Shown here: piece by piece, positions 1 through 64,000 of the stretch
Layout: each line of letters starts with the position of its first letter
Numbering within the stretch: the stretch's first letter is position 1
Origin: Verrucomicrobiota bacterium
GTDB lineage: Bacteria; Verrucomicrobiota; Verrucomicrobiia; Limisphaerales; JACPZS01
Assembly: GCA_016195385.1 (NCBI GenBank)
Contig: JACPZS010000206.1
Location: forward strand, 1-64,000
Direction of reading: 5' to 3'
Length of the DNA: 64,000 nt
The notes under the pieces: model-generated
What the model was told of the DNA's origin: nothing
What the model saw: the letters and a program-made list of their open reading frames with translations, nothing else
The model's database searches: none
Translations under genes and position numbers: made by a program

Positions 1-89
1 GGCGTGCTGAGTTATTCGGGATTTTTCAAATCGGCCCGGCGGCGTCAAGCCTGCGTTTTAGCAGAACGGGCACGCTTTGAATTGGTTTG

Positions 90-231
90 GGTGGAACGGC
101 CAACCTGGCCGTTCGCGGCGGCAACCTGCCGCCGCGCCGGGCGTGCGAAAACGGCTTAGAGTTTCCTGCGCCGCGAGGGTTGATCTGTCGGGCTGGCAGC
201 CCGCCAGAACGGGCCAGTGGCCCGTTCCACC
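90..231. repeat. intergenic palindrome cluster, inverted pair of two-hairpin units
   Basis: AACGGCCAACCTGGCCGTT (95-113), GGCGGCAACCTGCCGCC (117-133), GGGCTGGCAGCCC (190-202), AACGGGCCAGTGGCCCGTT (208-226); outer GGTGGAACGG/CCGTTCCACC. Confidence 0.85.
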
Positions 232-278
232 CCATCCTTTGCGGCATCGTTTCGAGTTGGAAGAATACGCGCGTGTAA

Positions 279-1373
279 TCAACCGCCGCGATTCGCCCGC
301 CAGAGCAGCGCGGCCCCGACGGTTTGAAAGAGAAAGTTCGGCACCCAAAGAATCAACTCCGGGTGCAACTCGGGCCGCGTTTCCAACGCCTGGCCAAGGA
401 TGATGAAGGCGTAATAAATCAGGACGAGCACAATCGCGAACGCCACGCCCAGGCTCGTCTCCCGTCGATGCGCGCGAATGCCGAGCGGGATGCCGATCAA
501 GGTGAAGCCCAGGCTCGCGAAGGAGAAGGCGACCTGGCGATGCAGTTGCACATGAATGGGTGTGAGGTCAACGCCGCGTCGGCGGTATTCCTCCAACTCG
601 TCGCACAGTTGCAGAAATGTTTTGTCGCTGACCTTGATCTCTTCGTCGTTGCGCGTGGCAGATTCAAAATCCAGCGGCAGGTTGGCCTCTTGCGATGAAT
701 TCGGCTGCCAGCGATCGGCAATAAAATTGAACGTCTGCACTTCGAACAGATTGAGAACGATTTTCTTGTTGGCGGCATCGGCCACAATTTCGCCGCGCTC
801 CGCCCAGATGCGCGTGTCGGTGACGCCGTTCGTGTTCAGGTGACAGATGCGCACGTCTTGCAGTTTTTCCAAGCCGGACTTTTTTCCGACGTAAATGACG
901 TAGCCGGGAAAGTCTTTGATGTAACGGCCTTCGCTCAAAAGCATCATGGGATTTTCCAAGCCGAGCCGGGGCAGCAGCCGCTTGAAGGCAACGCGGCATT
1001 GTGGAGCGATCTGCAGATTCATCAAACCGCCGAGTCCGCTCATCAAGCCGCCGATGAGCAGCACCGGCGTGACGAGCGCGAGCAAGCTGATGCCATTGGC
1101 GCGCGCGGCGGTCAATTCGTGATCGGCGCTGAAGCGTCCAAAAACCAGCAGGCAGGCGGCGAGCATTCCCATTGGCAAGGCGAACGCGAGCACGAACGGC
1201 AAGAGCAAGGCGATCGCTTTCACGATCAACCAGAACGATGCCTGCTGGCTGACGAGCAAGGGCAGGATTTCTTTGAGCACGCTGCCGAGCAGGAGGATGA
1301 ACGTGAACACCAGCACCGTCATGCCGAGGGTCGCGAGTACCTGGCGCAACAGGTAACGATGCAGAGTTTTCAC
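279..1373 (-). CDS. LptF/LptG (YjgP/YjgQ) family permease
   Basis: 364 aa; N-terminal [35 protein letters not shown], multiple TM segments, central soluble domain, C-terminal TM block typical of LptF/G. Confidence 0.85.
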
Positions 1374-1464
1374 AAGCGGGCACCGACGGGTGCGGAGGAA
1401 AAAAATTGAGCGGGCGACGCTCTCCGCTTACGAAAGCGGTGGCTGCCGACGTAACGACGCAGTT

Positions 1465-1881
1465 TCAAGCGCGGAGCGATTTCCACGGTTCCTGATCGCT
1501 CACTTCGACGGTCACTGGTCCGGGGCTTTTGGCCGGCGAAAGCACGGCGAGGAAATCGAGCACGCCCTCGCCGATATTGTAAGTGCCATGCACGATGCCT
1601 ACCGGCAGATACAGCGAATCGCCCGGCCCCATGATGTGCGCCTTTTGTTCGACCCATTGTTCCGCCGTCCCCGCCAGCACGTAGAGGATTTCCTCCATCT
1701 GCGGATGGTGATGGAACTTGTGCGCCTGGCCCGTCTGCAATTGCGCGCGCACGAACATCAGGTTGGTGTCGCGCACCATGCCCGGCTTGGAATGCCAATG
1801 ATGCGTTTTGCCGGGGAGTCGCTCGACCTCGGTTTCGCTGAACGAGACAAAGCGGAAAGCGGGCAGCGGCGAATTTGACAT
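1465..1881 (-). CDS. cupin-domain protein
   Basis: ORF with HKFHHHPQMEEILYVLAGTAEQWV...GPGDSLYLPVGIVHGTYN cupin motifs; start placed at internal MSNSPLPAF. Confidence 0.8.
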   Translation of the reverse strand: MSNSPLPAFRFVSFSETEVERLPGKTHHWHSKPGMVRDTNLMFVRAQLQTGQAHKFHHHPQMEEILYVLAGTAEQWVEQKAHIMGPGDSLYLPVGIVHGTYNIGEGVLDFLAVLSPAKSPGPVTVEVSDQEPWKSLRA

Positions 1882-2043
1882 GCCGCAGTTTTGTTCGCGG
1901 AAATTGTGCGTCAAGCGAAATGAACCGTCGTGAAAGCTTCCGCACGGCTTGCGGAGTTGGCTCAATGGCACGCGACGGCATCGATCTGGTTCAAAATCAG
2001 ATCGACATCACGGGCCGTGTCACTACAGTGCCGCTTCGTTTTA

Positions 2044-2333
2044 TGAAGCCGCATTTGTTGGGAAATGTTCTGGTCGGGATCGCGGGATTGACGATTTTGA
2101 TCGTCGTGGCGTTGTGCTACGCCTATGTGCAGGATGTCCGCCAATCGCGCCGGCTTCAGGGTCAATTGATCCTGGCCACGATGAACCGAAACCGCGCGCA
2201 AGCGCTGGCGGCGGACGCGCAGGAATTCGCGAAGAAGAACAAGCAAATGGAAGCCTTGCTGCAATCCTTGAGCCGACTCCCTGTTAGCGCCACCAACAAC
2301 GCGACTCGTCTCATCAACGCCCGCCAACCATGA
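2044..2333 (+). CDS. hypothetical membrane-anchored protein
   Basis: MKPHLLGNVLVGIAGLTILIVVALCYAYVQ TM helix followed by a coiled-coil-like region; overlaps the next ORF by 4 nt. Confidence 0.55.
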
Positions 2334-2686
2334 ATGATTTCCCCGACCCCGGCAGCACGCCCGCCACGACGGAGAATGCCATCGAGCCGTTGCAAGCTGC
2401 CTATCGATCGCTCCGCGCTCAATTCCACGCCTTGCTGGCTTTGCTGATTTTGCTTACCGGCAGTTTGGGGATTTACTTGTATTGCCAGGTCGTGCTCGTG
2501 CAGCGCCAGATCGAGGACCAGCAACGGCTCTTGGCGGATTACCAGCAGAACAGCAAACCGCTGATTAACGACTTTCTCAACAAGATGCAGGCGTTCGCCA
2601 AAGGCAATGCGGAGTTCGCGCAAGTCTTCGCCAAGTACGTCCGGCCCGCCGATTCCAGCGCGCCGACTGTGCCGACCAAAAAATAA
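2330..2686 (+). CDS. hypothetical membrane-anchored protein
   Basis: 118 aa, one TM helix (LLALLILLTGSLGIYLYCQVVLV), ATGA overlap with upstream gene. Confidence 0.55.
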   Translation: MNDFPDPGSTPATTENAIEPLQAAYRSLRAQFHALLALLILLTGSLGIYLYCQVVLVQRQIEDQQRLLADYQQNSKPLINDFLNKMQAFAKGNAEFAQVFAKYVRPADSSAPTVPTKK

Positions 2687-2723
2687 TTTGGGAAACTGGC
2701 GAGCGGGCGGAATCGGTCGTCCG

Positions 2724-3134
2724 TCACGCGGCGGCTTCCGCTTGCTTCAACTTCCCGCCGCATTGCGAGCAGAATTGATCGTTTGGTTCGCAGCGACTGG
2801 CGCACGACGGGCAGTCGATATGCGCGTCCAGATGGCGATGGTGGATGATCAAATTGCGGATGTAGGGAATCCAAGTGAAAGCGTACGCGAAGATGAAGAC
2901 GGAATCGCGTTTGTAAAACAGCGCGTAACCCAGCAACAGCAGCGATCCGATGAGACTCAGCCACCAGAAAACCACCGGCACCACGACGCGTTTGTGTTTC
3001 TCCGTGGCGTACCACTGCACAAAAAAGCGCGTAAAGAAAACCAGGTTGCCGAGCCAGCCGATGATTTTCCACAGCCCCCATTCGATGCCCAGAAATTTGC
3101 CGTTGTGCGAAAGCAGATTTGCGATCCAGTCCAT
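2724..3134 (-). CDS. lipid A biosynthesis N-terminal (LAB_N)-like protein with C-terminal zinc ribbon
   Basis: WGLWKIIGWLGNLVFFTRFFVQWYATEKHKRVVVPVVFWWLSLIGSLLLLGYALFYKRDSVFI resembles LAB_N; CPSCASRCEPNDQFCSQCGGKL zinc ribbon. Confidence 0.75.
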   Translation of the reverse strand: MDWIANLLSHNGKFLGIEWGLWKIIGWLGNLVFFTRFFVQWYATEKHKRVVVPVVFWWLSLIGSLLLLGYALFYKRDSVFIFAYAFTWIPYIRNLIIHHRHLDAHIDCPSCASRCEPNDQFCSQCGGKLKQAEAAA

Positions 3135-3228
3135 ATTTGTCGGGACATTCAATCGCAAGCGAGGAACACAAACAAACCAAAATGCCCGATGCCGCACCGA
3201 TGTAGCCGGCCGGAGTGCTCATTGACTT

Positions 3229-4722
3229 ATGCCCGAAGAAATCTCTGAACCGTTCAAGCTCACGCGCATTCCGTCGCTGAAGTCGGTCGCGGATTTTCGC
3301 GGCCACGTCGCGGCCCTCGGATTGAACATTCCTTGTGACGATCAAATCGCCGTCGGCAGCGCCTCGCCTTTGGCGCAGCCGATCCCGGACGTTCGTGTTG
3401 GCGGCAAGACCATTGGCAATCGCTACGCCGTTCAACCGATGGAAGGCTGGGACGGCACGACGACTGGTGGCGTCACCGAAGAGATGTTGCGGCGCTGGCG
3501 GCGTTTCGGCGAGAGCGGCGCAAAACTTATTTTCGGCGGTGAAGCGATGGCGGTGCGCGCCGACGGTCGCGCCAACCCGAATCAATTGATTCTGAGCGAA
3601 CCGAATCAAGCAGGCATTGCGCAGTTGCGCGAGGCGCTGGTCGCGTCACACCGCGAACGTTTTGGCAACGCAGACGACTTGGCGATCGGTTTTCAACTCA
3701 CGCATTCCGGACGGTTCTGCAAACCGAACGACAAGAAGCGTTGGGAATCGCGCGTGGCCTACCGGCACCCCATTTTGGATCCCAAGTTCGGGATCACGAG
3801 CGACGCACAGGTTTTCACCGACGACGAAATTCAGCGCCTCATCGAGGACTACATTCGCGCGGCAAAAATCGCCGCCAGCGTCGGCGCGGACTTCATCGAC
3901 CTCAAGCATTGTCACGGCTACCTGCTGCACGAATTTCTCAGCGCCTTCACGCGGCTCGGTAAATACGGCGGCTCGTTCGAGAACCGCACGCGCATTCTGC
4001 GCGAGATCGTCGAGGGCGTTCGCGCCAGTGGAAACAAAATTGATTTCGCAGTTCGCTTGAGCGCGTTTGATTCCGTGCCTTTTAAGCCTGATCCGGCGCG
4101 TTCCCAGCCGGGCAAACTTGGCCCCGGTATTCCGGAGGATTACTCGCGCTGGCTGCCGTATCGCTACGCCTTCGGCGTGAATCAAAATCATCCCATCGAA
4201 TTCGATCTCACAGAACCGTTTCAATTCGTCGAGTTGTGCGCACGCCTCGGCGTCAAGATTCTCAACTTGAGCGCGGGTTCGCCTTACTATAATCCGCACA
4301 TTCTCCGGCCAGCGGCGTATCCGCCTTCGGATGGTTACCAGCCAGCGCACGATCCGCTTATCGACGTGGCACGCCAACTCGACGCCGTGCGCCAGCTCAA
4401 AGCAAAAGCGCCGTCCGGCTTGATCTTCCTCGGCTCGGCCTACAGTTATTTGCAAGAGTATCTGCCGCATGTCGCACAAGCCACGGTGCGCTCCGGATGG
4501 ACGGATATGATTGGGCTTGGCCGAATGGTTTTGTCTTATCCCACCATGCTGGCGGACGGGCTGGCGACGGGCACGCTGCAAATCAAAATGATCTGCCGGA
4601 CATTCAGCGACTGCACGACCGCGCCACGGAACGGAATGGTCAGCGGGTGTTATCCATTGGACAAGTTTTACTCCGGTCGTCCTGAGTTCCAGAAGCTCAA
4701 GGAGATCAAGAAATCACTTTGA
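3229..4722 (+). CDS. NADH:flavin oxidoreductase / Old Yellow Enzyme family
   Basis: 497 aa; NRYAVQPMEGWDG, QLTHSGRF, DFIDLKHCHGYLLHEFLS, GGSFENRTRILREIV motifs. Confidence 0.9.
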   Translation: MPEEISEPFKLTRIPSLKSVADFRGHVAALGLNIPCDDQIAVGSASPLAQPIPDVRVGGKTIGNRYAVQPMEGWDGTTTGGVTEEMLRRWRRFGESGAKLIFGGEAMAVRADGRANPNQLILSEPNQAGIAQLREALVASHRERFGNADDLAIGFQLTHSGRFCKPNDKKRWESRVAYRHPILDPKFGITSDAQVFTDDEIQRLIEDYIRAAKIAASVGADFIDLKHCHGYLLHEFLSAFTRLGKYGGSFENRTRILREIVEGVRASGNKIDFAVRLSAFDSVPFKPDPARSQPGKLGPGIPEDYSRWLPYRYAFGVNQNHPIEFDLTEPFQFVELCARLGVKILNLSAGSPYYNPHILRPAAYPPSDGYQPAHDPLIDVARQLDAVRQLKAKAPSGLIFLGSAYSYLQEYLPHVAQATVRSGWTDMIGLGRMVLSYPTMLADGLATGTLQIKMICRTFSDCTTAPRNGMVSGCYPLDKFYSGRPEFQKLKEIKKSL

Positions 4723-4758
4723 ACCGGGCTGCGTTCGCGTGCCCTTGGAGTTGTCAAT

Positions 4759-4959
4759 TCAGACTCGCGCGCGTGTGAGCGGCATGTACACCTGTTCCGG
4801 CCGGGCCGGCGGAGCAGTTCGCCAATCGGCTGCGCGCGTGACAACGATTCGCATTTGTCCAAACCACCAGTGCGCGCCACTGAGACGTGCTGACTTGGCC
4901 GGCTTTGCCCGCCGCGTCGGCTGCTGATCGAGGGTGAGTTCCATTTGTTGCGTATTCAT
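4759..4959 (-). CDS. small conserved-looking hypothetical protein
   Basis: 66 aa MNTQQMELTLDQQPTRRAKPAKSARLSGAHWWFGQMRIVVTRAADWRTAPPARPEQVYMPLTRARV, isolated in an intergenic region; WWF.QM core resembles small proteins I recall from Verrucomicrobiota (unverified). Confidence 0.5.
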   Translation of the reverse strand: MNTQQMELTLDQQPTRRAKPAKSARLSGAHWWFGQMRIVVTRAADWRTAPPARPEQVYMPLTRARV

Positions 4960-5170
4960 AATTTTCTATTCGCGGGCGAAGATTACCGCGGAAGGACGGA
5001 CAACGACGGTCTAACCCACTCGACTAAATTCTTGCTGGCAAACTCCCGCAAACTTCCGCTCTCTACAACGCAGGCGAACAAACCAGGCGACACCGCCATT
5101 TCCGGCGCCACTACCCGCAACTTTGTATTTCTGGTGGTGTTGAAGATGAAGAAAAGTTACTTTGCGAACT

Positions 5171-5989
5171 ATGAAGCCGATTGCACCTTCGATCGCGTTG
5201 ACACTGAGCGGCCTGATTGCCGCCGGAGTGCCGTTCGTGGTCTTCGCCGACGTCGCTCAAAACCCCTACAAGGTCATTTCTGCGCGCAACGGATTTGATT
5301 TGAAGCCGCCACCACCACCACCCTCATCCGATACGACGCCCCCGCCGCCGCCGAAATCAGATCTCAAGTTCACCGGCATTTCGAAGATCGGGAACGTGAA
5401 GCGCGCACACATTGCATCCGCAGATCCCAAGAAGGCAGGACAATTAACTTTTTTCGACATCGAGGAAGGAGCCAGTCAGGACGGCATCGAAGTGGTGGAA
5501 ATCGACATGGCCACCGCCTCGGTCAAGATTCGTAACGGCGGCATCGAGTCTGTCCTGACATTTGAAAAAAATGCGATCAGCCCGGCCAAGCCTGGAGTCG
5601 TGCCGTTAAACCCGATACCGCCCACGCCCGGTCAGCCCGTTCCAGGTGGAACTGCGTCCCAGCCGAACAACGGACCGGTCATCGTCGGCGCTAGGAACAA
5701 TCCGAACACCCCCTCACCGACATTCGCTCAACCAGTGCCGACGGTAAACCCTGGGATGCCGGGAGCCGCAGTAGGAAGCTCGACCAGCGGAAGCACGGGC
5801 CTTCGTTCCATCCCATCACGCAACGTGCGCACCGCTCCATCGAATCCGCCCAATAATTTAAGTGCCGAGGAACAAGTGATATTGTTGGAAGCCCAGCGCC
5901 AGCGAGCGGCCCAACGCGGAATCGAGTTGCCACCTACGCCGGGAATTCCTTCGATCCCTGGCGCGCCAGTGCCGGGCGGGGGCAAGTAG
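5171..5989 (+). CDS. secreted proline-rich hypothetical protein
   Basis: signal-like N-terminus MKPIAPSIALTLSGLIAAGVPFVVFA, PPPPPP tracts. Confidence 0.65.
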   Translation: MKPIAPSIALTLSGLIAAGVPFVVFADVAQNPYKVISARNGFDLKPPPPPPSSDTTPPPPPKSDLKFTGISKIGNVKRAHIASADPKKAGQLTFFDIEEGASQDGIEVVEIDMATASVKIRNGGIESVLTFEKNAISPAKPGVVPLNPIPPTPGQPVPGGTASQPNNGPVIVGARNNPNTPSPTFAQPVPTVNPGMPGAAVGSSTSGSTGLRSIPSRNVRTAPSNPPNNLSAEEQVILLEAQRQRAAQRGIELPPTPGIPSIPGAPVPGGGK

Positions 5990-6077
5990 CCGCCTGCGGG
6001 AAAACTTCGTCAGTTCAAGCCAGAGATATTTGCTCTCTGGCTGTGTCCCTTAAAATCTTCAAGGGGCGAGGCGCGAC

Positions 6078-7433
6078 TCACATGTGCGCGATGAGGTTGT
6101 CCCCGAACTGCGAACACTTGATCTCCGTCGCGCCTTCCATGAAGCGCGCGAAATCGTAAGTCACACGTTTGCTGCCAATCGCACCGTTGAGTCCTTTGAG
6201 CACCAAGTCCGCGGCTTCCGTCCAGCCCAGATGCCGCAGCATCATCTCGCCGGAGAGCACGACGGAGCCGGGATTCACCATATCCTTGCCGGCATATTTC
6301 GGCGCGGTGCCATGCGTCGCCTCGAAAATCGCGTGGCCCGTGATGTAATTGATGTTGCCGCCCGGCGCGATGCCAATGCCGCCAACCTGTGCCGCGAGCG
6401 CGTCGCTGAGATAATCGCCGTTCAAATTGAGCGTGGCAATCACGTCGAAATCCTCCGGGCGCGTGAGCACCTGCTGGAGTGCGATGTCGGCGATGGCGTC
6501 TTTAATGAGCACCGCGCCACCTGCCAGCGCGGCCTTTTGTTCCGCGTTTGCGGCGTCCTCGCTTTTTTCCTTCTTCGTCCGCTCCCATTGCGCCCATGTG
6601 TAAACTTTGCCGGGGAAATATTTTTCGGCCATCGCATAACCCCAGTCACGAAAGGCACCTTCGGTGAACTTCATGATGTTTCCCTTGTGGACAATCGTGA
6701 CGCTCTTGCGCTTGTTGATCAGCGCGTACGAAATCGCGCTGTGGATGAGCCGGATGCTGCCCGACCAGCTCACGGGCTTCAAACCGATGCCGACCTGCAC
6801 GCGGTTATCAATGCCGGGCGCGCCCACCATTTTCCAAAACTCGGCTGATGCCGCTTCGGTGCCAAAGCGCACCTTCTTGAAATCTTTCGGAAACTCCTTC
6901 GCAATGAAGTCGAGCACCTTCTGCGCTTCCGGCGTGCCGGCGGCGTATTCGATGCCCGCGTAGATGTCCTCCGTGTTTTCGCGGAAGATCACCATGTTCA
7001 CTTTTTCGGGCCGCTTCACCGGCGACGGCACGCCCGTGAAATACTGCACCGGCCGCAGACAGACGTAGAGGTCGAGCATCTGGCGCAACGCGACGTTGAG
7101 CGAGCGAATGCCGCCGCCGATCGGCGTCGTGAGCGGACCTTTGATGCCGACGAGAAATTCCTTGAACGCTTCGACCGTGTCGTCGGGCAGCCAGTTGTTG
7201 AATTTCTTGAAGGCGGTTTCGCCGGCGAAGACTTCCATCCACGCGATCTTGCGCTGCCCGCCGTAGGCTTTTGCGACGGCCGCATCCAACACGCGCTCGC
7301 TCGCCGCCCAGATGTCCGGCCCCGTGCCATCGCCGCGGATGAACGGGATGATCGGGTTGGCGGGCACTTGAAGCTTGCCCTGGTTGATCGAAATTTTTCC
7401 GCCGGCCGGAACGGTGCAGGTCGTGTAAGCCAT
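6078..7433 (-). CDS. icd: NADP-dependent isocitrate dehydrogenase
   Basis: 451 aa; [84 protein letters not shown]. Confidence 0.95.
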
Positions 7434-7566
7434 GAATTGAATTTGGTTAACGGTTCAAAAAATCAGGCGAGCGGTGTAGCCGGTTTGCGATGCCGGAGCA
7501 AGGGAAGAAACAATCAATCCCTCATCATCAGCGGGCGTTAAAAAGTACATGCCTATCGGCAACGGC

Positions 7567-8031
7567 TCATTTCTTGTCCGCGATCAAGGATTCTTGCGTC
7601 GAAACCGCTTTCCACTCGTTTTTTTTGCGCACGAGCACGTCCGTGAAGCGATACCGGCCGCTGATGTCCTGCCCGTTGGAGCTTCCTTTTACGGTAGTGA
7701 CGCCAGTGACCACTGCGGTTTTGCCGTAAATACGAACTTTGAGGTCGTCGAGCTTGCACTCGGTCATTTTCAGTGCGCCAGATTTCACATCTCGCAGATC
7801 GTCCGCTTTCGTGGAAATCTTGCCGCTGGAGTCGATGAACGTAAAATCCTTCGCTTCGATCCGTTCGAGCGCGGCAGCATCACCTTTGACGTAGGCTTCA
7901 GCCCATCCTCGTTCAAGTTTTTTGACCGCCTCCCCGACTGCCGCGTCACCTTTGCTTTTGGCATGAGCGGACACAAGCGCCAGAGCGAAAATCAAAACGC
8001 ACAGCGTCGTGAGATTGATGAGTCGTTTCAT
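7567..8031 (-). CDS. secreted SnoaL/NTF2-like (DUF4440-type) protein
   Basis: signal peptide MKRLINLTTLCVLIFALALVSAHA; LERGWAEAYVKGDAAALERIEAKDFTFIDSSGKIS. Confidence 0.75.
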   Translation of the reverse strand: MKRLINLTTLCVLIFALALVSAHAKSKGDAAVGEAVKKLERGWAEAYVKGDAAALERIEAKDFTFIDSSGKISTKADDLRDVKSGALKMTECKLDDLKVRIYGKTAVVTGVTTVKGSSNGQDISGRYRFTDVLVRKKNEWKAVSTQESLIADKK

Positions 8032-8199
8032 AATGAAATGCCTTTTGGTTGAGGTTAATGCTGTTTCTGCCCAGTCGTTGTGATGCGATTGAATGCCTGA
8101 GCGCACGGGAGCAGCAAGATAAAAAGCGGCCAGAGATAAACGCCTGAGCGCTCTGCATTTTGATATGCACTCGTGCGAGGGGAAGAGCACGGAGCCACC

Positions 8200-9015
8200 T
8201 CAATCCCCTAGCAATCGCGTCAATCGATCCAGCACTTCCAACTCGCGTTCCTTGACCGTGATCTTGCCCTCGTCCTGCCGTCGCTGATCGCGCCCGCCGC
8301 CATGCAGTTCCTGGACGCGTTCGTTGAAGAACGGTTTGGGATTCGATGCTTCTCTGACTTCGTGGCGCAGCACGCACTGCCAGTGTGGCACGCGGGAACG
8401 GAAATCATTCAGATCCGCTGGCGCATACGTCTCCATGAGTCGGAGCAATTCGAGCGCGTCGTCGAGGCGAAAATCTTCGGCGTTCGTGCTCGCCATCAAG
8501 TAGCGCGACAAAATCTCGCGGCGCGGCGCGTGCTCCCAAATCGCGCGACGCGTCAACGCTTTGAGCATCGGACGATCCGATGCGGGTGGAAGATGAGCAA
8601 TCAGTTTGAAGAGCGGTTCAGGAATCTCGCCGTCCAGACGCAGGCGATTCACGAAACGCGCGATGGTCACTTCGCGCAATGGCGTGGCGTAAATTTCGCC
8701 ACTTTCACCGACGAGCCGCGCCACCGTCGGTCGCGCGACGAGTTGTTGAATCAGTTCCGGCCATTGACTCGCTGGCGACGCGCTCGCGCCGAGCAATTCG
8801 GCGAAGACCGCTTGCTCGCGCAGTGTCGGCGTGAACAGCGGCGAGAGGATGAGATCGATTTCGTAATCTTCGAGCCGAGGCAACTCGGCCACCAGAAATG
8901 CGCCGATGGTCTCGCGATCCTGCGCGTGCGCGGAACCGAGGTGCTTGATCACTTGCGCCGAAAGTTCGCGCGGACGTTCCAGTTCGGTGACGAGAAGGGC
9001 GAGGAGTTTTTGCAC
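8200..9015 (-). CDS. hypothetical helical-repeat-like protein
   Basis: long ORF; probable GTG start at 9015 (MQKLLALLVTELERPRELS), just downstream of the isochorismatase-like gene. Confidence 0.5.
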   Translation of the reverse strand: MQKLLALLVTELERPRELSAQVIKHLGSAHAQDRETIGAFLVAELPRLEDYEIDLILSPLFTPTLREQAVFAELLGASASPASQWPELIQQLVARPTVARLVGESGEIYATPLREVTIARFVNRLRLDGEIPEPLFKLIAHLPPASDRPMLKALTRRAIWEHAPRREILSRYLMASTNAEDFRLDDALELLRLMETYAPADLNDFRSRVPHWQCVLRHEVREASNPKPFFNERVQELHGGGRDQRRQDEGKITVKERELEVLDRLTRLLGD

Positions 9016-9061
9016 AGGCGGAGTTGGCAGCAAATGAAACGAACACAGCTCTGGAAATCGT

Positions 9062-9940
9062 TCAACGCTTGCGGTTGTCTTCGATGAATCGAAACGCCGG
9101 TCGTCCGGTGATATCCGTGCTCGTAAACGACGGGCACCAGACTTTTTCGATGTGCTCGACGACCAGATCCGTGCCGGCAAAGTGATTCACGCGCGGCCGC
9201 ATTTCGTGATTGTACATCGTGTCCGTCATGTCGCGCATCAACGCCACGCGCTTGCCGACGTTGACCATTTGCCGGATCGCGAACGGCCGACCGAGCACGC
9301 ACATGTTCAGATGCACGCCGCAAAGAATGACATTCTTGATGCCGCGCGATTCGAGCAGGTTGACGGTTTCCTGTCCGTTGTCCGTGATCGCATCGGCGTC
9401 GGCGATCTCGATGGTGGCAATCTGCCGCGTCCACGCGTCGCGGATTTTGCACTTCACGGCGCAGTCGCAGCCCATGTCCGAGTCATCGATGGGGAAATTT
9501 TTTTCACGTTTCGGATCCGGCCAGCACCATTTCGTGCCCCAGCGGTCGGATGTGGAGAGCGGCACTTTCGATTTGTGAAACGGCGCGGTCTGCGCGCGTT
9601 GGCGCTGCGGCGTGTCTTTGTAAAAATTCACCGTCGTGCTCGGCGCGTGAATAATGAAGACGCCTTTGGCGCGCGCGGTTTTTACCATCTCATTCATCGG
9701 GACGGCAAGTTCAGCGACGCGGCGCGCGGCGCCTTTGCACCAATGGTCATCCCACATGTCGCAGATCACGAGCGCGGTCTCTTTCGGATTCCAGTTCGCG
9801 GCTTTTTCAGTCACGCGAGTTCCTTTGCGCGAACGCAGATGGAATTGGAGCGCGTTATCAGCGCGAAGCGACACATTCATGATGCCAGACAGAATCAGGA
9901 CGGCGAAGAGCCGCGAGCGGAAGTGAGCGAGAGTTTTCAC
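9062..9940 (-). CDS. secreted isochorismatase-family cysteine hydrolase
   Basis: ALVICDMWDDHWCKGAARRVAELAVPMNEMVKTARAKG ... LESRGIKNVILCGVHLNMCVLGRPFAIRQM. Confidence 0.85.
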   Translation of the reverse strand: MKTLAHFRSRLFAVLILSGIMNVSLRADNALQFHLRSRKGTRVTEKAANWNPKETALVICDMWDDHWCKGAARRVAELAVPMNEMVKTARAKGVFIIHAPSTTVNFYKDTPQRQRAQTAPFHKSKVPLSTSDRWGTKWCWPDPKREKNFPIDDSDMGCDCAVKCKIRDAWTRQIATIEIADADAITDNGQETVNLLESRGIKNVILCGVHLNMCVLGRPFAIRQMVNVGKRVALMRDMTDTMYNHEMRPRVNHFAGTDLVVEHIEKVWCPSFTSTDITGRPAFRFIEDNRKR

Positions 9941-9990
9941 AGTTCTATTCTTCTAACCGTAACCGCTCCGAAAGAAAGGAGAAAAACGCT

Positions 9991-11532
9991 TCACTTCGCG
10001 TCACGCGTCCGCGCCAAATCCAAACAAACAAGGTGATCTTCGCTGCGCAAGAAAAGCCGGCCGCGCGAAAGCGCGGGAGCCGCCCAGCAAGGAAAATGCA
10101 GCCCCGGCACCTGCCAGCGCGAGATTTCTTCGACTTTCTCCGGCGTCGGTTTGAACAAGCCGAGCAAGCCACCTTCGCCCAGCGCGATCAATTTTCCGTC
10201 CGCGAGAATCGCCGACCCACGGCCAAAGGCATCGGGTTGCGCGTGGCTGCCTGGCGGCGGGTGCCCAGGCCATCGCTCGTTGCGCTCCCACATCACTTTG
10301 CCGGTTTTGAACTCGACGCAGCGAAAGTTCGCGTCCGGCTCGTTGCGACCGCTGAATGCATAGACGAATCCGTTGTGAACGACCGGCGTGCTCCAATGAA
10401 TTTCCAGCGCGGGCGAGACGAAACGCCCACTGTCGCGCTCCATCGGATTGCGCGGGCTGCGCCACACTTCGTCGAAAGATTTTCCATCCGGCTTGACGCG
10501 TAGCAGCACGCCGCCAACGCGGTAATAGGCCGCCGAGATCAACACGAGATCGTCCTGCACCACCGGGCACATCGCGTTGACGGAATCGTTTGCGAACGAC
10601 TGAAACCAACGGCTGAAGTTCACCGCGCCGTTGGTCGGGTTGAGCGAAACGAGTCCTTGGCGCATAAGGCAGAACAAATGCCGCTGCCCGTGAATCGTCG
10701 TCGCGAACGGCGTGGAATAGCTCGCCAGTTTTTCCTCTCCTGACCAATTGTACGGCGCTTCGGCGCGCCACCCGATCGTCACGACGCCCTGCCAGTTCGA
10801 TTTGCCGACACTTTCCCAAATCGTTTTGCCGGTATTAGCGTCGAGCGCAACAACGCCCGAATTGGGCTGACCACCGACCATTACGATCAATTTGTCGCCT
10901 TCCAGAATCGGCGTGCTACCGACGCCAAAGAACGCATCGGGAATCTTCCAATCGCGCGCCGTGTCACGCTGCCAGACGAGTTTGCCCGTTTTCAATTCAA
11001 GGCAGAGCAGCTTGCCTTCTGCGCCGAACGTGTAGCAAAGATTGGACGTTAGCAGCGGCGTGCAGCGTGGGCCATTGTTGTAGCCGTACGGATCGACGAA
11101 ACGACTCGGATATGCGTGGCGCCACACTGGCTTGCCCGTGGCCGTCGCAACCGCTTCAACCACTTCCTCGCCCGCGACGCGATGGTGCAGCGCGAGCAAA
11201 TCGCCGCGCACCGACGGCGCGCTGTAGCCCGTGCCGATTTCCTTTTGCCAGCTCACCGGCGGGCCATTGGTCGGAAATTTTTCGAGCAGCCCGGTTTCGA
11301 ACGACGTGTTGTCCGCGCGCGGGCCAAGGAAGCGTGGCCAGTCTTCGGCGAAAGCTTCGCTTGTCGCGCCCGCCCAATACAGCATCAGCGAAAAACGGAG
11401 CGAAACCGCTAAACCACGAAGACACCAGGACACAAAGGAATGGAACAAATCGCCGCTGCGGAAATTTGTTTGGCTGGCACAATTACTCAGCCGACGTCGC
11501 GTCTTGCGATGATGTCCTGATTTCAAATCCAT
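9991..11532 (-). CDS. PQQ-binding-like beta-propeller repeat protein
   Basis: 513 aa; AEDWPRFLGPRADNTS, YSAPSVRGDLLALHHRV, repeated VALDANTGKTIW-type motifs; true start probably downstream of the predicted one. Confidence 0.85.
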   Translation of the reverse strand: MDLKSGHHRKTRRRLSNCASQTNFRSGDLFHSFVSWCLRGLAVSLRFSLMLYWAGATSEAFAEDWPRFLGPRADNTSFETGLLEKFPTNGPPVSWQKEIGTGYSAPSVRGDLLALHHRVAGEEVVEAVATATGKPVWRHAYPSRFVDPYGYNNGPRCTPLLTSNLCYTFGAEGKLLCLELKTGKLVWQRDTARDWKIPDAFFGVGSTPILEGDKLIVMVGGQPNSGVVALDANTGKTIWESVGKSNWQGVVTIGWRAEAPYNWSGEEKLASYSTPFATTIHGQRHLFCLMRQGLVSLNPTNGAVNFSRWFQSFANDSVNAMCPVVQDDLVLISAAYYRVGGVLLRVKPDGKSFDEVWRSPRNPMERDSGRFVSPALEIHWSTPVVHNGFVYAFSGRNEPDANFRCVEFKTGKVMWERNERWPGHPPPGSHAQPDAFGRGSAILADGKLIALGEGGLLGLFKPTPEKVEEISRWQVPGLHFPCWAAPALSRGRLFLRSEDHLVCLDLARTRDAK

Positions 11533-11562
11533 CTCCTTCGAGCCTTGGTGTCTTTGTGGTGC
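11411..11562. repeat. inverted pair of CCACAAAGACACCAAGG-type repeats
   Basis: AAACCACGAAGACACCAGGACACAAAGG (11411-11438) versus reverse complement CACCACAAAGACACCAAGG (11543-11561). Confidence 0.7.
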
Positions 11563-11563
11563 A

Positions 11564-12538
11564 TCAAGACGCAGCGAACAGCGTGTTCAATTGCTTGAGC
11601 GCGCGGGGCACGGCCTGCCACGGATCTTCCGGCGCCTCGTATTCGAGCGCGACGTAGCCCTGATAATTCGCGTCGCGCAAAATTTTGGTGACACGCGGCA
11701 AATCGGCGGCTTCCTTCTTCTGCCCGCGTTTTTGAACTTCGACTTTGATTTGCACGTTCACCGCGTATGGCGCGCATTTCGCCAGGTCGCCGTAGGGATC
11801 GTCGGTGACGAAATTTCCCGTGTCCAGGTTGACGCCCAGCCAGGGGCTTTTCACGGCGCGAACAATTTTCAATAAATCCTCCGCTTCCGCAACAATGCCG
11901 CCGTGGTTTTCCAAACCGAGAAAAATTCCCCGCTTGCCCGCGTAGTCGGCGCATTCTTCCATCGCTCCAATGCAAAGTTTCATCGCCTCGTCTTTGGAAA
12001 TGTTTTTGGCCGAGCCAGCAAAAATGCGAATGTGCGGCGCGCCGAGAACCGCCGCGCGATCAATCCACTTCTTTGTGTCGGCGATTTCACGATCGCGCTT
12101 CTCGCCAGCCGGCACCGTGAAATCGTTGCCGACGGCGGTGCCGCTGATGGCCACGCCGCGCAAAAACGCGTGCCGTCGGAGCCGAATCAGATATTCGTCG
12201 TCGAGCTTCGGCGGAAAATAGTAGCTGGTGACTTCCGCGCCCGCGCACCCGTGTTCGGCGCAATAATCGACGAACTGAAACATGTCGATGCGTTTGCTTG
12301 CGTCGGTTTCCTTGTCGCGCTTGTGATTCGAGTCGATGAAATAGTCGCGAAACGAATACGCCGCCAGACTTGAAAGCAGGCGCGGCGCGCCGGCGCGTTT
12401 GAATGGTTCGATACCAAACACTCGCGAGACGCCCAGCGGCGCGAGCGCCGAAAGTGCGATCCCAACCGTGGAGGTTCGTTTGATGAATTGGCGGCGAGAA
12501 AATGGTGGCTTCATAATGAGATGAAGAATCTGGCGCAT
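11564..12538 (-). CDS. sugar phosphate isomerase/epimerase (xylose isomerase-like TIM barrel), Tat-type signal
   Basis: RRQFIKRTSTVGIALSALAPLG; GIFLGLENHGGIVAEAEDLLKIVRAVKSPWLGVNLDTGNF. Confidence 0.85.
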   Translation of the reverse strand: MRQILHLIMKPPFSRRQFIKRTSTVGIALSALAPLGVSRVFGIEPFKRAGAPRLLSSLAAYSFRDYFIDSNHKRDKETDASKRIDMFQFVDYCAEHGCAGAEVTSYYFPPKLDDEYLIRLRRHAFLRGVAISGTAVGNDFTVPAGEKRDREIADTKKWIDRAAVLGAPHIRIFAGSAKNISKDEAMKLCIGAMEECADYAGKRGIFLGLENHGGIVAEAEDLLKIVRAVKSPWLGVNLDTGNFVTDDPYGDLAKCAPYAVNVQIKVEVQKRGQKKEAADLPRVTKILRDANYQGYVALEYEAPEDPWQAVPRALKQLNTLFAAS

Positions 12539-12708
12539 CGCCTCGGCAGGCGAGCAGAAAATTCACTGCGCCAACGCGCGACAGCCATACTAGCTGGGAA
12601 CGCGGATTTCCTATTCGCGCAGGCGTGCGCAGGCGCAAAAGTTTACTTCCGTTCCCGGCGAGCAGTATTGAAAATCGCGGAAGGAAAATCCACGCTCCGT
12701 GTGTGCTC

Positions 12709-14189
12709 TCAATTCACCCAGCCGTGAAACCTTCCCAGCCAGTACGGCAGCAAAAAATACCCGCCGTCGTCTTCCGCGGCGCCGCCTTGACCGTCGTCCG
12801 GGACGTACGGATTGCTGTTCCATTTCTCGACGGGCCGCTCATCTGGTGCCAGCACGTCCGTCAACTGGCGTCGCCCGTGACGTTCTTGATCGGGCACCAA
12901 CCGCACATCGAGGCGATGTGAGTTGCGCATCGACCACTTAATTTGATCCATCGGGATGCGCTCAAGCGTGCGGCGCGACTCTTCGCGGATCTCACGAGTC
13001 ATTTTGCCTGCGCCGCTCGCGATCGAGATGTAGTTCCACAATGGATTGCGGTCGCTGCGAATCTGGCTCCAGGTGAAGCGTAAGCCGTCGAGATAGATTG
13101 CGCGCAACTTCGGATCTTTTTCGTAGCGCAGCAACGGCTCGTAGGAAAGATAGGCAAGTTCGTCGTCGGAAAAATTGATTTCACCTCCGCCGGGCCAGCG
13201 CCGGTAGTCTCCGACCATTGGCCCCAACGCGTCGGCAATCCGTCGAGATCGGGCATGTCGTAATCGTGTTTGATCAAGTAGTCGGTCATGCGCGCGACGA
13301 CTTGCCGGATCGCCGGTTTCTCGTCCTCCGTCGCTACGAGATCAAAGTAGAGCGTGTAGCCATAATAGTGCCCGACGCTTTCGTCCGAACTCGTGTCGCC
13401 TTTCCAGAGCCACTGGCCATCGGGCGTGGGATGCCATTCGCCGCCGTTGGGCTTGGGTTCGTCTTTCGCGACGAACGATCGCGCATAAAATCCCGGCACA
13501 CCGGTAATTTCCTCCAGGCGCATGAGCGCCTTCAATGCTCGCTGGGCTTTCATTCGCGAGTCCGCGTCGTGCGTCACGCCGTAGCGATAGCACTGCGCGC
13601 CGAGATAAATCGCCGTCCACAAACCATCGTTGTCATTGTCCGCGCCAATGCTGGACGATACATCGCCCGGCGTGCGCAAACTCGAATCCGCCACGAGTCC
13701 ATGTCGCACATGGCGAGCCTCGATCCGTTCCTCAAAAAACTTCACCTTCTGCTCCAGCGTCATCGGCCGCCACTCGATCAACGAAACGCCGGCGCGCGTG
13801 CGAATCCAAACCTTGCGATGGGGCGCGGCTTCATCCACCCAGATGTTGCGCACGTCGTCGTCGCGCAACCAGCGCCGGCCCGCGAAATACTGCCAGCGAT
13901 CCCACCGATGTTTGGCAAACTCATCGAAGCGCGCCGCGCCTTGTTCGTTGCCCAGCCACACCGCGCCGGATCTTTCGCGCGCGAACACCTTGAGTCCTTT
14001 CACCGGGCCCGGCTCCGTGCTTTCCCACGCGGTCGGCTTCGCCTCTTGGCGGACCGGCAGCGGAACTTCGGCGGCCTGCTCCGTAAACTGCGTGGCGAAT
14101 TTTTGTGTCTGGGCGAGCAAGTTGAAGTTGAGCGCGGCGATCACGCCGAGGAGGAAAAATTTTCTCATGTTCACAAACTTGATTGAAGT
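12709..14189 (-). pseudogene. secreted hypothetical protein split by a frameshift (ORFs 12999-14255 and 12709-13227)
   Basis: The frame ending WGQWSETT overlaps the other-frame continuation GPMVGDYRRWPGGGEINFSDDELAYLSYEPLLRYEKDPKLRAIYLDGLRFTWSQIR; one extra G in TTGGGGCC restores a single frame. Confidence 0.7.
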
Positions 14190-14214
14190 CGAGCGCATCG
14201 GTTCATGCGAACTT

Positions 14215-15161
14215 TCATTTCGCCGCCGCCAGACCAGCAATGACCGCGCGTGCAACCGTCGGGATGATTTCCCGTTCCGTCGCGTGGCTTGTCGTGAATG
14301 TCACGAGCACAAATTTAGCGCCCGACGGCAGCTCGACATAGGCAGCTGGCTCGTCCAACCCGCCTTTGACCATAACTTCGCTCCCGCTGGCAGCGCGATG
14401 CCCGTGAAGCCGTGCGCCTGATCTTCCGGATCCGTTGTCGTGCTGAATGGATCGCGTTCGAGCAGCTTCATCATCGCTTGTGAGCACGCCGGCGACACGG
14501 CCCGGCCCGTTACAATTTCCGCGAGCAGGCGTGCCGTCGCGTCCGTCGTCAACAAGTTGCGGTTCGGCTGAAACGCTTTGCTCGCCTGCGTCTCGCGCCC
14601 GTATGGCCCTTCGCACCACGGTTTCTTGTTCGCGTTGATGTTCGTGTAACCGAGCGAAGTGAAATAGCGATTCACCGCGTTGCGCTTGTCCTGCCATGCC
14701 GCAAGCTCGTTCGTGGGCAACTCCGGGCCGCTCGTCGTGTCCGTCAGCAGGTCGAGCACGTAATGGGTCGCCTCGTTGTACGACTCGACGATCATGTCGC
14801 GCAACGCGCGGCGCAATTCGTCGGTGTCTTGCAACTTTCCGTCTTCGAGCCAGCGATGCGCGGCCACGAGGTAAAACAATTTCACGACGCTCGCCGGATA
14901 AATCTGCGCGTCGCCGCGGTAACTGCCGCGAATCGGATGCGCCGGATCGCGCAAATCGATCAACGTCGCCGCGAGTTGATTCGTCTCCAATTTCTGCGGC
15001 GCGAATTTCGTGAGCGTCGTTTGAACCGCCGAGTTCAGCAGCGACTGCAACTGATTCGTTGCTGCGCCGCCCGCTGGCGCGGTCGCAACTTGAGCCGAAA
15101 CCTGAAGACAGCCGTCGAACAACGCACCGGCTAGCACAATGGGCAAAATGAATTCAGCCAC
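14215..15161 (-). pseudogene. serine hydrolase (class A beta-lactamase-like), C-terminus frameshifted
   Basis: PASVVKLFYLVAAHRWLEDGKL (SxxK), KLWSKAGWT (K[ST]G-like region), then frame switch to DEPAAYVELPSGAKFVLVTFTTSHATEREIIP in ORF 14215-14697. Confidence 0.7.
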
Positions 15162-15193
15162 CCCACGCTGGTCGGAAAAAAGGCGGATAAAAG

Positions 15194-15281
15194 TTTTAAC
15201 GCAGAGGCGCAAAGAACGCGGAGAAATGCCCCAAAAATATCGCGCTTGAAATCTCCGCGCGCTCCGCGTCTCTGCGTTAAA
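15194..15281. repeat. inverted pair of AACGCAGAGGCGCAAAG-type repeats
   Basis: TTTTAACGCAGAGGCGCAAAGAACGCGGAGA (15194-15224) and TCTCCGCGCGCTCCGCGTCTCTGCGTTAAA (15252-15281). Confidence 0.8.
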
Positions 15282-15318
15282 TTCTGCATGCATGGTGCTG
15301 TTTGGCCGTACGTTCATT

Positions 15319-15906
15319 TCATCCGGGCGTCAAAGCGGCGGTCAGAAAACGCATCATCGAATCGCCGTGCCGCATCGCTTTCTTCTCCCGCCAGCACGGC
15401 GGCAACGTGAGCGAGTCGCGTTTCGTGTGACCGAGCACAAACAGTCCGCTGGGAGCCAGCAAGCGTGGCAAGTCTGCGTCGTCGAGCAGGCGTTGGGCAA
15501 AAGAGGTGGAGCGCCGGTTCACATTTTTTTCGCCGTACGGCGGATCGGCGAGGATTAAATCGAACTGGCTGCCGGCGGCGGCGAGTTGCGGCAGCGCGGT
15601 GAAGACATCCTGGATGCGCAACTGAAACGAGCCGGCGGGCAAATCAGCCATTTCAAAGTTCACCTGGATGAAACGCGCGTGCTTGCTCGAAAGCTCGATG
15701 CACGCCGCGTGCGCCGCGCCGCGACTGAGGCATTCTAAACTCAACGCGCCCGTGCCGCCGAATAGCTCCAGCACGTGCGCGCCGATGACGCGGTCGCCGA
15801 GGCCGTTGAACACGGCCTGGCGCACGAGGTCGGGCGTGGGCCGCACGTCAAAGCCCTTCGGAGCCTTGAGCAGCCGACCGCCTGCTGTTCCGCCAATAAT
15901 GCGCAT
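15319..15906 (-). CDS. rsmD: 16S rRNA (guanine966-N2)-methyltransferase RsmD
   Basis: MRIIGGTAGGRLLKAPKGFDVRPTPDLVRQAVFNGLG; VLELFGGTGALSLECLSRGA; DLILADPPYGE. Confidence 0.92.
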   Translation of the reverse strand: MRIIGGTAGGRLLKAPKGFDVRPTPDLVRQAVFNGLGDRVIGAHVLELFGGTGALSLECLSRGAAHAACIELSSKHARFIQVNFEMADLPAGSFQLRIQDVFTALPQLAAAGSQFDLILADPPYGEKNVNRRSTSFAQRLLDDADLPRLLAPSGLFVLGHTKRDSLTLPPCWREKKAMRHGDSMMRFLTAALTPG

Positions 15907-15950
15907 GACGGCCACAGCAGAACAGGATCGGCGCGGAACGGAAAGCGGAT

Positions 15951-16424
15951 TCAGGCGAGCGCAAAAACCAACGAGATTCCACACGCATCGGCCACCGGCC
16001 CCTCGGTTTTCATCTCCACGACGCCGCTGATTTTCCATTTGGATTTCTCGCGGACGAACAAGTAGCGGAACTGCCCCGTCTGTTTGCCGACGCCACGAAT
16101 GTTCACAGTAAGCATCGCTTCGTTGCCGTTGTCCGCTGTCGCACCGAACTTGGCGGACTTGGAATTCGCAATCGCCGGATACTGTTCCTTCACCATTTTT
16201 TCGAACGCCTCGCGATCAAACTTCTCCCGGATGCCTGTGGCCGCGAACGTGTACGCCTTCGGGTAGTCATTCTGGCGAAACGCTTCGAGTTGTGAAGTCA
16301 CCACCACGGCCAGTTCATCCTGGGTTTTCTTGTCGCTGGGCTTGAACTCGGTGCCGGCGGCGAACACCGGCGTGCAGATCAAAAGCAGAAGGATGATTGC
16401 CCCGAACACGCGTGTCAGTTTCAT
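15951..16424 (-). CDS. DUF4864-like secreted protein
   Basis: signal peptide MKLTRVFGAIILLLLICTPVFA; QLEAFRQNDYPKAYTFAATGIREKFDREAFEKMVKEQYP. Confidence 0.75.
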   Translation of the reverse strand: MKLTRVFGAIILLLLICTPVFAAGTEFKPSDKKTQDELAVVVTSQLEAFRQNDYPKAYTFAATGIREKFDREAFEKMVKEQYPAIANSKSAKFGATADNGNEAMLTVNIRGVGKQTGQFRYLFVREKSKWKISGVVEMKTEGPVADACGISLVFALA

Positions 16425-16867
16425 GCCGCAGCGTGATCCAGGCAGTGCAAATAGTAAACGCCGAAGACATCGAGCATCCATCGCTGGGCGTAAATCGATT
16501 TCCGAGCGGTGCTGATGGGATGAAACAAAAGCTCATTCGCGTCCGCCCGACGGGGGAAAAGAAACTCGACAACCGGCTCTTAAATCGCTTCACTCAGCAA
16601 CAACAACAATTCAACCGCTTCCAATGGAGCCATCAGCATTTCGAGCGGAGCCAGGACGAAAAAGTTTGCCGCTCGCGTCGAGGATGGCGTTGATTCGCGT
16701 ATGTCCACTCACCACATCATTATTCTTTTTGGCGCGGCACCAGGCAGTCCGGCTGGGCGTGGCGGCCGTTGTGCTCGTTGGCACAAAACTACAGGGTCGA
16801 ATTTCCTCTTTCTAGCTGTTCACGTTTTTTTGATAAGTTCAACGTTTGAAGCACGTCAAACAGCGAC

Positions 16868-18604
16868 ATGAAAACCTGCCTTTCCTTCCTGGTGGCGTTG
16901 GCGGCCCAGTTCAGCCTGGCAACACTCACGGCCCTAGCTCATCCCGGCTCCGGCATTGTCGTGGATAAAGAGGGCAATGTGTATTTCACTCACACGGGCC
17001 GCGGTGCCGGAAAGATCGACGCACAAGGCAAGCTCACGTACGTTCACAAAGACACCGGTGGGCACTTCATCGCTCTGGACGCGGAGGGCAGTTTTTCTTC
17101 CGCCGCCGGCAACCGGTTGTTTGAGAGGATCACCCCGTCAGGCGCCAAGCCGACACTGCTTTACGCCAGCGGCGGCGCGCCCCTCGTCGTGAACCGTGAT
17201 GGAAATTTGTATTACGGGAGCGGATTCCCCGGAGGCGATGACACGACACCGGGAGGCTTCACATTGACTCGAATGTCGCCGGACGGGAAGAAGACTCTGT
17301 TCTCGCCCGAAGTGAAAGTGACACTTGAGAAGCTCGGCGAATCGGTCACTGGATTGGCCGCCGACCGGGACGGAACTCTGTTTGTCGCCTGCCCCAGTGC
17401 GATTCTGAAGGTCAAGATGGACGGCACGGTGACGACGGTCATTCATCCGGTGGTGGTGAAGGACTGCGACTTCGCGCCAAAGGAATCGACCTCACGATTT
17501 TTTCACGCTCCTTACTTGAGAGGTTTGGATGTCACCGAAGAGGGAACGGTCTATGCCGCCGTCGCCGGCTGTCGCTGTGTCGTGAAGATCTCACCAGAGG
17601 GAAAGGTCGAAACCGTCCTGAAGTCCGAGCAGCCTTGGGTGCCGACCGGTGTTGCCGTGCATCGTGGCGAGGTTTACATCCTGGAATACACGAATGCGAA
17701 CGGAAGTCCCACGGAAGGCTGGCGGCCTCGCGTCCGAAAATTGGGGCCTGATGGCAAAGTCACGATCCTGTTAACGGTCGCGCCTGACGACGGCTCTCCA
17801 GCCCAGGTGGGTTCCTTCCCCGGGTCTAAAGCTGGTGACGAGCGCGAAGCGGGCGGCATTAAGCTTTGTTGGTGTCCGGCGGGAAAATTCTTAATGGGCA
17901 GCCCGCGCGGCGAACCAGAGCGCAGGCCCGGCGAAGATCAGGTCGAGGTGACGTTGACGAAGGGTTTTTGGATGGGGAAGTACGAGGTGACACAAGGTGA
18001 GTGGAAGCGGGTGGTCGGGAAGTTGCCCGGAGAACTCACGGCGGGAGGTGGCGAAGGTGACGACCTCCCCGTTTACAATGTCAATTACGCGGAGGCGGAA
18101 GCGTTCTGCCGGAAGTTGACCGAGATCGCCCATGCATCCGGCAAGCTGCCGAGCGATTGGGAATTCCGGCTGCCCACCGAAGCGCAATGGGAGTACGCCT
18201 GCCGGGCGGGAACGACGACGGCAACTTCGTTCGGTGACAAGTTGAACAGCCAGCAGGCAAACGTTTTGGGCAAGCCGTACAACGGAGCCGAACCGGGGCC
18301 GTCACTGAACCGGGCGACGAAAGTGGGGAGCTACCCGGCCAACGCGTGGGGCTTGCACGACATGCACGGCAACGTCGTCGAGTGGTGCCGGGACTGGTAC
18401 CACCAAAGGCTCCCCGGCGGTGCCGATCCGGATCTCTCGTCGGTGAAGGGGACAAGGAACGGGGACGGCACGTTTTCGCGATCGCGCCGGGGCAGCGCCT
18501 GGACCGATGACGCATGGGCCTCGCGCTCGGCCTTCCGGCAGCGGTATGAACCCGAGCGACGGGCCGATCACATCGGCATTCGCGTCGTCGCCGTCCGACT
18601 GTAG
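16868..18604 (+). CDS. secreted beta-propeller (NHL/SMP-30-like) fused to a formylglycine-generating-enzyme (SUMF1)-like domain
   Basis: N-terminal VVDKEGNVYFTHTGRGAGKID...; C-terminal WCPAGKFLMGSPRGEPERRPGEDQVEVTLTKGFWMGKYEVTQGEW...FRLPTEAQWEYACRAGT...WGLHDMHGNVVEWCRDWY. Confidence 0.88.
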   Translation: MKTCLSFLVALAAQFSLATLTALAHPGSGIVVDKEGNVYFTHTGRGAGKIDAQGKLTYVHKDTGGHFIALDAEGSFSSAAGNRLFERITPSGAKPTLLYASGGAPLVVNRDGNLYYGSGFPGGDDTTPGGFTLTRMSPDGKKTLFSPEVKVTLEKLGESVTGLAADRDGTLFVACPSAILKVKMDGTVTTVIHPVVVKDCDFAPKESTSRFFHAPYLRGLDVTEEGTVYAAVAGCRCVVKISPEGKVETVLKSEQPWVPTGVAVHRGEVYILEYTNANGSPTEGWRPRVRKLGPDGKVTILLTVAPDDGSPAQVGSFPGSKAGDEREAGGIKLCWCPAGKFLMGSPRGEPERRPGEDQVEVTLTKGFWMGKYEVTQGEWKRVVGKLPGELTAGGGEGDDLPVYNVNYAEAEAFCRKLTEIAHASGKLPSDWEFRLPTEAQWEYACRAGTTTATSFGDKLNSQQANVLGKPYNGAEPGPSLNRATKVGSYPANAWGLHDMHGNVVEWCRDWYHQRLPGGADPDLSSVKGTRNGDGTFSRSRRGSAWTDDAWASRSAFRQRYEPERRADHIGIRVVAVRL

Positions 18605-18769
18605 CCGGTAACGGTTGCGATTCGACGCCGCTAAAATACATGAGCGAAGGCGAAGCCATCGGGTCTGGTGGGCGGCCGCTTTCTGTTCTTCCTCGAGTCA
18701 GGGAAAGTCACTAAACTTCATCCATGCCAGACACTCCCCTAGCTCGCAAGCGGTGGGAAAGCAGGCGTT

Positions 18770-19600
18770 ATGAGAATTGATTCGCACCAGCATTTCTGGA
18801 TTTACGATGCGTCGGAATATCCGTGGATGACCGACCGGCTTGCTGCCATCCGGCGCGATTTTTTGCCGGCTGATTTGCAACGCGAGCAGGCGAAAGTGAG
18901 TCTGGATGGCTCCATCGCCGTGCAAGCCCGCCAGAGTTTGAAAGAATCGCGCTGGCTGCTGGAACTGGCGGAGCGGGAACCGGTGATCCACGGCGTCGTG
19001 GGCTGGGTGGATTTGCAATCCGTGGAAGTCTGGCAACAACTCGCGGAACTGGCGCCGCACGGAAAATTCGTCGGCGTGCGTCACGTGGTGCAGGACGAAC
19101 CGGAAGATAATTTCATGCTGCGGCCGGCTTTTCTGCGTGGCATCGGCCAACTAAAGCAATTTGAACTCGCGTATGACTTGCTGGTGTTTCCACGGCAGCT
19201 TCCGGCGGCGATCCAGCTCGCCCGGCAATTCCCCGAGCAGCGGTTCGTGCTCGATCACCTCGCCAAGCCCGCCATCAAAGCCGGCAAACTCGCGCCGTGG
19301 GAACGCGACCTGCGCGAACTGGCGAAGTCACCGAACGTCTTTTGCAAAATCTCGGGCATGGTGACGGAGGCGGATTGGAGCGCGTGGCGACCGGCGGACT
19401 TCCGCCCTTGCCTCGATGTGGTGTTCGCTGCATTCGGCGAGGACCGGGTGATGTTCGGATCGGACTGGCCCGTGTGTCTGCTCGCTGCCAGTTATGAAGA
19501 AGTTTTCGGTATTGCCCGCGACTACTTCTGTCAATTTTCCGCCGCGACTCAGGCGAAATTCTTCGGCGGGAACGCCGCCAGGTTTTATCGCCTCGAATAA
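18770..19600 (+). CDS. amidohydrolase-2 family / sugar lactonase-like
   Basis: MRIDSHQHFWIYDASEYPWM; RFVLDHLAKP; DRVMFGSDWPVCLLAASY. Confidence 0.88.
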   Translation: MRIDSHQHFWIYDASEYPWMTDRLAAIRRDFLPADLQREQAKVSLDGSIAVQARQSLKESRWLLELAEREPVIHGVVGWVDLQSVEVWQQLAELAPHGKFVGVRHVVQDEPEDNFMLRPAFLRGIGQLKQFELAYDLLVFPRQLPAAIQLARQFPEQRFVLDHLAKPAIKAGKLAPWERDLRELAKSPNVFCKISGMVTEADWSAWRPADFRPCLDVVFAAFGEDRVMFGSDWPVCLLAASYEEVFGIARDYFCQFSAATQAKFFGGNAARFYRLE

Positions 19601-19625
19601 GCCGACCACAGCAGCCGCGCCCGCG

Positions 19626-20183
19626 CTACGGTGTTTGAATCTGCCGATACAACCACGCGCGGGCAAAAGCCCACCAGCGTTCCACGGTCGGCTCGGAAAC
19701 GCCGAGGATTTCAGCGGCTTCTTTGTTCGTGAGGCCGACGAAGAAACGGAGCTTCACGAGTTCGGCCATTTGCTTGTCTTCAGCGGCCAGTTTCTCCAGC
19801 GCTTCATGGACGGCCAGCAACTCATCATCCTTCGCGGTGGCCGCGATTTCAATTTCATTGATGTCCACGCGCCGTTGGCCGCCGCCGTGACGGGCGGCGC
19901 GTTTGCGGCGGGCATTGTCGATGAGGATGCGGCGCATCGCCTCGGCGGCAGCGGCGAAGAAATGCGCGCGGCCATCGAATTTTGGATTGTCCTCGCCCAC
20001 CAGCTTCAACCACGCCTCATGGACCAACGCGGTTGGTTGCAAGGTTTGCCCCGGCGCCTCACTGCCCATCTTGTGCGCGGCAAGTTTGCGCAACTCCTGA
20101 TAGACGAGCGGGAGCAATTCATCGGCGGCTTTGGGATCGCCTTGCTGAACACGGTCAAGGATGCGGGTGACGTCGATCATCAC
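19626..20183 (-). CDS. ECF-type RNA polymerase sigma factor (TIGR02999-like)
   Basis: LLPLVYQELRKLAAHKMGSEAPGQTLQPTALVHEAWLKLVG...RRILIDNARRKRAARHGG...LRFFVGLTNKEAAEILGVSEPTVERWWAFARAWLYRQI; GTG start overlaps upstream TGA. Confidence 0.92.
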   Translation of the reverse strand: MMIDVTRILDRVQQGDPKAADELLPLVYQELRKLAAHKMGSEAPGQTLQPTALVHEAWLKLVGEDNPKFDGRAHFFAAAAEAMRRILIDNARRKRAARHGGGQRRVDINEIEIAATAKDDELLAVHEALEKLAAEDKQMAELVKLRFFVGLTNKEAAEILGVSEPTVERWWAFARAWLYRQIQTP

Positions 20184-20584
20184 GACGCGGGCAGGCGTGA
20201 TTTGACTGTTTCGAGCAACGCCGTGACTCCATCGACTTGCGCCCGCAACTTCGGCCAGTCGGGGTCATCCAGATCGAAACCAGGATAACGGTCGGTGAAA
20301 TAGACCTGTGCCAGCACATCGCAGAGCGGCTCGACAGTCGGAAGGAGATCGGAATTGCGTTCCGCCAAAAAATCAAACAGCCGGTTCAGATCGTGCGTTT
20401 TTTCGAGCGGCCAGCCGGTGCGGATCAATTCCGCTTTGAGAATCTTCTCCAGAATTTCCGCCCGCTTGCTGCGCGCGCCGGAATAACTGATTTCCTGCTC
20501 GGCCGCCATCCGCACCATGTCCATATCGGATGCGGCGATTCGCAGCCAGTCGGCGGGATTCTTCGAGTTAGTTTTCCTCGGCAA
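20180..20584 (-). CDS. HEPN-domain protein
   Basis: DWLRIAASDMDMVRMAAE...AEILEKILKAELIRTGWPLEKTHDLNRLFDFL; paired with MNT gene. Confidence 0.78.
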   Translation of the reverse strand: MPRKTNSKNPADWLRIAASDMDMVRMAAEQEISYSGARSKRAEILEKILKAELIRTGWPLEKTHDLNRLFDFLAERNSDLLPTVEPLCDVLAQVYFTDRYPGFDLDDPDWPKLRAQVDGVTALLETVKSRLPAS

Positions 20585-20927
20585 GACGCACTCCTTCCCT
20601 CAGCACCGTCTCATAAAAAAAATCCTGGATGCTTCGCTTCTCTGACAATCGTTCCGGCGTGATCGGCACAATCGTGAATGAAGGCTTGGGCCGGATGGGG
20701 CGCATGGCCCGGCAAAAACTCTGCGCCGCCTCCAATTGCTTTCCAGCGCCGTCGGCCACGATGCACAGATCCACGTCGCTGTCGGGCCGGGCGTCGCCGC
20801 GTGCGTGCGAGCCGAAGAGATAGACCGCGCGCAACGGCATCACGCGGTTCATCGCTTCGAGGCAACGCACCAGTGTCTCGCGCTGAGAGGCAAGGCTGGG
20901 CGGTAAGTTCTCGAACAGCAGCTTCAT
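20568..20927 (-). CDS. MNT-type nucleotidyltransferase-domain protein
   Basis: VYLFGSHARGDARPDSDVDLCIVAD (GSxxxG...DxD) motif; overlaps HEPN gene. Confidence 0.88.
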   Translation of the reverse strand: MKLLFENLPPSLASQRETLVRCLEAMNRVMPLRAVYLFGSHARGDARPDSDVDLCIVADGAGKQLEAAQSFCRAMRPIRPKPSFTIVPITPERLSEKRSIQDFFYETVLREGVRLAEEN

Positions 20928-21029
20928 CGATGAAGTTTTATCCGCGAATCGTTTTGCCTGCAAGCCACGCCTTTGCCTGGTTAAAGACAAACAACCGGCC
21001 CAGTACTCCGGTCTGGCTTTGCTCTCCAG

Positions 21030-22943
21030 TCACCGCAGCATCGTTCGATAGAAACGCCGCGAAGGATTTGCCGCATCGGGATCAGTGAACTCCAGCGTGC
21101 CGGTGAGATTGGTTACGGTGGCCACTGGCAACCATTGCTTTAGATCGGTGGACGCTTGCACCTCGAAAGCCATCCCTTTCCACGATTGGACGCGAAGAAG
21201 ACCTGCTCCCAGCGCCTGGAGCCGCGCCGGCTCTGTGACGGTTAGGAACTGCTTAGGCGCGACGTTATGGAACTCCTGCACAATGCCCGAGGGCCATTCG
21301 ATGCGGAGCGTGTCGATGATCATAGCGTCGCCGAGGCCAAAATCGGCTTCGAGGCTGCCGCCGGAGGTTCCATCGCCGCCGTCAATCTGGCGCATCTGCC
21401 AGCGGGATTGTCCGGCGATGATAGCCTTGAGGCGGACCTTCGCCTCGATTCCAGCGCGGTTCGATACGGTGCCGACGCACTTGATCTTGACCCAATTGTT
21501 GCTGTTCCCGTTGTTTCGGTAAAGGAAATTGACCTGTGCCGGGCCAAGGAGGCCGTTCGCGACGAACAGATCGAGAAAGCCGTCGTTGTCGTAGTCGCCC
21601 CAGGCGATACCGGAGGACGCTCCCCCGTCGTTGGCGAGGCTGCCCGAGGTAATCCTGGTGAAGCTGCCATCGCCGTTGTTTCGGTAGAGGAAATTGTTCT
21701 GCGGTGCGGAGAGGCCATTGATCACGAACAAGTCCAGGAAACCGTCGTTGTCGTAATCACCCCAGGCGCAACCCAGGGAAACAGCCGTGTCCGTCACGAT
21801 GTTCCCGGAAGTGATCCTCTCGAAGGTGCCGTCCCTGCGGTTGTGGTAAAGACGGTTGCTGCCGCTGCCCGCGTTGGCGACGAATAGATCCAGGAAGCCA
21901 TCATTGTCGTAGTCTCCCCAGGCATGCCCGGCCGACGGTTGAGCATCGGAAGCAGGCACTCCGCCTGTGATTCGAATGAACGCGCCGTGTCCGTCATTGC
22001 GAAAAAGGAAATTGGCACCGCTGTAGCCGGATACGAAGACATCGCTCCAGCCATCATTGTCGAAGTCCGCCCAGGCACAAGCGATGGACTGCGAGCCGAC
22101 GTTGACGAGTGGATCGCCAACGACTTTCGTGAAGCGTCCGTCCGGATTGTTTCGATACAGAACCAAATTACGACTCCAGTCCGCCACCAATAGGTCCAGC
22201 AGGCCGTCGTTGTTGAAATCACCCCAGGCGCCGCCGTGGCAGTTGCCCGTGGCGCTTGCCAGCACGCCCACCGCTCCGGCAGCCATTCGTGAGAATGTTC
22301 CGTTCCCGTTGTTGTGATAGAGGGCGTTTGATTCCGTAAAATTCGCGGCTCCGTTGAGGGTCACCAGATCCAGAAACCCGTCGTTGTCATAGTCGCCCCA
22401 GGTGCAACGAATCGTGTGTTCGGGATCAGTCCCGATCGGCAACGCGTTGATTCGGGAGAAAGTTCCGTCCCGGTTGTTACGATATAGAAAATTCCCTCCG
22501 CCACCGTAGTTCGAAACCAGCAGATCAAGGAAGCCGTCGTTGTCGTAGTCCGCCCAGGAGCTGCCTCCGAAGCGTGCGCGGTCGGTCACGATGCCGCCAC
22601 TGGTGATTTTAGTGAACGTCGGATCGACACTGAGCGTCGCCACGCGGCTCGTGGAAGAGAGCCCGGCGGCATCAGTGACCACAGCCAGATAATCGCCTGC
22701 CGCTGCGAGCGAGACGTTCGTCAACGAGAGTGCGTTCGCCACGGTTCCGGTGATCTCGCCGCCGGCGAATCGCCACTGGTAGTTCAACGGTGCGGTTCCG
22801 GTGGCTTTGACCTGGAACGTCACGTTCGCGCTGAGGCTCACCGACTTGTTCGTTGGGTGAACAGTGATGGTGGGTTGAGCCGGGCTGAACATGGGGAAAG
22901 CGAGTCCGATTAAACAGGTCAGCAGTATTGGGGTTGGTTTCAT
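21030..22943 (-). CDS. FG-GAP/VCBS repeat protein with N-terminal Ig-like domain and ASPIC/UnbV-like C-terminal domain
   Basis: 637 aa; repeated WGDYDNDGFLDLFV...NNGDGSFTRITSG units; RIEWPSGIVQEFHNVAPKQFLTVTE. Confidence 0.92.
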   Translation of the reverse strand: MKPTPILLTCLIGLAFPMFSPAQPTITVHPTNKSVSLSANVTFQVKATGTAPLNYQWRFAGGEITGTVANALSLTNVSLAAAGDYLAVVTDAAGLSSTSRVATLSVDPTFTKITSGGIVTDRARFGGSSWADYDNDGFLDLLVSNYGGGGNFLYRNNRDGTFSRINALPIGTDPEHTIRCTWGDYDNDGFLDLVTLNGAANFTESNALYHNNGNGTFSRMAAGAVGVLASATGNCHGGAWGDFNNDGLLDLLVADWSRNLVLYRNNPDGRFTKVVGDPLVNVGSQSIACAWADFDNDGWSDVFVSGYSGANFLFRNDGHGAFIRITGGVPASDAQPSAGHAWGDYDNDGFLDLFVANAGSGSNRLYHNRRDGTFERITSGNIVTDTAVSLGCAWGDYDNDGFLDLFVINGLSAPQNNFLYRNNGDGSFTRITSGSLANDGGASSGIAWGDYDNDGFLDLFVANGLLGPAQVNFLYRNNGNSNNWVKIKCVGTVSNRAGIEAKVRLKAIIAGQSRWQMRQIDGGDGTSGGSLEADFGLGDAMIIDTLRIEWPSGIVQEFHNVAPKQFLTVTEPARLQALGAGLLRVQSWKGMAFEVQASTDLKQWLPVATVTNLTGTLEFTDPDAANPSRRFYRTMLR

Positions 22944-23119
22944 TGGTTTTTCTTTTGTGTTTTTTCAGGCGGCGAGCGCTTGTTTTTTTGTTTGGCCACT
23001 GCTACGGGCAGCGGAAATTCACGGTTTCAAACGACACTTCATGCGTTGAGGTTTTGAGCCTCTTTCAATCAGGATCTAATTGCTGACGGGAAATTGATTG
23101 TTTACCCGGCGCTGTTCCG

Positions 23120-23318
23120 GCGTCGCGGAGCGACTTGGTGATGGTAGCCGTGGCTTTCAAGCCACGGTCCTATGCGCCAAGATCTCCTTCGTCGCAGAGC
23201 GACGATTGAAAATACGGTGCCGGATTCATGCGTCGCTCCGCGACGCGGCGCATGGGATGCGCACAACCGCGGGATAAATCCCACGGCTACCGTCAGTTCA
23301 TCGCTCTGCGATGCGATA
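23120..23318. repeat. intergenic palindrome cluster, inverted pair
   Basis: GTCGCGGAGCGAC, CCGTGGCTTTCAAGCCACGG (23148-23167), CCGCGGGATAAATCCCACGG (23267-23286), ATCGCTCTGCGAT (23300-23312). Confidence 0.85.
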
Positions 23319-23355
23319 AGACCACGCTCGGGAGATGTGGTTAATACCAAGGGTT

Positions 23356-26300
23356 TCATCGGCTTTTCGTCTTTGTTTTTGCGATTACATCGGCTTCTGC
23401 GAGAGGCGCGGCGGGCCAGAGCCGCACGGTGGCATCAGCGCCGCAGCTTGCCATGAAGTTGCCATCCCGCGAAAAGGCCACCCCGGTGACCTCGCCCACA
23501 TGCCCTTTCAGACTAAGGGCCAACTGACGTGTGGCCACTTGCCAAAGCTTCAGCCCTCCGCCTTCGCCCGCAGATGCCAGAGTGCGACCGTCTGGGCTGA
23601 AGGCCAAGGACATCACCCTCCCGGTATGGGCTTTCAGCGTCGGCTGGAGCGCCTCCATCGTCGTTGTGTTGTAGAGCACGATGTTTCCGCCCCAATCACT
23701 GGCGGCCAGAAGTGGCTCGCTAGGAGAGAACGCCAGGCAGATCACCGAACTACCGAACTGACTCCTAATCCGATAGAGAAGCCGCCGAGTTGAGGCGTCC
23801 CACAGACTGACAGGGCCGTCCTTGTGGCCCGTCGCCAACAAGGACCCACTCTGAGACCATGCAACTTCCACAATGTCCGACGCGTCGCCGGATAGACTTC
23901 CGGTGGCCTGTCGAGATGTAACATCCCAGAACTGCAAGCCAGCTTGACCGCCCACCATGAAAGGATACTTGGACCCTCCGGCCATCAGCGTCTGTCCGTC
24001 CGGTGAAAAGGCAAGCGAACCCACGGGAAATCCATTGGTGAGCGTGGCGACCGCTTTGTGGTCGCTCACGTCCCACAGTCTCACCGTCTGGTCGTGACTT
24101 CCGGTGGCGAGAATCTTTCCGTCGGAGGAAAAAGCAGCACACATCGTGGCACCGGTGTGTCCAGCGAGAGGTGTCCGCGTCTGGGTGGGCAGATCCCACA
24201 AGTTCACGGCAAGACTATCGGTTCCTACCGCCGCTAGGTGTCGTCCGTCGGGGGACAAGGCCAAGTCCTCCACAAATGTCCCGTTGCCGATGAGAGCGTC
24301 GCCGCCTGTCGTGGCATGCCAAAGCTTGACCAGACCGTCATCGCTTCGAGATAGGAGCAGCTTTCCGTCCGGCGAGAAGTTGAGCCAGTTTATTGTAGCT
24401 CCGTGCCCGCGAAGCAGCGAAATTTGTTGGCCAGTGTTCAAGTCCCACAGCCGGATGGTGTGATCGTGCCCTCCTGAAGCGAGGATTCGTCGATCCGGCG
24501 AAAAGGCCAGCGCCTTGATCGCCGCGATGTGACCGAGCAGCTTTGACACGGGTTTGCCCGAGATCACATCCCAGACAATGACCGCGCTGTCAGCGCTTCC
24601 GGAGGCCATCCGAAGGCCGTCCGACGATGTTGTCATCGCGTAAACCCAGGCTGTGTGGCTTTCGAGTGGAGCCGCCGCTTCCGCCCCCGTGGCGACATCC
24701 CAAGAGCGGATCATGGCTTCGCTCCCGCCGGAGAACAGATATCGTCCATCGGGCGAGAAGGCGACACCGTTCGCCCAGTAGGAGTAGTGGTGCAAGGTCC
24801 GGCCAGGCTTGGAATTCCCCGCCTCGACATCCCACAGCTTGACGGAGTTATCAGGACTTGCCGAAGCCAGCCATCTTCCGTCGCGGGAGAAGGAGATGGC
24901 GTTGATTGATGAGCGAAGATGCCCTTCTAATTCCACCCGGACACGTCTGGCAGCAAGCTCCCACACTTTGATGCGGCCATCCTCGGTCGCCGTGGCCAGA
25001 AGGTTAGTGTTCCCGGAACAAAAGGTGAGGTTCGAGATTCCGTCTTGATCTTCGAGCAGCACCTGGTTTTTCCGGCCGGAAAGGTCGTGAAAGGCAAGCG
25101 TCTTCGCGTCGTTGAGCAGGAGCAATCCGCGATCGAAAAACAGCGCGGATCGGAATTGTTGATTGAGGTCGCCGAATGTCGCGATGCTTTGGTCCTGGCA
25201 GAGTTTCCTGAGATAGCGCCACTCGAATGCGGGTGCATCGCCACGCATGGGGCGGCTGGCCTCGATCAAATCTTTCGCGCGGTGGAGATCGCCTTCTTCC
25301 CACGCCTGGAGGGCCAACTGCATGTCGGCGAGCTTGCGCTGCGTTTCGGCCTTCTGCTCCGCCTGACGGGCCTTCTCCGCATTCTTGTCAGCGGTTTGGC
25401 GTTGTTCCACCGCGTCCTTCTTTGCTCGCGTGGCCGCAATTGCGAGCCACGCGCTGACGAGCACTCCGAGCACCAGCACCGTCGCAATCGCTGCTGCGGC
25501 GGCGAAGGCGAGCTTGTTCCTCCGAACCAGTTTCTGAAACCGATACGCCGCGCTTGGTGGGCGCGCGAGGACGGCTTCGTTGTTCAGATGTCGTAAGATG
25601 TCACTAGCGAGATTGCTGGCGGTTTCGTAGCGCCGGGCGCGATCTTTCTCCAGGCACTTCATCACGATCCAGTCCACGTCGCCGCGCAGCAGGTGAATCA
25701 GCTTCAGCGCTTCGGATTGACGGTGTTTGGCCGTGGTGGTGAGTTCACCCTCCAGCATCGTGCTCAACCGCGTTGAAGGGCGCACGGGTTCCTGCTCCCG
25801 AATGGTGCGGCGCATCTCGTCCAGGCCGGACGCCAGCAGTTCTTTCCCATCGAACGGCGTCTTGCCCGTGAGCATTTCGTAGAGCAGCACGCCCAGGCTA
25901 TAAATGTCGCAGCGCGTGTCTATATCTAAGCCACTCATCTCCGCCTGCTCCGGACTCATATAAGCCGGCGTGCCGATGAATTGCTCGAGCGCGGTGAAGA
26001 GCGTCTTGTCGGTCAGGCGCTGATCGGTCGTGGCCTTGGCTATGCCGAAGTCGATTACCTTGGGCACCGGCACGCCATCGTGCAGCGTGACGAGGATGTT
26101 CGAAGGCTTGATGTCGCGGTGGATGATGCCCTTTTGATGCGCGTGCTGGATCGCCTGGCAAACCTTGATAAACAAGTCGAGCCGGTCACGCGTGGAGAGT
26201 TTGGCCTCGTCGCAATACTCGGTGATGCGCACGCCGCGCACCAGTTCCATGACGAAGTACGGGCGGCCCGCGTCCGTCGCGCCCGCATCGAGCACCTTGG

Positions 26301-26757
26301 CGATGTTCGGATGATCCATAAGCGCGAGGGCCTGCCGCTCGGCCTCAAAACGCGCGATGACGCTCTTGGTGTCCATGCCCAGCTTGATGACCTTGAGCGC
26401 GACGCGGCGGCGCACCGGTTCCTCCTGCTCGGCCATGTAAACGACGCCACAACCGCCCTCGCCAATTTGTTGGAGCAGCTTGTAGCGGCCGATGCGGTCG
26501 CCGGCGCGTTCGGTGACGGGAACGAAAGCGGTCGGGGCGTTCGTCACTGGCCCCGCCAGGACGGTCGGCGCTCCCGCCGCCGGGCTTTGCAGGAATGTGC
26601 CCGCATCGGTGTGAGCCTTGAGCAACGCTTCGAGGCGCTGGCGGAGTTCGGCGTCACCGGCGCAGGTCTCGGTCAGGTAAGCGTCGCGCTCCTCCGCGCC
26701 GGGCAACTTGAGCGCGGCGGCGAAGATTTCCAGCTCACGGTTGAACTGGCTTTTCAT
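23356..26757 (-). CDS. Ser/Thr protein kinase with C-terminal WD40 repeats
   Basis: 1133 aa; [57 protein letters not shown]; repeated LAFSPDGR...GS.D.T.RLWDV. Confidence 0.97.
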
Positions 26758-27022
26758 GGCGTGCCTTTTGTTTCCATCTATTCATCAATGCGGAATCGGA
26801 GGGCAAAAGCCATCACGGAGGTGTGACAATATTTTCCACTTGCGATCAAATGGTTCGCGAACGCGACTTTGATAGTCGCGCTCAGGAGGCGTGAAGCGAC
26901 TCGAAAGATGCGGAACGTTGGCCTTCGCCCACTTTCGATTCAATGGTGGAAAACGAGCCAGCTTCACAATTTCCCTTTCCGTGACTGACACGCGTGTGGA
27001 GTTCGGTTAGCTTGCGCTCGCC

Positions 27023-28858
27023 ATGAAATTCCTTGCGCCTGCCGCGTTCTGGTTCGCCGCCGCGATTCCGGTGGTCGTGGTGTTCTATTTGCTCAAGCGC
27101 AAGCGCACGGTGCATCTCGTTTCGAGCACGCTGCTGTGGCAAAAATTTCTCGCCGAGACACAGGCCAGCGCGCCGTTCCAGAAGCTGCGTCACAACTGGC
27201 TTCTCGTGTTGCAACTCCTCATGCTCGCACTGGTGATCCTCGCGCTCGCGCGACCTTATTTCGCGGGCCAGAGCAAAAGCAGCGCGCTGCGCGTGATGAT
27301 TCTCGACGCGTCGGCTTCGATGCAAAGCACGGACGAATCCCCGTCGCGTTTTGAAAAGGCGCGCGCCGAGGCGTTGCAATGGGTGGACAGCCTGCGCGAC
27401 AGCGAGCAAATGGTCATCCTGCTCGCGTCCGCGACGACGCAGGTAAAGCAATCGCCCACGAGCGAGAAGGCCGCGCTGCGGCGCGCGTTGCAGGCGTGCG
27501 CGGTCACCGACGGCCCGACGCGCTTGACCGACGCGTTCAAGATGGCGGAGTCGCTCACGCGCGACCGGCCCGACGCGGAGATTCATCTGTTCAGCGACGG
27601 CGCGCTGCCGAGCCTGGGCGAATTCGAGAACAAGAATTTGCCGCTCGTTTACCATCGCGTTGGCCAGCGCGGAAACAATCTCGGCATCACGTCCCTCGAC
27701 GTGCGCTCGAATCCCGAAGACGCCACGCAGCGCGCGATCTTCACGAGCGTGGTGAACAAATCGACCAACGCGGTGCAGACCGAACTGGAGTTGCGGCTCG
27801 ACGGTCAATTGATCGAAACGCGTCCGCTCACGCTGGCGACAAACGAAACTTCGCCGCAAGTGTTCATCGCGTCGCAGGCGAAAGACGGCGTGTTTACCGT
27901 TCGGCTCACCTCGAAGGACGATCTCGCGGCGGACAACCAGGCCAGCATCGTCAGCCTGTTACCACAGCCGGTGAAAGTGTTGCTTGTCAGTCGCGGCAAT
28001 CGCTTTCTGGAAAAAGCGTTGAACGCCGCCGGCAAAGTGGAGTTGAGCGTCGCCACCGACTTTACCGATCCCGAAGGCGCGTACGATGTCGTCGTGCTGG
28101 ACGACGTGACGCCCGCCGTGTGGCCGACGAAGAACGTGCTGGCGATTCACACGGCGCGCACGAACTGGTTCGACGGCTGGGCGAAACTGGAGGCGCCGCC
28201 GATTGTCGATTGGAAGAGCGCGCATCCGCTGTTGCGTTTCGTCACTTTCGACAACGTGCAAGTCGCGGAAACGCTCGCGATCAAAACGCCGAGTTGGGCG
28301 ACGGCGCTGGTCGAGTCGCCGAAGACGCCGCTCATCGTTGCGGGCGAGATGGAACGGCAGCGGATTGTTTGGATTGGCTTCGACACGCTGCAAAGCAACT
28401 GGCCGCTGCGCATTGCGTTTCCCATTTTCATCGCGAACGCCGTGGACTGGCTGAATCCAGCCAATGCGCAGGCAGGTCAATTGATGGTGCGCGCGGGCGA
28501 GCCGTTTCGCGCCGGTCTGGCGAAGGCGATCACCACCGCGCAGATCACGCTGCCGGACGGCGCGGTCAAGCCGCTGCCGGTGGACACGGCCACGCGCGAG
28601 ATTGTTTTCGGCGACACGGAGAGGCAGGGTGTTTATCGGCTCAAGTTCGGTACGAATGAAACCGTATTTTGCGTCAACGCGATGGACGCGGCCGAGAGCG
28701 ACACGACGCCACGCGCCGAATTGCCGTTCGGCAAATATGCGAAGGTCGGCGCGACCACTTTGAAGCGAGCGAACTTGGAAGCATGGCGCTGGATTGCGGT
28801 GGCGGGCCTCGCGATACTACTTTTCGAGTGGTGGTACTATCACAAGAGGACGGCGTGA
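27023..28858 (+). CDS. BatA-domain / VWA-domain membrane protein
   Basis: MKFLAPAAFWFAAAIPVVVVFYLLKRKRTVHLVSSTLLWQKFL; ALRVMILDASASMQSTD (MIDAS-like). Confidence 0.88.
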   Translation: MKFLAPAAFWFAAAIPVVVVFYLLKRKRTVHLVSSTLLWQKFLAETQASAPFQKLRHNWLLVLQLLMLALVILALARPYFAGQSKSSALRVMILDASASMQSTDESPSRFEKARAEALQWVDSLRDSEQMVILLASATTQVKQSPTSEKAALRRALQACAVTDGPTRLTDAFKMAESLTRDRPDAEIHLFSDGALPSLGEFENKNLPLVYHRVGQRGNNLGITSLDVRSNPEDATQRAIFTSVVNKSTNAVQTELELRLDGQLIETRPLTLATNETSPQVFIASQAKDGVFTVRLTSKDDLAADNQASIVSLLPQPVKVLLVSRGNRFLEKALNAAGKVELSVATDFTDPEGAYDVVVLDDVTPAVWPTKNVLAIHTARTNWFDGWAKLEAPPIVDWKSAHPLLRFVTFDNVQVAETLAIKTPSWATALVESPKTPLIVAGEMERQRIVWIGFDTLQSNWPLRIAFPIFIANAVDWLNPANAQAGQLMVRAGEPFRAGLAKAITTAQITLPDGAVKPLPVDTATREIVFGDTERQGVYRLKFGTNETVFCVNAMDAAESDTTPRAELPFGKYAKVGATTLKRANLEAWRWIAVAGLAILLFEWWYYHKRTA

Positions 28859-28938
28859 GCGCAGGAGAGGATTCTTCTCAAGTGGAGTTTGATGCGGCGC
28901 GAATTCGCAACCGCAGAATCAGGCTTGGGTTGCGAAAA

Positions 28939-29169
28939 CTATTTTGCAGAAGTTCGGCGAGCGCGGCTCTTGACGGTCAGCAAACTGATACGATCCAGAT
29001 CGAGGATGCAGACGCCGCCTTCGAGAGGAGCGACAACGACGGTGCTCTTGTCGGGCGTGATCATGACTTGTTCGGGATGAAGAACAGGAATTGTTCGCCC
29101 ATCGGTGTGCAACTCAAACGGGCGAAACGGCGCGGTGTGCAGTGTCCCTTCCAATGTCGTCAGTCTCAT
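28939..29169 (-). CDS. small conserved-looking hypothetical protein
   Basis: 76 aa; TLHTAPFRPFELHTDGRTIPVLHPEQVMITPDKSTVVVAPLEGGVCILDLDRISLLTV, resembles a widespread small family (from memory). Confidence 0.6.
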   Translation of the reverse strand: MRLTTLEGTLHTAPFRPFELHTDGRTIPVLHPEQVMITPDKSTVVVAPLEGGVCILDLDRISLLTVKSRARRTSAK

Positions 29170-29242
29170 GCCGGAAGATTACCATGCGCGCGTCGATTGG
29201 CAATCTGTGTTCTGTTCCGAGAGACGATTGAAAGTAGCGGGC

Positions 29243-29312
29243 CGGAGCGCCGAGCATTGCTCGGCAATAGCCGGCTGCGCGCCTCCAAGCCGAGCGATGC
29301 TCGGCGTTCCGC
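29243..29312. repeat. intergenic palindrome cluster, inverted pair
   Basis: GCCGAGCATTGCTCGGC (29249-29265) and GCCGAGCGATGCTCGGC (29289-29305). Confidence 0.85.
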
Positions 29313-29366
29313 TTCCGACTGGCAATGGAGTGTTCGTCATTTTCAAACACGCATTCTGCGCCGCTC

Positions 29367-30377
29367 ATGAGCAAAGACGAATCACCGGACAAGCCGTACA
29401 ACTGGCGCGAGAATATGCGGCGGTTTGAAATGATGCTCTACCATTCTTTTCCACTTTGGCTTGGTGCTCTGGTATTCTTCATCTTTGTTTATGTCGATTT
29501 GGTCAAGAAAACCGAGAAAGCTAAATTGATCGTCATCGTTTACGCATCACAAGATCAAATCTTCGCCGAACCAATTCTCGCCGAATTCACGAAGCAGACC
29601 GGCATCAAAGTCCGTGCGGTGTACGACAGCGAGGCGGTGAAGACCGTCGGCCTTGCCAATCGCCTGCTCGCGGAGCGGAACCATCCGCAGTGCGATGTGT
29701 TTTGGAGCAACGAAGAACTCCGCACACGCCAGCTCGCCGCGCAAAATGTCTTCCGCGAAACCAACGGCGGGGCGGCGTTCGGTTATCGCAGCCGGCGGCT
29801 GGTAGTGAATACGAATTTGCTGCCGCTCGCCGCCGCGCCTCGTTCGTTGCTCGAACTGACCAACGCAAATTGGCGTGGAAAAGTCGCGCTGGCGTATCCG
29901 TTGTTCGGCACCACCGCGACGCATTTTATCGCACTCCGCCAGCACTGGGGCGATGCGCGCTGGCAGGAATGGTGTCGCGCGCTCGCGACGAACAAACCGT
30001 TCCTTGTGGACGGCAACTCGATGGCCGTGAAACTCGTGGCGAAAGGCGAGGCTTGGCTAGGTCTGACAGACTCGGACGACATCGCTGCCGAGCAGCGAGA
30101 AGGCGCGCCTATTGCCGCGTTGCCGCTAACGGATGAGTCGTTACTCATTCCGAACACCGTCGCGGTGACTCGCAACGCGCCGCATCCCTTGCCGGCGCAA
30201 AAGTTATTCGAGTTTTTGCAGCGGCCGGAGATCGTTAACCAATTGGTTGGGCAAAACGCCCTGGAAGGCGTCACGCACATGAATGTCACGGCGAAAACGC
30301 TGGAGCCGGATTGGGCGCGGGTGCTTGCGGAGTTGGACGCGACGACCGCAAAGTTGAAGGAGATTTTCTTGAGGTGA
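29367..30377 (+). CDS. extracellular solute-binding protein (FbpA/Fe3+-type ABC)
   Basis: KLIVIVYASQDQIFAEPILAEFTKQTGIKVRAVYDSEAVKTVGLANRLLAERNHPQCDVFWSNEE. Confidence 0.88.
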   Translation: MSKDESPDKPYNWRENMRRFEMMLYHSFPLWLGALVFFIFVYVDLVKKTEKAKLIVIVYASQDQIFAEPILAEFTKQTGIKVRAVYDSEAVKTVGLANRLLAERNHPQCDVFWSNEELRTRQLAAQNVFRETNGGAAFGYRSRRLVVNTNLLPLAAAPRSLLELTNANWRGKVALAYPLFGTTATHFIALRQHWGDARWQEWCRALATNKPFLVDGNSMAVKLVAKGEAWLGLTDSDDIAAEQREGAPIAALPLTDESLLIPNTVAVTRNAPHPLPAQKLFEFLQRPEIVNQLVGQNALEGVTHMNVTAKTLEPDWARVLAELDATTAKLKEIFLR

Positions 30378-32713
30378 ATTGGACGCTCCTTTCAAACAGT
30401 CTGATCGTGAGCGTGGCGACGACGCTGGCGTCAGTGAGCATCGGGTTCCTCGCTGCTGCGTGGCTCTGTGCGATGCCGCCTCGCGGTCGAAGTTTTTTTC
30501 TTTGGTCTGCGGTTGCGACGTTGGCCTTGCCACCGTTTCTTGTGACGAATTGCTGGCTGGACTTGCTCGGCAACGCGGGTCGCTGGCGCGGCTGGCTGCC
30601 GCTGAACATTTTTTCGCTGCCCGGAACGATCGGGATTCTCGCGCTGTTGACGTGGCCCATTTCACTCTTGCTCGTGTTTGGCGCGTGCCAGCGAATCGAG
30701 CGCACGCAACTCGAAAGCGAGCCGGCGCTGAAAGGCTTGGCGCTTTTGCGCTGGCTGGTCTGGCCACAAGCGAAATCCGCGGCAGCGCAAGCCGCCGTCG
30801 TGACGTTCGTGCTGGCGCTCAATAATTTCGCCGTGCCCGCGCTGCTGCAAACCAAAGTTTATCCAGCGGAATTGTGGGTGAGCTTTAACACAACGTTCGA
30901 CTACGCTGCGGCACTGCGAACCTGCGTTCCACTCGTAGCGGCACCGTTGTTTCTTGTGCTGTGGTTTCGCCACCGGCCAATCGCGTGGCCGCGACGTGAC
31001 GGCGGCGCGCCGTCGTTTGTATTTCGGCGGCAGCTTGGCGAAACTTGGTTTGGCGTCGCCGGTCTGATCACCGTGGCGATGACATTTTTGGCTTTAGGTT
31101 TGCCGCTGGCTCAATTGGTCTGCTCGCGAAAAACGTGGGTGGAGCTTTGGCCGACGCTGGCCGCCGGGCAGACAGCCGTTGGCAGTTCGTTGCTTTACGC
31201 GTTCGTAACGGCGAGCGTGTGCGTGGTAGCCGGATTGGTGGGCTGGCGGTGGCGAAGGAGCGCATTTCTCTGGATTCTTTTTTTTGTGCCGGGCGTTTTG
31301 ATCGGGATTTTTTTGATCGCCGTTTTGAATCGGCCACCGCTGGTTGCGCTTTACCAAAGCGCCTTCGTCGTGATCGTTGCGTTCGCGCTTCGCTATGTCG
31401 CCCTGACGTGGAACGGCACAGCGTCGGCACTGCGCGGCGTCGATTCCAGTTTGACGGATGCCGCGCGGCTCGAAGGCGCGGGTCGTTGGCAGCTTTTGCG
31501 TTTTGTTCAAGTCCCGCAAATCGCGCCGCAGCTTGCTACCGTGTGGTACGTCACGTATCTGCTCTGCTTGTGGGATGTCGAGACGCTGGTGCTCGTCGTG
31601 CCGCCCGGCGGAGAAACGCTGGCGGTTCGCATTTTCAATTTGCTACATTATGGCCACAACTCTCAGGTGAACGCCCTTTGTTTATGGCTGCTGGCGCTGG
31701 CGCTGGCGCCGCTCATTGTCTGGCACCTGGCGCGGGCCGTTGCGACAAGGCGGCGCGTCACGGAAATTTTTGCTTTACTGGGCGCGGCAGTTTTTTTGAC
31801 TGGATGTGATTCATCGCCGAACGCAGCGATTCCGCTCGGCGGCAAAATTTTCTCTGAAGTAAAAATCATCGGCGGGCGTGGCGTGACGCCGGGGTTGTTC
31901 AACAAACCACGCTCGCTCGCCCTCGACACGAACGACAATCTTTATGTCGTCGATATGACCGGGCGCGTGCAAAAATTTTCGCCGGACGGAATTTTTCTGA
32001 AATCGTGGCAGATGCCGCAAACGGATTTGGGCAAACCGAAGGGTATGGCCTGCGACCGCGACGGTAACGTGATCGTCATCGAGCCGCATTATCAGCGCGT
32101 GAACCATTTTTCTCCGGATGGCCGGCTCGTCGCGCAATGGGGCGCGCAAGGCACGAACGACGGGCAACTCGTTTTGCCGCGCGCAGTCGCGGTCAATTCA
32201 CGCGGCGAGATTTTTGTCAGCGAGTATACAATTGTGGATCGCGTGCAAAGATTTTCGCCTGATGGAAAGAAATGGCTCGGCACATTCGGTCACACGGGCG
32301 GTGGCGCGGGCGAGATGAATCGACCGGAGGGATTGGGTATCGACGCTGCGGATCGAATTTACGTCGCCGACTCGTGTAATCATCGGATTCAGATTTTTTC
32401 ACCGGACGGAAAATTTCTGCGCAGCTATGGAAAAGCTGGGAACGGGCGCGGTGAATTGAGTTATCCGTACGACGTGCGCGTTGATGCAGCTGGTCGCCAG
32501 TATGTCTGCGAGTTTGGCAACAGCCGCCTTCAAATCTTCGATGCGCAGGATCGGCCGCTGGAAATTCTCGGCGGGCCGGGCGCGCGGCCGGGAGAGTTCA
32601 GCAACCCGTGGAGCATCGCGCTGGACTCGAAAGGAAATCTCTACGTCGCCGATTCGCTGAATCATCGCGTGCAGAAGTTCTTTCGCCGCCAAACCGTGGC
32701 TGCGCGAAACTGA
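30374..32713 (+). CDS. ABC transporter permease fused to NHL-repeat beta-propeller
   Basis: GTG start at 30374 overlaps the SBP stop; two permease halves (EAA-like: TDAARLEGAGRWQLLRFVQVPQIAPQL), then VTEIFALLGAAVFLTGC lipobox and NHL units (FNKPRSLALDTNDNLYVVDMTGRVQKFSPDG...). Confidence 0.85.
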   Translation: MNWTLLSNSLIVSVATTLASVSIGFLAAAWLCAMPPRGRSFFLWSAVATLALPPFLVTNCWLDLLGNAGRWRGWLPLNIFSLPGTIGILALLTWPISLLLVFGACQRIERTQLESEPALKGLALLRWLVWPQAKSAAAQAAVVTFVLALNNFAVPALLQTKVYPAELWVSFNTTFDYAAALRTCVPLVAAPLFLVLWFRHRPIAWPRRDGGAPSFVFRRQLGETWFGVAGLITVAMTFLALGLPLAQLVCSRKTWVELWPTLAAGQTAVGSSLLYAFVTASVCVVAGLVGWRWRRSAFLWILFFVPGVLIGIFLIAVLNRPPLVALYQSAFVVIVAFALRYVALTWNGTASALRGVDSSLTDAARLEGAGRWQLLRFVQVPQIAPQLATVWYVTYLLCLWDVETLVLVVPPGGETLAVRIFNLLHYGHNSQVNALCLWLLALALAPLIVWHLARAVATRRRVTEIFALLGAAVFLTGCDSSPNAAIPLGGKIFSEVKIIGGRGVTPGLFNKPRSLALDTNDNLYVVDMTGRVQKFSPDGIFLKSWQMPQTDLGKPKGMACDRDGNVIVIEPHYQRVNHFSPDGRLVAQWGAQGTNDGQLVLPRAVAVNSRGEIFVSEYTIVDRVQRFSPDGKKWLGTFGHTGGGAGEMNRPEGLGIDAADRIYVADSCNHRIQIFSPDGKFLRSYGKAGNGRGELSYPYDVRVDAAGRQYVCEFGNSRLQIFDAQDRPLEILGGPGARPGEFSNPWSIALDSKGNLYVADSLNHRVQKFFRRQTVAARN

Positions 32714-32714
32714 A

Positions 32715-35594
32715 ATGAATTTCCAGTTCACCCATCCGTGGTGGTTGTTGCTGCTGGCAGGCGCATTGCCGGCGGTTGTTGGACTGGCGTGGAAATCGGA
32801 TGTGCAGATCGGAACGTGGCGTCGTTGGACGGCATTGGCGTTGCGCCTGGCGATCGTGCTCGCGGTGATTTTCGCCATCGCGGGATTGCAATGGCTGCGC
32901 CCGCTCGAAGGCATGAACGTGATGTTTTTGCTCGACCGCTCGGACAGCGTGCCTTCGCCGCAGCAAGAGGCCGCGCGGAAATTCGTAAATGACACAGCGG
33001 CGGCAAAGAAGTCCACGGACAAAGCGGGCGTCATCGTTTTCGGCGCGGAGGCGAGCATCGAAAACACCGCGAGCGCGGCGACGGATTTGGAAAAAGTGCA
33101 GGCCGTGGTGCCGTCAGTCGGCACAGACATCGCGGCCGCGATTCGCCTCGCCACGGCGGCGTTTCCCGAAACCGGACAAAAGCGAATCGTGCTGCTTTCC
33201 GATGGCAACGAAAACATCGGCGACGCGATGAGCGCGCTCGCAGCCGCGAAGCCCCTCGGCGTGTCCATCGACGTCGTGTCGCTCGGCGTCGCGCGCGCGA
33301 ACGATGTGTCCGTTCAAAAACTGAGTCTGCCGGGCAATTTGAAAAAGGGACAGACGTTCGAGGTGAAAATTTTCGCGCAAGCCGATCAAGCGCAGACGGC
33401 GACGGTGCGTCTGTATCGCAACGATCAGCCGCTTGGTGAACAGAAGGTCGAACTCGCCGCCGGGAAAAATCTTTTCACGTTTCCGCAAACGCTGACCGAG
33501 CCGGGCTTCTACGCGTACGACGTGCGCGTGGAAGCGCCCGGCGATGTGACGCCGCAAAACAATCGCGCGAGCAGCTTCACGCACGTGCGCGGCGACCCGC
33601 GCGTGCTGATCGCGTCAGCGGACTCGGCGGTAGATCAACCGCTCGCGGCGGCGTTGCAATCGGCGCGATTGTCCGTGCAGATCGTCGAAGCGAAAGGATT
33701 TCCGGCTACGCTCGCGGAGATGCAAAGTTTCGACACGATTTTTTTGAGCAACATCGCGGCGGGGGATTTGAGCCTGGATCAATTGCGTTTGCTCGAAAGC
33801 GCCGTGCGCGATTTCGGCGTGGGGCTGGTGTGCATCGGCGGCGACCAGACGTACGGCGCGGGGGGGTATCGCGGCACGCCGCTGGAGACGACGCTGCCGG
33901 TCGATATGGAGTTGGACAGCAAGAAAGTTTTGCCGAGCGGCGCGCTCGTGCTGGTGATGCACGGAATGGAATTCGCCAATGGCAATCAAGTCGCGCGGGA
34001 CACTGCGGTCGGCGCGCTCGACGCGCTTGGGCCGCAGGATGAGATGGGCGTGGTGCTGTGGGATGGTACGGAGCGGTGGTTGTTCGAATTGACGAAAGTC
34101 GGCGATAAGAAGGCGCTTGGCCGCCAAATCCAGGGAATGAACCAAGGCGACTTGCCGACGTTTCAGGGCGTGCTCGCGAAGGCGCAGGCCGGCCTGCAAA
34201 AATCGACGGCGAACCTCAAACACATCATCGTTTTCAGCGACGGCGATCCGAGTCCGCCTTCGCCCGCGCTGATGCAATCCATCGTCGCCGACAAAATCAC
34301 CGTGAGCACCGTGCTCATCGCCGGTCACGCCGGGCCGCAGACCATGATCGCGATGGCGGATCAAGGCAAAGGCCGTTTCTACAACGTGCAATCGGCGGAG
34401 CAACTCCCGCAGATTTTCATCAAAGAAGCGGCGGTGATTTTGAAGTCGGCGATTTTCGAGGAGCCGTTCAAGCCGCAGCAGGCCGCCGGCAGCGAGCTGT
34501 TGCGCGGCATCGCGGCGAACGAATATCCGACGTTGCGTGGCTACGTCGCGACGTCGCACAAGCCGCGCGCGGAGACCCCGCTCGTTTCGGAAAAGGGCGA
34601 TCCGCTGCTGGCGCACTGGCAATACGGGCTGGGGCGCGCGGTGGCGTTCACCTCGGACGCGAAAGCAAAGTGGGCGACGGATTGGTTGGGCTGGGAAAAA
34701 TACCGGCAGTTCTGGACGCAGATCGCGCAGTGGAGCTTGCGCAAAGTCGATGCGTCGGACTTCGCAACGGAAGTTTCCATCGAGAACGGCCAAGGCACAA
34801 TCAGCGTCGAGGCGCTCGATGCGCAGGGAAATTTTCGCAACTTCCTCAACTTGCAGACGGCGGTCGTCAGTCCGAAAGGCGAGCGGCAAACGGTGAACCT
34901 CATGCAAACCGGGCCGGGACATTACGAGGCGCGTTTTCCAGCGAAGGACGTTGGTTCGTACTTGATGAACTTGATGGACACCAAGGATGGCCAACTGCGC
35001 GGCGCGCAAGTGCTGGGCGCGAGTGTGAACTATTCGCCGGAGTTCAACGCCATCGCGCCGAATCATCATCTGCTGCGCCGGCTCGCCGAATCGGGCGAGG
35101 GAAAATTTTTGAACCCGGCGCTTCCGACGGACAATCCCTTCCTGCACGACCGGAAGAAAACATTTCAGCCGCGCGATCTTTGGGAATGGTTGTTGAAGCT
35201 GGCGGTCGTGCTTTTCCCAATCGATGTCGGCGTGCGGCGTGTGCAATTGGACCGCGCCGAGTGGTTGATTTTCTGGCAGCGCATCCTTCGCTCGCTGGGA
35301 CTGGGCGGCAAGACGCCGAAGCAGATGGAAGCCGACGAAGCGCTGGGAGCGTTGCTGGCACGCCGCGAACAAGTGCGCGCGAAACACACCGTGCCAAACG
35401 TGCAGCCGGATCCAGAACTTTTCCGGCCGAAAGAACAGCCCGTGGTCGAGACGCTCGCGAGTTCAACTCAAGCAACGTCAACTCCCGCTTCGGAACATCC
35501 CATCAAACCGACGCAGCCGGAGAAAACGGCACCCGCCAGCACAGCGAGCAAATTGCTGGAGGCCAAGCGTCGAGCGCAACGCAGACAAGAATGA
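32715..35594 (+). CDS. VWA-domain protein with glutamine-amidotransferase-like C-terminal region
   Basis: 959 aa; VMFLLDRSDSVPSPQQEAARKFV; ALVLVMHGMEFANGNQVARDTAVGALDALGPQDEMGVVLWDG; GRAVAFTSDAKAKWATDWLGWEKYRQFWTQIAQW. Confidence 0.88.
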   Translation: MNFQFTHPWWLLLLAGALPAVVGLAWKSDVQIGTWRRWTALALRLAIVLAVIFAIAGLQWLRPLEGMNVMFLLDRSDSVPSPQQEAARKFVNDTAAAKKSTDKAGVIVFGAEASIENTASAATDLEKVQAVVPSVGTDIAAAIRLATAAFPETGQKRIVLLSDGNENIGDAMSALAAAKPLGVSIDVVSLGVARANDVSVQKLSLPGNLKKGQTFEVKIFAQADQAQTATVRLYRNDQPLGEQKVELAAGKNLFTFPQTLTEPGFYAYDVRVEAPGDVTPQNNRASSFTHVRGDPRVLIASADSAVDQPLAAALQSARLSVQIVEAKGFPATLAEMQSFDTIFLSNIAAGDLSLDQLRLLESAVRDFGVGLVCIGGDQTYGAGGYRGTPLETTLPVDMELDSKKVLPSGALVLVMHGMEFANGNQVARDTAVGALDALGPQDEMGVVLWDGTERWLFELTKVGDKKALGRQIQGMNQGDLPTFQGVLAKAQAGLQKSTANLKHIIVFSDGDPSPPSPALMQSIVADKITVSTVLIAGHAGPQTMIAMADQGKGRFYNVQSAEQLPQIFIKEAAVILKSAIFEEPFKPQQAAGSELLRGIAANEYPTLRGYVATSHKPRAETPLVSEKGDPLLAHWQYGLGRAVAFTSDAKAKWATDWLGWEKYRQFWTQIAQWSLRKVDASDFATEVSIENGQGTISVEALDAQGNFRNFLNLQTAVVSPKGERQTVNLMQTGPGHYEARFPAKDVGSYLMNLMDTKDGQLRGAQVLGASVNYSPEFNAIAPNHHLLRRLAESGEGKFLNPALPTDNPFLHDRKKTFQPRDLWEWLLKLAVVLFPIDVGVRRVQLDRAEWLIFWQRILRSLGLGGKTPKQMEADEALGALLARREQVRAKHTVPNVQPDPELFRPKEQPVVETLASSTQATSTPASEHPIKPTQPEKTAPASTASKLLEAKRRAQRRQE

Positions 35595-35616
35595 ACAGAA
35601 TTCCGAAATTGAATAG

Positions 35617-35744
35617 CCGCGAAAGAACACAAAGAACGCAGAGAGAGAAATGGAGGAGAGATGACAGCGGGAAAAAATCTGACCACCATTTTACCTTCAA
35701 GATCAGCCCGTCTTTCTTTGTGATCTTTGTGTTCTCTCATGGCC
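35617..35744. repeat. inverted pair of AAAGAACACAAAGA-type repeats
   Basis: CCGCGAAAGAACACAAAGAACGCAGAGAGAGAAA (35617-35650) and TCTTTCTTTGTGATCTTTGTGTTCTCTCATGGCC (35711-35744). Confidence 0.7.
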
Positions 35745-35828
35745 AACTTCAGTTTTCGGGATGAATGCTTAACGCGTCGATTCATGCAGATGGCCAACGG
35801 ACGCAGTTTGAGAAAATCGCGAGAAAAT

Positions 35829-38800
35829 TCACCGCGGCGACAAAGCCTCCACCGAATAGAATAGGTGCGGATTATCGACATCCAAATCCACGAACGACGA
35901 AACTGAATTCGTGGCTCGAAATTCGGGAACGATGACTGTCCACTGCGGCGAACTCAGCGAGTCTTTTCGTAGAATGTTGTAAAACGTATTTGAGACACTG
36001 TTCCAGGTAATTTGCGGCACGGCACGAATGCCAAGTATTATCTCCGGCGCAGAATTTGGAGCAGTGACGATCACGGTTACAGTACCGGCTGCCAGGCCAC
36101 CTTTGCCATCGCTGATCGTGTAGGCAAATGAATCACTGCCGGCAAAGTCAACTTTTGGCGCGTAGTAAACTGTGTTGCCATCCAGGGAAACTGTCCCACC
36201 TTGCGCGCTTGCGGAACTGACCGCACTCACGATCAAAGTGTCTCCATCCGGATCGCTGTCATTTCGCAGTAAATCGGCGACAGGGATCGCCAGCGCGGAC
36301 GGTTGTTGGACGGCAAACACATCATTCGACGCCACCGGAAAATGGTTGGCCGGCGGCTCATCATCATTCTGGATGGTGACCATGACTTGCGAAGAAAAAA
36401 GGACGCCGTTTGTCGCCGTAAAAAATTTTAACAGAAAAGTTTCGTCCGGCTCGTTCAACTTATCGCCCACAACCAGCAGCATGATCGTCTTGCTCGTTTC
36501 GCCCGGCGCAAACGTCAGGAGGCCGCTCGCTGGCGCATAATCGCTGCCAGCCGTCGCGCTGCCATCGGCCGTGGCGTAGGCGACCGTGACGGGCTGCGCG
36601 CTTGGCGTGGACAAACTGACGACGACGGGCACGGTCGTGTTGCCGCTGTTTCCTTCCGGCACCGGTGCGGGATTTGAGACGAAGATCACTGGCAGAGTGT
36701 CGTCGTTCAAAATGGTTCCCTGCGCCTGCGAGCGTACGAGCGTCACCGTCGCTCCCTGAAAATTCGTCGGGCCGCTCAGGTTCAGGAAGAAAGTTTCATC
36801 CGGCTCGATAAGCAGATCGCCAATAACTCCGATCCGAATCGGTAAGTGTGTGCTTCCTGGCGAAAAGATCACCGATGAATTGGCGGGCGGGGCGACGTAA
36901 TCGCTGCCGGTGGTTGCCGTGCCATCGAGCGTGCTGTAGTCCACACGAATGAACCCCGGACTGGGAGCCGAGAGCACCACATCGAACACCATGAAGTTGG
37001 TGCCACTGTCGCCTTCGACGAGCTGCGCGTCGTTGATTGAGATAACAAGCGCGGTCCCGGGGGAATCATCGTTGAGAATCGTGCAGGTACCCGTCTGCCG
37101 GCTGATGATGGCCCCGGGCGCGCTGGAAAGTTTCACCGTGAACGTCTCATCGCCTTCCACCTTGGTATCGCCAACGATATTCACGGGAAGTGATTTCACG
37201 GTTTCACCGGGATTGAAAGTCACGCTGCCAAACGCGGTCTGATAATCTTGGTCAGCGACCGTGGCTGTGCCGTCGGCGGTCGAATAACTGACGGTGATCG
37301 GCACTGCGCTTGGCATCGAAAGGGAAAGAGTGAAATTCGCTGGCACCGTGCCCGCGTTGCCTTCGGCCAGCGACACGTCGTTGATGGAAATCGTCGGGAG
37401 CGTGTTGCTGTCATCATTTTGAATTATGCCGACGCCGACGCCGCTGGTGGACGAAATGATCGCCGAGTGTGCATTAGTGAGCACGACCAGAAAACTTTTG
37501 TCCGGCTCGAACGTCAGATCACCCAGCACCGGCACGATAATGGTTCTGTTGGTGGTCGTCGGTCCGAAAACCAGCGTGCCTTGCTGAAGCAGGAAATCGA
37601 CTCCCGGTGCCGCGTTGGTGCCGCCAGTTGCGGCTCCACCGCTCACAGCGCTTCCCACGGTGTAGTAGTCAACCGTCGGGAAGAATTGTGTAATTCCCAC
37701 GAGGGACACATTAAACACAAAGTAATTCGTGCCGCTGTTGCCCTCAGGCTTACTGACGCTGTCGATTGTGAGATAAGCCGAAGTGTCGTCATTCAAGATC
37801 GTGCCAGCCCCCTGCACGTCGCCGATGCGTGCGCCGACGGGGCTGCTCAAGTTGACGAAAAAAGTTTCGTCCGGTTCGTTCAATCGGTCGCCGTTTACAG
37901 TCACCGAAATCGTCTGCGAAGTCGTGCCCGCCCGGATTGTGACCGTGCCGCTGGCGGCCACGTAATCGCTGCCGGCGGTGGCCGTGCCGTCCGAGGTCGC
38001 ATATTTGACCGTGACGTCCTGCCCGCTGGTGGAAGCGAGCGTAACGGTGAACACGGCGTTCGTCGTTCCCGTGTCGCCTTCGGCGACGGTCACGTCGGAG
38101 ATGTTGAGCAGCGGGAGCGAGTCGTTGTCGGTGATGGTGCCGATGGCCTGGTTGTCCACGATGACGGCATTGACCGGGTTGGCGAGGTTTATGAAGAAAG
38201 TCTCCGTCGGCTCGCTCAACAAATCGCCGATGACGGGAATCAAAATGGTTTGCGTCAGCGTGCCGGGGGCAAAAGTAATCGTGCCGCGTTTGGTGACGTA
38301 ATCGCTGCCCGCTTTCGCGGTGTCATCAGCCGTGGCATAATCCACGGTCACCGGCGAACCGCTGCTCGTTGAGAGCGTCACCGTGAAAATCATGTTTGTG
38401 GTGCCCGTGTCGGCTTCGACAATGGCGGCGTCATTGATGCGCAGCGCCGGCAGGAAATCGTCGTCGATGATGAATCCGCCCGCTTGATCGTCACCAATCA
38501 CGGCGTTGACGGCATTGGTGAGGTTCACCAACAAGAAGCGGTCGCCATCTTGGACGTCGTTCCCGATGACATTGACCGTGATGGTTTGCGTCGTTACGCC
38601 CGGATCGAAAAGAACCACTCCGTTGGTGGCCACGTAATCGATCCCGGCCTTTGTTGCTGGGCCATCGGCAGTCGAATACGCGACGGTGATCAGCGATGTC
38701 GCGTTCGTGCTCAACGTGAGCGTAAACTCCATCGGCGTGGTCGTTCCGGCGCTGCCTTCGGTCGCGAACGAGTCGGTGATGGAAATGAAAACGGGGATGT

Positions 38801-39341
38801 CATCATTCACAATCGTCGCGGTGCCCGTGGCTTTTTGCAGCGCGACATTCGGCGCGTTGAGAAAGGTGAGCGTAAACGTTTCGTCCGGCTCCGGCAGAAG
38901 ATCGCCGAGCACGGTGATGTCAATATTCGTGCTGGTTACGTTGGGCGGGATGTTCAAAACGCCATTGGTTCCGAGGTAATTCGAACCGGCCGTGGCCGTG
39001 CCGTCCGACGTGAAGTAAGGAATCTGGAGCGGGACGGTCGTGGGCACCGAGAGCGTGATGTTGAAAGTGATCAGGCTCGTGCCGCTGTTGCCTTCGAGCA
39101 CGACGGGATCGTTGACCGACAATTGCGGCGCGGCGGCGAAAGCCGGGAGCACGGCCATCCAAATCAGGGTTGCGAATAACAAAAACACGTCGAGCACTCG
39201 CCACCGAACCAATGCATGAGTAGTCAAGTGCCGAACGTTCGTTGAGTGGGCGGAAGCGGGAATATGCGAGTGGTTTTCAGTAGAACTGGCATGGGAAGTT
39301 TTCACGCTCCAACTTGTTCCAAAAGAGTCTGCCGGAAGCAA
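35829..39341 (-). CDS. large Calx-beta repeat protein with cadherin-like (VCBS/Big) C-terminal unit
   Basis: 1170 aa; repeated EGDTGTTNAVFTVTLASTSGQDVTVKYATSDGTATAGSDYVAASGTVTIRAGTTSQTISVTVNGDRLNEPDETFFVNLSSP units; start uncertain. Confidence 0.9.
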   Translation of the reverse strand: MLPADSFGTSWSVKTSHASSTENHSHIPASAHSTNVRHLTTHALVRWRVLDVFLLFATLIWMAVLPAFAAAPQLSVNDPVVLEGNSGTSLITFNITLSVPTTVPLQIPYFTSDGTATAGSNYLGTNGVLNIPPNVTSTNIDITVLGDLLPEPDETFTLTFLNAPNVALQKATGTATIVNDDIPVFISITDSFATEGSAGTTTPMEFTLTLSTNATSLITVAYSTADGPATKAGIDYVATNGVVLFDPGVTTQTITVNVIGNDVQDGDRFLLVNLTNAVNAVIGDDQAGGFIIDDDFLPALRINDAAIVEADTGTTNMIFTVTLSTSSGSPVTVDYATADDTAKAGSDYVTKRGTITFAPGTLTQTILIPVIGDLLSEPTETFFINLANPVNAVIVDNQAIGTITDNDSLPLLNISDVTVAEGDTGTTNAVFTVTLASTSGQDVTVKYATSDGTATAGSDYVAASGTVTIRAGTTSQTISVTVNGDRLNEPDETFFVNLSSPVGARIGDVQGAGTILNDDTSAYLTIDSVSKPEGNSGTNYFVFNVSLVGITQFFPTVDYYTVGSAVSGGAATGGTNAAPGVDFLLQQGTLVFGPTTTNRTIIVPVLGDLTFEPDKSFLVVLTNAHSAIISSTSGVGVGIIQNDDSNTLPTISINDVSLAEGNAGTVPANFTLSLSMPSAVPITVSYSTADGTATVADQDYQTAFGSVTFNPGETVKSLPVNIVGDTKVEGDETFTVKLSSAPGAIISRQTGTCTILNDDSPGTALVISINDAQLVEGDSGTNFMVFDVVLSAPSPGFIRVDYSTLDGTATTGSDYVAPPANSSVIFSPGSTHLPIRIGVIGDLLIEPDETFFLNLSGPTNFQGATVTLVRSQAQGTILNDDTLPVIFVSNPAPVPEGNSGNTTVPVVVSLSTPSAQPVTVAYATADGSATAGSDYAPASGLLTFAPGETSKTIMLLVVGDKLNEPDETFLLKFFTATNGVLFSSQVMVTIQNDDEPPANHFPVASNDVFAVQQPSALAIPVADLLRNDSDPDGDTLIVSAVSSASAQGGTVSLDGNTVYYAPKVDFAGSDSFAYTISDGKGGLAAGTVTVIVTAPNSAPEIILGIRAVPQITWNSVSNTFYNILRKDSLSSPQWTVIVPEFRATNSVSSFVDLDVDNPHLFYSVEALSPR

Positions 39342-39524
39342 GCACTGTTCTACCGCCGGCGAACCTCGTTAGTTATGTTCCAAATCAACGGCGTTTGTGA
39401 GCAGCGAAAGCAAAGGTCTCCAGCGCGTGCCTGCGTGGGTGACTGGAAGTAGAATTACATCAAGGCTTTTGGCTTGCTCCAGCGGGAATTTGATTCGAGT
39501 GTTTTACCGAACCAATCACTACTT

Positions 39525-40505
39525 ATGGCGAACTCGATTGCTCAAGATTCATCCGCTGTTTCCCGTCGGGATTTTTTGTCGGCCACCGGTTTGGGCATCG
39601 CGGCTTCACTCGCTGCAACCGTGCCTGCTGCTGCCGCAGCGGTTGAGCCGCGTTATGTGCCGCCTGCCGATGGCAAACTGCGCATTATATGTTTCGGCGC
39701 GCATCCGGATGACTGCGAAGTCGCGGCTGGTGGCGCGGCGGCCAAGTGGACCGCGGCTGGCCATCACGTAAAATTTGTCTCCTGCACGAACGGCGACATT
39801 GGCCATTGGGCCACGGCGGGCGGGCCGCTCGCGCTGCGTCGCGCTGCGGAAGTGAAGAAGTGCGCGCAAATTCTTGGCACGACCAGCGAAGTGCTCGACA
39901 TCCACGACGGCGAACTCATGGTAAACATGGACAACCGCCGGACGATTTGCCGGCTGATTCGCGAGTGGAAAGCAGACGTGGTGATTAGTCATCGGCCGAA
40001 TGATTATCATCCGGATCATCGCTACGTTGGCGTGCTGGTGATGGACGCAGCCTACATGGTGACGGTGCCGTTCTTTTGTCCGGACGTGCCGCATCTCACG
40101 AAGAACCCGGTCTTTCTCTTCTATTATGATGGGTTTCTCCGTCCGAACCCGTTCACGGCGGACATTGTAGTGGGCATCGACGACGTGGCGGAGAAGAAGT
40201 TCGCGGCGGTCGAGGCGTTGGGATCGCAATTTTATGAAGGCGGCTGCAACGGGTCGGCCGCGCTCGTCCCGGATCCGAAAGACGTTGCCGCGGTGACCGC
40301 CCGAAAAAAAGCCGTCCGGGCCGAATGGGCGGCGGAGTTTGCAACGCCGGCCACGAAATATCGTGCGCAACTCAAAGAGCGATTCGGTGACGCGAAGGGC
40401 GCGCAAGTCAAATATGCCGAAGCGTTTGAGATCTGTGAATACGGCCGCCAGCCGGCCAAAGAGGAGTTGCCTGAGCTTTTTCCGTTTTTGAAACAGCGGA
40501 CGTGA
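39525..40505 (+). CDS. PIG-L family deacetylase, Tat-type signal
   Basis: SRRDFLSATGLGIAASLAAT; KLRIICFGAHPDDCEVAAGG; SHRPNDYHPDHRYVG. Confidence 0.92.
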   Translation: MANSIAQDSSAVSRRDFLSATGLGIAASLAATVPAAAAAVEPRYVPPADGKLRIICFGAHPDDCEVAAGGAAAKWTAAGHHVKFVSCTNGDIGHWATAGGPLALRRAAEVKKCAQILGTTSEVLDIHDGELMVNMDNRRTICRLIREWKADVVISHRPNDYHPDHRYVGVLVMDAAYMVTVPFFCPDVPHLTKNPVFLFYYDGFLRPNPFTADIVVGIDDVAEKKFAAVEALGSQFYEGGCNGSAALVPDPKDVAAVTARKKAVRAEWAAEFATPATKYRAQLKERFGDAKGAQVKYAEAFEICEYGRQPAKEELPELFPFLKQRT

Positions 40506-40694
40506 CGAGAAAACCAGCTCTCGCCGTTCGATTGCGGTCTGAAATTTTTGCAGTGGAGCATCGGCGGCTTTCGATCATGACAATTTAGTTTGCCGCCTGA
40601 GATCGAAAGACTTCCAGGGAACTTTTTGGCGTGAAATGCCTATTGACTTGGAGGCTTCGTTTGTTAGTTTCTGCGCTCCTTTGATTTGTTCGAG

Positions 40695-41129
40695 ATGAAA
40701 ACGTATCTACCGAAAGTAAATTTAGACCAGCGCAAATGGCACGTCGTCGATGCCAACGGCGCGGTCTTGGGACGGCTCGCCGTTCAAGTTGCTGATATTT
40801 TGCGCGGCAAGAACAAGCCGGTCTTTACGCCGCATCTCGATGCTGGCGATTTCGTCGTCGTCGTCAACGCCGAGAAGATTGCCGTCACCGGCAAGAAGGA
40901 GACGGAGAAATTTTTCATGAGCTACTCCGGGTGGCGCGGCGGGGAGAAATACAAATCCGTGGCCGACATTCGCGCCAAACACCCGGAGCAACTCATTACG
41001 CACGCGGTCAAAGGCATGTTGCCCAAGAACCGGCTTGCCGATGTGCTCCTGACCAAGCTCAAAGTTTACAAAGGCGATCGTCATCCTCACGCGGCGCAAA
41101 TGCCGGCGCAGTTGACCCCGGTGAAATGA
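40695..41129 (+). CDS. rplM: 50S ribosomal protein L13
   Basis: MKTYLPKVNLDQRKWHVVDANGAVLGRLAVQVADILRGKNKPVFTPHLDAGDFVVVVNAEKIAVTGKK. Confidence 0.97.
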   Translation: MKTYLPKVNLDQRKWHVVDANGAVLGRLAVQVADILRGKNKPVFTPHLDAGDFVVVVNAEKIAVTGKKETEKFFMSYSGWRGGEKYKSVADIRAKHPEQLITHAVKGMLPKNRLADVLLTKLKVYKGDRHPHAAQMPAQLTPVK

Positions 41130-41151
41130 TTTTTGATTCGCAACTCTGCGT

Positions 41152-41553
41152 ATGACTGAAAGCAAAACGACTGAATTTTTGGGCACGGGACGGCGCAAGA
41201 CCTCGGTGGCGCGCGTGCGCCTGGCGACCGGCTCCGGCAAGGTGGTCATCAATGGCCGCGCGCTGGAAAATTATTTTCTGACCGACTCGTTGCGTGGCGT
41301 GGTGTTGCAACCGCTCGTGTTGACCGAGTCGCTGACCAAGTATGACGTGCGCGTGAATGTTTGCGGCGGGGGCATCTCCGGGCAGGCTGGCGCGGTGCGT
41401 CACGGCATTTCCCGCGCGCTGCTCAAGGTGGACGCCAATCTTCGTCCGACGCTCAAGCGGGACGGATTGCTTACCCGCGATCCGCGCATGAAGGAGCGCA
41501 AAAAGTACGGCCAGCCGGGCGCTCGCAAACGTTTCCAATTCTCGAAACGTTAA
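41152..41553 (+). CDS. rpsI: 30S ribosomal protein S9
   Basis: [26 protein letters not shown]...[15 protein letters not shown]. Confidence 0.97.
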
Positions 41554-41570
41554 TTCGAGTTGGCACTTTC

Positions 41571-41603
41571 AAGCCCCGCTGGTTCAATCCGGCGGGGTTT
41601 TTT
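41571..41603 (+). terminator. rho-independent terminator after rpsI
   Basis: CCCCGCTGG-TTCAAT-CCGGCGGGG followed by TTTTTT. Confidence 0.85.
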
Positions 41604-41686
41604 GTTTTCGGCGGTGAATTAAGAAATGAAAACTCTGGAAGCTTGGCATTTTCTGTTTTCCAGTTTTCCTGTTTTCCTTATTTGAA

Positions 41687-42754
41687 ATGAAACGAGACCA
41701 AGTCAAAGTCGCCATCCTTGGCGCGTCCGGTTACTCCGGCGAAGAACTCGTGCGGTTGCTGCTGAACCATCCGCACGTCGAACTTGCTGCCGTCACTTCG
41801 CGCCAGAATGCCGGACTCAGCGTCGCGCAAGTTTTCCCGAAATTTGCCAGTCATCCGAAGTCCAAGTTGCTGCGCTTCACGGATCCCAATGCGGAACTGC
41901 TCGCGAAGCAGGCCGACATCGTGTTCCTCGCGTTGCCCCACGGCGTCGCGGCCGAGTTCGCCGTGCCGCTGCTCGACGCGGGCTGCGTCGTGATCGACCT
42001 CAGCGCCGACTTCCGGCTCAAGAGCGCGGACGTTTACAAGGAATTTTACGCGCACGACCATCCTGCGCCGGAGTTGTTGAAGAAATCCGTTTACGGCCTG
42101 CCGGAGATTTATCGCGCGCAGCTCAAGGACGCCACGCTCATCGCGTCGCCGGGTTGTTATCCGACGAGCATTTTGCTGCCGACGATTCCGCTGCTGCGCG
42201 CGCAACTCATCAAACCTTCCGGCATCATTGCCGATTCGTTGAGCGGCGTCAGCGGCGCGGGACGCAAGGCCGAAGTTGATTACCTTTTTGTTGAGTGCAA
42301 CGAAAGCGTGCGTCCTTACGGTGTGCCGAAGCACCGGCACTTGTCGGAGATCGAGGAGCAACTGTCACTCGTGGCCGGTGACCGGGTCACAATTCAGTTC
42401 ACGCCGCATCTCATCCCGGTGAATCGCGGCATCCTCACCACGCTTTACCTGGCGCCGGAAAAACATTTCTCAAACGCCGCCGAAGCCGTTGCGCTCGGCG
42501 AGCAAATCGCCGCGTGTTACCAGACTGCCTATGCGAACGAACCGTTCGTCCGCTTGCTTGAAGGCCGGGCGTTGCCGGACACCAAGAACGTTGTCGGCAC
42601 GAACGTCGTGGAAATTGCCTGGCGGCTAGATCCGCGCACCGGCCGGCTCATCGTCATGAGCGCGGAAGACAACATCGTCAAAGGCGCGAGCGGTCAGGCC
42701 GTGCAAAGCCTGAACATCCTCTGCGGCTTCCCGGAAACGGCGGGCTTGGTGTGA
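41687..42754 (+). CDS. argC: N-acetyl-gamma-glutamyl-phosphate reductase
   Basis: VAILGASGYSGEELVRLLLNHPHVELAAVTSR; ASPGCYPTSILLPTIPLL; KHRHLSEIEEQL. Confidence 0.95.
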   Translation: MKRDQVKVAILGASGYSGEELVRLLLNHPHVELAAVTSRQNAGLSVAQVFPKFASHPKSKLLRFTDPNAELLAKQADIVFLALPHGVAAEFAVPLLDAGCVVIDLSADFRLKSADVYKEFYAHDHPAPELLKKSVYGLPEIYRAQLKDATLIASPGCYPTSILLPTIPLLRAQLIKPSGIIADSLSGVSGAGRKAEVDYLFVECNESVRPYGVPKHRHLSEIEEQLSLVAGDRVTIQFTPHLIPVNRGILTTLYLAPEKHFSNAAEAVALGEQIAACYQTAYANEPFVRLLEGRALPDTKNVVGTNVVEIAWRLDPRTGRLIVMSAEDNIVKGASGQAVQSLNILCGFPETAGLV

Positions 42755-42798
42755 ACGATGGCTTGCCCGCTTTGCCAACTCGAACTTAACTCGACGCT

Positions 42799-43317
42799 AT
42801 GACCGCCAGCGCCGCCTTTGAGTCGATTTCCGGCAGCGGCGACGATTTTCAGCAAGTCGTCGCGCTGTGCGAATCACTCCATGACTACTGCCTCATCGGC
42901 GGCCTCGCCATCAATTGCTACGTCGAGCCGGTTTACACGATGGACGCGGACTTCGCGCTCGCGGCGGCGCATCTCACACCGGTAAAGCAACGGCTCGCCG
43001 CGCTCGGCTTTAAAGTCGAAGACCATCCGCATTCGCTCAACGCGCTTCGTCCGGGCAGCCAACTCAGCATCCAGTTTACCAAGGACGTGCGGTACGAAGG
43101 GTTTCCCGCCCGCTCTGAAATCCGCGAAACACTTGGCCTACACCTGCGCGTTGCATCGCTGCCCGATCTTGTTCAGGCCAAAATCTGGGCGTGGTCCGAT
43201 CCGCAACGTCGTCTCTCCAAACGCAAGAAGGATGAACTCGACCTCATTCGCGTAGCTGAAAAATATCCGCAGTTCATCCCGCAATTGCCAGTGGTTATAC
43301 GCAGCCAAATGAGTTAG
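42799..43317 (+). CDS. nucleotidyltransferase-like protein
   Basis: DYCLIGGLAINCYVEPVYTMDADFALAAAHL resembles AbiEii/minimal NTase GG...D.D motif. Confidence 0.6.
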   Translation: MTASAAFESISGSGDDFQQVVALCESLHDYCLIGGLAINCYVEPVYTMDADFALAAAHLTPVKQRLAALGFKVEDHPHSLNALRPGSQLSIQFTKDVRYEGFPARSEIRETLGLHLRVASLPDLVQAKIWAWSDPQRRLSKRKKDELDLIRVAEKYPQFIPQLPVVIRSQMS

Positions 43318-43337
43318 CTCATTGCTTGACTTCAGGA

Positions 43338-44150
43338 ATGAACACTTACCTTTTGACCTGGAACCCGAACCGTTGGTGGTGGGACAATTTAGCCAAGGAA
43401 GCCAATGAGACAGCCTCGGGCAAAATCATCAAATCACGATGGAGTTGCGGCGTCACAAAACAGATTAAGATTGGAGACAGAGGATTTCTCATGCGGCTTG
43501 GAACTGAACCGCGTGGAATCATCGCTTCCGGGTGGGCAACATCGGAGCCGTATTACGACAAACACTGGGACGAACAAAAAGCAGCCGGAGGACAAAAGTG
43601 TTTATATGTGGAATGCGAGTGGGAACGTTTACTCGACCCGGACGTAGATTTGCCACTTCCTCTTGCCGTGTTACAAAATGGGAAGTTGAGTGAATTTCAT
43701 TGGACACCGCAAGGTTCCGGGATTCGCATACACGCAGACATTGCTGAGGAACTAGAGCGAGTCTGGGCTGTTCACGTCGGTGCTTCGAGTCTCAGCACGG
43801 TTGATTTTGATGATGAGATTTCTAGCTTTGAGGGCGAAGAGCGTATCACGCTGATTCGTCATCGACGGCGCGAACACAAACTTCGCGCGGCAAAGCTGAA
43901 AGAAGCTTTGGAGGCAGGGAATGGTCGCCTGAAATGTGAAGTTCCGAGATGCGGTTTCGATTTTTATGAAGTTTACGGCGAACTAGGATTTGAGTTTGCC
44001 CAAATTCATCACTTACAGCCTCTCGGCGATAGAAGCACTCCGTCAGTAACCAAGTTGAACGACTTGGCAATTGTTTGCGCGAATTGCCACGCGATGATTC
44101 ACCGAAGTGGAGCTTGCCGTCCGCTTGAAGGATTGATTCCACAGAAATGA
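43338..44150 (+). CDS. HNH endonuclease with possible EVE/PUA-like N-terminal domain
   Basis: N-terminal YLLTWNPNRWWWDN...IGDRGFLMRLGTEPRGIIASGWATSEPYYD; C-terminal CEVPRCGFDFYEVYGELGFEFAQIHHLQPL...LNDLAIVCANCHAMIHR. Confidence 0.82.
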   Translation: MNTYLLTWNPNRWWWDNLAKEANETASGKIIKSRWSCGVTKQIKIGDRGFLMRLGTEPRGIIASGWATSEPYYDKHWDEQKAAGGQKCLYVECEWERLLDPDVDLPLPLAVLQNGKLSEFHWTPQGSGIRIHADIAEELERVWAVHVGASSLSTVDFDDEISSFEGEERITLIRHRRREHKLRAAKLKEALEAGNGRLKCEVPRCGFDFYEVYGELGFEFAQIHHLQPLGDRSTPSVTKLNDLAIVCANCHAMIHRSGACRPLEGLIPQK

Positions 44151-44162
44151 GATCGGTTATGG

Positions 44163-44184
44163 TTCTCTGCGTCTCTGCGTTTAA
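44163..44184. repeat. short 'CTCTGCGTCTCTGCG' intergenic repeat
   Basis: TTCTCTGCGTCTCTGCGTTTAA, shares CTCTGCGTTTAA/TCTCTGCGTTAA words with 15252-15281. Confidence 0.55.
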
Positions 44185-44190
44185 CGGAAC

Positions 44191-45522
44191 ATGAAACATA
44201 AGTCGAAAAACATTCCTGGTTCCATCGTCGCGCCGCAGGGCTTTCTGGCCAGCGGCGTGTTCTGTGACATCAAACGCCTCGGTACTGGCAAAGGCTCGAA
44301 CAAAGGCAAGAAGCGCGACCTTGCGCTCATCGTCTCAGAAGTGCCGGCCACGGTCGCCGGACTTTTCACGACCAATCAGATTAGCGCCGCCCCCGTGAAG
44401 CTTTGCGTGGAGCGCGTCAAGCGTGGCCGTGCGCAAGCACTCGTCGTCAACTCCGGCAACGCCAACGCTTGCACCGGCAGGCAAGGCATGAAGGACGCGC
44501 TCGAAATGACCGCACTCGTCGCGCGCGAACTACACATGCCGGTTGGCCAAGTCCTCGTCGGCAGCACGGGCCGCATCGGTGTGAACCTGCCGATGGCGAA
44601 TGTGAAGGCGGGCATTCTCGAAGCCGCGCAACTTCTCGGTAACGACACGGCGCACGCCGCCGAAGCCGCTGAAGCGATCATGACGAGCGACACAAAACCA
44701 AAGCAGATCGCGGTCGAGTTCAAGCTTGGCGGCAAAGCCGTTCGCATTGGCGGCATCTGCAAAGGCGCGGGGATGATTCAGCCCGGCATGAGTCCGACCA
44801 GCGCGCGCCCCGCCGCAACTCCCTCCGGCCTTCACGCGACGATGCTCTGCTTCATCACCACCGACGCGGCCATCGAAGCGAAGCCGCTGCAAACCGCGCT
44901 CACCGAAGCCGTGGCAAATAGTTTCAACCGTATTACGGTCGATGGCGATATGAGCACCAACGACACCGTGCTCGTGCTGGCAAACGGACTCGCTGCCAAT
45001 CCGAAACTCAAAACTCAAAATTCAGAATTCAAAATGTTTCAGTCCGCCTTGAGCCACGTCTGCCCCGAACTTGCCAAAATGATAGTTCGTGATGGCGAAG
45101 GCGTTTCGCGCTTTGTCACAGTGCGCGTGAAGGGCGCAAAAAGTTTTGTTGACGCCGATGCCGCCGCGCGCGCGGTGGCGAACAGCCCCCTCGTGAAAAC
45201 AAGCTGGCACGGCGGCGATCCGAATTGGGGCCGCATCATTGACGCGATTGGTTACAGCGCGGCGCGCGTCGTCGAGGAACGAGTGGACATCGGCTACAGC
45301 TCGCCCGGCGCGAAGAAAATTCTTTATTCGCTCAAGCGCGGTCAGCCGACGAAGGCGACGTTCAAGAAATTGTGCGCCGCCGTCGCGGCGAAGGAATTTA
45401 ATCTGCACATCAATTTGAATCTCGGCAAATCCAGCGCGCTGATGTACGCTGCCGATCTCACCGAGGAATATGTCGATTTCAACAAAGGCGACGTGAGCGA
45501 TCCGGCGGCACTGGGCGGATGA
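44191..45522 (+). CDS. argJ: bifunctional glutamate N-acetyltransferase / amino-acid acetyltransferase
   Basis: GFLASGVFCDIK; ALVVNSGNANACTGRQG; ICKGAGMI...ATMLCFITTDA; GGDPNWGRIIDAIGYS. Confidence 0.95.
   Translation: MKHKSKNIPGSIVAPQGFLASGVFCDIKRLGTGKGSNKGKKRDLALIVSEVPATVAGLFTTNQISAAPVKLCVERVKRGRAQALVVNSGNANACTGRQGMKDALEMTALVARELHMPVGQVLVGSTGRIGVNLPMANVKAGILEAAQLLGNDTAHAAEAAEAIMTSDTKPKQIAVEFKLGGKAVRIGGICKGAGMIQPGMSPTSARPAATPSGLHATMLCFITTDAAIEAKPLQTALTEAVANSFNRITVDGDMSTNDTVLVLANGLAANPKLKTQNSEFKMFQSALSHVCPELAKMIVRDGEGVSRFVTVRVKGAKSFVDADAAARAVANSPLVKTSWHGGDPNWGRIIDAIGYSAARVVEERVDIGYSSPGAKKILYSLKRGQPTKATFKKLCAAVAAKEFNLHINLNLGKSSALMYAADLTEEYVDFNKGDVSDPAALGG
45001..45037. repeat. AT-rich AACTCAAAATTC-type repeat inside argJ
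   Basis: CCGAAACTCAAAACTCAAAATTCAGAATTCAAAATG encodes NPKLKTQNSEFKM; inverted relative at 45536-45570. Confidence 0.65.
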
Positions 45523-45535
45523 ATTGAGTTTCGGA

Positions 45536-45570
45536 ATTTTGAATGTTGGGTTTTGAGTTTTGAATTGTCG
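45536..45570. repeat. AT-rich repeat downstream of argJ, inverted relative of 45001-45037
   Basis: ATTTTGAATGTTGGGTTTTGAGTTTTGAATTGTCGG versus reverse complement of the argJ-internal copy ATTTTGAATTCTGAATTTTGAGTTTTGAGTTTCGG. Confidence 0.65.
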
Positions 45571-45690
45571 GCCAGCGAATTCGCGTCGCAAAAAAGGCGA
45601 TGTTTTTGCTTCCGGCTTCGGTTGGCAAATAGAGAAAAAACGTTGCGGCCAATCACGCAGGCGGCAGACTGACGTCCAAGAACCCAGTTT

Positions 45691-47034
45691 ATGAAAACCA
45701 TGTCGAACTCAGAAATCTTTCTGGCGGCTTTCGCTGTCTGCTTGTTGAGCTCTCTTGTTGCTGGTGGCGCGACTGCGAACAAGCTGCCGCACTTCGCCGA
45801 CGCTGCCGCACTGACGCCGCAGCCAAATTTTCCCGATCCGCTGGTGATGCTTGATGGCCACCGCGTGAAGTCGCGCGCGCAATGGGAGCGCGAGCGGCGG
45901 CCGGAGTTGAAGGCGCTGTTTCAGCACTACATGTACGGCGCGCTGCCGCCGAGGCCGTCGCATGTCACGGCGAAGTTGATTGCGGAGCATCGTGATTTTC
46001 TCGGCGGCAAGGCCACGCTGAGATTGCTGACGCTCGAAACCGGTTCCGCTGGCGCGCCGCGCATCGACCTCATGCTCGTGGTGCCAAATCAACATCGCGG
46101 TCCGGTGCCGGTTTTCCTCACGATGAATTTTTGCGGCAACCACGCGTTGACGGCTGACACGCGCGTGCCGCTCACGCGCGGCTGGCTTTACGATTCCTGC
46201 AAAGGCTGCACGAACAACGCCGCCACCGAAGCGGCGCGCGGTGGCCAGGCGCAGGATTGGCCGCTGGCTCGCATCGTCGAACGCGGCTACGCGCTTGCAA
46301 GTTTTTGCAGCAGCGACGTGGACTCGGATCGCAAGGATGTGAGCGACGGGATTTACGCCTGGCTGGCGAACGGCGACGAAGCAAAAAATTCTCCGGCCAA
46401 TCGCGGCAGCATCGCCGCGTGGGCGTGGGGCTATCATCGCTGCGTGGATTATCTAGTGACTGAACTTGCTCTGGATTCACGCCGCATCGCCGCCGTGGGC
46501 CATTCGCGAAATGGCAAGACGGCTTTGCTCGCCGCGGCGTTCGATGAACGCATCGCGCTGGCGATTCCGCACCAGGCTGGTTGTGGCGGCACGGCGCCGA
46601 ACCGCGTCGCTCCCGCGCTCGCCAATCCACAAGGCAACGGCCGGCCCATCGCCGAAACGATCGCGGTCATCAATAAAAGTTTTCCTCATTGGTTCAATGC
46701 CGAGTTCAAAAAATTCAACGACGCCCCGGAGCGATTGCCCTTCGATCAAAACTGTCTGGCCGCATTGTGCGCGCCGCGTCCCGTTCTGTTCTCGAATGCG
46801 CTCGAAGATCAATGGGCCAACCCGAACGGCCAGTTCGCGATCCTGCAAGCCACGTCGCCGGTTTATCGTTTCCTCGGCGTGGAAGGTCTAGACGCGAAAA
46901 GTGTGCCGCCCTTGCGCAAACTCGTGGACAGCCGGCTCGGTTACTACATTCGCGAAGGCAAGCACTCGATGACGGCCGACGATTGGGAGGTGTTCATGAA
47001 CTTCGCTGACCGGCATTTCGCGAAGAAGAAATAA
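45691..47034 (+). CDS. CE15-like glucuronoyl esterase / acetylxylan esterase-like alpha/beta hydrolase
   Basis: signal peptide; AVGHSRNGKTALLAAAFDERIALAIPHQAGCGGTAPNR; GKHSMTADDWEVFMNFADRHF. Confidence 0.85.
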   Translation: MKTMSNSEIFLAAFAVCLLSSLVAGGATANKLPHFADAAALTPQPNFPDPLVMLDGHRVKSRAQWERERRPELKALFQHYMYGALPPRPSHVTAKLIAEHRDFLGGKATLRLLTLETGSAGAPRIDLMLVVPNQHRGPVPVFLTMNFCGNHALTADTRVPLTRGWLYDSCKGCTNNAATEAARGGQAQDWPLARIVERGYALASFCSSDVDSDRKDVSDGIYAWLANGDEAKNSPANRGSIAAWAWGYHRCVDYLVTELALDSRRIAAVGHSRNGKTALLAAAFDERIALAIPHQAGCGGTAPNRVAPALANPQGNGRPIAETIAVINKSFPHWFNAEFKKFNDAPERLPFDQNCLAALCAPRPVLFSNALEDQWANPNGQFAILQATSPVYRFLGVEGLDAKSVPPLRKLVDSRLGYYIREGKHSMTADDWEVFMNFADRHFAKKK

Positions 47035-47046
47035 TCCACCGCCCGC

Positions 47047-47667
47047 ATGACTCGCGAGGAAGCGCTGCTCAAACTCCACGCGCTTGAAGGCAAAGATCTT
47101 CGTCCGCTGGCGGATGAATTCCGTGTGCGCGTGTGGATTGGCAACCGCAAGAACAAAGGCTGGGCCGGCGATGTTATTGAGCGCTATCTCGGCTTGCCGG
47201 CGAATTCGCGGCAAGCGCCGGACTTCGGCGATTGGGAATTGAAGGTGATTCCGCTCAAACGCCGCGGCGACCGGCTTGTCGTGAAGGAGACGATGGCCAT
47301 CACGATGATTGAACCGGGCAACGTGATCAAAACCCCATTCGAACACAGCCATCTGCTCGACAAGCTTCAGCGCATGGTCGTGGGCGTGCGCGAGTGGGTG
47401 GACGAGCAGGAGACGCGGTCGCCATTTGTGAAAGCCGTGAGCTTCGACTTGAGCGATGGCGAACTGTTTCGTCAGGTCCAGGCTGACTACGAAACGATTC
47501 GCGTGGCGCTCCGGCAGCGCGGTCTAAGCGGTCTGACAGGCAAGCTGGGCCAATTGGTGCAGGCGCGCACCAAAGGCGCGGGCCACGGCAGCGAGAGCCG
47601 GGCCTTCTACGCGCGGGAAAAATTTGTCGAACGCATTGTTGGCCTGGAGCAAAACCGAGGCGGCTGA
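47047..47667 (+). CDS. MutH/Sau3AI-family endonuclease
   Basis: KGWAGDVIERYLG...APDFGDWELKVIPL (D...ExK), TPFEHSHLLDKLQRMVVG, LVQARTKGAGHGSESRAFYAREKFVERIVGL. Confidence 0.85.
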   Translation: MTREEALLKLHALEGKDLRPLADEFRVRVWIGNRKNKGWAGDVIERYLGLPANSRQAPDFGDWELKVIPLKRRGDRLVVKETMAITMIEPGNVIKTPFEHSHLLDKLQRMVVGVREWVDEQETRSPFVKAVSFDLSDGELFRQVQADYETIRVALRQRGLSGLTGKLGQLVQARTKGAGHGSESRAFYAREKFVERIVGLEQNRGG

Positions 47668-47730
47668 ACGCCGGCAAACGCCCGACTCGCGTGATTGACA
47701 TTTCCGCGCTCGTGATACAAACGTATCACC

Positions 47731-47952
47731 ATGAAAACCGCAACCATCCGGGATCTGCGCAACGAGTTCGGCAAACTATCCAAGTGGTTGGAGAAAGGCG
47801 AAACCGTGCAAATCATCAAGCGAGGCAGGCCATTTGCCCGAGTAATTCCGGAACCAAAGTCCAGGACTTTTCTGGGCGCGTGCCCAAGTCCGTTTCCCTT
47901 GCCTGCCGACATTGATGATCCCGTGGCCGCTGAGTGGGAGGCTTTGAAGTGA
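47731..47952 (+). CDS. Phd/YefM-type antitoxin
   Basis: MKTATIRDLRNEFGKLSKWLEKGETVQIIKRGRPFARVIPE. Confidence 0.88.
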   Translation: MKTATIRDLRNEFGKLSKWLEKGETVQIIKRGRPFARVIPEPKSRTFLGACPSPFPLPADIDDPVAAEWEALK

Positions 47953-48368
47953 GGTATTTGCTCGACACCGGAGTCTGGCTCCGGGCGGTCAATGAACTGC
48001 TGACAATTCCACCGGAAACGTTGCGATTGCTACAGACTTCGGGCGAATTGTTCGGTCTGCCCGCGATCAGTTTATGGGAGATAGGGAAAAAAGTGCAGGC
48101 CGGAAAACTGCCGCTGCCAAAGGAACTCGCTGCGTGGTTCAAGGACGCCCTGGCTCCCAACCTCACCGTGCTTCCGCTCACGCTGGAAGTGGTCAGCGAC
48201 GCCATGCGATTGCCGGAATTTCCGGTTCGCGATCCCGCCGATGAACTCATCGTCGCCACCGCGCGCGTCCACCGGCTTACGCTGCTGACTACCGACACAA
48301 AGCTGAAGGGCTACCGCCACGCGCGCATTCAATACTTCACGCCGATCTCGGAGGATCGGAAAAAATGA
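47949..48368 (+). CDS. PIN-domain toxin
   Basis: GTG start overlapping antitoxin; RYLLDTGVWLRAV...LPAISLWEIGKKVQAGKL...FPVRDPADELIVATARVHRLTLLTTDTKL. Confidence 0.88.
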   Translation: MRYLLDTGVWLRAVNELLTIPPETLRLLQTSGELFGLPAISLWEIGKKVQAGKLPLPKELAAWFKDALAPNLTVLPLTLEVVSDAMRLPEFPVRDPADELIVATARVHRLTLLTTDTKLKGYRHARIQYFTPISEDRKK

Positions 48369-48514
48369 GACTCGCCGCACCGAGGGGGTTCGACCTCCAC
48401 CTCCACATCAACTTCAGCAAAGCCAGCGCCATCATGTATGCCGCCAATTTGACTGAGGCCAACGTGGATTACAACAAGGACGACGTGACGGGAGTGATGA
48501 CCTTTGGGGGATAA
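48365..48514 (+). pseudogene. remnant of a divergent argJ C-terminus
   Basis: ORF MRLAAPRGFDLHLHINFSKASAIMYAANLTEANVDYNKDDVTGVMTFGG* aligns with ArgJ C-terminus FNLHINLNLGKSSALMYAADLTEEYVDFNKGDVSDPAALGG (about 22/41 identical by eye). Confidence 0.8.
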
Positions 48515-48516
48515 TC

Positions 48517-49410
48517 GTGGAAGATTTTGTTTACCTGTGCAGTTGGAAGGCGGACAATCACGGTTTCATAGTCTGGCTAAAAGAACACCCGCATTCCAAA
48601 GCTGCAGGGCGAACGATTGGCGAAGCGGTTGAGTGGCTAACCGAAGCTGTTAGAGCCGATGGTGGAGCGATTACTCCGACTTTCGAATTTACCCCGCCGC
48701 TTCCAGCGAATGGCGGGGACTACCAATTCCGTAACCCAGATCTCGTGACTGTGATAGGCGATGAGCGTTTTGAAACTAATCAGCCGCGTGTTCAAGCGTT
48801 CGCATCTGAAACAGAGAGGCGAGCAGCAGCCGAATGGAATAATCAGTTTTTTACCGGTAACACTTGTTCAAAGTGCCAAATTCCGAGCGGTCCTCGGAAT
48901 GATCGATTATTGGAACTCACTCACATGCGGGCTGGTTATGACGGAGGGTTTGTCTCTGTTGGAGCCGGAATCCGATGCGTCTTCAGCGAAGAATTCTTGA
49001 ATCTCTTAACTGAACAAGAGCGGCAATTCTTGGAGTTACGCCCCGTCGCTGCAATACGACGGGGGCGAAAGCGATTTTTCGAACTCGTCGGATTGCCTAG
49101 GGTTTCATTTGTTGGCGTGAGCTGCCTCGAAAGCTCAGGTTGGGAATGTCCGAAATGCAAAGGACAGTGCTTTGGATATTTCGTTAAAGGTCTGCCATTC
49201 CGTAATTTTGTCGCGTGCGCGGACTTGCCTTCTGCCTTGCCGTCGGTGTTCACAGTCGGTTCCTATTGGAACACTGAGTTATGTATTACTACGCATCGAT
49301 GGAATAGCTTGGTCGGGAAGAAAGGCACACGTGGCCTTGTCAGCCATCCTTTAGGCGCGGTGCCCGAAGATTATGTTGCTCGCAGCCTAAAACTGAAACT
49401 ACTCGAATAG
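48517..49410 (+). CDS. hypothetical protein with paired CxxC motifs
   Basis: 297 aa, GTG start; CSKCQIPSGPRNDRLLELTH and WECPKCKGQCFGYF. Confidence 0.6.
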   Translation: MEDFVYLCSWKADNHGFIVWLKEHPHSKAAGRTIGEAVEWLTEAVRADGGAITPTFEFTPPLPANGGDYQFRNPDLVTVIGDERFETNQPRVQAFASETERRAAAEWNNQFFTGNTCSKCQIPSGPRNDRLLELTHMRAGYDGGFVSVGAGIRCVFSEEFLNLLTEQERQFLELRPVAAIRRGRKRFFELVGLPRVSFVGVSCLESSGWECPKCKGQCFGYFVKGLPFRNFVACADLPSALPSVFTVGSYWNTELCITTHRWNSLVGKKGTRGLVSHPLGAVPEDYVARSLKLKLLE

Positions 49411-49432
49411 AAAACCGTTTTGTTCCCGATCC

Positions 49433-50314
49433 ATGCAAGACCTCATCTCCAAAGCCGCGACGCTGCTCGAAGCGTTGCCGTACATCCAGAAATTCAGCGG
49501 CGAGACGTTCGTCGTGAAATATGGCGGTTCGTTCATGGACTCGCCCGATCCCGCGGTGCGCAACGGCGTCGCGCGCGACATTGTTTTTTTGGAAGCCGTC
49601 GAAATTAATCCGGTCGTCGTCCATGGCGGCGGCAAGGCGATCACGCGCGCGATGGAAGCGGCCGGCTTGAAGGCAAGTTTCATTCAAGGCCAGCGGGTGA
49701 CGGATGAAGCGACGGTGTGCGTAGTGGATCAAGTTCTGTCACGCGAGATTAACCCGGAGGTGGTCAAAGCCATCGAGGATCTGGGCGGCAAGGCGCGCGG
49801 ATTTTCCGGTGCGGACATTTTCAAGTGCCGCCGGCTATTGCTCGACGACAAGGAAAAGCCCGGCGTGAAAATGGACATCGGCTTCGTCGGCGAAGTCGTG
49901 GAAGTGAACACGGAACCGTTGCGGCAGTGCATCTGGCACGGCATTACGCCGGTCATCAGTCCCGTGGCGCTCGGTGAGGATGGGAAAATTTACAACTGCA
50001 ACGCGGACGTCGCCGCCGCGCAGGTCGCCATCGCGCTCAAGGCGAAGCGGTTGGTTTTCATGAGCGACGTGCCCGGCCTGATGCGCGACCCGCAAGACCC
50101 GGCCACGCTCATCGCGCATTTGCAAACGAGCGAAGTGCCCGCGCTCAAAGCGGCGGGGATCGTGGACAAGGGAATGATTCCGAAAGTGGACAGCGCCGTG
50201 GCCGCGATTCGGTCGGGCGTGGACAAAGTTTCGTTTGTCGATGGCCGCGAGCCGCACGCGGTGCTGCTGGAGATTTTTACCGATGCCGGCGTGGGCACCG
50301 AAGTTGTACTCTGA
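49433..50314 (+). CDS. argB: acetylglutamate kinase
   Basis: TFVVKYGGSFMD; PVVVHGGGKAITRAMEAAGL; LVFMSDVPGLMRDP; KVDSAVAAIRSGV. Confidence 0.95.
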   Translation: MQDLISKAATLLEALPYIQKFSGETFVVKYGGSFMDSPDPAVRNGVARDIVFLEAVEINPVVVHGGGKAITRAMEAAGLKASFIQGQRVTDEATVCVVDQVLSREINPEVVKAIEDLGGKARGFSGADIFKCRRLLLDDKEKPGVKMDIGFVGEVVEVNTEPLRQCIWHGITPVISPVALGEDGKIYNCNADVAAAQVAIALKAKRLVFMSDVPGLMRDPQDPATLIAHLQTSEVPALKAAGIVDKGMIPKVDSAVAAIRSGVDKVSFVDGREPHAVLLEIFTDAGVGTEVVL

Positions 50315-50345
50315 TTTCGGATTGGCGATTGCGGATTGCGGATTG
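50314..50345. repeat. left 32-bp inverted repeat
   Basis: ATTTCGGATTGGCGATTGCGGATTGCGGATTG; contains tandem GATTGCG units; first base is the A of the argB TGA. Confidence 0.95.
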
Positions 50346-50370
50346 ATGCACATCCGATCACCCTTTGGGA

Positions 50371-50754
50371 ATGAACGCAGACGAGTTCAAGAGACGGACG
50401 AAAGCTTATGCCATTCGTGTAGTGCGTCTTGCTGAATCATTGCCCAAGTCCGGTTCTGCTGCCGTAATAGGACGCCAGTTGCTTAGGGCCGGGACTTCGG
50501 TCGGCGCAAATTATCGCTCTGTTTGTCGGGCCAAATCGCGGGCCGACTTTGTTGCCAAGCTGACTATCGTCGAGGAAGAATGCGACGAGTCGCTTTACTG
50601 GATGGAGTTGTTAATCGAGACAAATGTTGTCAAAGCCGATCTGGTTGCTGATCTGATGAAAGAAGGCAACGAACTCTTGGCCATGACCGTGGCTTCGGCC
50701 CGCAGTGCCCGCTTTCGAAACAATCCGCAATCCGCAATCGCCAATCCGAAATGA
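50371..50754 (+). CDS. four-helix-bundle protein (S23/IVP-like, TIGR02436-type)
   Basis: FKRRTKAYAIRVVRLAESLPKSGSAAVIGRQLLRAGTSVGANYRSVCRAKSRADFVAKLTIVEEECDESLYWMELLIE; C-terminal NNPQSAIANPK is encoded by the right IR. Confidence 0.88.
   Translation: MNADEFKRRTKAYAIRVVRLAESLPKSGSAAVIGRQLLRAGTSVGANYRSVCRAKSRADFVAKLTIVEEECDESLYWMELLIETNVVKADLVADLMKEGNELLAMTVASARSARFRNNPQSAIANPK
50721..50752. repeat. right 32-bp inverted repeat
   Basis: Exact reverse complement of 50314-50345; last two bases are the AT of the argD ATG. Confidence 0.95.
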
Positions 50755-52046
50755 AAGAAATTATTCCGCCGCCGCCGGCCATCGTCCGCAATCAGCAGGT
50801 GGCAATCCAGCAACTCTTCCAGCAGCACGTTGTGCCGAGCTATGGGCGCTTCGAGCTCGTCTTGAGCCACGGCCAGGGCAGCTACGTTTGGGATGTGAAC
50901 GGCAAACGTTACCTCGATCTCGGTGGTGGCATCGCGGTCTGCTCGCTCGGCCACGCGAACGAAGAAATCGCCGAGACGCTTTCGCGGCAGGCGCGCCAGT
51001 TGATGCATGTCTCGAATCTTTACTACCACGAACCACAGGGCCGCCTCGCGCAACAACTCACGCGGCTCATCGCGCCGGGCAAAGTTTTTTTCTGCAACTC
51101 CGGCGCGGAAGCGAACGAAGGACTTTACAAACTCGCGCGCAAGTTCGGCCACGACGAGGGACGCTTTGAAATTCTGACGGCGGAAAATTCTTTCCACGGA
51201 CGTACGCTCGCGGGCATCGCGGCCACCGGTCAGGACAAGGTCAAGAAAGGGTTTGCGCCAATGGTAGCAGGCTTCCGCCACATTCCGTTCAACAATCTGC
51301 AAGCGGCGCGCGACGCCATTTCGCCCGCGACCGTCGCGATTTTGATCGAAGGCATCCAGGGTGAAGCGGGCATCACGCCGGCGACGCCGGAATATCTGCT
51401 CGGCCTGCGTGCATTGTGCGATGAAAAGAAAATGCTGCTGCTCATCGATGGTGTGCAATGCGGGCATTTTCGGACGGGACGTTTCCAAAGTTTTCAACGC
51501 ATCCTCGAAGGCGTGGCGGGCGGTGACAAATTTCTGCCCGACGGCATTTCGATGGCGAAGTCGCTCGGCGACGGATTTCCCATCGGTGCGTTTTGGGCGT
51601 GCGAGCCGCACGGCGATTTGCTGGGCGCGGGCACGCATGGCACGACGTTCGGCGGCACGCCGCTCGGCTGCGCCGTGGCGTTGAAAATTCTCGAAGTAAT
51701 CGAACGCGATCGGCTCGCCGACAACGCGCGGGCAACTGGAGATTTTTTGAGAAACCATCTTGATCGGCTCGCAACGACTTATCCTGGCGTCATCAAAAAT
51801 GCGCGCGGCGTCGGTTTCATGCTCGGACTCGAATTGGTCGAGAAAGAAAAAATTCCGGCATTCGCTGCGATCGACAAAGCGGCGTCGATCCAGTTCGTCA
51901 ATCGCCTGCACGACGCAGGGGTGATGACCATTCCGTCCGCAAATCAACGCGTGCGCCTGCTCCCGCCGCTGAATTTGACACGCGTTCAGGCGGAGGAGGG
52001 CGTGGCTTTGATCGAGTCTGTGGCTGTGAAGCTCGCCCAAGCTTGA
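50751..52046 (+). CDS. argD: acetylornithine aminotransferase
   Basis: ATG overlaps the stop of the 4HB gene; GKRYLDLGGGIAVCSLGHANEE; FFCNSGAEANEGLYKLARKFG; LLLIDGVQCG; GTHGTTFGGTPLGCAVAL. Confidence 0.94.
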   Translation: MKEIIPPPPAIVRNQQVAIQQLFQQHVVPSYGRFELVLSHGQGSYVWDVNGKRYLDLGGGIAVCSLGHANEEIAETLSRQARQLMHVSNLYYHEPQGRLAQQLTRLIAPGKVFFCNSGAEANEGLYKLARKFGHDEGRFEILTAENSFHGRTLAGIAATGQDKVKKGFAPMVAGFRHIPFNNLQAARDAISPATVAILIEGIQGEAGITPATPEYLLGLRALCDEKKMLLLIDGVQCGHFRTGRFQSFQRILEGVAGGDKFLPDGISMAKSLGDGFPIGAFWACEPHGDLLGAGTHGTTFGGTPLGCAVALKILEVIERDRLADNARATGDFLRNHLDRLATTYPGVIKNARGVGFMLGLELVEKEKIPAFAAIDKAASIQFVNRLHDAGVMTIPSANQRVRLLPPLNLTRVQAEEGVALIESVAVKLAQA

Positions 52047-52193
52047 GCGGATTCGGCGCGCCGGCAACGCGGTAAGTAAAATTTCATTTTCTTTTCGTGA
52101 CGCCAGCCCGTGCTTCTGCTTAATTCACCAGCTTTCCCAGACTTGATTCTGGGATTTGCCGTTGAACCCGGAACGGGCGCGCGGCGCTTGTTT

Positions 52194-53111
52194 ATGAAGC
52201 ATCTCTTGAGTCTCGAAAGCATGTCGCGCGACGACATGGAATCAATTTTCCGGAGCGCCGCCGCGTTCAAGCGTGCCCGTACCACGCACGCCCGCCCGCT
52301 GGCGGGGCGAACCTGGGCGCTGCTATTTTCGAAATCATCGACGCGTACGCGTGTGTCGTTTGAAGTCGGCATTCGCGAACTCGGCGGGCAGGTGATTTTT
52401 CTCAACGCCAGCGAAATTCAACTCGGCCGCGGCGAACCCATCAAGGACACCGCCCGCGTGCTAGGGCGGATGCTTCACGGCGTGGTGATTCGCACCTTCG
52501 CGCAACGCGACGTCGCGGAATTCGCCGAGTTTTCCGGCATCCCGACCATCAACGCGCTGACGGACGATGAACACCCGTGCCAGATTCTCACCGACATTTT
52601 CACGTATCAGGAAAAGCGCGGGCCGATTCAGGGCAAGGTCGTGACGTTCGTCGGCGACGGCGCGTGCAACGTGGCGCAGTCGTGGATCTTTGCGGCGGCG
52701 AAACTCGGCTTTGAATTGCGCATCGCCGCGCCGAAGGAATTTCAGCCTAGCTCCGAAGTATTGATTCGCGCGAGCGCTCACGGCACGGGATCCCGACGAC
52801 CTGTCATTATTTGCACGGATGACATCGACGCGGCCGTTTCCGGCGCCGACCTGATTTACACCGACGTCTGGGTTTCGATGGGCAAGGAAGCCGAGGCGGC
52901 CGAGCGGCTCCAAAAATTGCGCGGCTTTCAAATCAATCAGGCGTTGCTCAAACCGGCCAAGCCGGATGCGCTCGTCATGCACTGCCTGCCTGCCTATCGC
53001 GGTAAGGAAATTGACGAAGCGACCTTCGAGGCGCACGCGCCGACGATTTTTGATCAAGCCGAAAACCGGCTGCACGTGCAGAAGGCAATCTTGAGCTGGG
53101 CGGTCGATTGA
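52194..53111 (+). CDS. argF: ornithine carbamoyltransferase
   Basis: MKHLLSLESMSRDDMESIF; LFSKSSTRTRVSFEVGIRELGG; DEHPCQILTD; MHCLPAYRGKEI. Confidence 0.95.
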   Translation: MKHLLSLESMSRDDMESIFRSAAAFKRARTTHARPLAGRTWALLFSKSSTRTRVSFEVGIRELGGQVIFLNASEIQLGRGEPIKDTARVLGRMLHGVVIRTFAQRDVAEFAEFSGIPTINALTDDEHPCQILTDIFTYQEKRGPIQGKVVTFVGDGACNVAQSWIFAAAKLGFELRIAAPKEFQPSSEVLIRASAHGTGSRRPVIICTDDIDAAVSGADLIYTDVWVSMGKEAEAAERLQKLRGFQINQALLKPAKPDALVMHCLPAYRGKEIDEATFEAHAPTIFDQAENRLHVQKAILSWAVD

Positions 53112-53604
53112 TTTGGATGTCGTCGCGAGTATTGGCGGAACTGCGCGTGGCGTCTATTTTGTCGTTCTCGCTCATCCGGGCGGCGCTTTGTTTTTGGAGA
53201 GGAGTGGAGGCATCTCAATATCACGAAAACATGCTTTGGTATCGGCCTTGCTTTTAGCACTTTTGCGCTGTTCTAATTCGCAGCGTTATCAAAGAACTCA
53301 TGTAGCAACAAAACAACAAACTATTTGCGAGCTTCGGCCACTGTCTGAATCGAAACTGGCAGTTTCACTGGAAGGACCGCGCTGGAAGCACACCCACTCG
53401 GGCGTGCCGAAAGCGTTCCTTCCAAGGCATGCCAGTGCCTGATTCGGGGCATGAGTAATCAAGCCCCTTCTGTTTGTTTAGGACTGGCTGACCCGACGCA
53501 AGACCAAAACTATGAAGTCCAAAAAACTCCAATCATCTTCCCAAAACTCCTCACTCATCGGATTGAAAAACTCCCTCCCGGATCACAACAAGCTGAAAAA
53601 TTCG

Positions 53605-54639
53605 ATGCGTAAAGTGATGATCGTGACATTCGGTTTATACGCACTCGCGGGATTCGTAGTGCATGCTCAAAATCTCATACTGGATGGGAGTTTTGAAACC
53701 CCGGTAGTCAGTCCGGGAGGGCACGCAGGCTTGACGAGCGTCGGGCCGTGGAATGTGACCAAAGGCACCGTTGCCCTCTACTCCGGATCTGCACGAGGCA
53801 TTATTAATCCTGCTCAAGGGAATCAGCAAATTGATTTGGATTCGTCATCCGATGCATTGATTGGCACTACAATCAATCAAGCATTTATCACAATTCCGAA
53901 TCGAGTTTATGAGGTCAGTTTCAATGTGGGATGGACTGGAAATCCTAGCCAGAATCCTGGAGTCAAGCTAACTGCAGAAGTTTTTTCGTCCGACGGGACC
54001 AAGTTGGCATCGCTTGATGCGACGCCTCCTCAATTACAGACAGCTTACGGGCCAATCCAAAAATTCACTTTTACGGCCACCACATCGGAAACGACATTGT
54101 CGTTTCGGGACACGTCATCTACTTCGTTTCAAGTGGGCGTGTTACTCGACAATGTTAGTGTAATCAGCGTTGGCGATTCGCCAAAAATTGTTCAAGGGCT
54201 TGCCGATCAACAGGTGCCAATCGGAGGAAAGGCTGTCTTTTCAGTCGGAGTGGGCGCAGGGGATCCAGCAACTTATCAATGGTTCTATAACGGAGTCGCT
54301 CTGACCGGTGAGACTAACAACGAGCTTGTATTGGAAGGTGTCCGAGTGAGAGATGCGGGCGAATACTCGGTCAAGATTTCGAATCAATTTGGCTCCGTAC
54401 AAGCAGCGGCACGACTCCTCGTTTCGGAATTCCTCGTTGAGATTTTCACAGCCGTCGAGCTGAAGTTTCCATCATCGGTAGGTAAGAAGTATCAAATCCA
54501 GGCACTGGCTAATGTGAACGACACCTCGTGGTCAAGTGTCGGCGAACCGATTGACGGAACAGGGCAAGACATATTCAAACTCATCAGCGCTCGTGAGACG
54601 ACCGCTAAGTTTTTTCGCGCTGTTGAGTTGAGCAATTGA
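53605..54639 (+). CDS. secreted DUF642/choice-of-anchor-like protein with Ig-like domain
   Basis: QNLILDGSFETPVVSPGGHAGLTSVGPWNVTKGTVALYS...GNQQIDLDSS; QWFYNGVALTGETNNELVLEGVRVRDAGEYSVKISNQFGSVQAAARLLV. Confidence 0.75.
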   Translation: MRKVMIVTFGLYALAGFVVHAQNLILDGSFETPVVSPGGHAGLTSVGPWNVTKGTVALYSGSARGIINPAQGNQQIDLDSSSDALIGTTINQAFITIPNRVYEVSFNVGWTGNPSQNPGVKLTAEVFSSDGTKLASLDATPPQLQTAYGPIQKFTFTATTSETTLSFRDTSSTSFQVGVLLDNVSVISVGDSPKIVQGLADQQVPIGGKAVFSVGVGAGDPATYQWFYNGVALTGETNNELVLEGVRVRDAGEYSVKISNQFGSVQAAARLLVSEFLVEIFTAVELKFPSSVGKKYQIQALANVNDTSWSSVGEPIDGTGQDIFKLISARETTAKFFRAVELSN

Positions 54640-54781
54640 ATCTTCGCGGGAACCGTGTCCAACCGTGAGGTCTATGATGTTGCATGGAGCATCTTGAAAC
54701 GAAGTGTCGAGCAAACTTGAGTTTCATCGAACTGGGATTGTGCGCTTCCATCCAACTCATCGAGAATGGTAGGTGACGAAC

Positions 54782-56146
54782 TTACGGCCGCCGAATTGTC
54801 CCATCTCGATCGCGCAGCCGGCCCCAATTCAAATCGAACGGCGGATCGTCGCGGATGGGATATTTGGCGGCGAGTCCTTCGTCGAGGTCGATGCCCAGGC
54901 CCGGTTTTTCGTTGCACCACATCATGCCGTCGCGAATTTCCGGCGTGCCGGGAAAAACTTCGCGCAAGGCGTCGCTGAAGCCGGGACATTCCTGAATGCC
55001 GAAATTCCACGTCGCCAGATCCAGATGCACGTGCGCGGCGTGGCCAACGGGCGAAGTGTCCCCCGGCCCGTGCCAGGCGGTGCGCACGCGAAAGAAATCG
55101 CAAAGCGCGGCGATTTTTCTTGCAGCACTGATGCCGCCGATTTGCGAGAGATGACAGCGGATGAAATCGATCAGCCGCCCGCTGATGAGATCCAGCCATT
55201 CGTTTGGATTGTTGAACAATTCACCCATCGCGATCGGCGTGGCGCATTGTTGGCGCAGTATTTTGAAATAGCCGACATCCTCGGGTGCCAGCGGGTCTTC
55301 GAGGAAGAAGAGCCGATACGGTTCGAGTTCTTTCGCCAGGCCGATGGCGTCGATGGGCGGCAGGCGTTCGTGCATGTCGTGCAGCAATTCAATTTCTTCG
55401 CCGAGCTGCTCGCGCAAGTATTTGAAAAGTTTGGGAACACTTATGCGGTAGGCGGTCGGTTCGAAGTGATCGCCCGCAAAATGATCCGCGTCAGCGAGCT
55501 TCATCGGCGCATTCGTCGAACTTCCGCCCGCGCCGTAAGTCGCCTGTCCGGGCACGGCGACCTGCGCGCGAATGTAGCGCGTGCCCTGGGCGATAAACTC
55601 GCGCGCCTTGTCGGCGACTTCCTCCTTCGTCCGCCCCGCCGCGTGACGATAGACCGGCACGCCCACGCGACATTTGCCACCAAGCAATTGGTAAAGCGGC
55701 CTGCTGGCGCGCTTGGCTTTGATGTCCCAGAGCGCGGCATCAACGCCGCTGAGTGCGTTCATCAACACGGGGCCGTTGCGCCAGTAGGAACTTTGAAACA
55801 TGGCCTGCCACAAGTCCTCGATGTTGTCCGCGTCCTTGCCGGCGAGGAACGGCGAGAGATACTGCTCGACGGCCGTGACGACCGTGCGAATACGTTGCGT
55901 GAACGTCGCGCAGCCCAACCCGTAAAGTCCCGGCTCGCTCGTTTCCACTTTGACGACGCAAAGCCGGATCCGCGCTGGCGCCGTCAGGATCGCTTTCACT
56001 TTCGTAATCTTGAGCGGGGAAAGTTTTGGTGTCGTGGGTGCGACTTGTTTCGCGGCGTCCGCGCCGAACGCGCGAGTGCCGCCAGCGACCAAGCCCGCGA
56101 GCGCCGCGCCTTGAGAAAGTTGATGGAGGAAGATTCGTCGGTTCAT
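54782..56146 (-). CDS. mandelate racemase / muconate lactonizing enzyme family (enolase superfamily)
   Basis: DIKAKRASRPLYQLLGGKCR; ELLHDMHERLPPIDAIGLAKELEPYRLFFLEDPLAPEDVGYFKILRQQCATPIAMGELFNN. Confidence 0.92.
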   Translation of the reverse strand: MNRRIFLHQLSQGAALAGLVAGGTRAFGADAAKQVAPTTPKLSPLKITKVKAILTAPARIRLCVVKVETSEPGLYGLGCATFTQRIRTVVTAVEQYLSPFLAGKDADNIEDLWQAMFQSSYWRNGPVLMNALSGVDAALWDIKAKRASRPLYQLLGGKCRVGVPVYRHAAGRTKEEVADKAREFIAQGTRYIRAQVAVPGQATYGAGGSSTNAPMKLADADHFAGDHFEPTAYRISVPKLFKYLREQLGEEIELLHDMHERLPPIDAIGLAKELEPYRLFFLEDPLAPEDVGYFKILRQQCATPIAMGELFNNPNEWLDLISGRLIDFIRCHLSQIGGISAARKIAALCDFFRVRTAWHGPGDTSPVGHAAHVHLDLATWNFGIQECPGFSDALREVFPGTPEIRDGMMWCNEKPGLGIDLDEGLAAKYPIRDDPPFDLNWGRLRDRDGTIRRP

Positions 56147-56561
56147 GGTTCGATTATTTTAGCGCCCCGGCTGGAATTGTCAGCCTGATTTAAACTCGAA
56201 CGCGGAATTCAATTCACATAAGGAAGCGAGGCGAGCGAAAGAGTCAGAAATTGCGCCTTCACCACCGGAACAATTTTAGGTAGCGCAGATTCTTGCGGAG
56301 GCAGTTTCATCTTCATTTTCTTGCTCGCATTCTGTGAATCCGAGTTAGCGCGGCAGTGGTTCGCGGTCACAAGCTCCGGGCTTTGGCCTTAGCCCCGCTT
56401 GCGCCGCCGTGATCCTGGCAGCTCATGCTTCCGCGCGCAGGAAGGCGGGAGGCGGATATTTCACCACGCCCCGGCTCATTGACTTCGGCGATCCCGACCA
56501 GGCTCCGCGTAAATTTCGAGTGGCTGGCGCCAAGGTTAGGCAGTAGGTTCATTCCACAACT

Positions 56562-59500
56562 GTGGAACGAAAATACTTCTCTCTCGCATGGAGCCTAGTC
56601 CGCCTTATCGTTGCTGGTTTCTTCACTCAGCTCATCACACAGGGCGCGGTCGTCATCAACGAAATCCATTTCCGTCCAGACGTCAAAACTGAGCCGGCTC
56701 AATTCATCGAACTCTACAATTCCGGCAGCGAGAACGTTGATCTGAGCGGCTGGTCGCTGACCAACGCGGTTGTTTTCACTTTTCCGGCCGGAACCACGAT
56801 CGCAGCCGATGGCTTCATCGTCGTGGCCCAGAATCCTGCGTTTTTGAAAAAGAAATTCGGCGTCGCGTCGCTCGGTCCGTGGACGCGAACGCTTGGCCGT
56901 AATGGCGATCACGTGGTGTTGCGCAACGCGCAAGGCAAGACCGAGAATGAAGTTCGCTATCAACTTGGATTTCCGTGGCCGACAATTGGCGAAGCGCCCG
57001 GCTACTCGATTGAATTGAGCAATCCGACGCTCGACAACAATCTCGCGGGAAGCTGGCGCGCGTCCGCGGTCGGCAGTGTGGCCACGCAGCGCCAGACCTT
57101 GATCGCCGAAACCGCGGTCTGGAATTATCGCAAAGGAACCAGCGAACCTTCCCAGCCGACGACCGCCTGGCGGCAGCTCGATTTCGATGACTCGGCATGG
57201 TCGGCTGGCGCGACGCCCATCGGCTACGATCCCTCGGTGGCTCTCAACACACGCTTGAACGACATGACCGGCCACTACACTTCGCTGTTTTTCCGGAAGA
57301 AGTTTGCGGTCGAAAATCCGGCGGCGATTTCCAGCCTCGTGCTGGAAGCACTTTATGACGACGGTTTCAAAGTTTGGATCAATGGAGTCAATGTGTTGAA
57401 CCGAAACATCGCGACGACTGAGGTTCCTTTCGACGGCCTCGCGCTTTCGACGCGCGAAGATTCAAGCTGGGAAGTGGATTCACTGCCGCCGCCGGCCACC
57501 TACCTCGTGCCGGGAACCAACGTCATCGCGATTCAGCTTCACAACATTCTTCTGACGAACAGCAGTGATTGTTTTCTCGACCTCCGCTTGCACGGCGAAG
57601 TGAGGCCGGCGTCGCACGGGCCGACACCGGGCGCGCGTAACTCCACATTTGTCACGAACGCACCGCCACAGATCCGCCAGGTCGAGCATTCGCCTCAACA
57701 GCCGACTTCCGGACAATCGGTGCGCATCACGGCGAAGGTTACCGATCCGGATGGCGTCGCGAGTGTCATGCTGCAATACCAGATCGTTGATCCCGGCAGT
57801 TACATCGAACTCGACGATGAGGCCTATCGGACAAATTGGGTTTCCGTGCCAATGAACGATCGCGGCGCGACGCCGGATGCCTTGGGCGGCGACGATATTT
57901 TCTCCGCCGAACTTCCCGCGTCGTTGCAAACGCACCGTCGGCTGATCCGCTATCGCATTTCGGTCGTGGACGCGCTCGGCGCGAGCGTCACGGTTCCGTA
58001 CGCCGACGACCCGCAACCGAACTTTGCTTACTTCGTCTATGACGGCATTCCCGCGTGGCGCGCGGCGATCCAGCCCGGCTCCACCGGCGTCCGTGGAGAA
58101 GTTGTTGATTTTGGAACGAACGTGATGAGCCAGGTTCAGGCTTATCAATTGGTCGCGAAACAAACCGCCATCGAAGAATCGACGTGGGGAATTTATTCCA
58201 ATCGCATCAGCCAATACACCGGCGACGCGTATCTCTGGACCGGCACGCTCGTGTTCGACGGCGACGTTTACGATCATATCCGCTTCAAGGCGCGCGGCGG
58301 CGTCTGGCGTTACGCGATGGGCAAGAACGCGTGGAAGATTAGTTTCAATCACGCTCATCGCTTCACGGCGCGCGACAATTTCGGAGAAAAATATCGAAAC
58401 CCGTGGGCGAAGATGAACTGGCGTCCGAACATCCAGCAAGGCGATTACCAGCATCGCGGCGAACAGGGCTTGTTTGAATCCGTGTCCTACAAGTTGTTCA
58501 ACCTTGCCGGCACCGAGGCTTGCAACACCCACCTCTTCCAACTGCGCGTCATTGACAAATCCTCGGAGACGGGCGCGACGCAGTATGACGGCGATTTTTG
58601 GGGACTCTATCTGGCGGTCGAGGAAGGCGACGGCCCGTTTCTCGACGAGCATCAGCTTCCCGATGGCAATTATTACATGATGCGAAACGGCACGGGTGAT
58701 TTGCAAAATCAGGGCGCAACCGCAGTTTCCGATCGGTCCGACTTGAACAGTTTTATGAACGCCTATCGCGGCGGCAATCTCACCGATGACTGGTGGCGGA
58801 CGAATCTGGATTTGCCGCGCTACTTCAGCTTCCGTTCAATCGTCGAGACCGTGCATGATTACGACATCGACGAGGGGGCGGGGAAAAATTACCTCTACTA
58901 CCACAACCCGCTGACCGGCCGGTGGTCGATCCATCCATGGGACGAAGATTTGACCTGGGCGGACAACATGTACGGCGGCGGCGTGTCGCCGTTCAAGAAT
59001 CGTGTCCTGTCACGGGCCGTGTTCAAAGTGGAATACCAAAACCGCCTTCGCGAAATTCGCGACCTGTTGTTCAATCCCGACCAATGCGGGCAACTGATCG
59101 ACGAGTTCGCCGCGATGATTCACGACCCAGCGGGCGGCCTTTCAATCACCGACGCCGACCGCTGCCAGTGGGACTACAATCCGATCATGACCAACGCCGT
59201 GATTGTCAATTTGTCGAAGGCTGGCCGCGGAAAGTTTTATCTATTCCCGTTTGAAAGCAATGTGCCGAAGAATTTCACCGGCGCGGTGCGGCTGATGAAA
59301 AATTACATCGTGTCCCGCGGCAAGTGGATCGACATCAATCTGGCCAACGACGCCACGATCCCGGAGACGCCGACCGTCACTTCGAGTGGCCCGGTAGGTT
59401 TCCCGGTCAACCAACTTCGCTTCACGTGTTCCGATTATCGTGGGGCCAACGCATTTGCCGCGATGCAATGGCGTCTGGCCGAAGTCACGCCCGCGACCGC

Positions 59501-60605
59501 GCCGTCTTTCGTGTCGGGACGCCCTCGCCGATACGAGATCAACGCTGTTTGGGAAAGTGGTGAACGGAGTGAATTCGCGAGTGAAATCGTGATTCCGTCC
59601 ACCTCGATTGAGGTTGGCAAAACGTATCGCGTCCGCGCGCGTGTAAGAGATCAGACTGGCCGCTGGAGCCATTGGTCAACTCCGCTTGAATTCATCGCCG
59701 GTGAAGCTGACAACGCGCAAGCACTCTGCGAGCACTTGCGAATTTCGGAGATCATGTATCAACCGCCGGCCGGCAGCGAGTTCGAGTTCATCGAATTGCG
59801 CAACACGAGTCCAACGCTGTCGCTGGATCTCGCCGGCGCGTCGCTCACGGGAGTTGGTTTCACTTTTCCATCCAGTGCGGTCGTCCCACCAAATGGATTT
59901 TTGCTCGTCACCGACGCGGACGCCAACAACAACTTCGCCCGCTTCCGAGCACACTATGGAGTTTCGGACGCGGTGCCAGTCGTGGGACCGTACCCGGGCA
60001 AATTGAACAACGCCGGCGATGCGATTGCCATTCAGTTGATGGGCGGGACGATTGTGCAATCCTTGAAGTACGACAACGGAGGCAGTTGGCCGTCGGTTCC
60101 GGCGGGCACGGAGCTTTCCCTTCAGCGAATCCTGACGTCGCAGTCGGTGGACGATCCGACCAATTGGGAAGCTGCGTCGCCCACGCCCGGCTACGCGACG
60201 GAAACCGATCGCGATCATGACGGCATGCCGGACCGCTGGGAAATTGCCCACCGCTTGAATCCAGATGATCCGGCCGATGCCTTGCGGGATGCAGATAGTG
60301 ACGGACGAACCAACCTCGAAGAATTTCAATCCGGCACTGACCCGCGGGATTCTGCGAGTCGCTTGAGAATTACTTCGGCGGTGTTTGACCCGAGCAATGG
60401 CACACTCCAAATCACTTTCACAGGCGCTCTTGGAAAAACTTACTTACTCCAAGCTCGCGACGCTTCCGTCGAAAGCGCTTGGAAATCGCTGGATCGCTTC
60501 GGCCCGGCGGCTTCGAGCGCGACGGCCACGCTCCATGATTTTTCACCGCTTCCCTTGCCAGGAATCGTCCGAATTTACCGCATCGTTATCATCCCAACCG
60601 ACTAA
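56562..60605 (+). CDS. lamin-tail domain + CotH-kinase-like large secreted protein
   Basis: 1347 aa; VVINEIHFRPDVKTEPAQFIELYNSGSENVDLSGWSL; GDFWGLYLAVEEGDGPFLDEHQL...; HPWDEDLTW; second lamin tail RISEIMYQPPAGSEFEFIELRNTS; DRDHDGMPDRWEIAHRLNPDDPADALRDADSDGRTNLEEFQSGTDP. Confidence 0.9.
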   Translation: MERKYFSLAWSLVRLIVAGFFTQLITQGAVVINEIHFRPDVKTEPAQFIELYNSGSENVDLSGWSLTNAVVFTFPAGTTIAADGFIVVAQNPAFLKKKFGVASLGPWTRTLGRNGDHVVLRNAQGKTENEVRYQLGFPWPTIGEAPGYSIELSNPTLDNNLAGSWRASAVGSVATQRQTLIAETAVWNYRKGTSEPSQPTTAWRQLDFDDSAWSAGATPIGYDPSVALNTRLNDMTGHYTSLFFRKKFAVENPAAISSLVLEALYDDGFKVWINGVNVLNRNIATTEVPFDGLALSTREDSSWEVDSLPPPATYLVPGTNVIAIQLHNILLTNSSDCFLDLRLHGEVRPASHGPTPGARNSTFVTNAPPQIRQVEHSPQQPTSGQSVRITAKVTDPDGVASVMLQYQIVDPGSYIELDDEAYRTNWVSVPMNDRGATPDALGGDDIFSAELPASLQTHRRLIRYRISVVDALGASVTVPYADDPQPNFAYFVYDGIPAWRAAIQPGSTGVRGEVVDFGTNVMSQVQAYQLVAKQTAIEESTWGIYSNRISQYTGDAYLWTGTLVFDGDVYDHIRFKARGGVWRYAMGKNAWKISFNHAHRFTARDNFGEKYRNPWAKMNWRPNIQQGDYQHRGEQGLFESVSYKLFNLAGTEACNTHLFQLRVIDKSSETGATQYDGDFWGLYLAVEEGDGPFLDEHQLPDGNYYMMRNGTGDLQNQGATAVSDRSDLNSFMNAYRGGNLTDDWWRTNLDLPRYFSFRSIVETVHDYDIDEGAGKNYLYYHNPLTGRWSIHPWDEDLTWADNMYGGGVSPFKNRVLSRAVFKVEYQNRLREIRDLLFNPDQCGQLIDEFAAMIHDPAGGLSITDADRCQWDYNPIMTNAVIVNLSKAGRGKFYLFPFESNVPKNFTGAVRLMKNYIVSRGKWIDINLANDATIPETPTVTSSGPVGFPVNQLRFTCSDYRGANAFAAMQWRLAEVTPATAPSFVSGRPRRYEINAVWESGERSEFASEIVIPSTSIEVGKTYRVRARVRDQTGRWSHWSTPLEFIAGEADNAQALCEHLRISEIMYQPPAGSEFEFIELRNTSPTLSLDLAGASLTGVGFTFPSSAVVPPNGFLLVTDADANNNFARFRAHYGVSDAVPVVGPYPGKLNNAGDAIAIQLMGGTIVQSLKYDNGGSWPSVPAGTELSLQRILTSQSVDDPTNWEAASPTPGYATETDRDHDGMPDRWEIAHRLNPDDPADALRDADSDGRTNLEEFQSGTDPRDSASRLRITSAVFDPSNGTLQITFTGALGKTYLLQARDASVESAWKSLDRFGPAASSATATLHDFSPLPLPGIVRIYRIVIIPTD

Positions 60606-60743
60606 CCCAAGGTTCGTGACTGACGCGACGAACCTGCCGTGACCAAAGCAGGCATCAACATGCTCGACACTCCTAGCGGACGCGGAGGATTGCAGCGAAC
60701 CGCACGCGATGATGGTGTGGAGAATTGCGTTCATGAAAAAAAA

Positions 60744-62138
60744 TCAGCGTTTCACGGTTCCCGGCGGAGGAAATTTCTTCGCCGCGTCGTCGAGTACGAG
60801 CACCCAGTCGATTTGTTCCCCCTTGTCCGGAGAAAGAAATTCACGTTCACCCGCATTGGGAAATTCACCGATTAGTTTCGCCTTGCCGTCGCGCGGGTTG
60901 AACCACCATGCCTTCACTTTTGCGCCGGTGATTTTGTCCATGCGCACTTTGAAGGCGCGGCCCACGGGTGCATAGACCATCGCGTAGCTGCCGCCGCTGT
61001 CGCGCGTCGCCACGAAACGCCGCGTGCCCGCGCCGGGGACGAGCGTCGGATATTCCGTGGGCACGAGTAACGAGTCATCCGGCACGCGCGTCAGAAACGG
61101 GCGCGACTCGATAAGCCGTTTGCCGATGCCGACCTGAAACGCGCCCGGCTCGTCAATCGCCTCGGTCCAGGGCATCAGCGGCGCGTTGACCGGCTTGCGC
61201 GCCGGCGTGTGCATGGCCCACACGGAATGATGTCCGTAAGTGTGGCCGCAGGCACCGCTGAACACATCCCAGTAGAACGGCCGGCGCACGTCCGCCGCGA
61301 TGGAATGGCCGAAATTCTTCGCGTTGAAGGAAACCGGATGGCCTTCGTAAATCGGTTCGCCGTCCAGCACGGGCTTCACTGGCGTGCGGTCGTAATCCTC
61401 GCGCGTTTTGTCGTAGCGGCCAGTGAACTCGGCACTGTGGCCGTTCTGGCGCATGTTGAAGTCGAGCCAGTTTTCATTGTGAAAGGGCACACTCGAACCT
61501 TGTCCGCCGGTCGGATGAAAAGTGATGAGATGCGCGCCGCTGTCGCCCCGGCGCAACCCGCGCGCCATCGCTCGAAGAATTTCCTTGTGCGCATCGGTCT
61601 CGACCGGCCGGTCGCCGCCGAGGATCCACACGATTCCAGCGTCCTTGTAGCGCCGCCCAATCCATTCGCCGTACGTTTCGGCATTTTGCGGTGTGAAAAT
61701 CTCCGGCCCGGCGCCCCACTTCTTGTTCCATTTGTCGCCCCACGTCGGCAGGAATCCGACGTGGATACCGAACGCGTTGGCCTTGGCGACAATCCAGTCC
61801 ACGTGCTTGAAATAATCTTCGTCCGGCTGCAGCGGATCGTTGTTCTTGAGCGGCAGATGGCCGTAGGCGTTTGGCGCGGTGAGTCCCTCGAACTCGGCCA
61901 GCGTCACGGCTTGCACCAAGTTGAATCCCTTGTCCGCGCGGTTCCGCAAGTAACGCTCGGCGTCCTCGCGATTGAGCCGGTGGAACAATTCCCAGGCCGT
62001 GTCGCCCAGCCAGAAGAACGGACGGCCGTCTGTGGTGACGAGGAAGCGGTGGTTCTCGGAGACTTTCAATCTCGGCAGCGACGCCGCAGTCGCATGGACG
62101 GTGAGCACGAGCGGCAGGAGGATCGCGAGCAAGCGCAT
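60744..62138 (-). CDS. GH140-like glycoside hydrolase (DUF4038, apiosidase-like)
   Basis: [87 protein letters not shown]. Confidence 0.88.
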
Positions 62139-62421
62139 ACGCGTGGTTGTTCTTGGATGGGTGATTCCGGGTGGCGGGGACGCTTTCGCTTTCAGGTGAT
62201 GACGAGGATTTTTAATTCGGCAGCATGTTGACCGCGAATAGGCAAAGTCTGTCAAGCCCGTTGACGCGCTGCACCAAGGCGACGCAAGCTCGGCCCGCGA
62301 TGATGACGATCTTGGCGCGGCAACGGGCGGTTAAACCAGGGCAGTTTTCACCTTTTCTTCAAGTTGTTTTAATTGACAGCCGATATTGTTTTTGTTAAAT
62401 GAACTGAAAGTAAGTCCTGCT

Positions 62422-63078
62422 ATGAAAATGAACATTCGGAATAAAATCTTAATTTCGCTCGCGGTGGGTTTGCTGGGCGTGGCCCAAGTCGGTGCGCAAA
62501 CAGTTATCGTGGATACCACGACTCAGCCACCCGATGTTGCAGATGGCTCACCGGACAGTGTTTACGACACGCGCTGGTTGGCGAACAAATTTACGACTGA
62601 CAGCAGCACTTACAATCTAGCGGGAGTCACCCTTACTTTAAGCACTGCAGTGGACACTAGCAGTAGTTTTCAAGTTGAGATTTATTCTGATAGTGCGGGA
62701 ACTCCGAATGCATCGCTGGCTGTTCTATCCGGCAATTCGACCCCAAGTTCTCCAGCAACCTACACTCCTTTAGCGACGTTGCAGTTGAACGCCAATTCTT
62801 CCTATTGGGTTGTCGCTAAAGTTCTCTCTCCAACTGGTGAATATACTTGGCATTTTGCAGGACCAAGTGGTGCTTCCTTTACCGGGGTCGGAAGTCTCGG
62901 AGGCTTTTCTGCCAGCACCGACGCAGGAGCGTCATGGTCAGGTGAAGACGCGAACTTTCCCGCTCTGTTTAGTGTTACTGGGAACGCGACTGTTCCTGAG
63001 CCTTCGTCGTATGCTGCGATTTTTGGCGTGGCCGCTCTTGGCTATGGCGCGTTTTCCCGCCGTCTGCGCCGGGCTTAA
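62422..63078 (+). CDS. PEP-CTERM sorting-domain protein with choice-of-anchor R-like domain
   Basis: signal peptide MKMNIRNKILISLAVGLLGVAQVGAQ; C-terminal VPEPSSYAAIFGVAALGYGAFSRRLRRA. Confidence 0.9.
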   Translation: MKMNIRNKILISLAVGLLGVAQVGAQTVIVDTTTQPPDVADGSPDSVYDTRWLANKFTTDSSTYNLAGVTLTLSTAVDTSSSFQVEIYSDSAGTPNASLAVLSGNSTPSSPATYTPLATLQLNANSSYWVVAKVLSPTGEYTWHFAGPSGASFTGVGSLGGFSASTDAGASWSGEDANFPALFSVTGNATVPEPSSYAAIFGVAALGYGAFSRRLRRA

Positions 63079-63097
63079 TTCGCTCAACTTCATTTTC

Positions 63098-63132
63098 AAA
63101 ACTCGCCCGCGTTTTCGTGGGCGAGTTTTTTT
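63098..63132 (+). terminator. rho-independent terminator after PEP-CTERM gene
   Basis: AAAACTCGCCC-GCGTTTTCGT-GGGCGAGTTTTTTT. Confidence 0.88.
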
Positions 63133-63199
63133 GTCGCTCAAAGCAGTCTGTTTTCCGTCGTTGGCTTGACTTCACATCGCCAAACCGTAGCGTCACCGC

Positions 63200-63475
63200 A
63201 TGTCGAATTCGGGAAACAAGCAGAGGCGGCCCGCCAAGGCCATGCTCTTGGGAGTCGGTTTGGATTCTGACGGCCACCGCCGGGTCACGACCGGGCCAAA
63301 CATCGCCCTGGTTGGTGGCACTCAGGAAACCCACGAGCAGATGACGGAGACGGCGATCAAGATCAACGAGAAGTTGACCGCCAGTGGCAAGCAGTTGCAC
63401 GAAGTCAGCCGGGAAGAATTCGATGACATCGCCAACTCGGTCGGTCTGCGGCGGCATCAGCCCGAGAAAAACTAA
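63200..63475 (+). CDS. small hypothetical protein
   Basis: 91 aa; MSNSGNKQRRPAKAMLLGVGLDSDGHRRVTTGPNIALVGGTQETHEQMTETAIKINEKL, directly upstream of nuoA. Confidence 0.7.
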   Translation: MSNSGNKQRRPAKAMLLGVGLDSDGHRRVTTGPNIALVGGTQETHEQMTETAIKINEKLTASGKQLHEVSREEFDDIANSVGLRRHQPEKN

Positions 63476-63483
63476 AGCCCGTC

Positions 63484-63858
63484 GTGGTCAATTACCCGTC
63501 ATATTTTTTCCTCGCTGTATTCCTCGGCATCGCGATTTTGTTTCCACTCGGACCGCTTCTGCTGGCGCGGCTCTGGGCGGCAAAATTTGCGCCGCAGAAA
63601 TCTGGCGAGCAGAAAAACGCGGTCTATGAATGCGGTCTGGAAACCAAAGGTGACGCCCGCATTCAGTTCAAATCCCACTACTATCTCTACGCGATCATTT
63701 TTCTGATCTTTGACGTGGAGACAATTTTTCTGCTGCCCTTCGCGGTCGCGTTCACGGGATTGCCATTCGGCGCGTTTCTGGCGCTCGTGGTTTTTCTGCT
63801 GCTGCTGGTTGAAGGATTGGCCTGGGCCTGGATGAAAGGTGTGCTGACGTGGCACTGA
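63484..63858 (+). CDS. nuoA: NADH-quinone oxidoreductase subunit A
   Basis: GTG start; NAVYECGLETKGDARIQFKSHYYLYAIIFLIFDVETIFLLPFAVAF. Confidence 0.95.
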   Translation: MVNYPSYFFLAVFLGIAILFPLGPLLLARLWAAKFAPQKSGEQKNAVYECGLETKGDARIQFKSHYYLYAIIFLIFDVETIFLLPFAVAFTGLPFGAFLALVVFLLLLVEGLAWAWMKGVLTWH

Positions 63859-63882
63859 GCATCGCGCGACCACTGACCCCAC

Positions 63883-64000
63883 ATGGATGAAGGACTGCGA
63901 AACGAACTGACCAAGCAGGGAGTTTTCACCACGACGCTGGAAGAACTTTACAATTGGGGGCGGAAAAACTCCGTTTGGCCGCTCCAGTTCGGCCTGGCGT
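63883..64000 (+). CDS. nuoB: NADH-quinone oxidoreductase subunit B (partial, runs off window)
   Basis: [39 protein letters not shown] resembles the NuoB N-terminus. Confidence 0.88.

Follow-up and report, generated by a model that had tools for sequence, protein, structure and literature searches.

The argJ gene of a Limisphaerales bacterium carries, within its reading frame, a short tandem array of a seven-base word. We consider it probable that this segment represents a dispersed heptamer array, present here as a solo copy in frame, that such arrays spread within genomes, and that the ArgJ loop in which it lies has been overwritten repeatedly. The window, as we call the 64-kb stretch of DNA analysed here, belongs to a MAG of this order (G000), which has relatives only at the level of the order.

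The heptamer array in the ArgJ loop

The argJ gene (44191..45522, + strand) encodes a glutamate N-acetyltransferase / amino-acid acetyltransferase of 443 aa, as judged from its open reading frame, a Pfam match to PF01960 (E=1.2e-132) and the PDB relatives 1vz6, 1vra and 3it4. The array occupies positions 45001..45036 on the same strand (CCGAAACTCAAAACTCAAAATTCAGAATTCAAAATG) and is composed of the units AAAACTC, AAAATTC and AGAATTC, which TRF reports as 4.4 copies of period 7. It is translated as PKLKTQNSEFKM, directly after ..LAAN. Lag-7 identity reaches 19/21, and none of 500 random synonymous recodings of the same peptide was equally periodic. A heptamer scan detected two arrays of the AAAATTC type in the window, one in argJ and one just past its stop codon, and zero matches in ten shuffles of the same 64 kb. 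The argJ array is a tandem rather than a palindrome, since an inverted-repeat search returned only the distant partner at 45524-45571, and it is AT-rich without runs of G. The first-pass annotation had recognised a repeat encoding PKLKTQNSEFKM inside argJ and had taken it for a repeat turned coding sequence; both statements hold, the segment being in frame and a member of a dispersed array family.

How widely the loop is affected became apparent from 95 distinct ArgJ proteins, obtained by merging 53 genomes of the order, mostly MAGs, with 80 named records. The loop was defined as the DNA bounded by the LAxN Asn and the FQxAL Phe, and scored as a heptamer array at a lag-7 identity of at least 15/21. 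By this measure, 31 loops carry heptamer arrays, 12 carry palindromic dispersed repeats and 52 are repeat-free. Two palindromes account for the second class: P1 (GTAGCAGCCGACGT..ACGTCGGCTGCTAC) in eight loops and P2 (GGCGAGCGTCCTCGCGAGCC) in four, the latter also being found elsewhere in G000. The 31 arrays are built from 20 distinct units, including AAAGTTC (L062), AGAAGTC (L066), GGAGTGC (L074, L089), AGAATTC (L070), GGAATTC (L111), ACGATTC (L107), AAAATTA (L099) and AAAACTC (L085 and the window genome). The GC content of nine listed arrays is 0.13-0.54, while that of the gene around them is 0.56-0.67. The ArgJ loops of L086, L104, L112, L114, L115, L046 and L136 contain a REP-like hairpin (GTAGCAGCCGACGTGAGGAGGCTC..GAGCCTCCTCACGTCGGCTGCTAC), the in-frame translation of which is VAADVRRL..ASSRRLL.

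Loop length is uniform among the arrays, with 13 residues in 28 of the 31, and array-free loops most often have this length as well, whereas loops with a palindrome extend to 15-33 residues. The loop of the window ArgJ aligns without gaps to that of Bacillus halodurans ArgJ (1vra; LAENETLTPEHPDWANF against LAANPKLKTQNSEFKMF). Given this equal length, the array has replaced loop residues at the protein level and added nothing, and a gain of residues like that caused by the Rickettsia palindromic elements (RPEs; see below) was not seen at the ArgJ array. It is therefore doubtful whether the array should be called an insertion. An AlphaFold model of ArgJ, of moderate quality (mean pLDDT 68.8) and used for secondary structure only, predicts a strand (259-264), the loop and a helix (280-301). 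Loops with and without arrays share a hydrophobic residue at positions 3 and 10 and Phe at position 13, and positions 3 and 10 lie seven residues apart, which equals one cycle of the peptide encoded by a heptamer array. The phase of the array in the loop is thus plausibly fixed by selection.

These shared features of array-free and array-bearing loops, namely length, anchor positions and the retention of the anchors by the arrays, would also be expected if selection on the protein alone favoured an amphipathic NxxLxxxxSxEFKxF loop and the periodicity of the DNA were a mere consequence. We regard this as highly improbable. When each loop peptide was recoded at random with the codon usage of its own gene, the observed periodicity was rarely matched (p<0.05 for 31/31 array loops and p<0.01 for 29/31), and no other period behaves comparably: at lags of 5, 6, 8, 9, 10 and 11, 0-2 of the 95 genes are periodic, against 31 at lag 7. 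Protein-level selection is therefore refuted as the sole cause and stays as a filter that fixes length and register. The same test answers whether the segment is strain-specific, as the first-pass annotation had proposed to ask of ArgJ from relatives: as DNA, the segment is specific to its lineage, given that its heptamer periodicity exceeds what the amino acids require. Conservation of the amino acids with unrelated codons, which that annotation would have counted against its reading, was found in its first half: the amino-acid pattern is conserved across ArgJ, but the codons are repeat-derived.

A quick ArgJ tree, calculated with the loop excluded, requires a minimum of 39 changes of the exact loop type and of 31 changes of the loop class (none, heptamer, P1 or P2). 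Sisters separated by short branches can differ, as do L074 (GGAGTGC) and L086 (palindrome), or L093 and L104. The ArgJ loop is hence a recurrent landing site for short, selfish-looking repeats, whose words and types differ by lineage. Many of the source records are MAGs and some are misnamed, which could raise the concern of an assembly or binning artefact. We give this hardly any credence, given that dozens of independent assemblies keep the frame open in essential genes and that the unit differs from genome to genome. As to the names, several MAG records labelled Akkermansia, Klebsiella or Proteobacteria (L063, L065, L066, L067, L093 and others) contain an argJ of the Limisphaerales type, and these labels are evidently wrong.

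The surroundings of the array hold further features. A CTCTGCGTCTCTGCGTT repeat lies at 44165-44183, immediately 5' of the argJ start, and translations suggest a similar word beside heptamer arrays in leaders at G000:C82 and C179. Residues 201-215 of ArgJ (~44791-44835) form an additional SPTSARPAATPSGLH segment right before the catalytic ATML, which is missing from 1vz6 and found in Limisphaerales ArgJ. Between argC and argJ (42799-44150) there are AbiEii-like and HNH-nuclease-like genes, both with Pfam scores slightly below the curated cut-off. Finally, the C-terminus of ArgJ recurs in diverged form (48365-48514; 46 aa, 50% identity) 2.8 kb 3' of argJ, beyond an esterase-like gene, a MutH/MvaI-type nuclease gene and a Phd/PIN toxin-antitoxin pair. 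This copy looks like a trace that DNA integration or recombination has left at the 3' end of argJ; a remnant of similar kind is present at G025:C7:101267-101356.

Arrays at other loci

The genome-wide repeat search that the first-pass annotation had called for uncovered a dispersed family. According to pattern searches and a 202-kb sample, G000 contains more than ten additional arrays of the AAAATTC type, most of them in frame and a few in leaders or near contig ends. In-frame hosts are UvrA, IleS, SMC, ProA, MurC, IspG, MetG, an RND pump and a PQQ-type dehydrogenase; the names of these hosts were read from translations, and seven are backed by conservation in relatives. In the 202-kb sample, which includes the window, heptamers are in slight excess over other periods, so G000 is not saturated with arrays.

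Relatives were searched with a chimeric query of seven G000 host segments, and the homologous loops were then compared. In some species, other heptamers or REP-like inserts occupy the corresponding loops of IleS, IspG, MetG, MurC, ProA and UvrA, and in IspG, as in ArgJ, the array replaces loop residues at constant length. A REP-like hairpin different from that of the ArgJ loops (..RRDACPT) was noted in UvrA of G009 and MurC of G002. In G009, CCGCACT is found in IleS as well as IspG, and MetG has a variant of it; G002 has AAAATTC in IleS and AGAATTC in ArgJ. The unit present in argJ tends to be abundant in its genome: AGAATTC gives 23 matches in G002 versus at most five in any of 57 others. Likewise, AAAGTTC is resident in G003 and GGAGTGC in G023 and G026, all of which carry these words in argJ. 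The link between the argJ unit and the units resident in the genome is not universal, given that AAAACTC is confined to argJ in G021 and has zero strict matches in G038.

The recurrence of one word at unrelated loci bears on an alternative history, in which a single in-frame array entered ArgJ early in the Limisphaerales and has since been homogenised locally by slippage and unequal exchange, the different units reflecting drift. Length, register and coding orientation are indeed common to 28 of the 31 arrays, and some array-free loops, such as those of L065 and L068, resemble decayed arrays. Constant length and register could reflect one ancestral array with later concerted change of its units, and this counts against repeated overwriting. 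Nevertheless, we judge a single ancestral array to be unlikely. The same unit at several unrelated loci of a genome (AAAATTC in G000, CCGCACT in IleS and IspG of G009, the 23 AGAATTC matches in G002) is beyond the reach of local homogenisation, and palindromes take the place of arrays in sister species.

The arrays resemble several known repeat systems in part. The palindromic elements of Rickettsia and Wolbachia are selfish repeats that lie within the reading frames of protein-coding genes (Ogata et al., 2000, cited in PMC2996958). As far as that account extends, the likeness lies in one dispersed family being in frame in unrelated housekeeping genes, at sites where their globular products are variable and unstructured; the AAAATTC-type arrays of ArgJ, UvrA, IleS, SMC, ProA, MurC, IspG and MetG show the same distribution. 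By the same account, RPEs are palindromic and add codons, whereas the Limisphaerales arrays are non-palindromic tandem heptamers whose word varies by species. TAACTGA direct repeats are known from Beggiatoaceae, Cyanobacteria and Bacteroidetes and, in the available passages of that study, are likewise genome-dispersed heptamer arrays that sometimes fall within ORFs in a stop-free orientation (PMC4679880). These passages describe one word, mostly intergenic or at the periphery or ends of proteins, which is read as translational control, and they give no link to four-helix-bundle genes (PMC4679880). The GGGAATC and GGGGA(C/T)T repeats of Xanthomonas and Nostoc are also overrepresented short heptamer arrays, typically of about four units, without a tie to known mobile elements; however, they are G-rich, form quadruplexes and have been studied mainly in intergenic regions, in contrast to the AT-rich argJ array without G runs (PMC4692102).

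PF05635 genes between inverted heptamer arms

Five kb from the argJ array, between argB and argD, the window contains a gene for a four-helix-bundle (4HB) protein of PF05635, the 23S rRNA intervening-sequence protein family (50371..50754, + strand; E=3.1e-16, above the curated cut-off). It is bracketed by two heptamer arrays in inverted orientation, a left arm that begins at the argB stop codon (50309..50345, - strand; GATTGCG) and a right arm that ends at the argD start codon (50721..50757, + strand; CAATCCG). The arms are 37 nt long and 95% complementary, and the RNA of the whole unit (50309-50757) is predicted to fold far better than chance (z=-6.68). The last residues of the protein, NNPQSAIANPK, are encoded by the right arm, and its stop codon shares an ATGA with the start codon of argD. 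The same unit is present at the same junction in L067, and L087 and L088, in which argB and argD overlap directly, represent empty sites. The junction shows TGA..TGA, but as a sign of target duplication this is confounded by the start and stop codons.

This arrangement is widespread. Inverted arms flank all five PF05635 copies of G000 above cut-off; the word is a different one in every copy, and these words differ from the in-gene AAAATTC unit. Counting inverted pairs that score at least 15, arms flank 23 of 34 PF05635 genes in the order, compared to 0/195 mismatched left/right pairs and 0/80 control windows; roughly two thirds of the arms are clearly heptameric. In the same phylum outside the order, 16/30 genes have arms (controls, 5/300), as do 8 of 10 plasmid-borne PF05635 genes of Cyanobacteria, Chloroflexota, Bacteroidota and Spirochaetota, those below the threshold being the Bacteroidota and the Spirochaetota gene. 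The parallel that the first-pass annotation had drawn between the argJ repeat and the repeat flanking the 4HB gene is thereby confirmed, the 37-nt arms being real and of the same repeat class. It had also stated that KLKTQNSEFK-like tails are common on 4HB proteins, which is partly right: nine of 32 4HB frames run into a heptamer array. Very long arms, with ~17 units of GGAGGTC (125 nt), were observed at L268 (G013:C31). On plasmids of Gloeocapsa and Chlorohelix (L318, L320), a heptamer-armed 4HB gene has a DUF1156 gene on one side and a Swt1/HEPN gene on the other, a defence-like operon common to two phyla.

The closest known counterpart is the intervening sequence (IVS) in the 23S rRNA of Coxiella burnetii, a unit of ~430 nt in which a PF05635 (S23p) ORF lies between terminal inverted repeats that form a 28-bp stem, with two to three tandem heptamers (GACAGAT) beside the ORF (PMC4990558). 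The window unit combines the same elements, a PF05635 ORF, long-stem terminal inverted repeats and tandem heptamers, so that the IVS shows the same anatomy inside rRNA (PMC4990558). In contrast, the 4HB units sit between protein genes, the window unit at the argB/argD junction and not in a helix of 23S rRNA, and it is heptamer arrays that make up their arms, the word differing per copy.

These units provide the background for the second AAAATTC-type array of the window, which is inverted, non-coding and located directly past the argJ stop (45524..45571, - strand). The first-pass annotation had noticed this opposite-orientation partner at 45536-45570, slightly shorter than we find it, and had interpreted both arrays as the ends of one former element bounded by inverted repeats, that is, as terminal repeats of a mobile element whose ends were left behind, one of them now being coding. 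The arrays are inverted and ~490 bp apart, a span similar to that of the 4HB units; the array family makes inverted arms elsewhere; and the interval is predicted to fold more stably as RNA than shuffled sequences do (z=-4.06), so that its transcript could pair as a long hairpin. However, no cargo foreign to the host gene lies between the arrays, 45037-45523 being the conserved 3' half of argJ; an inverted array within 600 bp 3' of argJ is found at one of the 31 array-bearing loci, that of the window genome (score 19, next best 10), and is missing at the other 30; and the outer flanks resemble each other to chance level. The array loop is, moreover, as long as the array-free ArgJ loop. Because the interior is ordinary argJ, the partner occurs in 1/31 loci and the flanks are at chance, we reject a common origin of the two arrays as ends of one element and consider it very unlikely. 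The best inverted arms at argJ, 44989-45030 and 45534-45575 (42 nt, 81% complementary), reach into these flanks, and this extension was discarded as a signal beyond chance, since 39% of random segments score equally high. Nor does the orientation of the pair carry any inference, as 4HB arms occur in both orientations. The array at 45524-45571 would instead be a separate copy of the family to which the argJ array belongs.

Array movement and its meaning

The structure of the arrays, their dispersal, their in-frame position in several essential genes, the recurrent switching at the ArgJ loop and the association with 4HB arms across phyla are observed; how the arrays move, and what part selection plays, we infer. 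In the history that we favour, arrays of four to six tandem copies of a seven-base word would spread inside Limisphaerales genomes, each genome favouring its own words, and would persist in genes only where they are stop-free in the reading direction and fall into a surface loop. The strand-loop-helix region of ArgJ (residues 271-283) would be one such recurrent acceptor: different heptamers, or REP-like palindromes in other lineages, would have replaced its sequence many times, with purifying selection holding the frame, the length and the anchoring hydrophobic residues at positions 3, 10 and 13 of the loop. As a route, we prefer copying from array to array by template switching or gene conversion, because a standing period-7 array offers homology to any other and register and length would be preserved; fresh insertion with compensating loss is a possible alternative.

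The same class of array also makes the inverted arms of PF05635 units, and this association suggests a possible role for 4HB proteins in array movement. A stronger version, in which PF05635 proteins act on the heptamer arms of a mobile or copying system, units move as arm-4HB-arm, solo arrays are their traces or by-products and words are exchanged by templated copying in fixed register, we regard as tentative and rather unlikely. Most arrays are not near a 4HB gene, and the arm words of the five 4HB copies in G000 differ from its in-gene unit; both points also speak against the history favoured here, as do the exceptions in G021 and G038 and the predominance of MAGs among the genomes. Neither a transposase nor any other enzyme was found linked to the heptamer arrays.

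Heptamer arrays in ORFs (Beggiatoaceae; PMC4679880) and selfish in-frame repeats (Rickettsia; cited in PMC2996958) are already known from the accounts available. As far as the searchable literature shows, the turnover of many words at one loop and the general association of 4HB genes with heptamer arms are new; a search of the openly licensed literature returned no paper linking heptamer arms with 4HB genes as a general rule.

Essential genes are normally cleared of repeats. In the order studied, a single loop of an enzyme has been rewritten by unrelated repeats, with at least 31 changes of class and the frame kept, which provides a record of junk-like DNA turning into protein. At the same time, the occurrence of 4HB genes between inverted heptamer arrays in Verrucomicrobiota, Cyanobacteria and Chloroflexota provides a general genomic signature, outside rRNA, for a common and unexplained protein family. 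It also allows a direct test of a long-standing question, namely whether S23/IVS proteins mobilise the sequence that encodes them.
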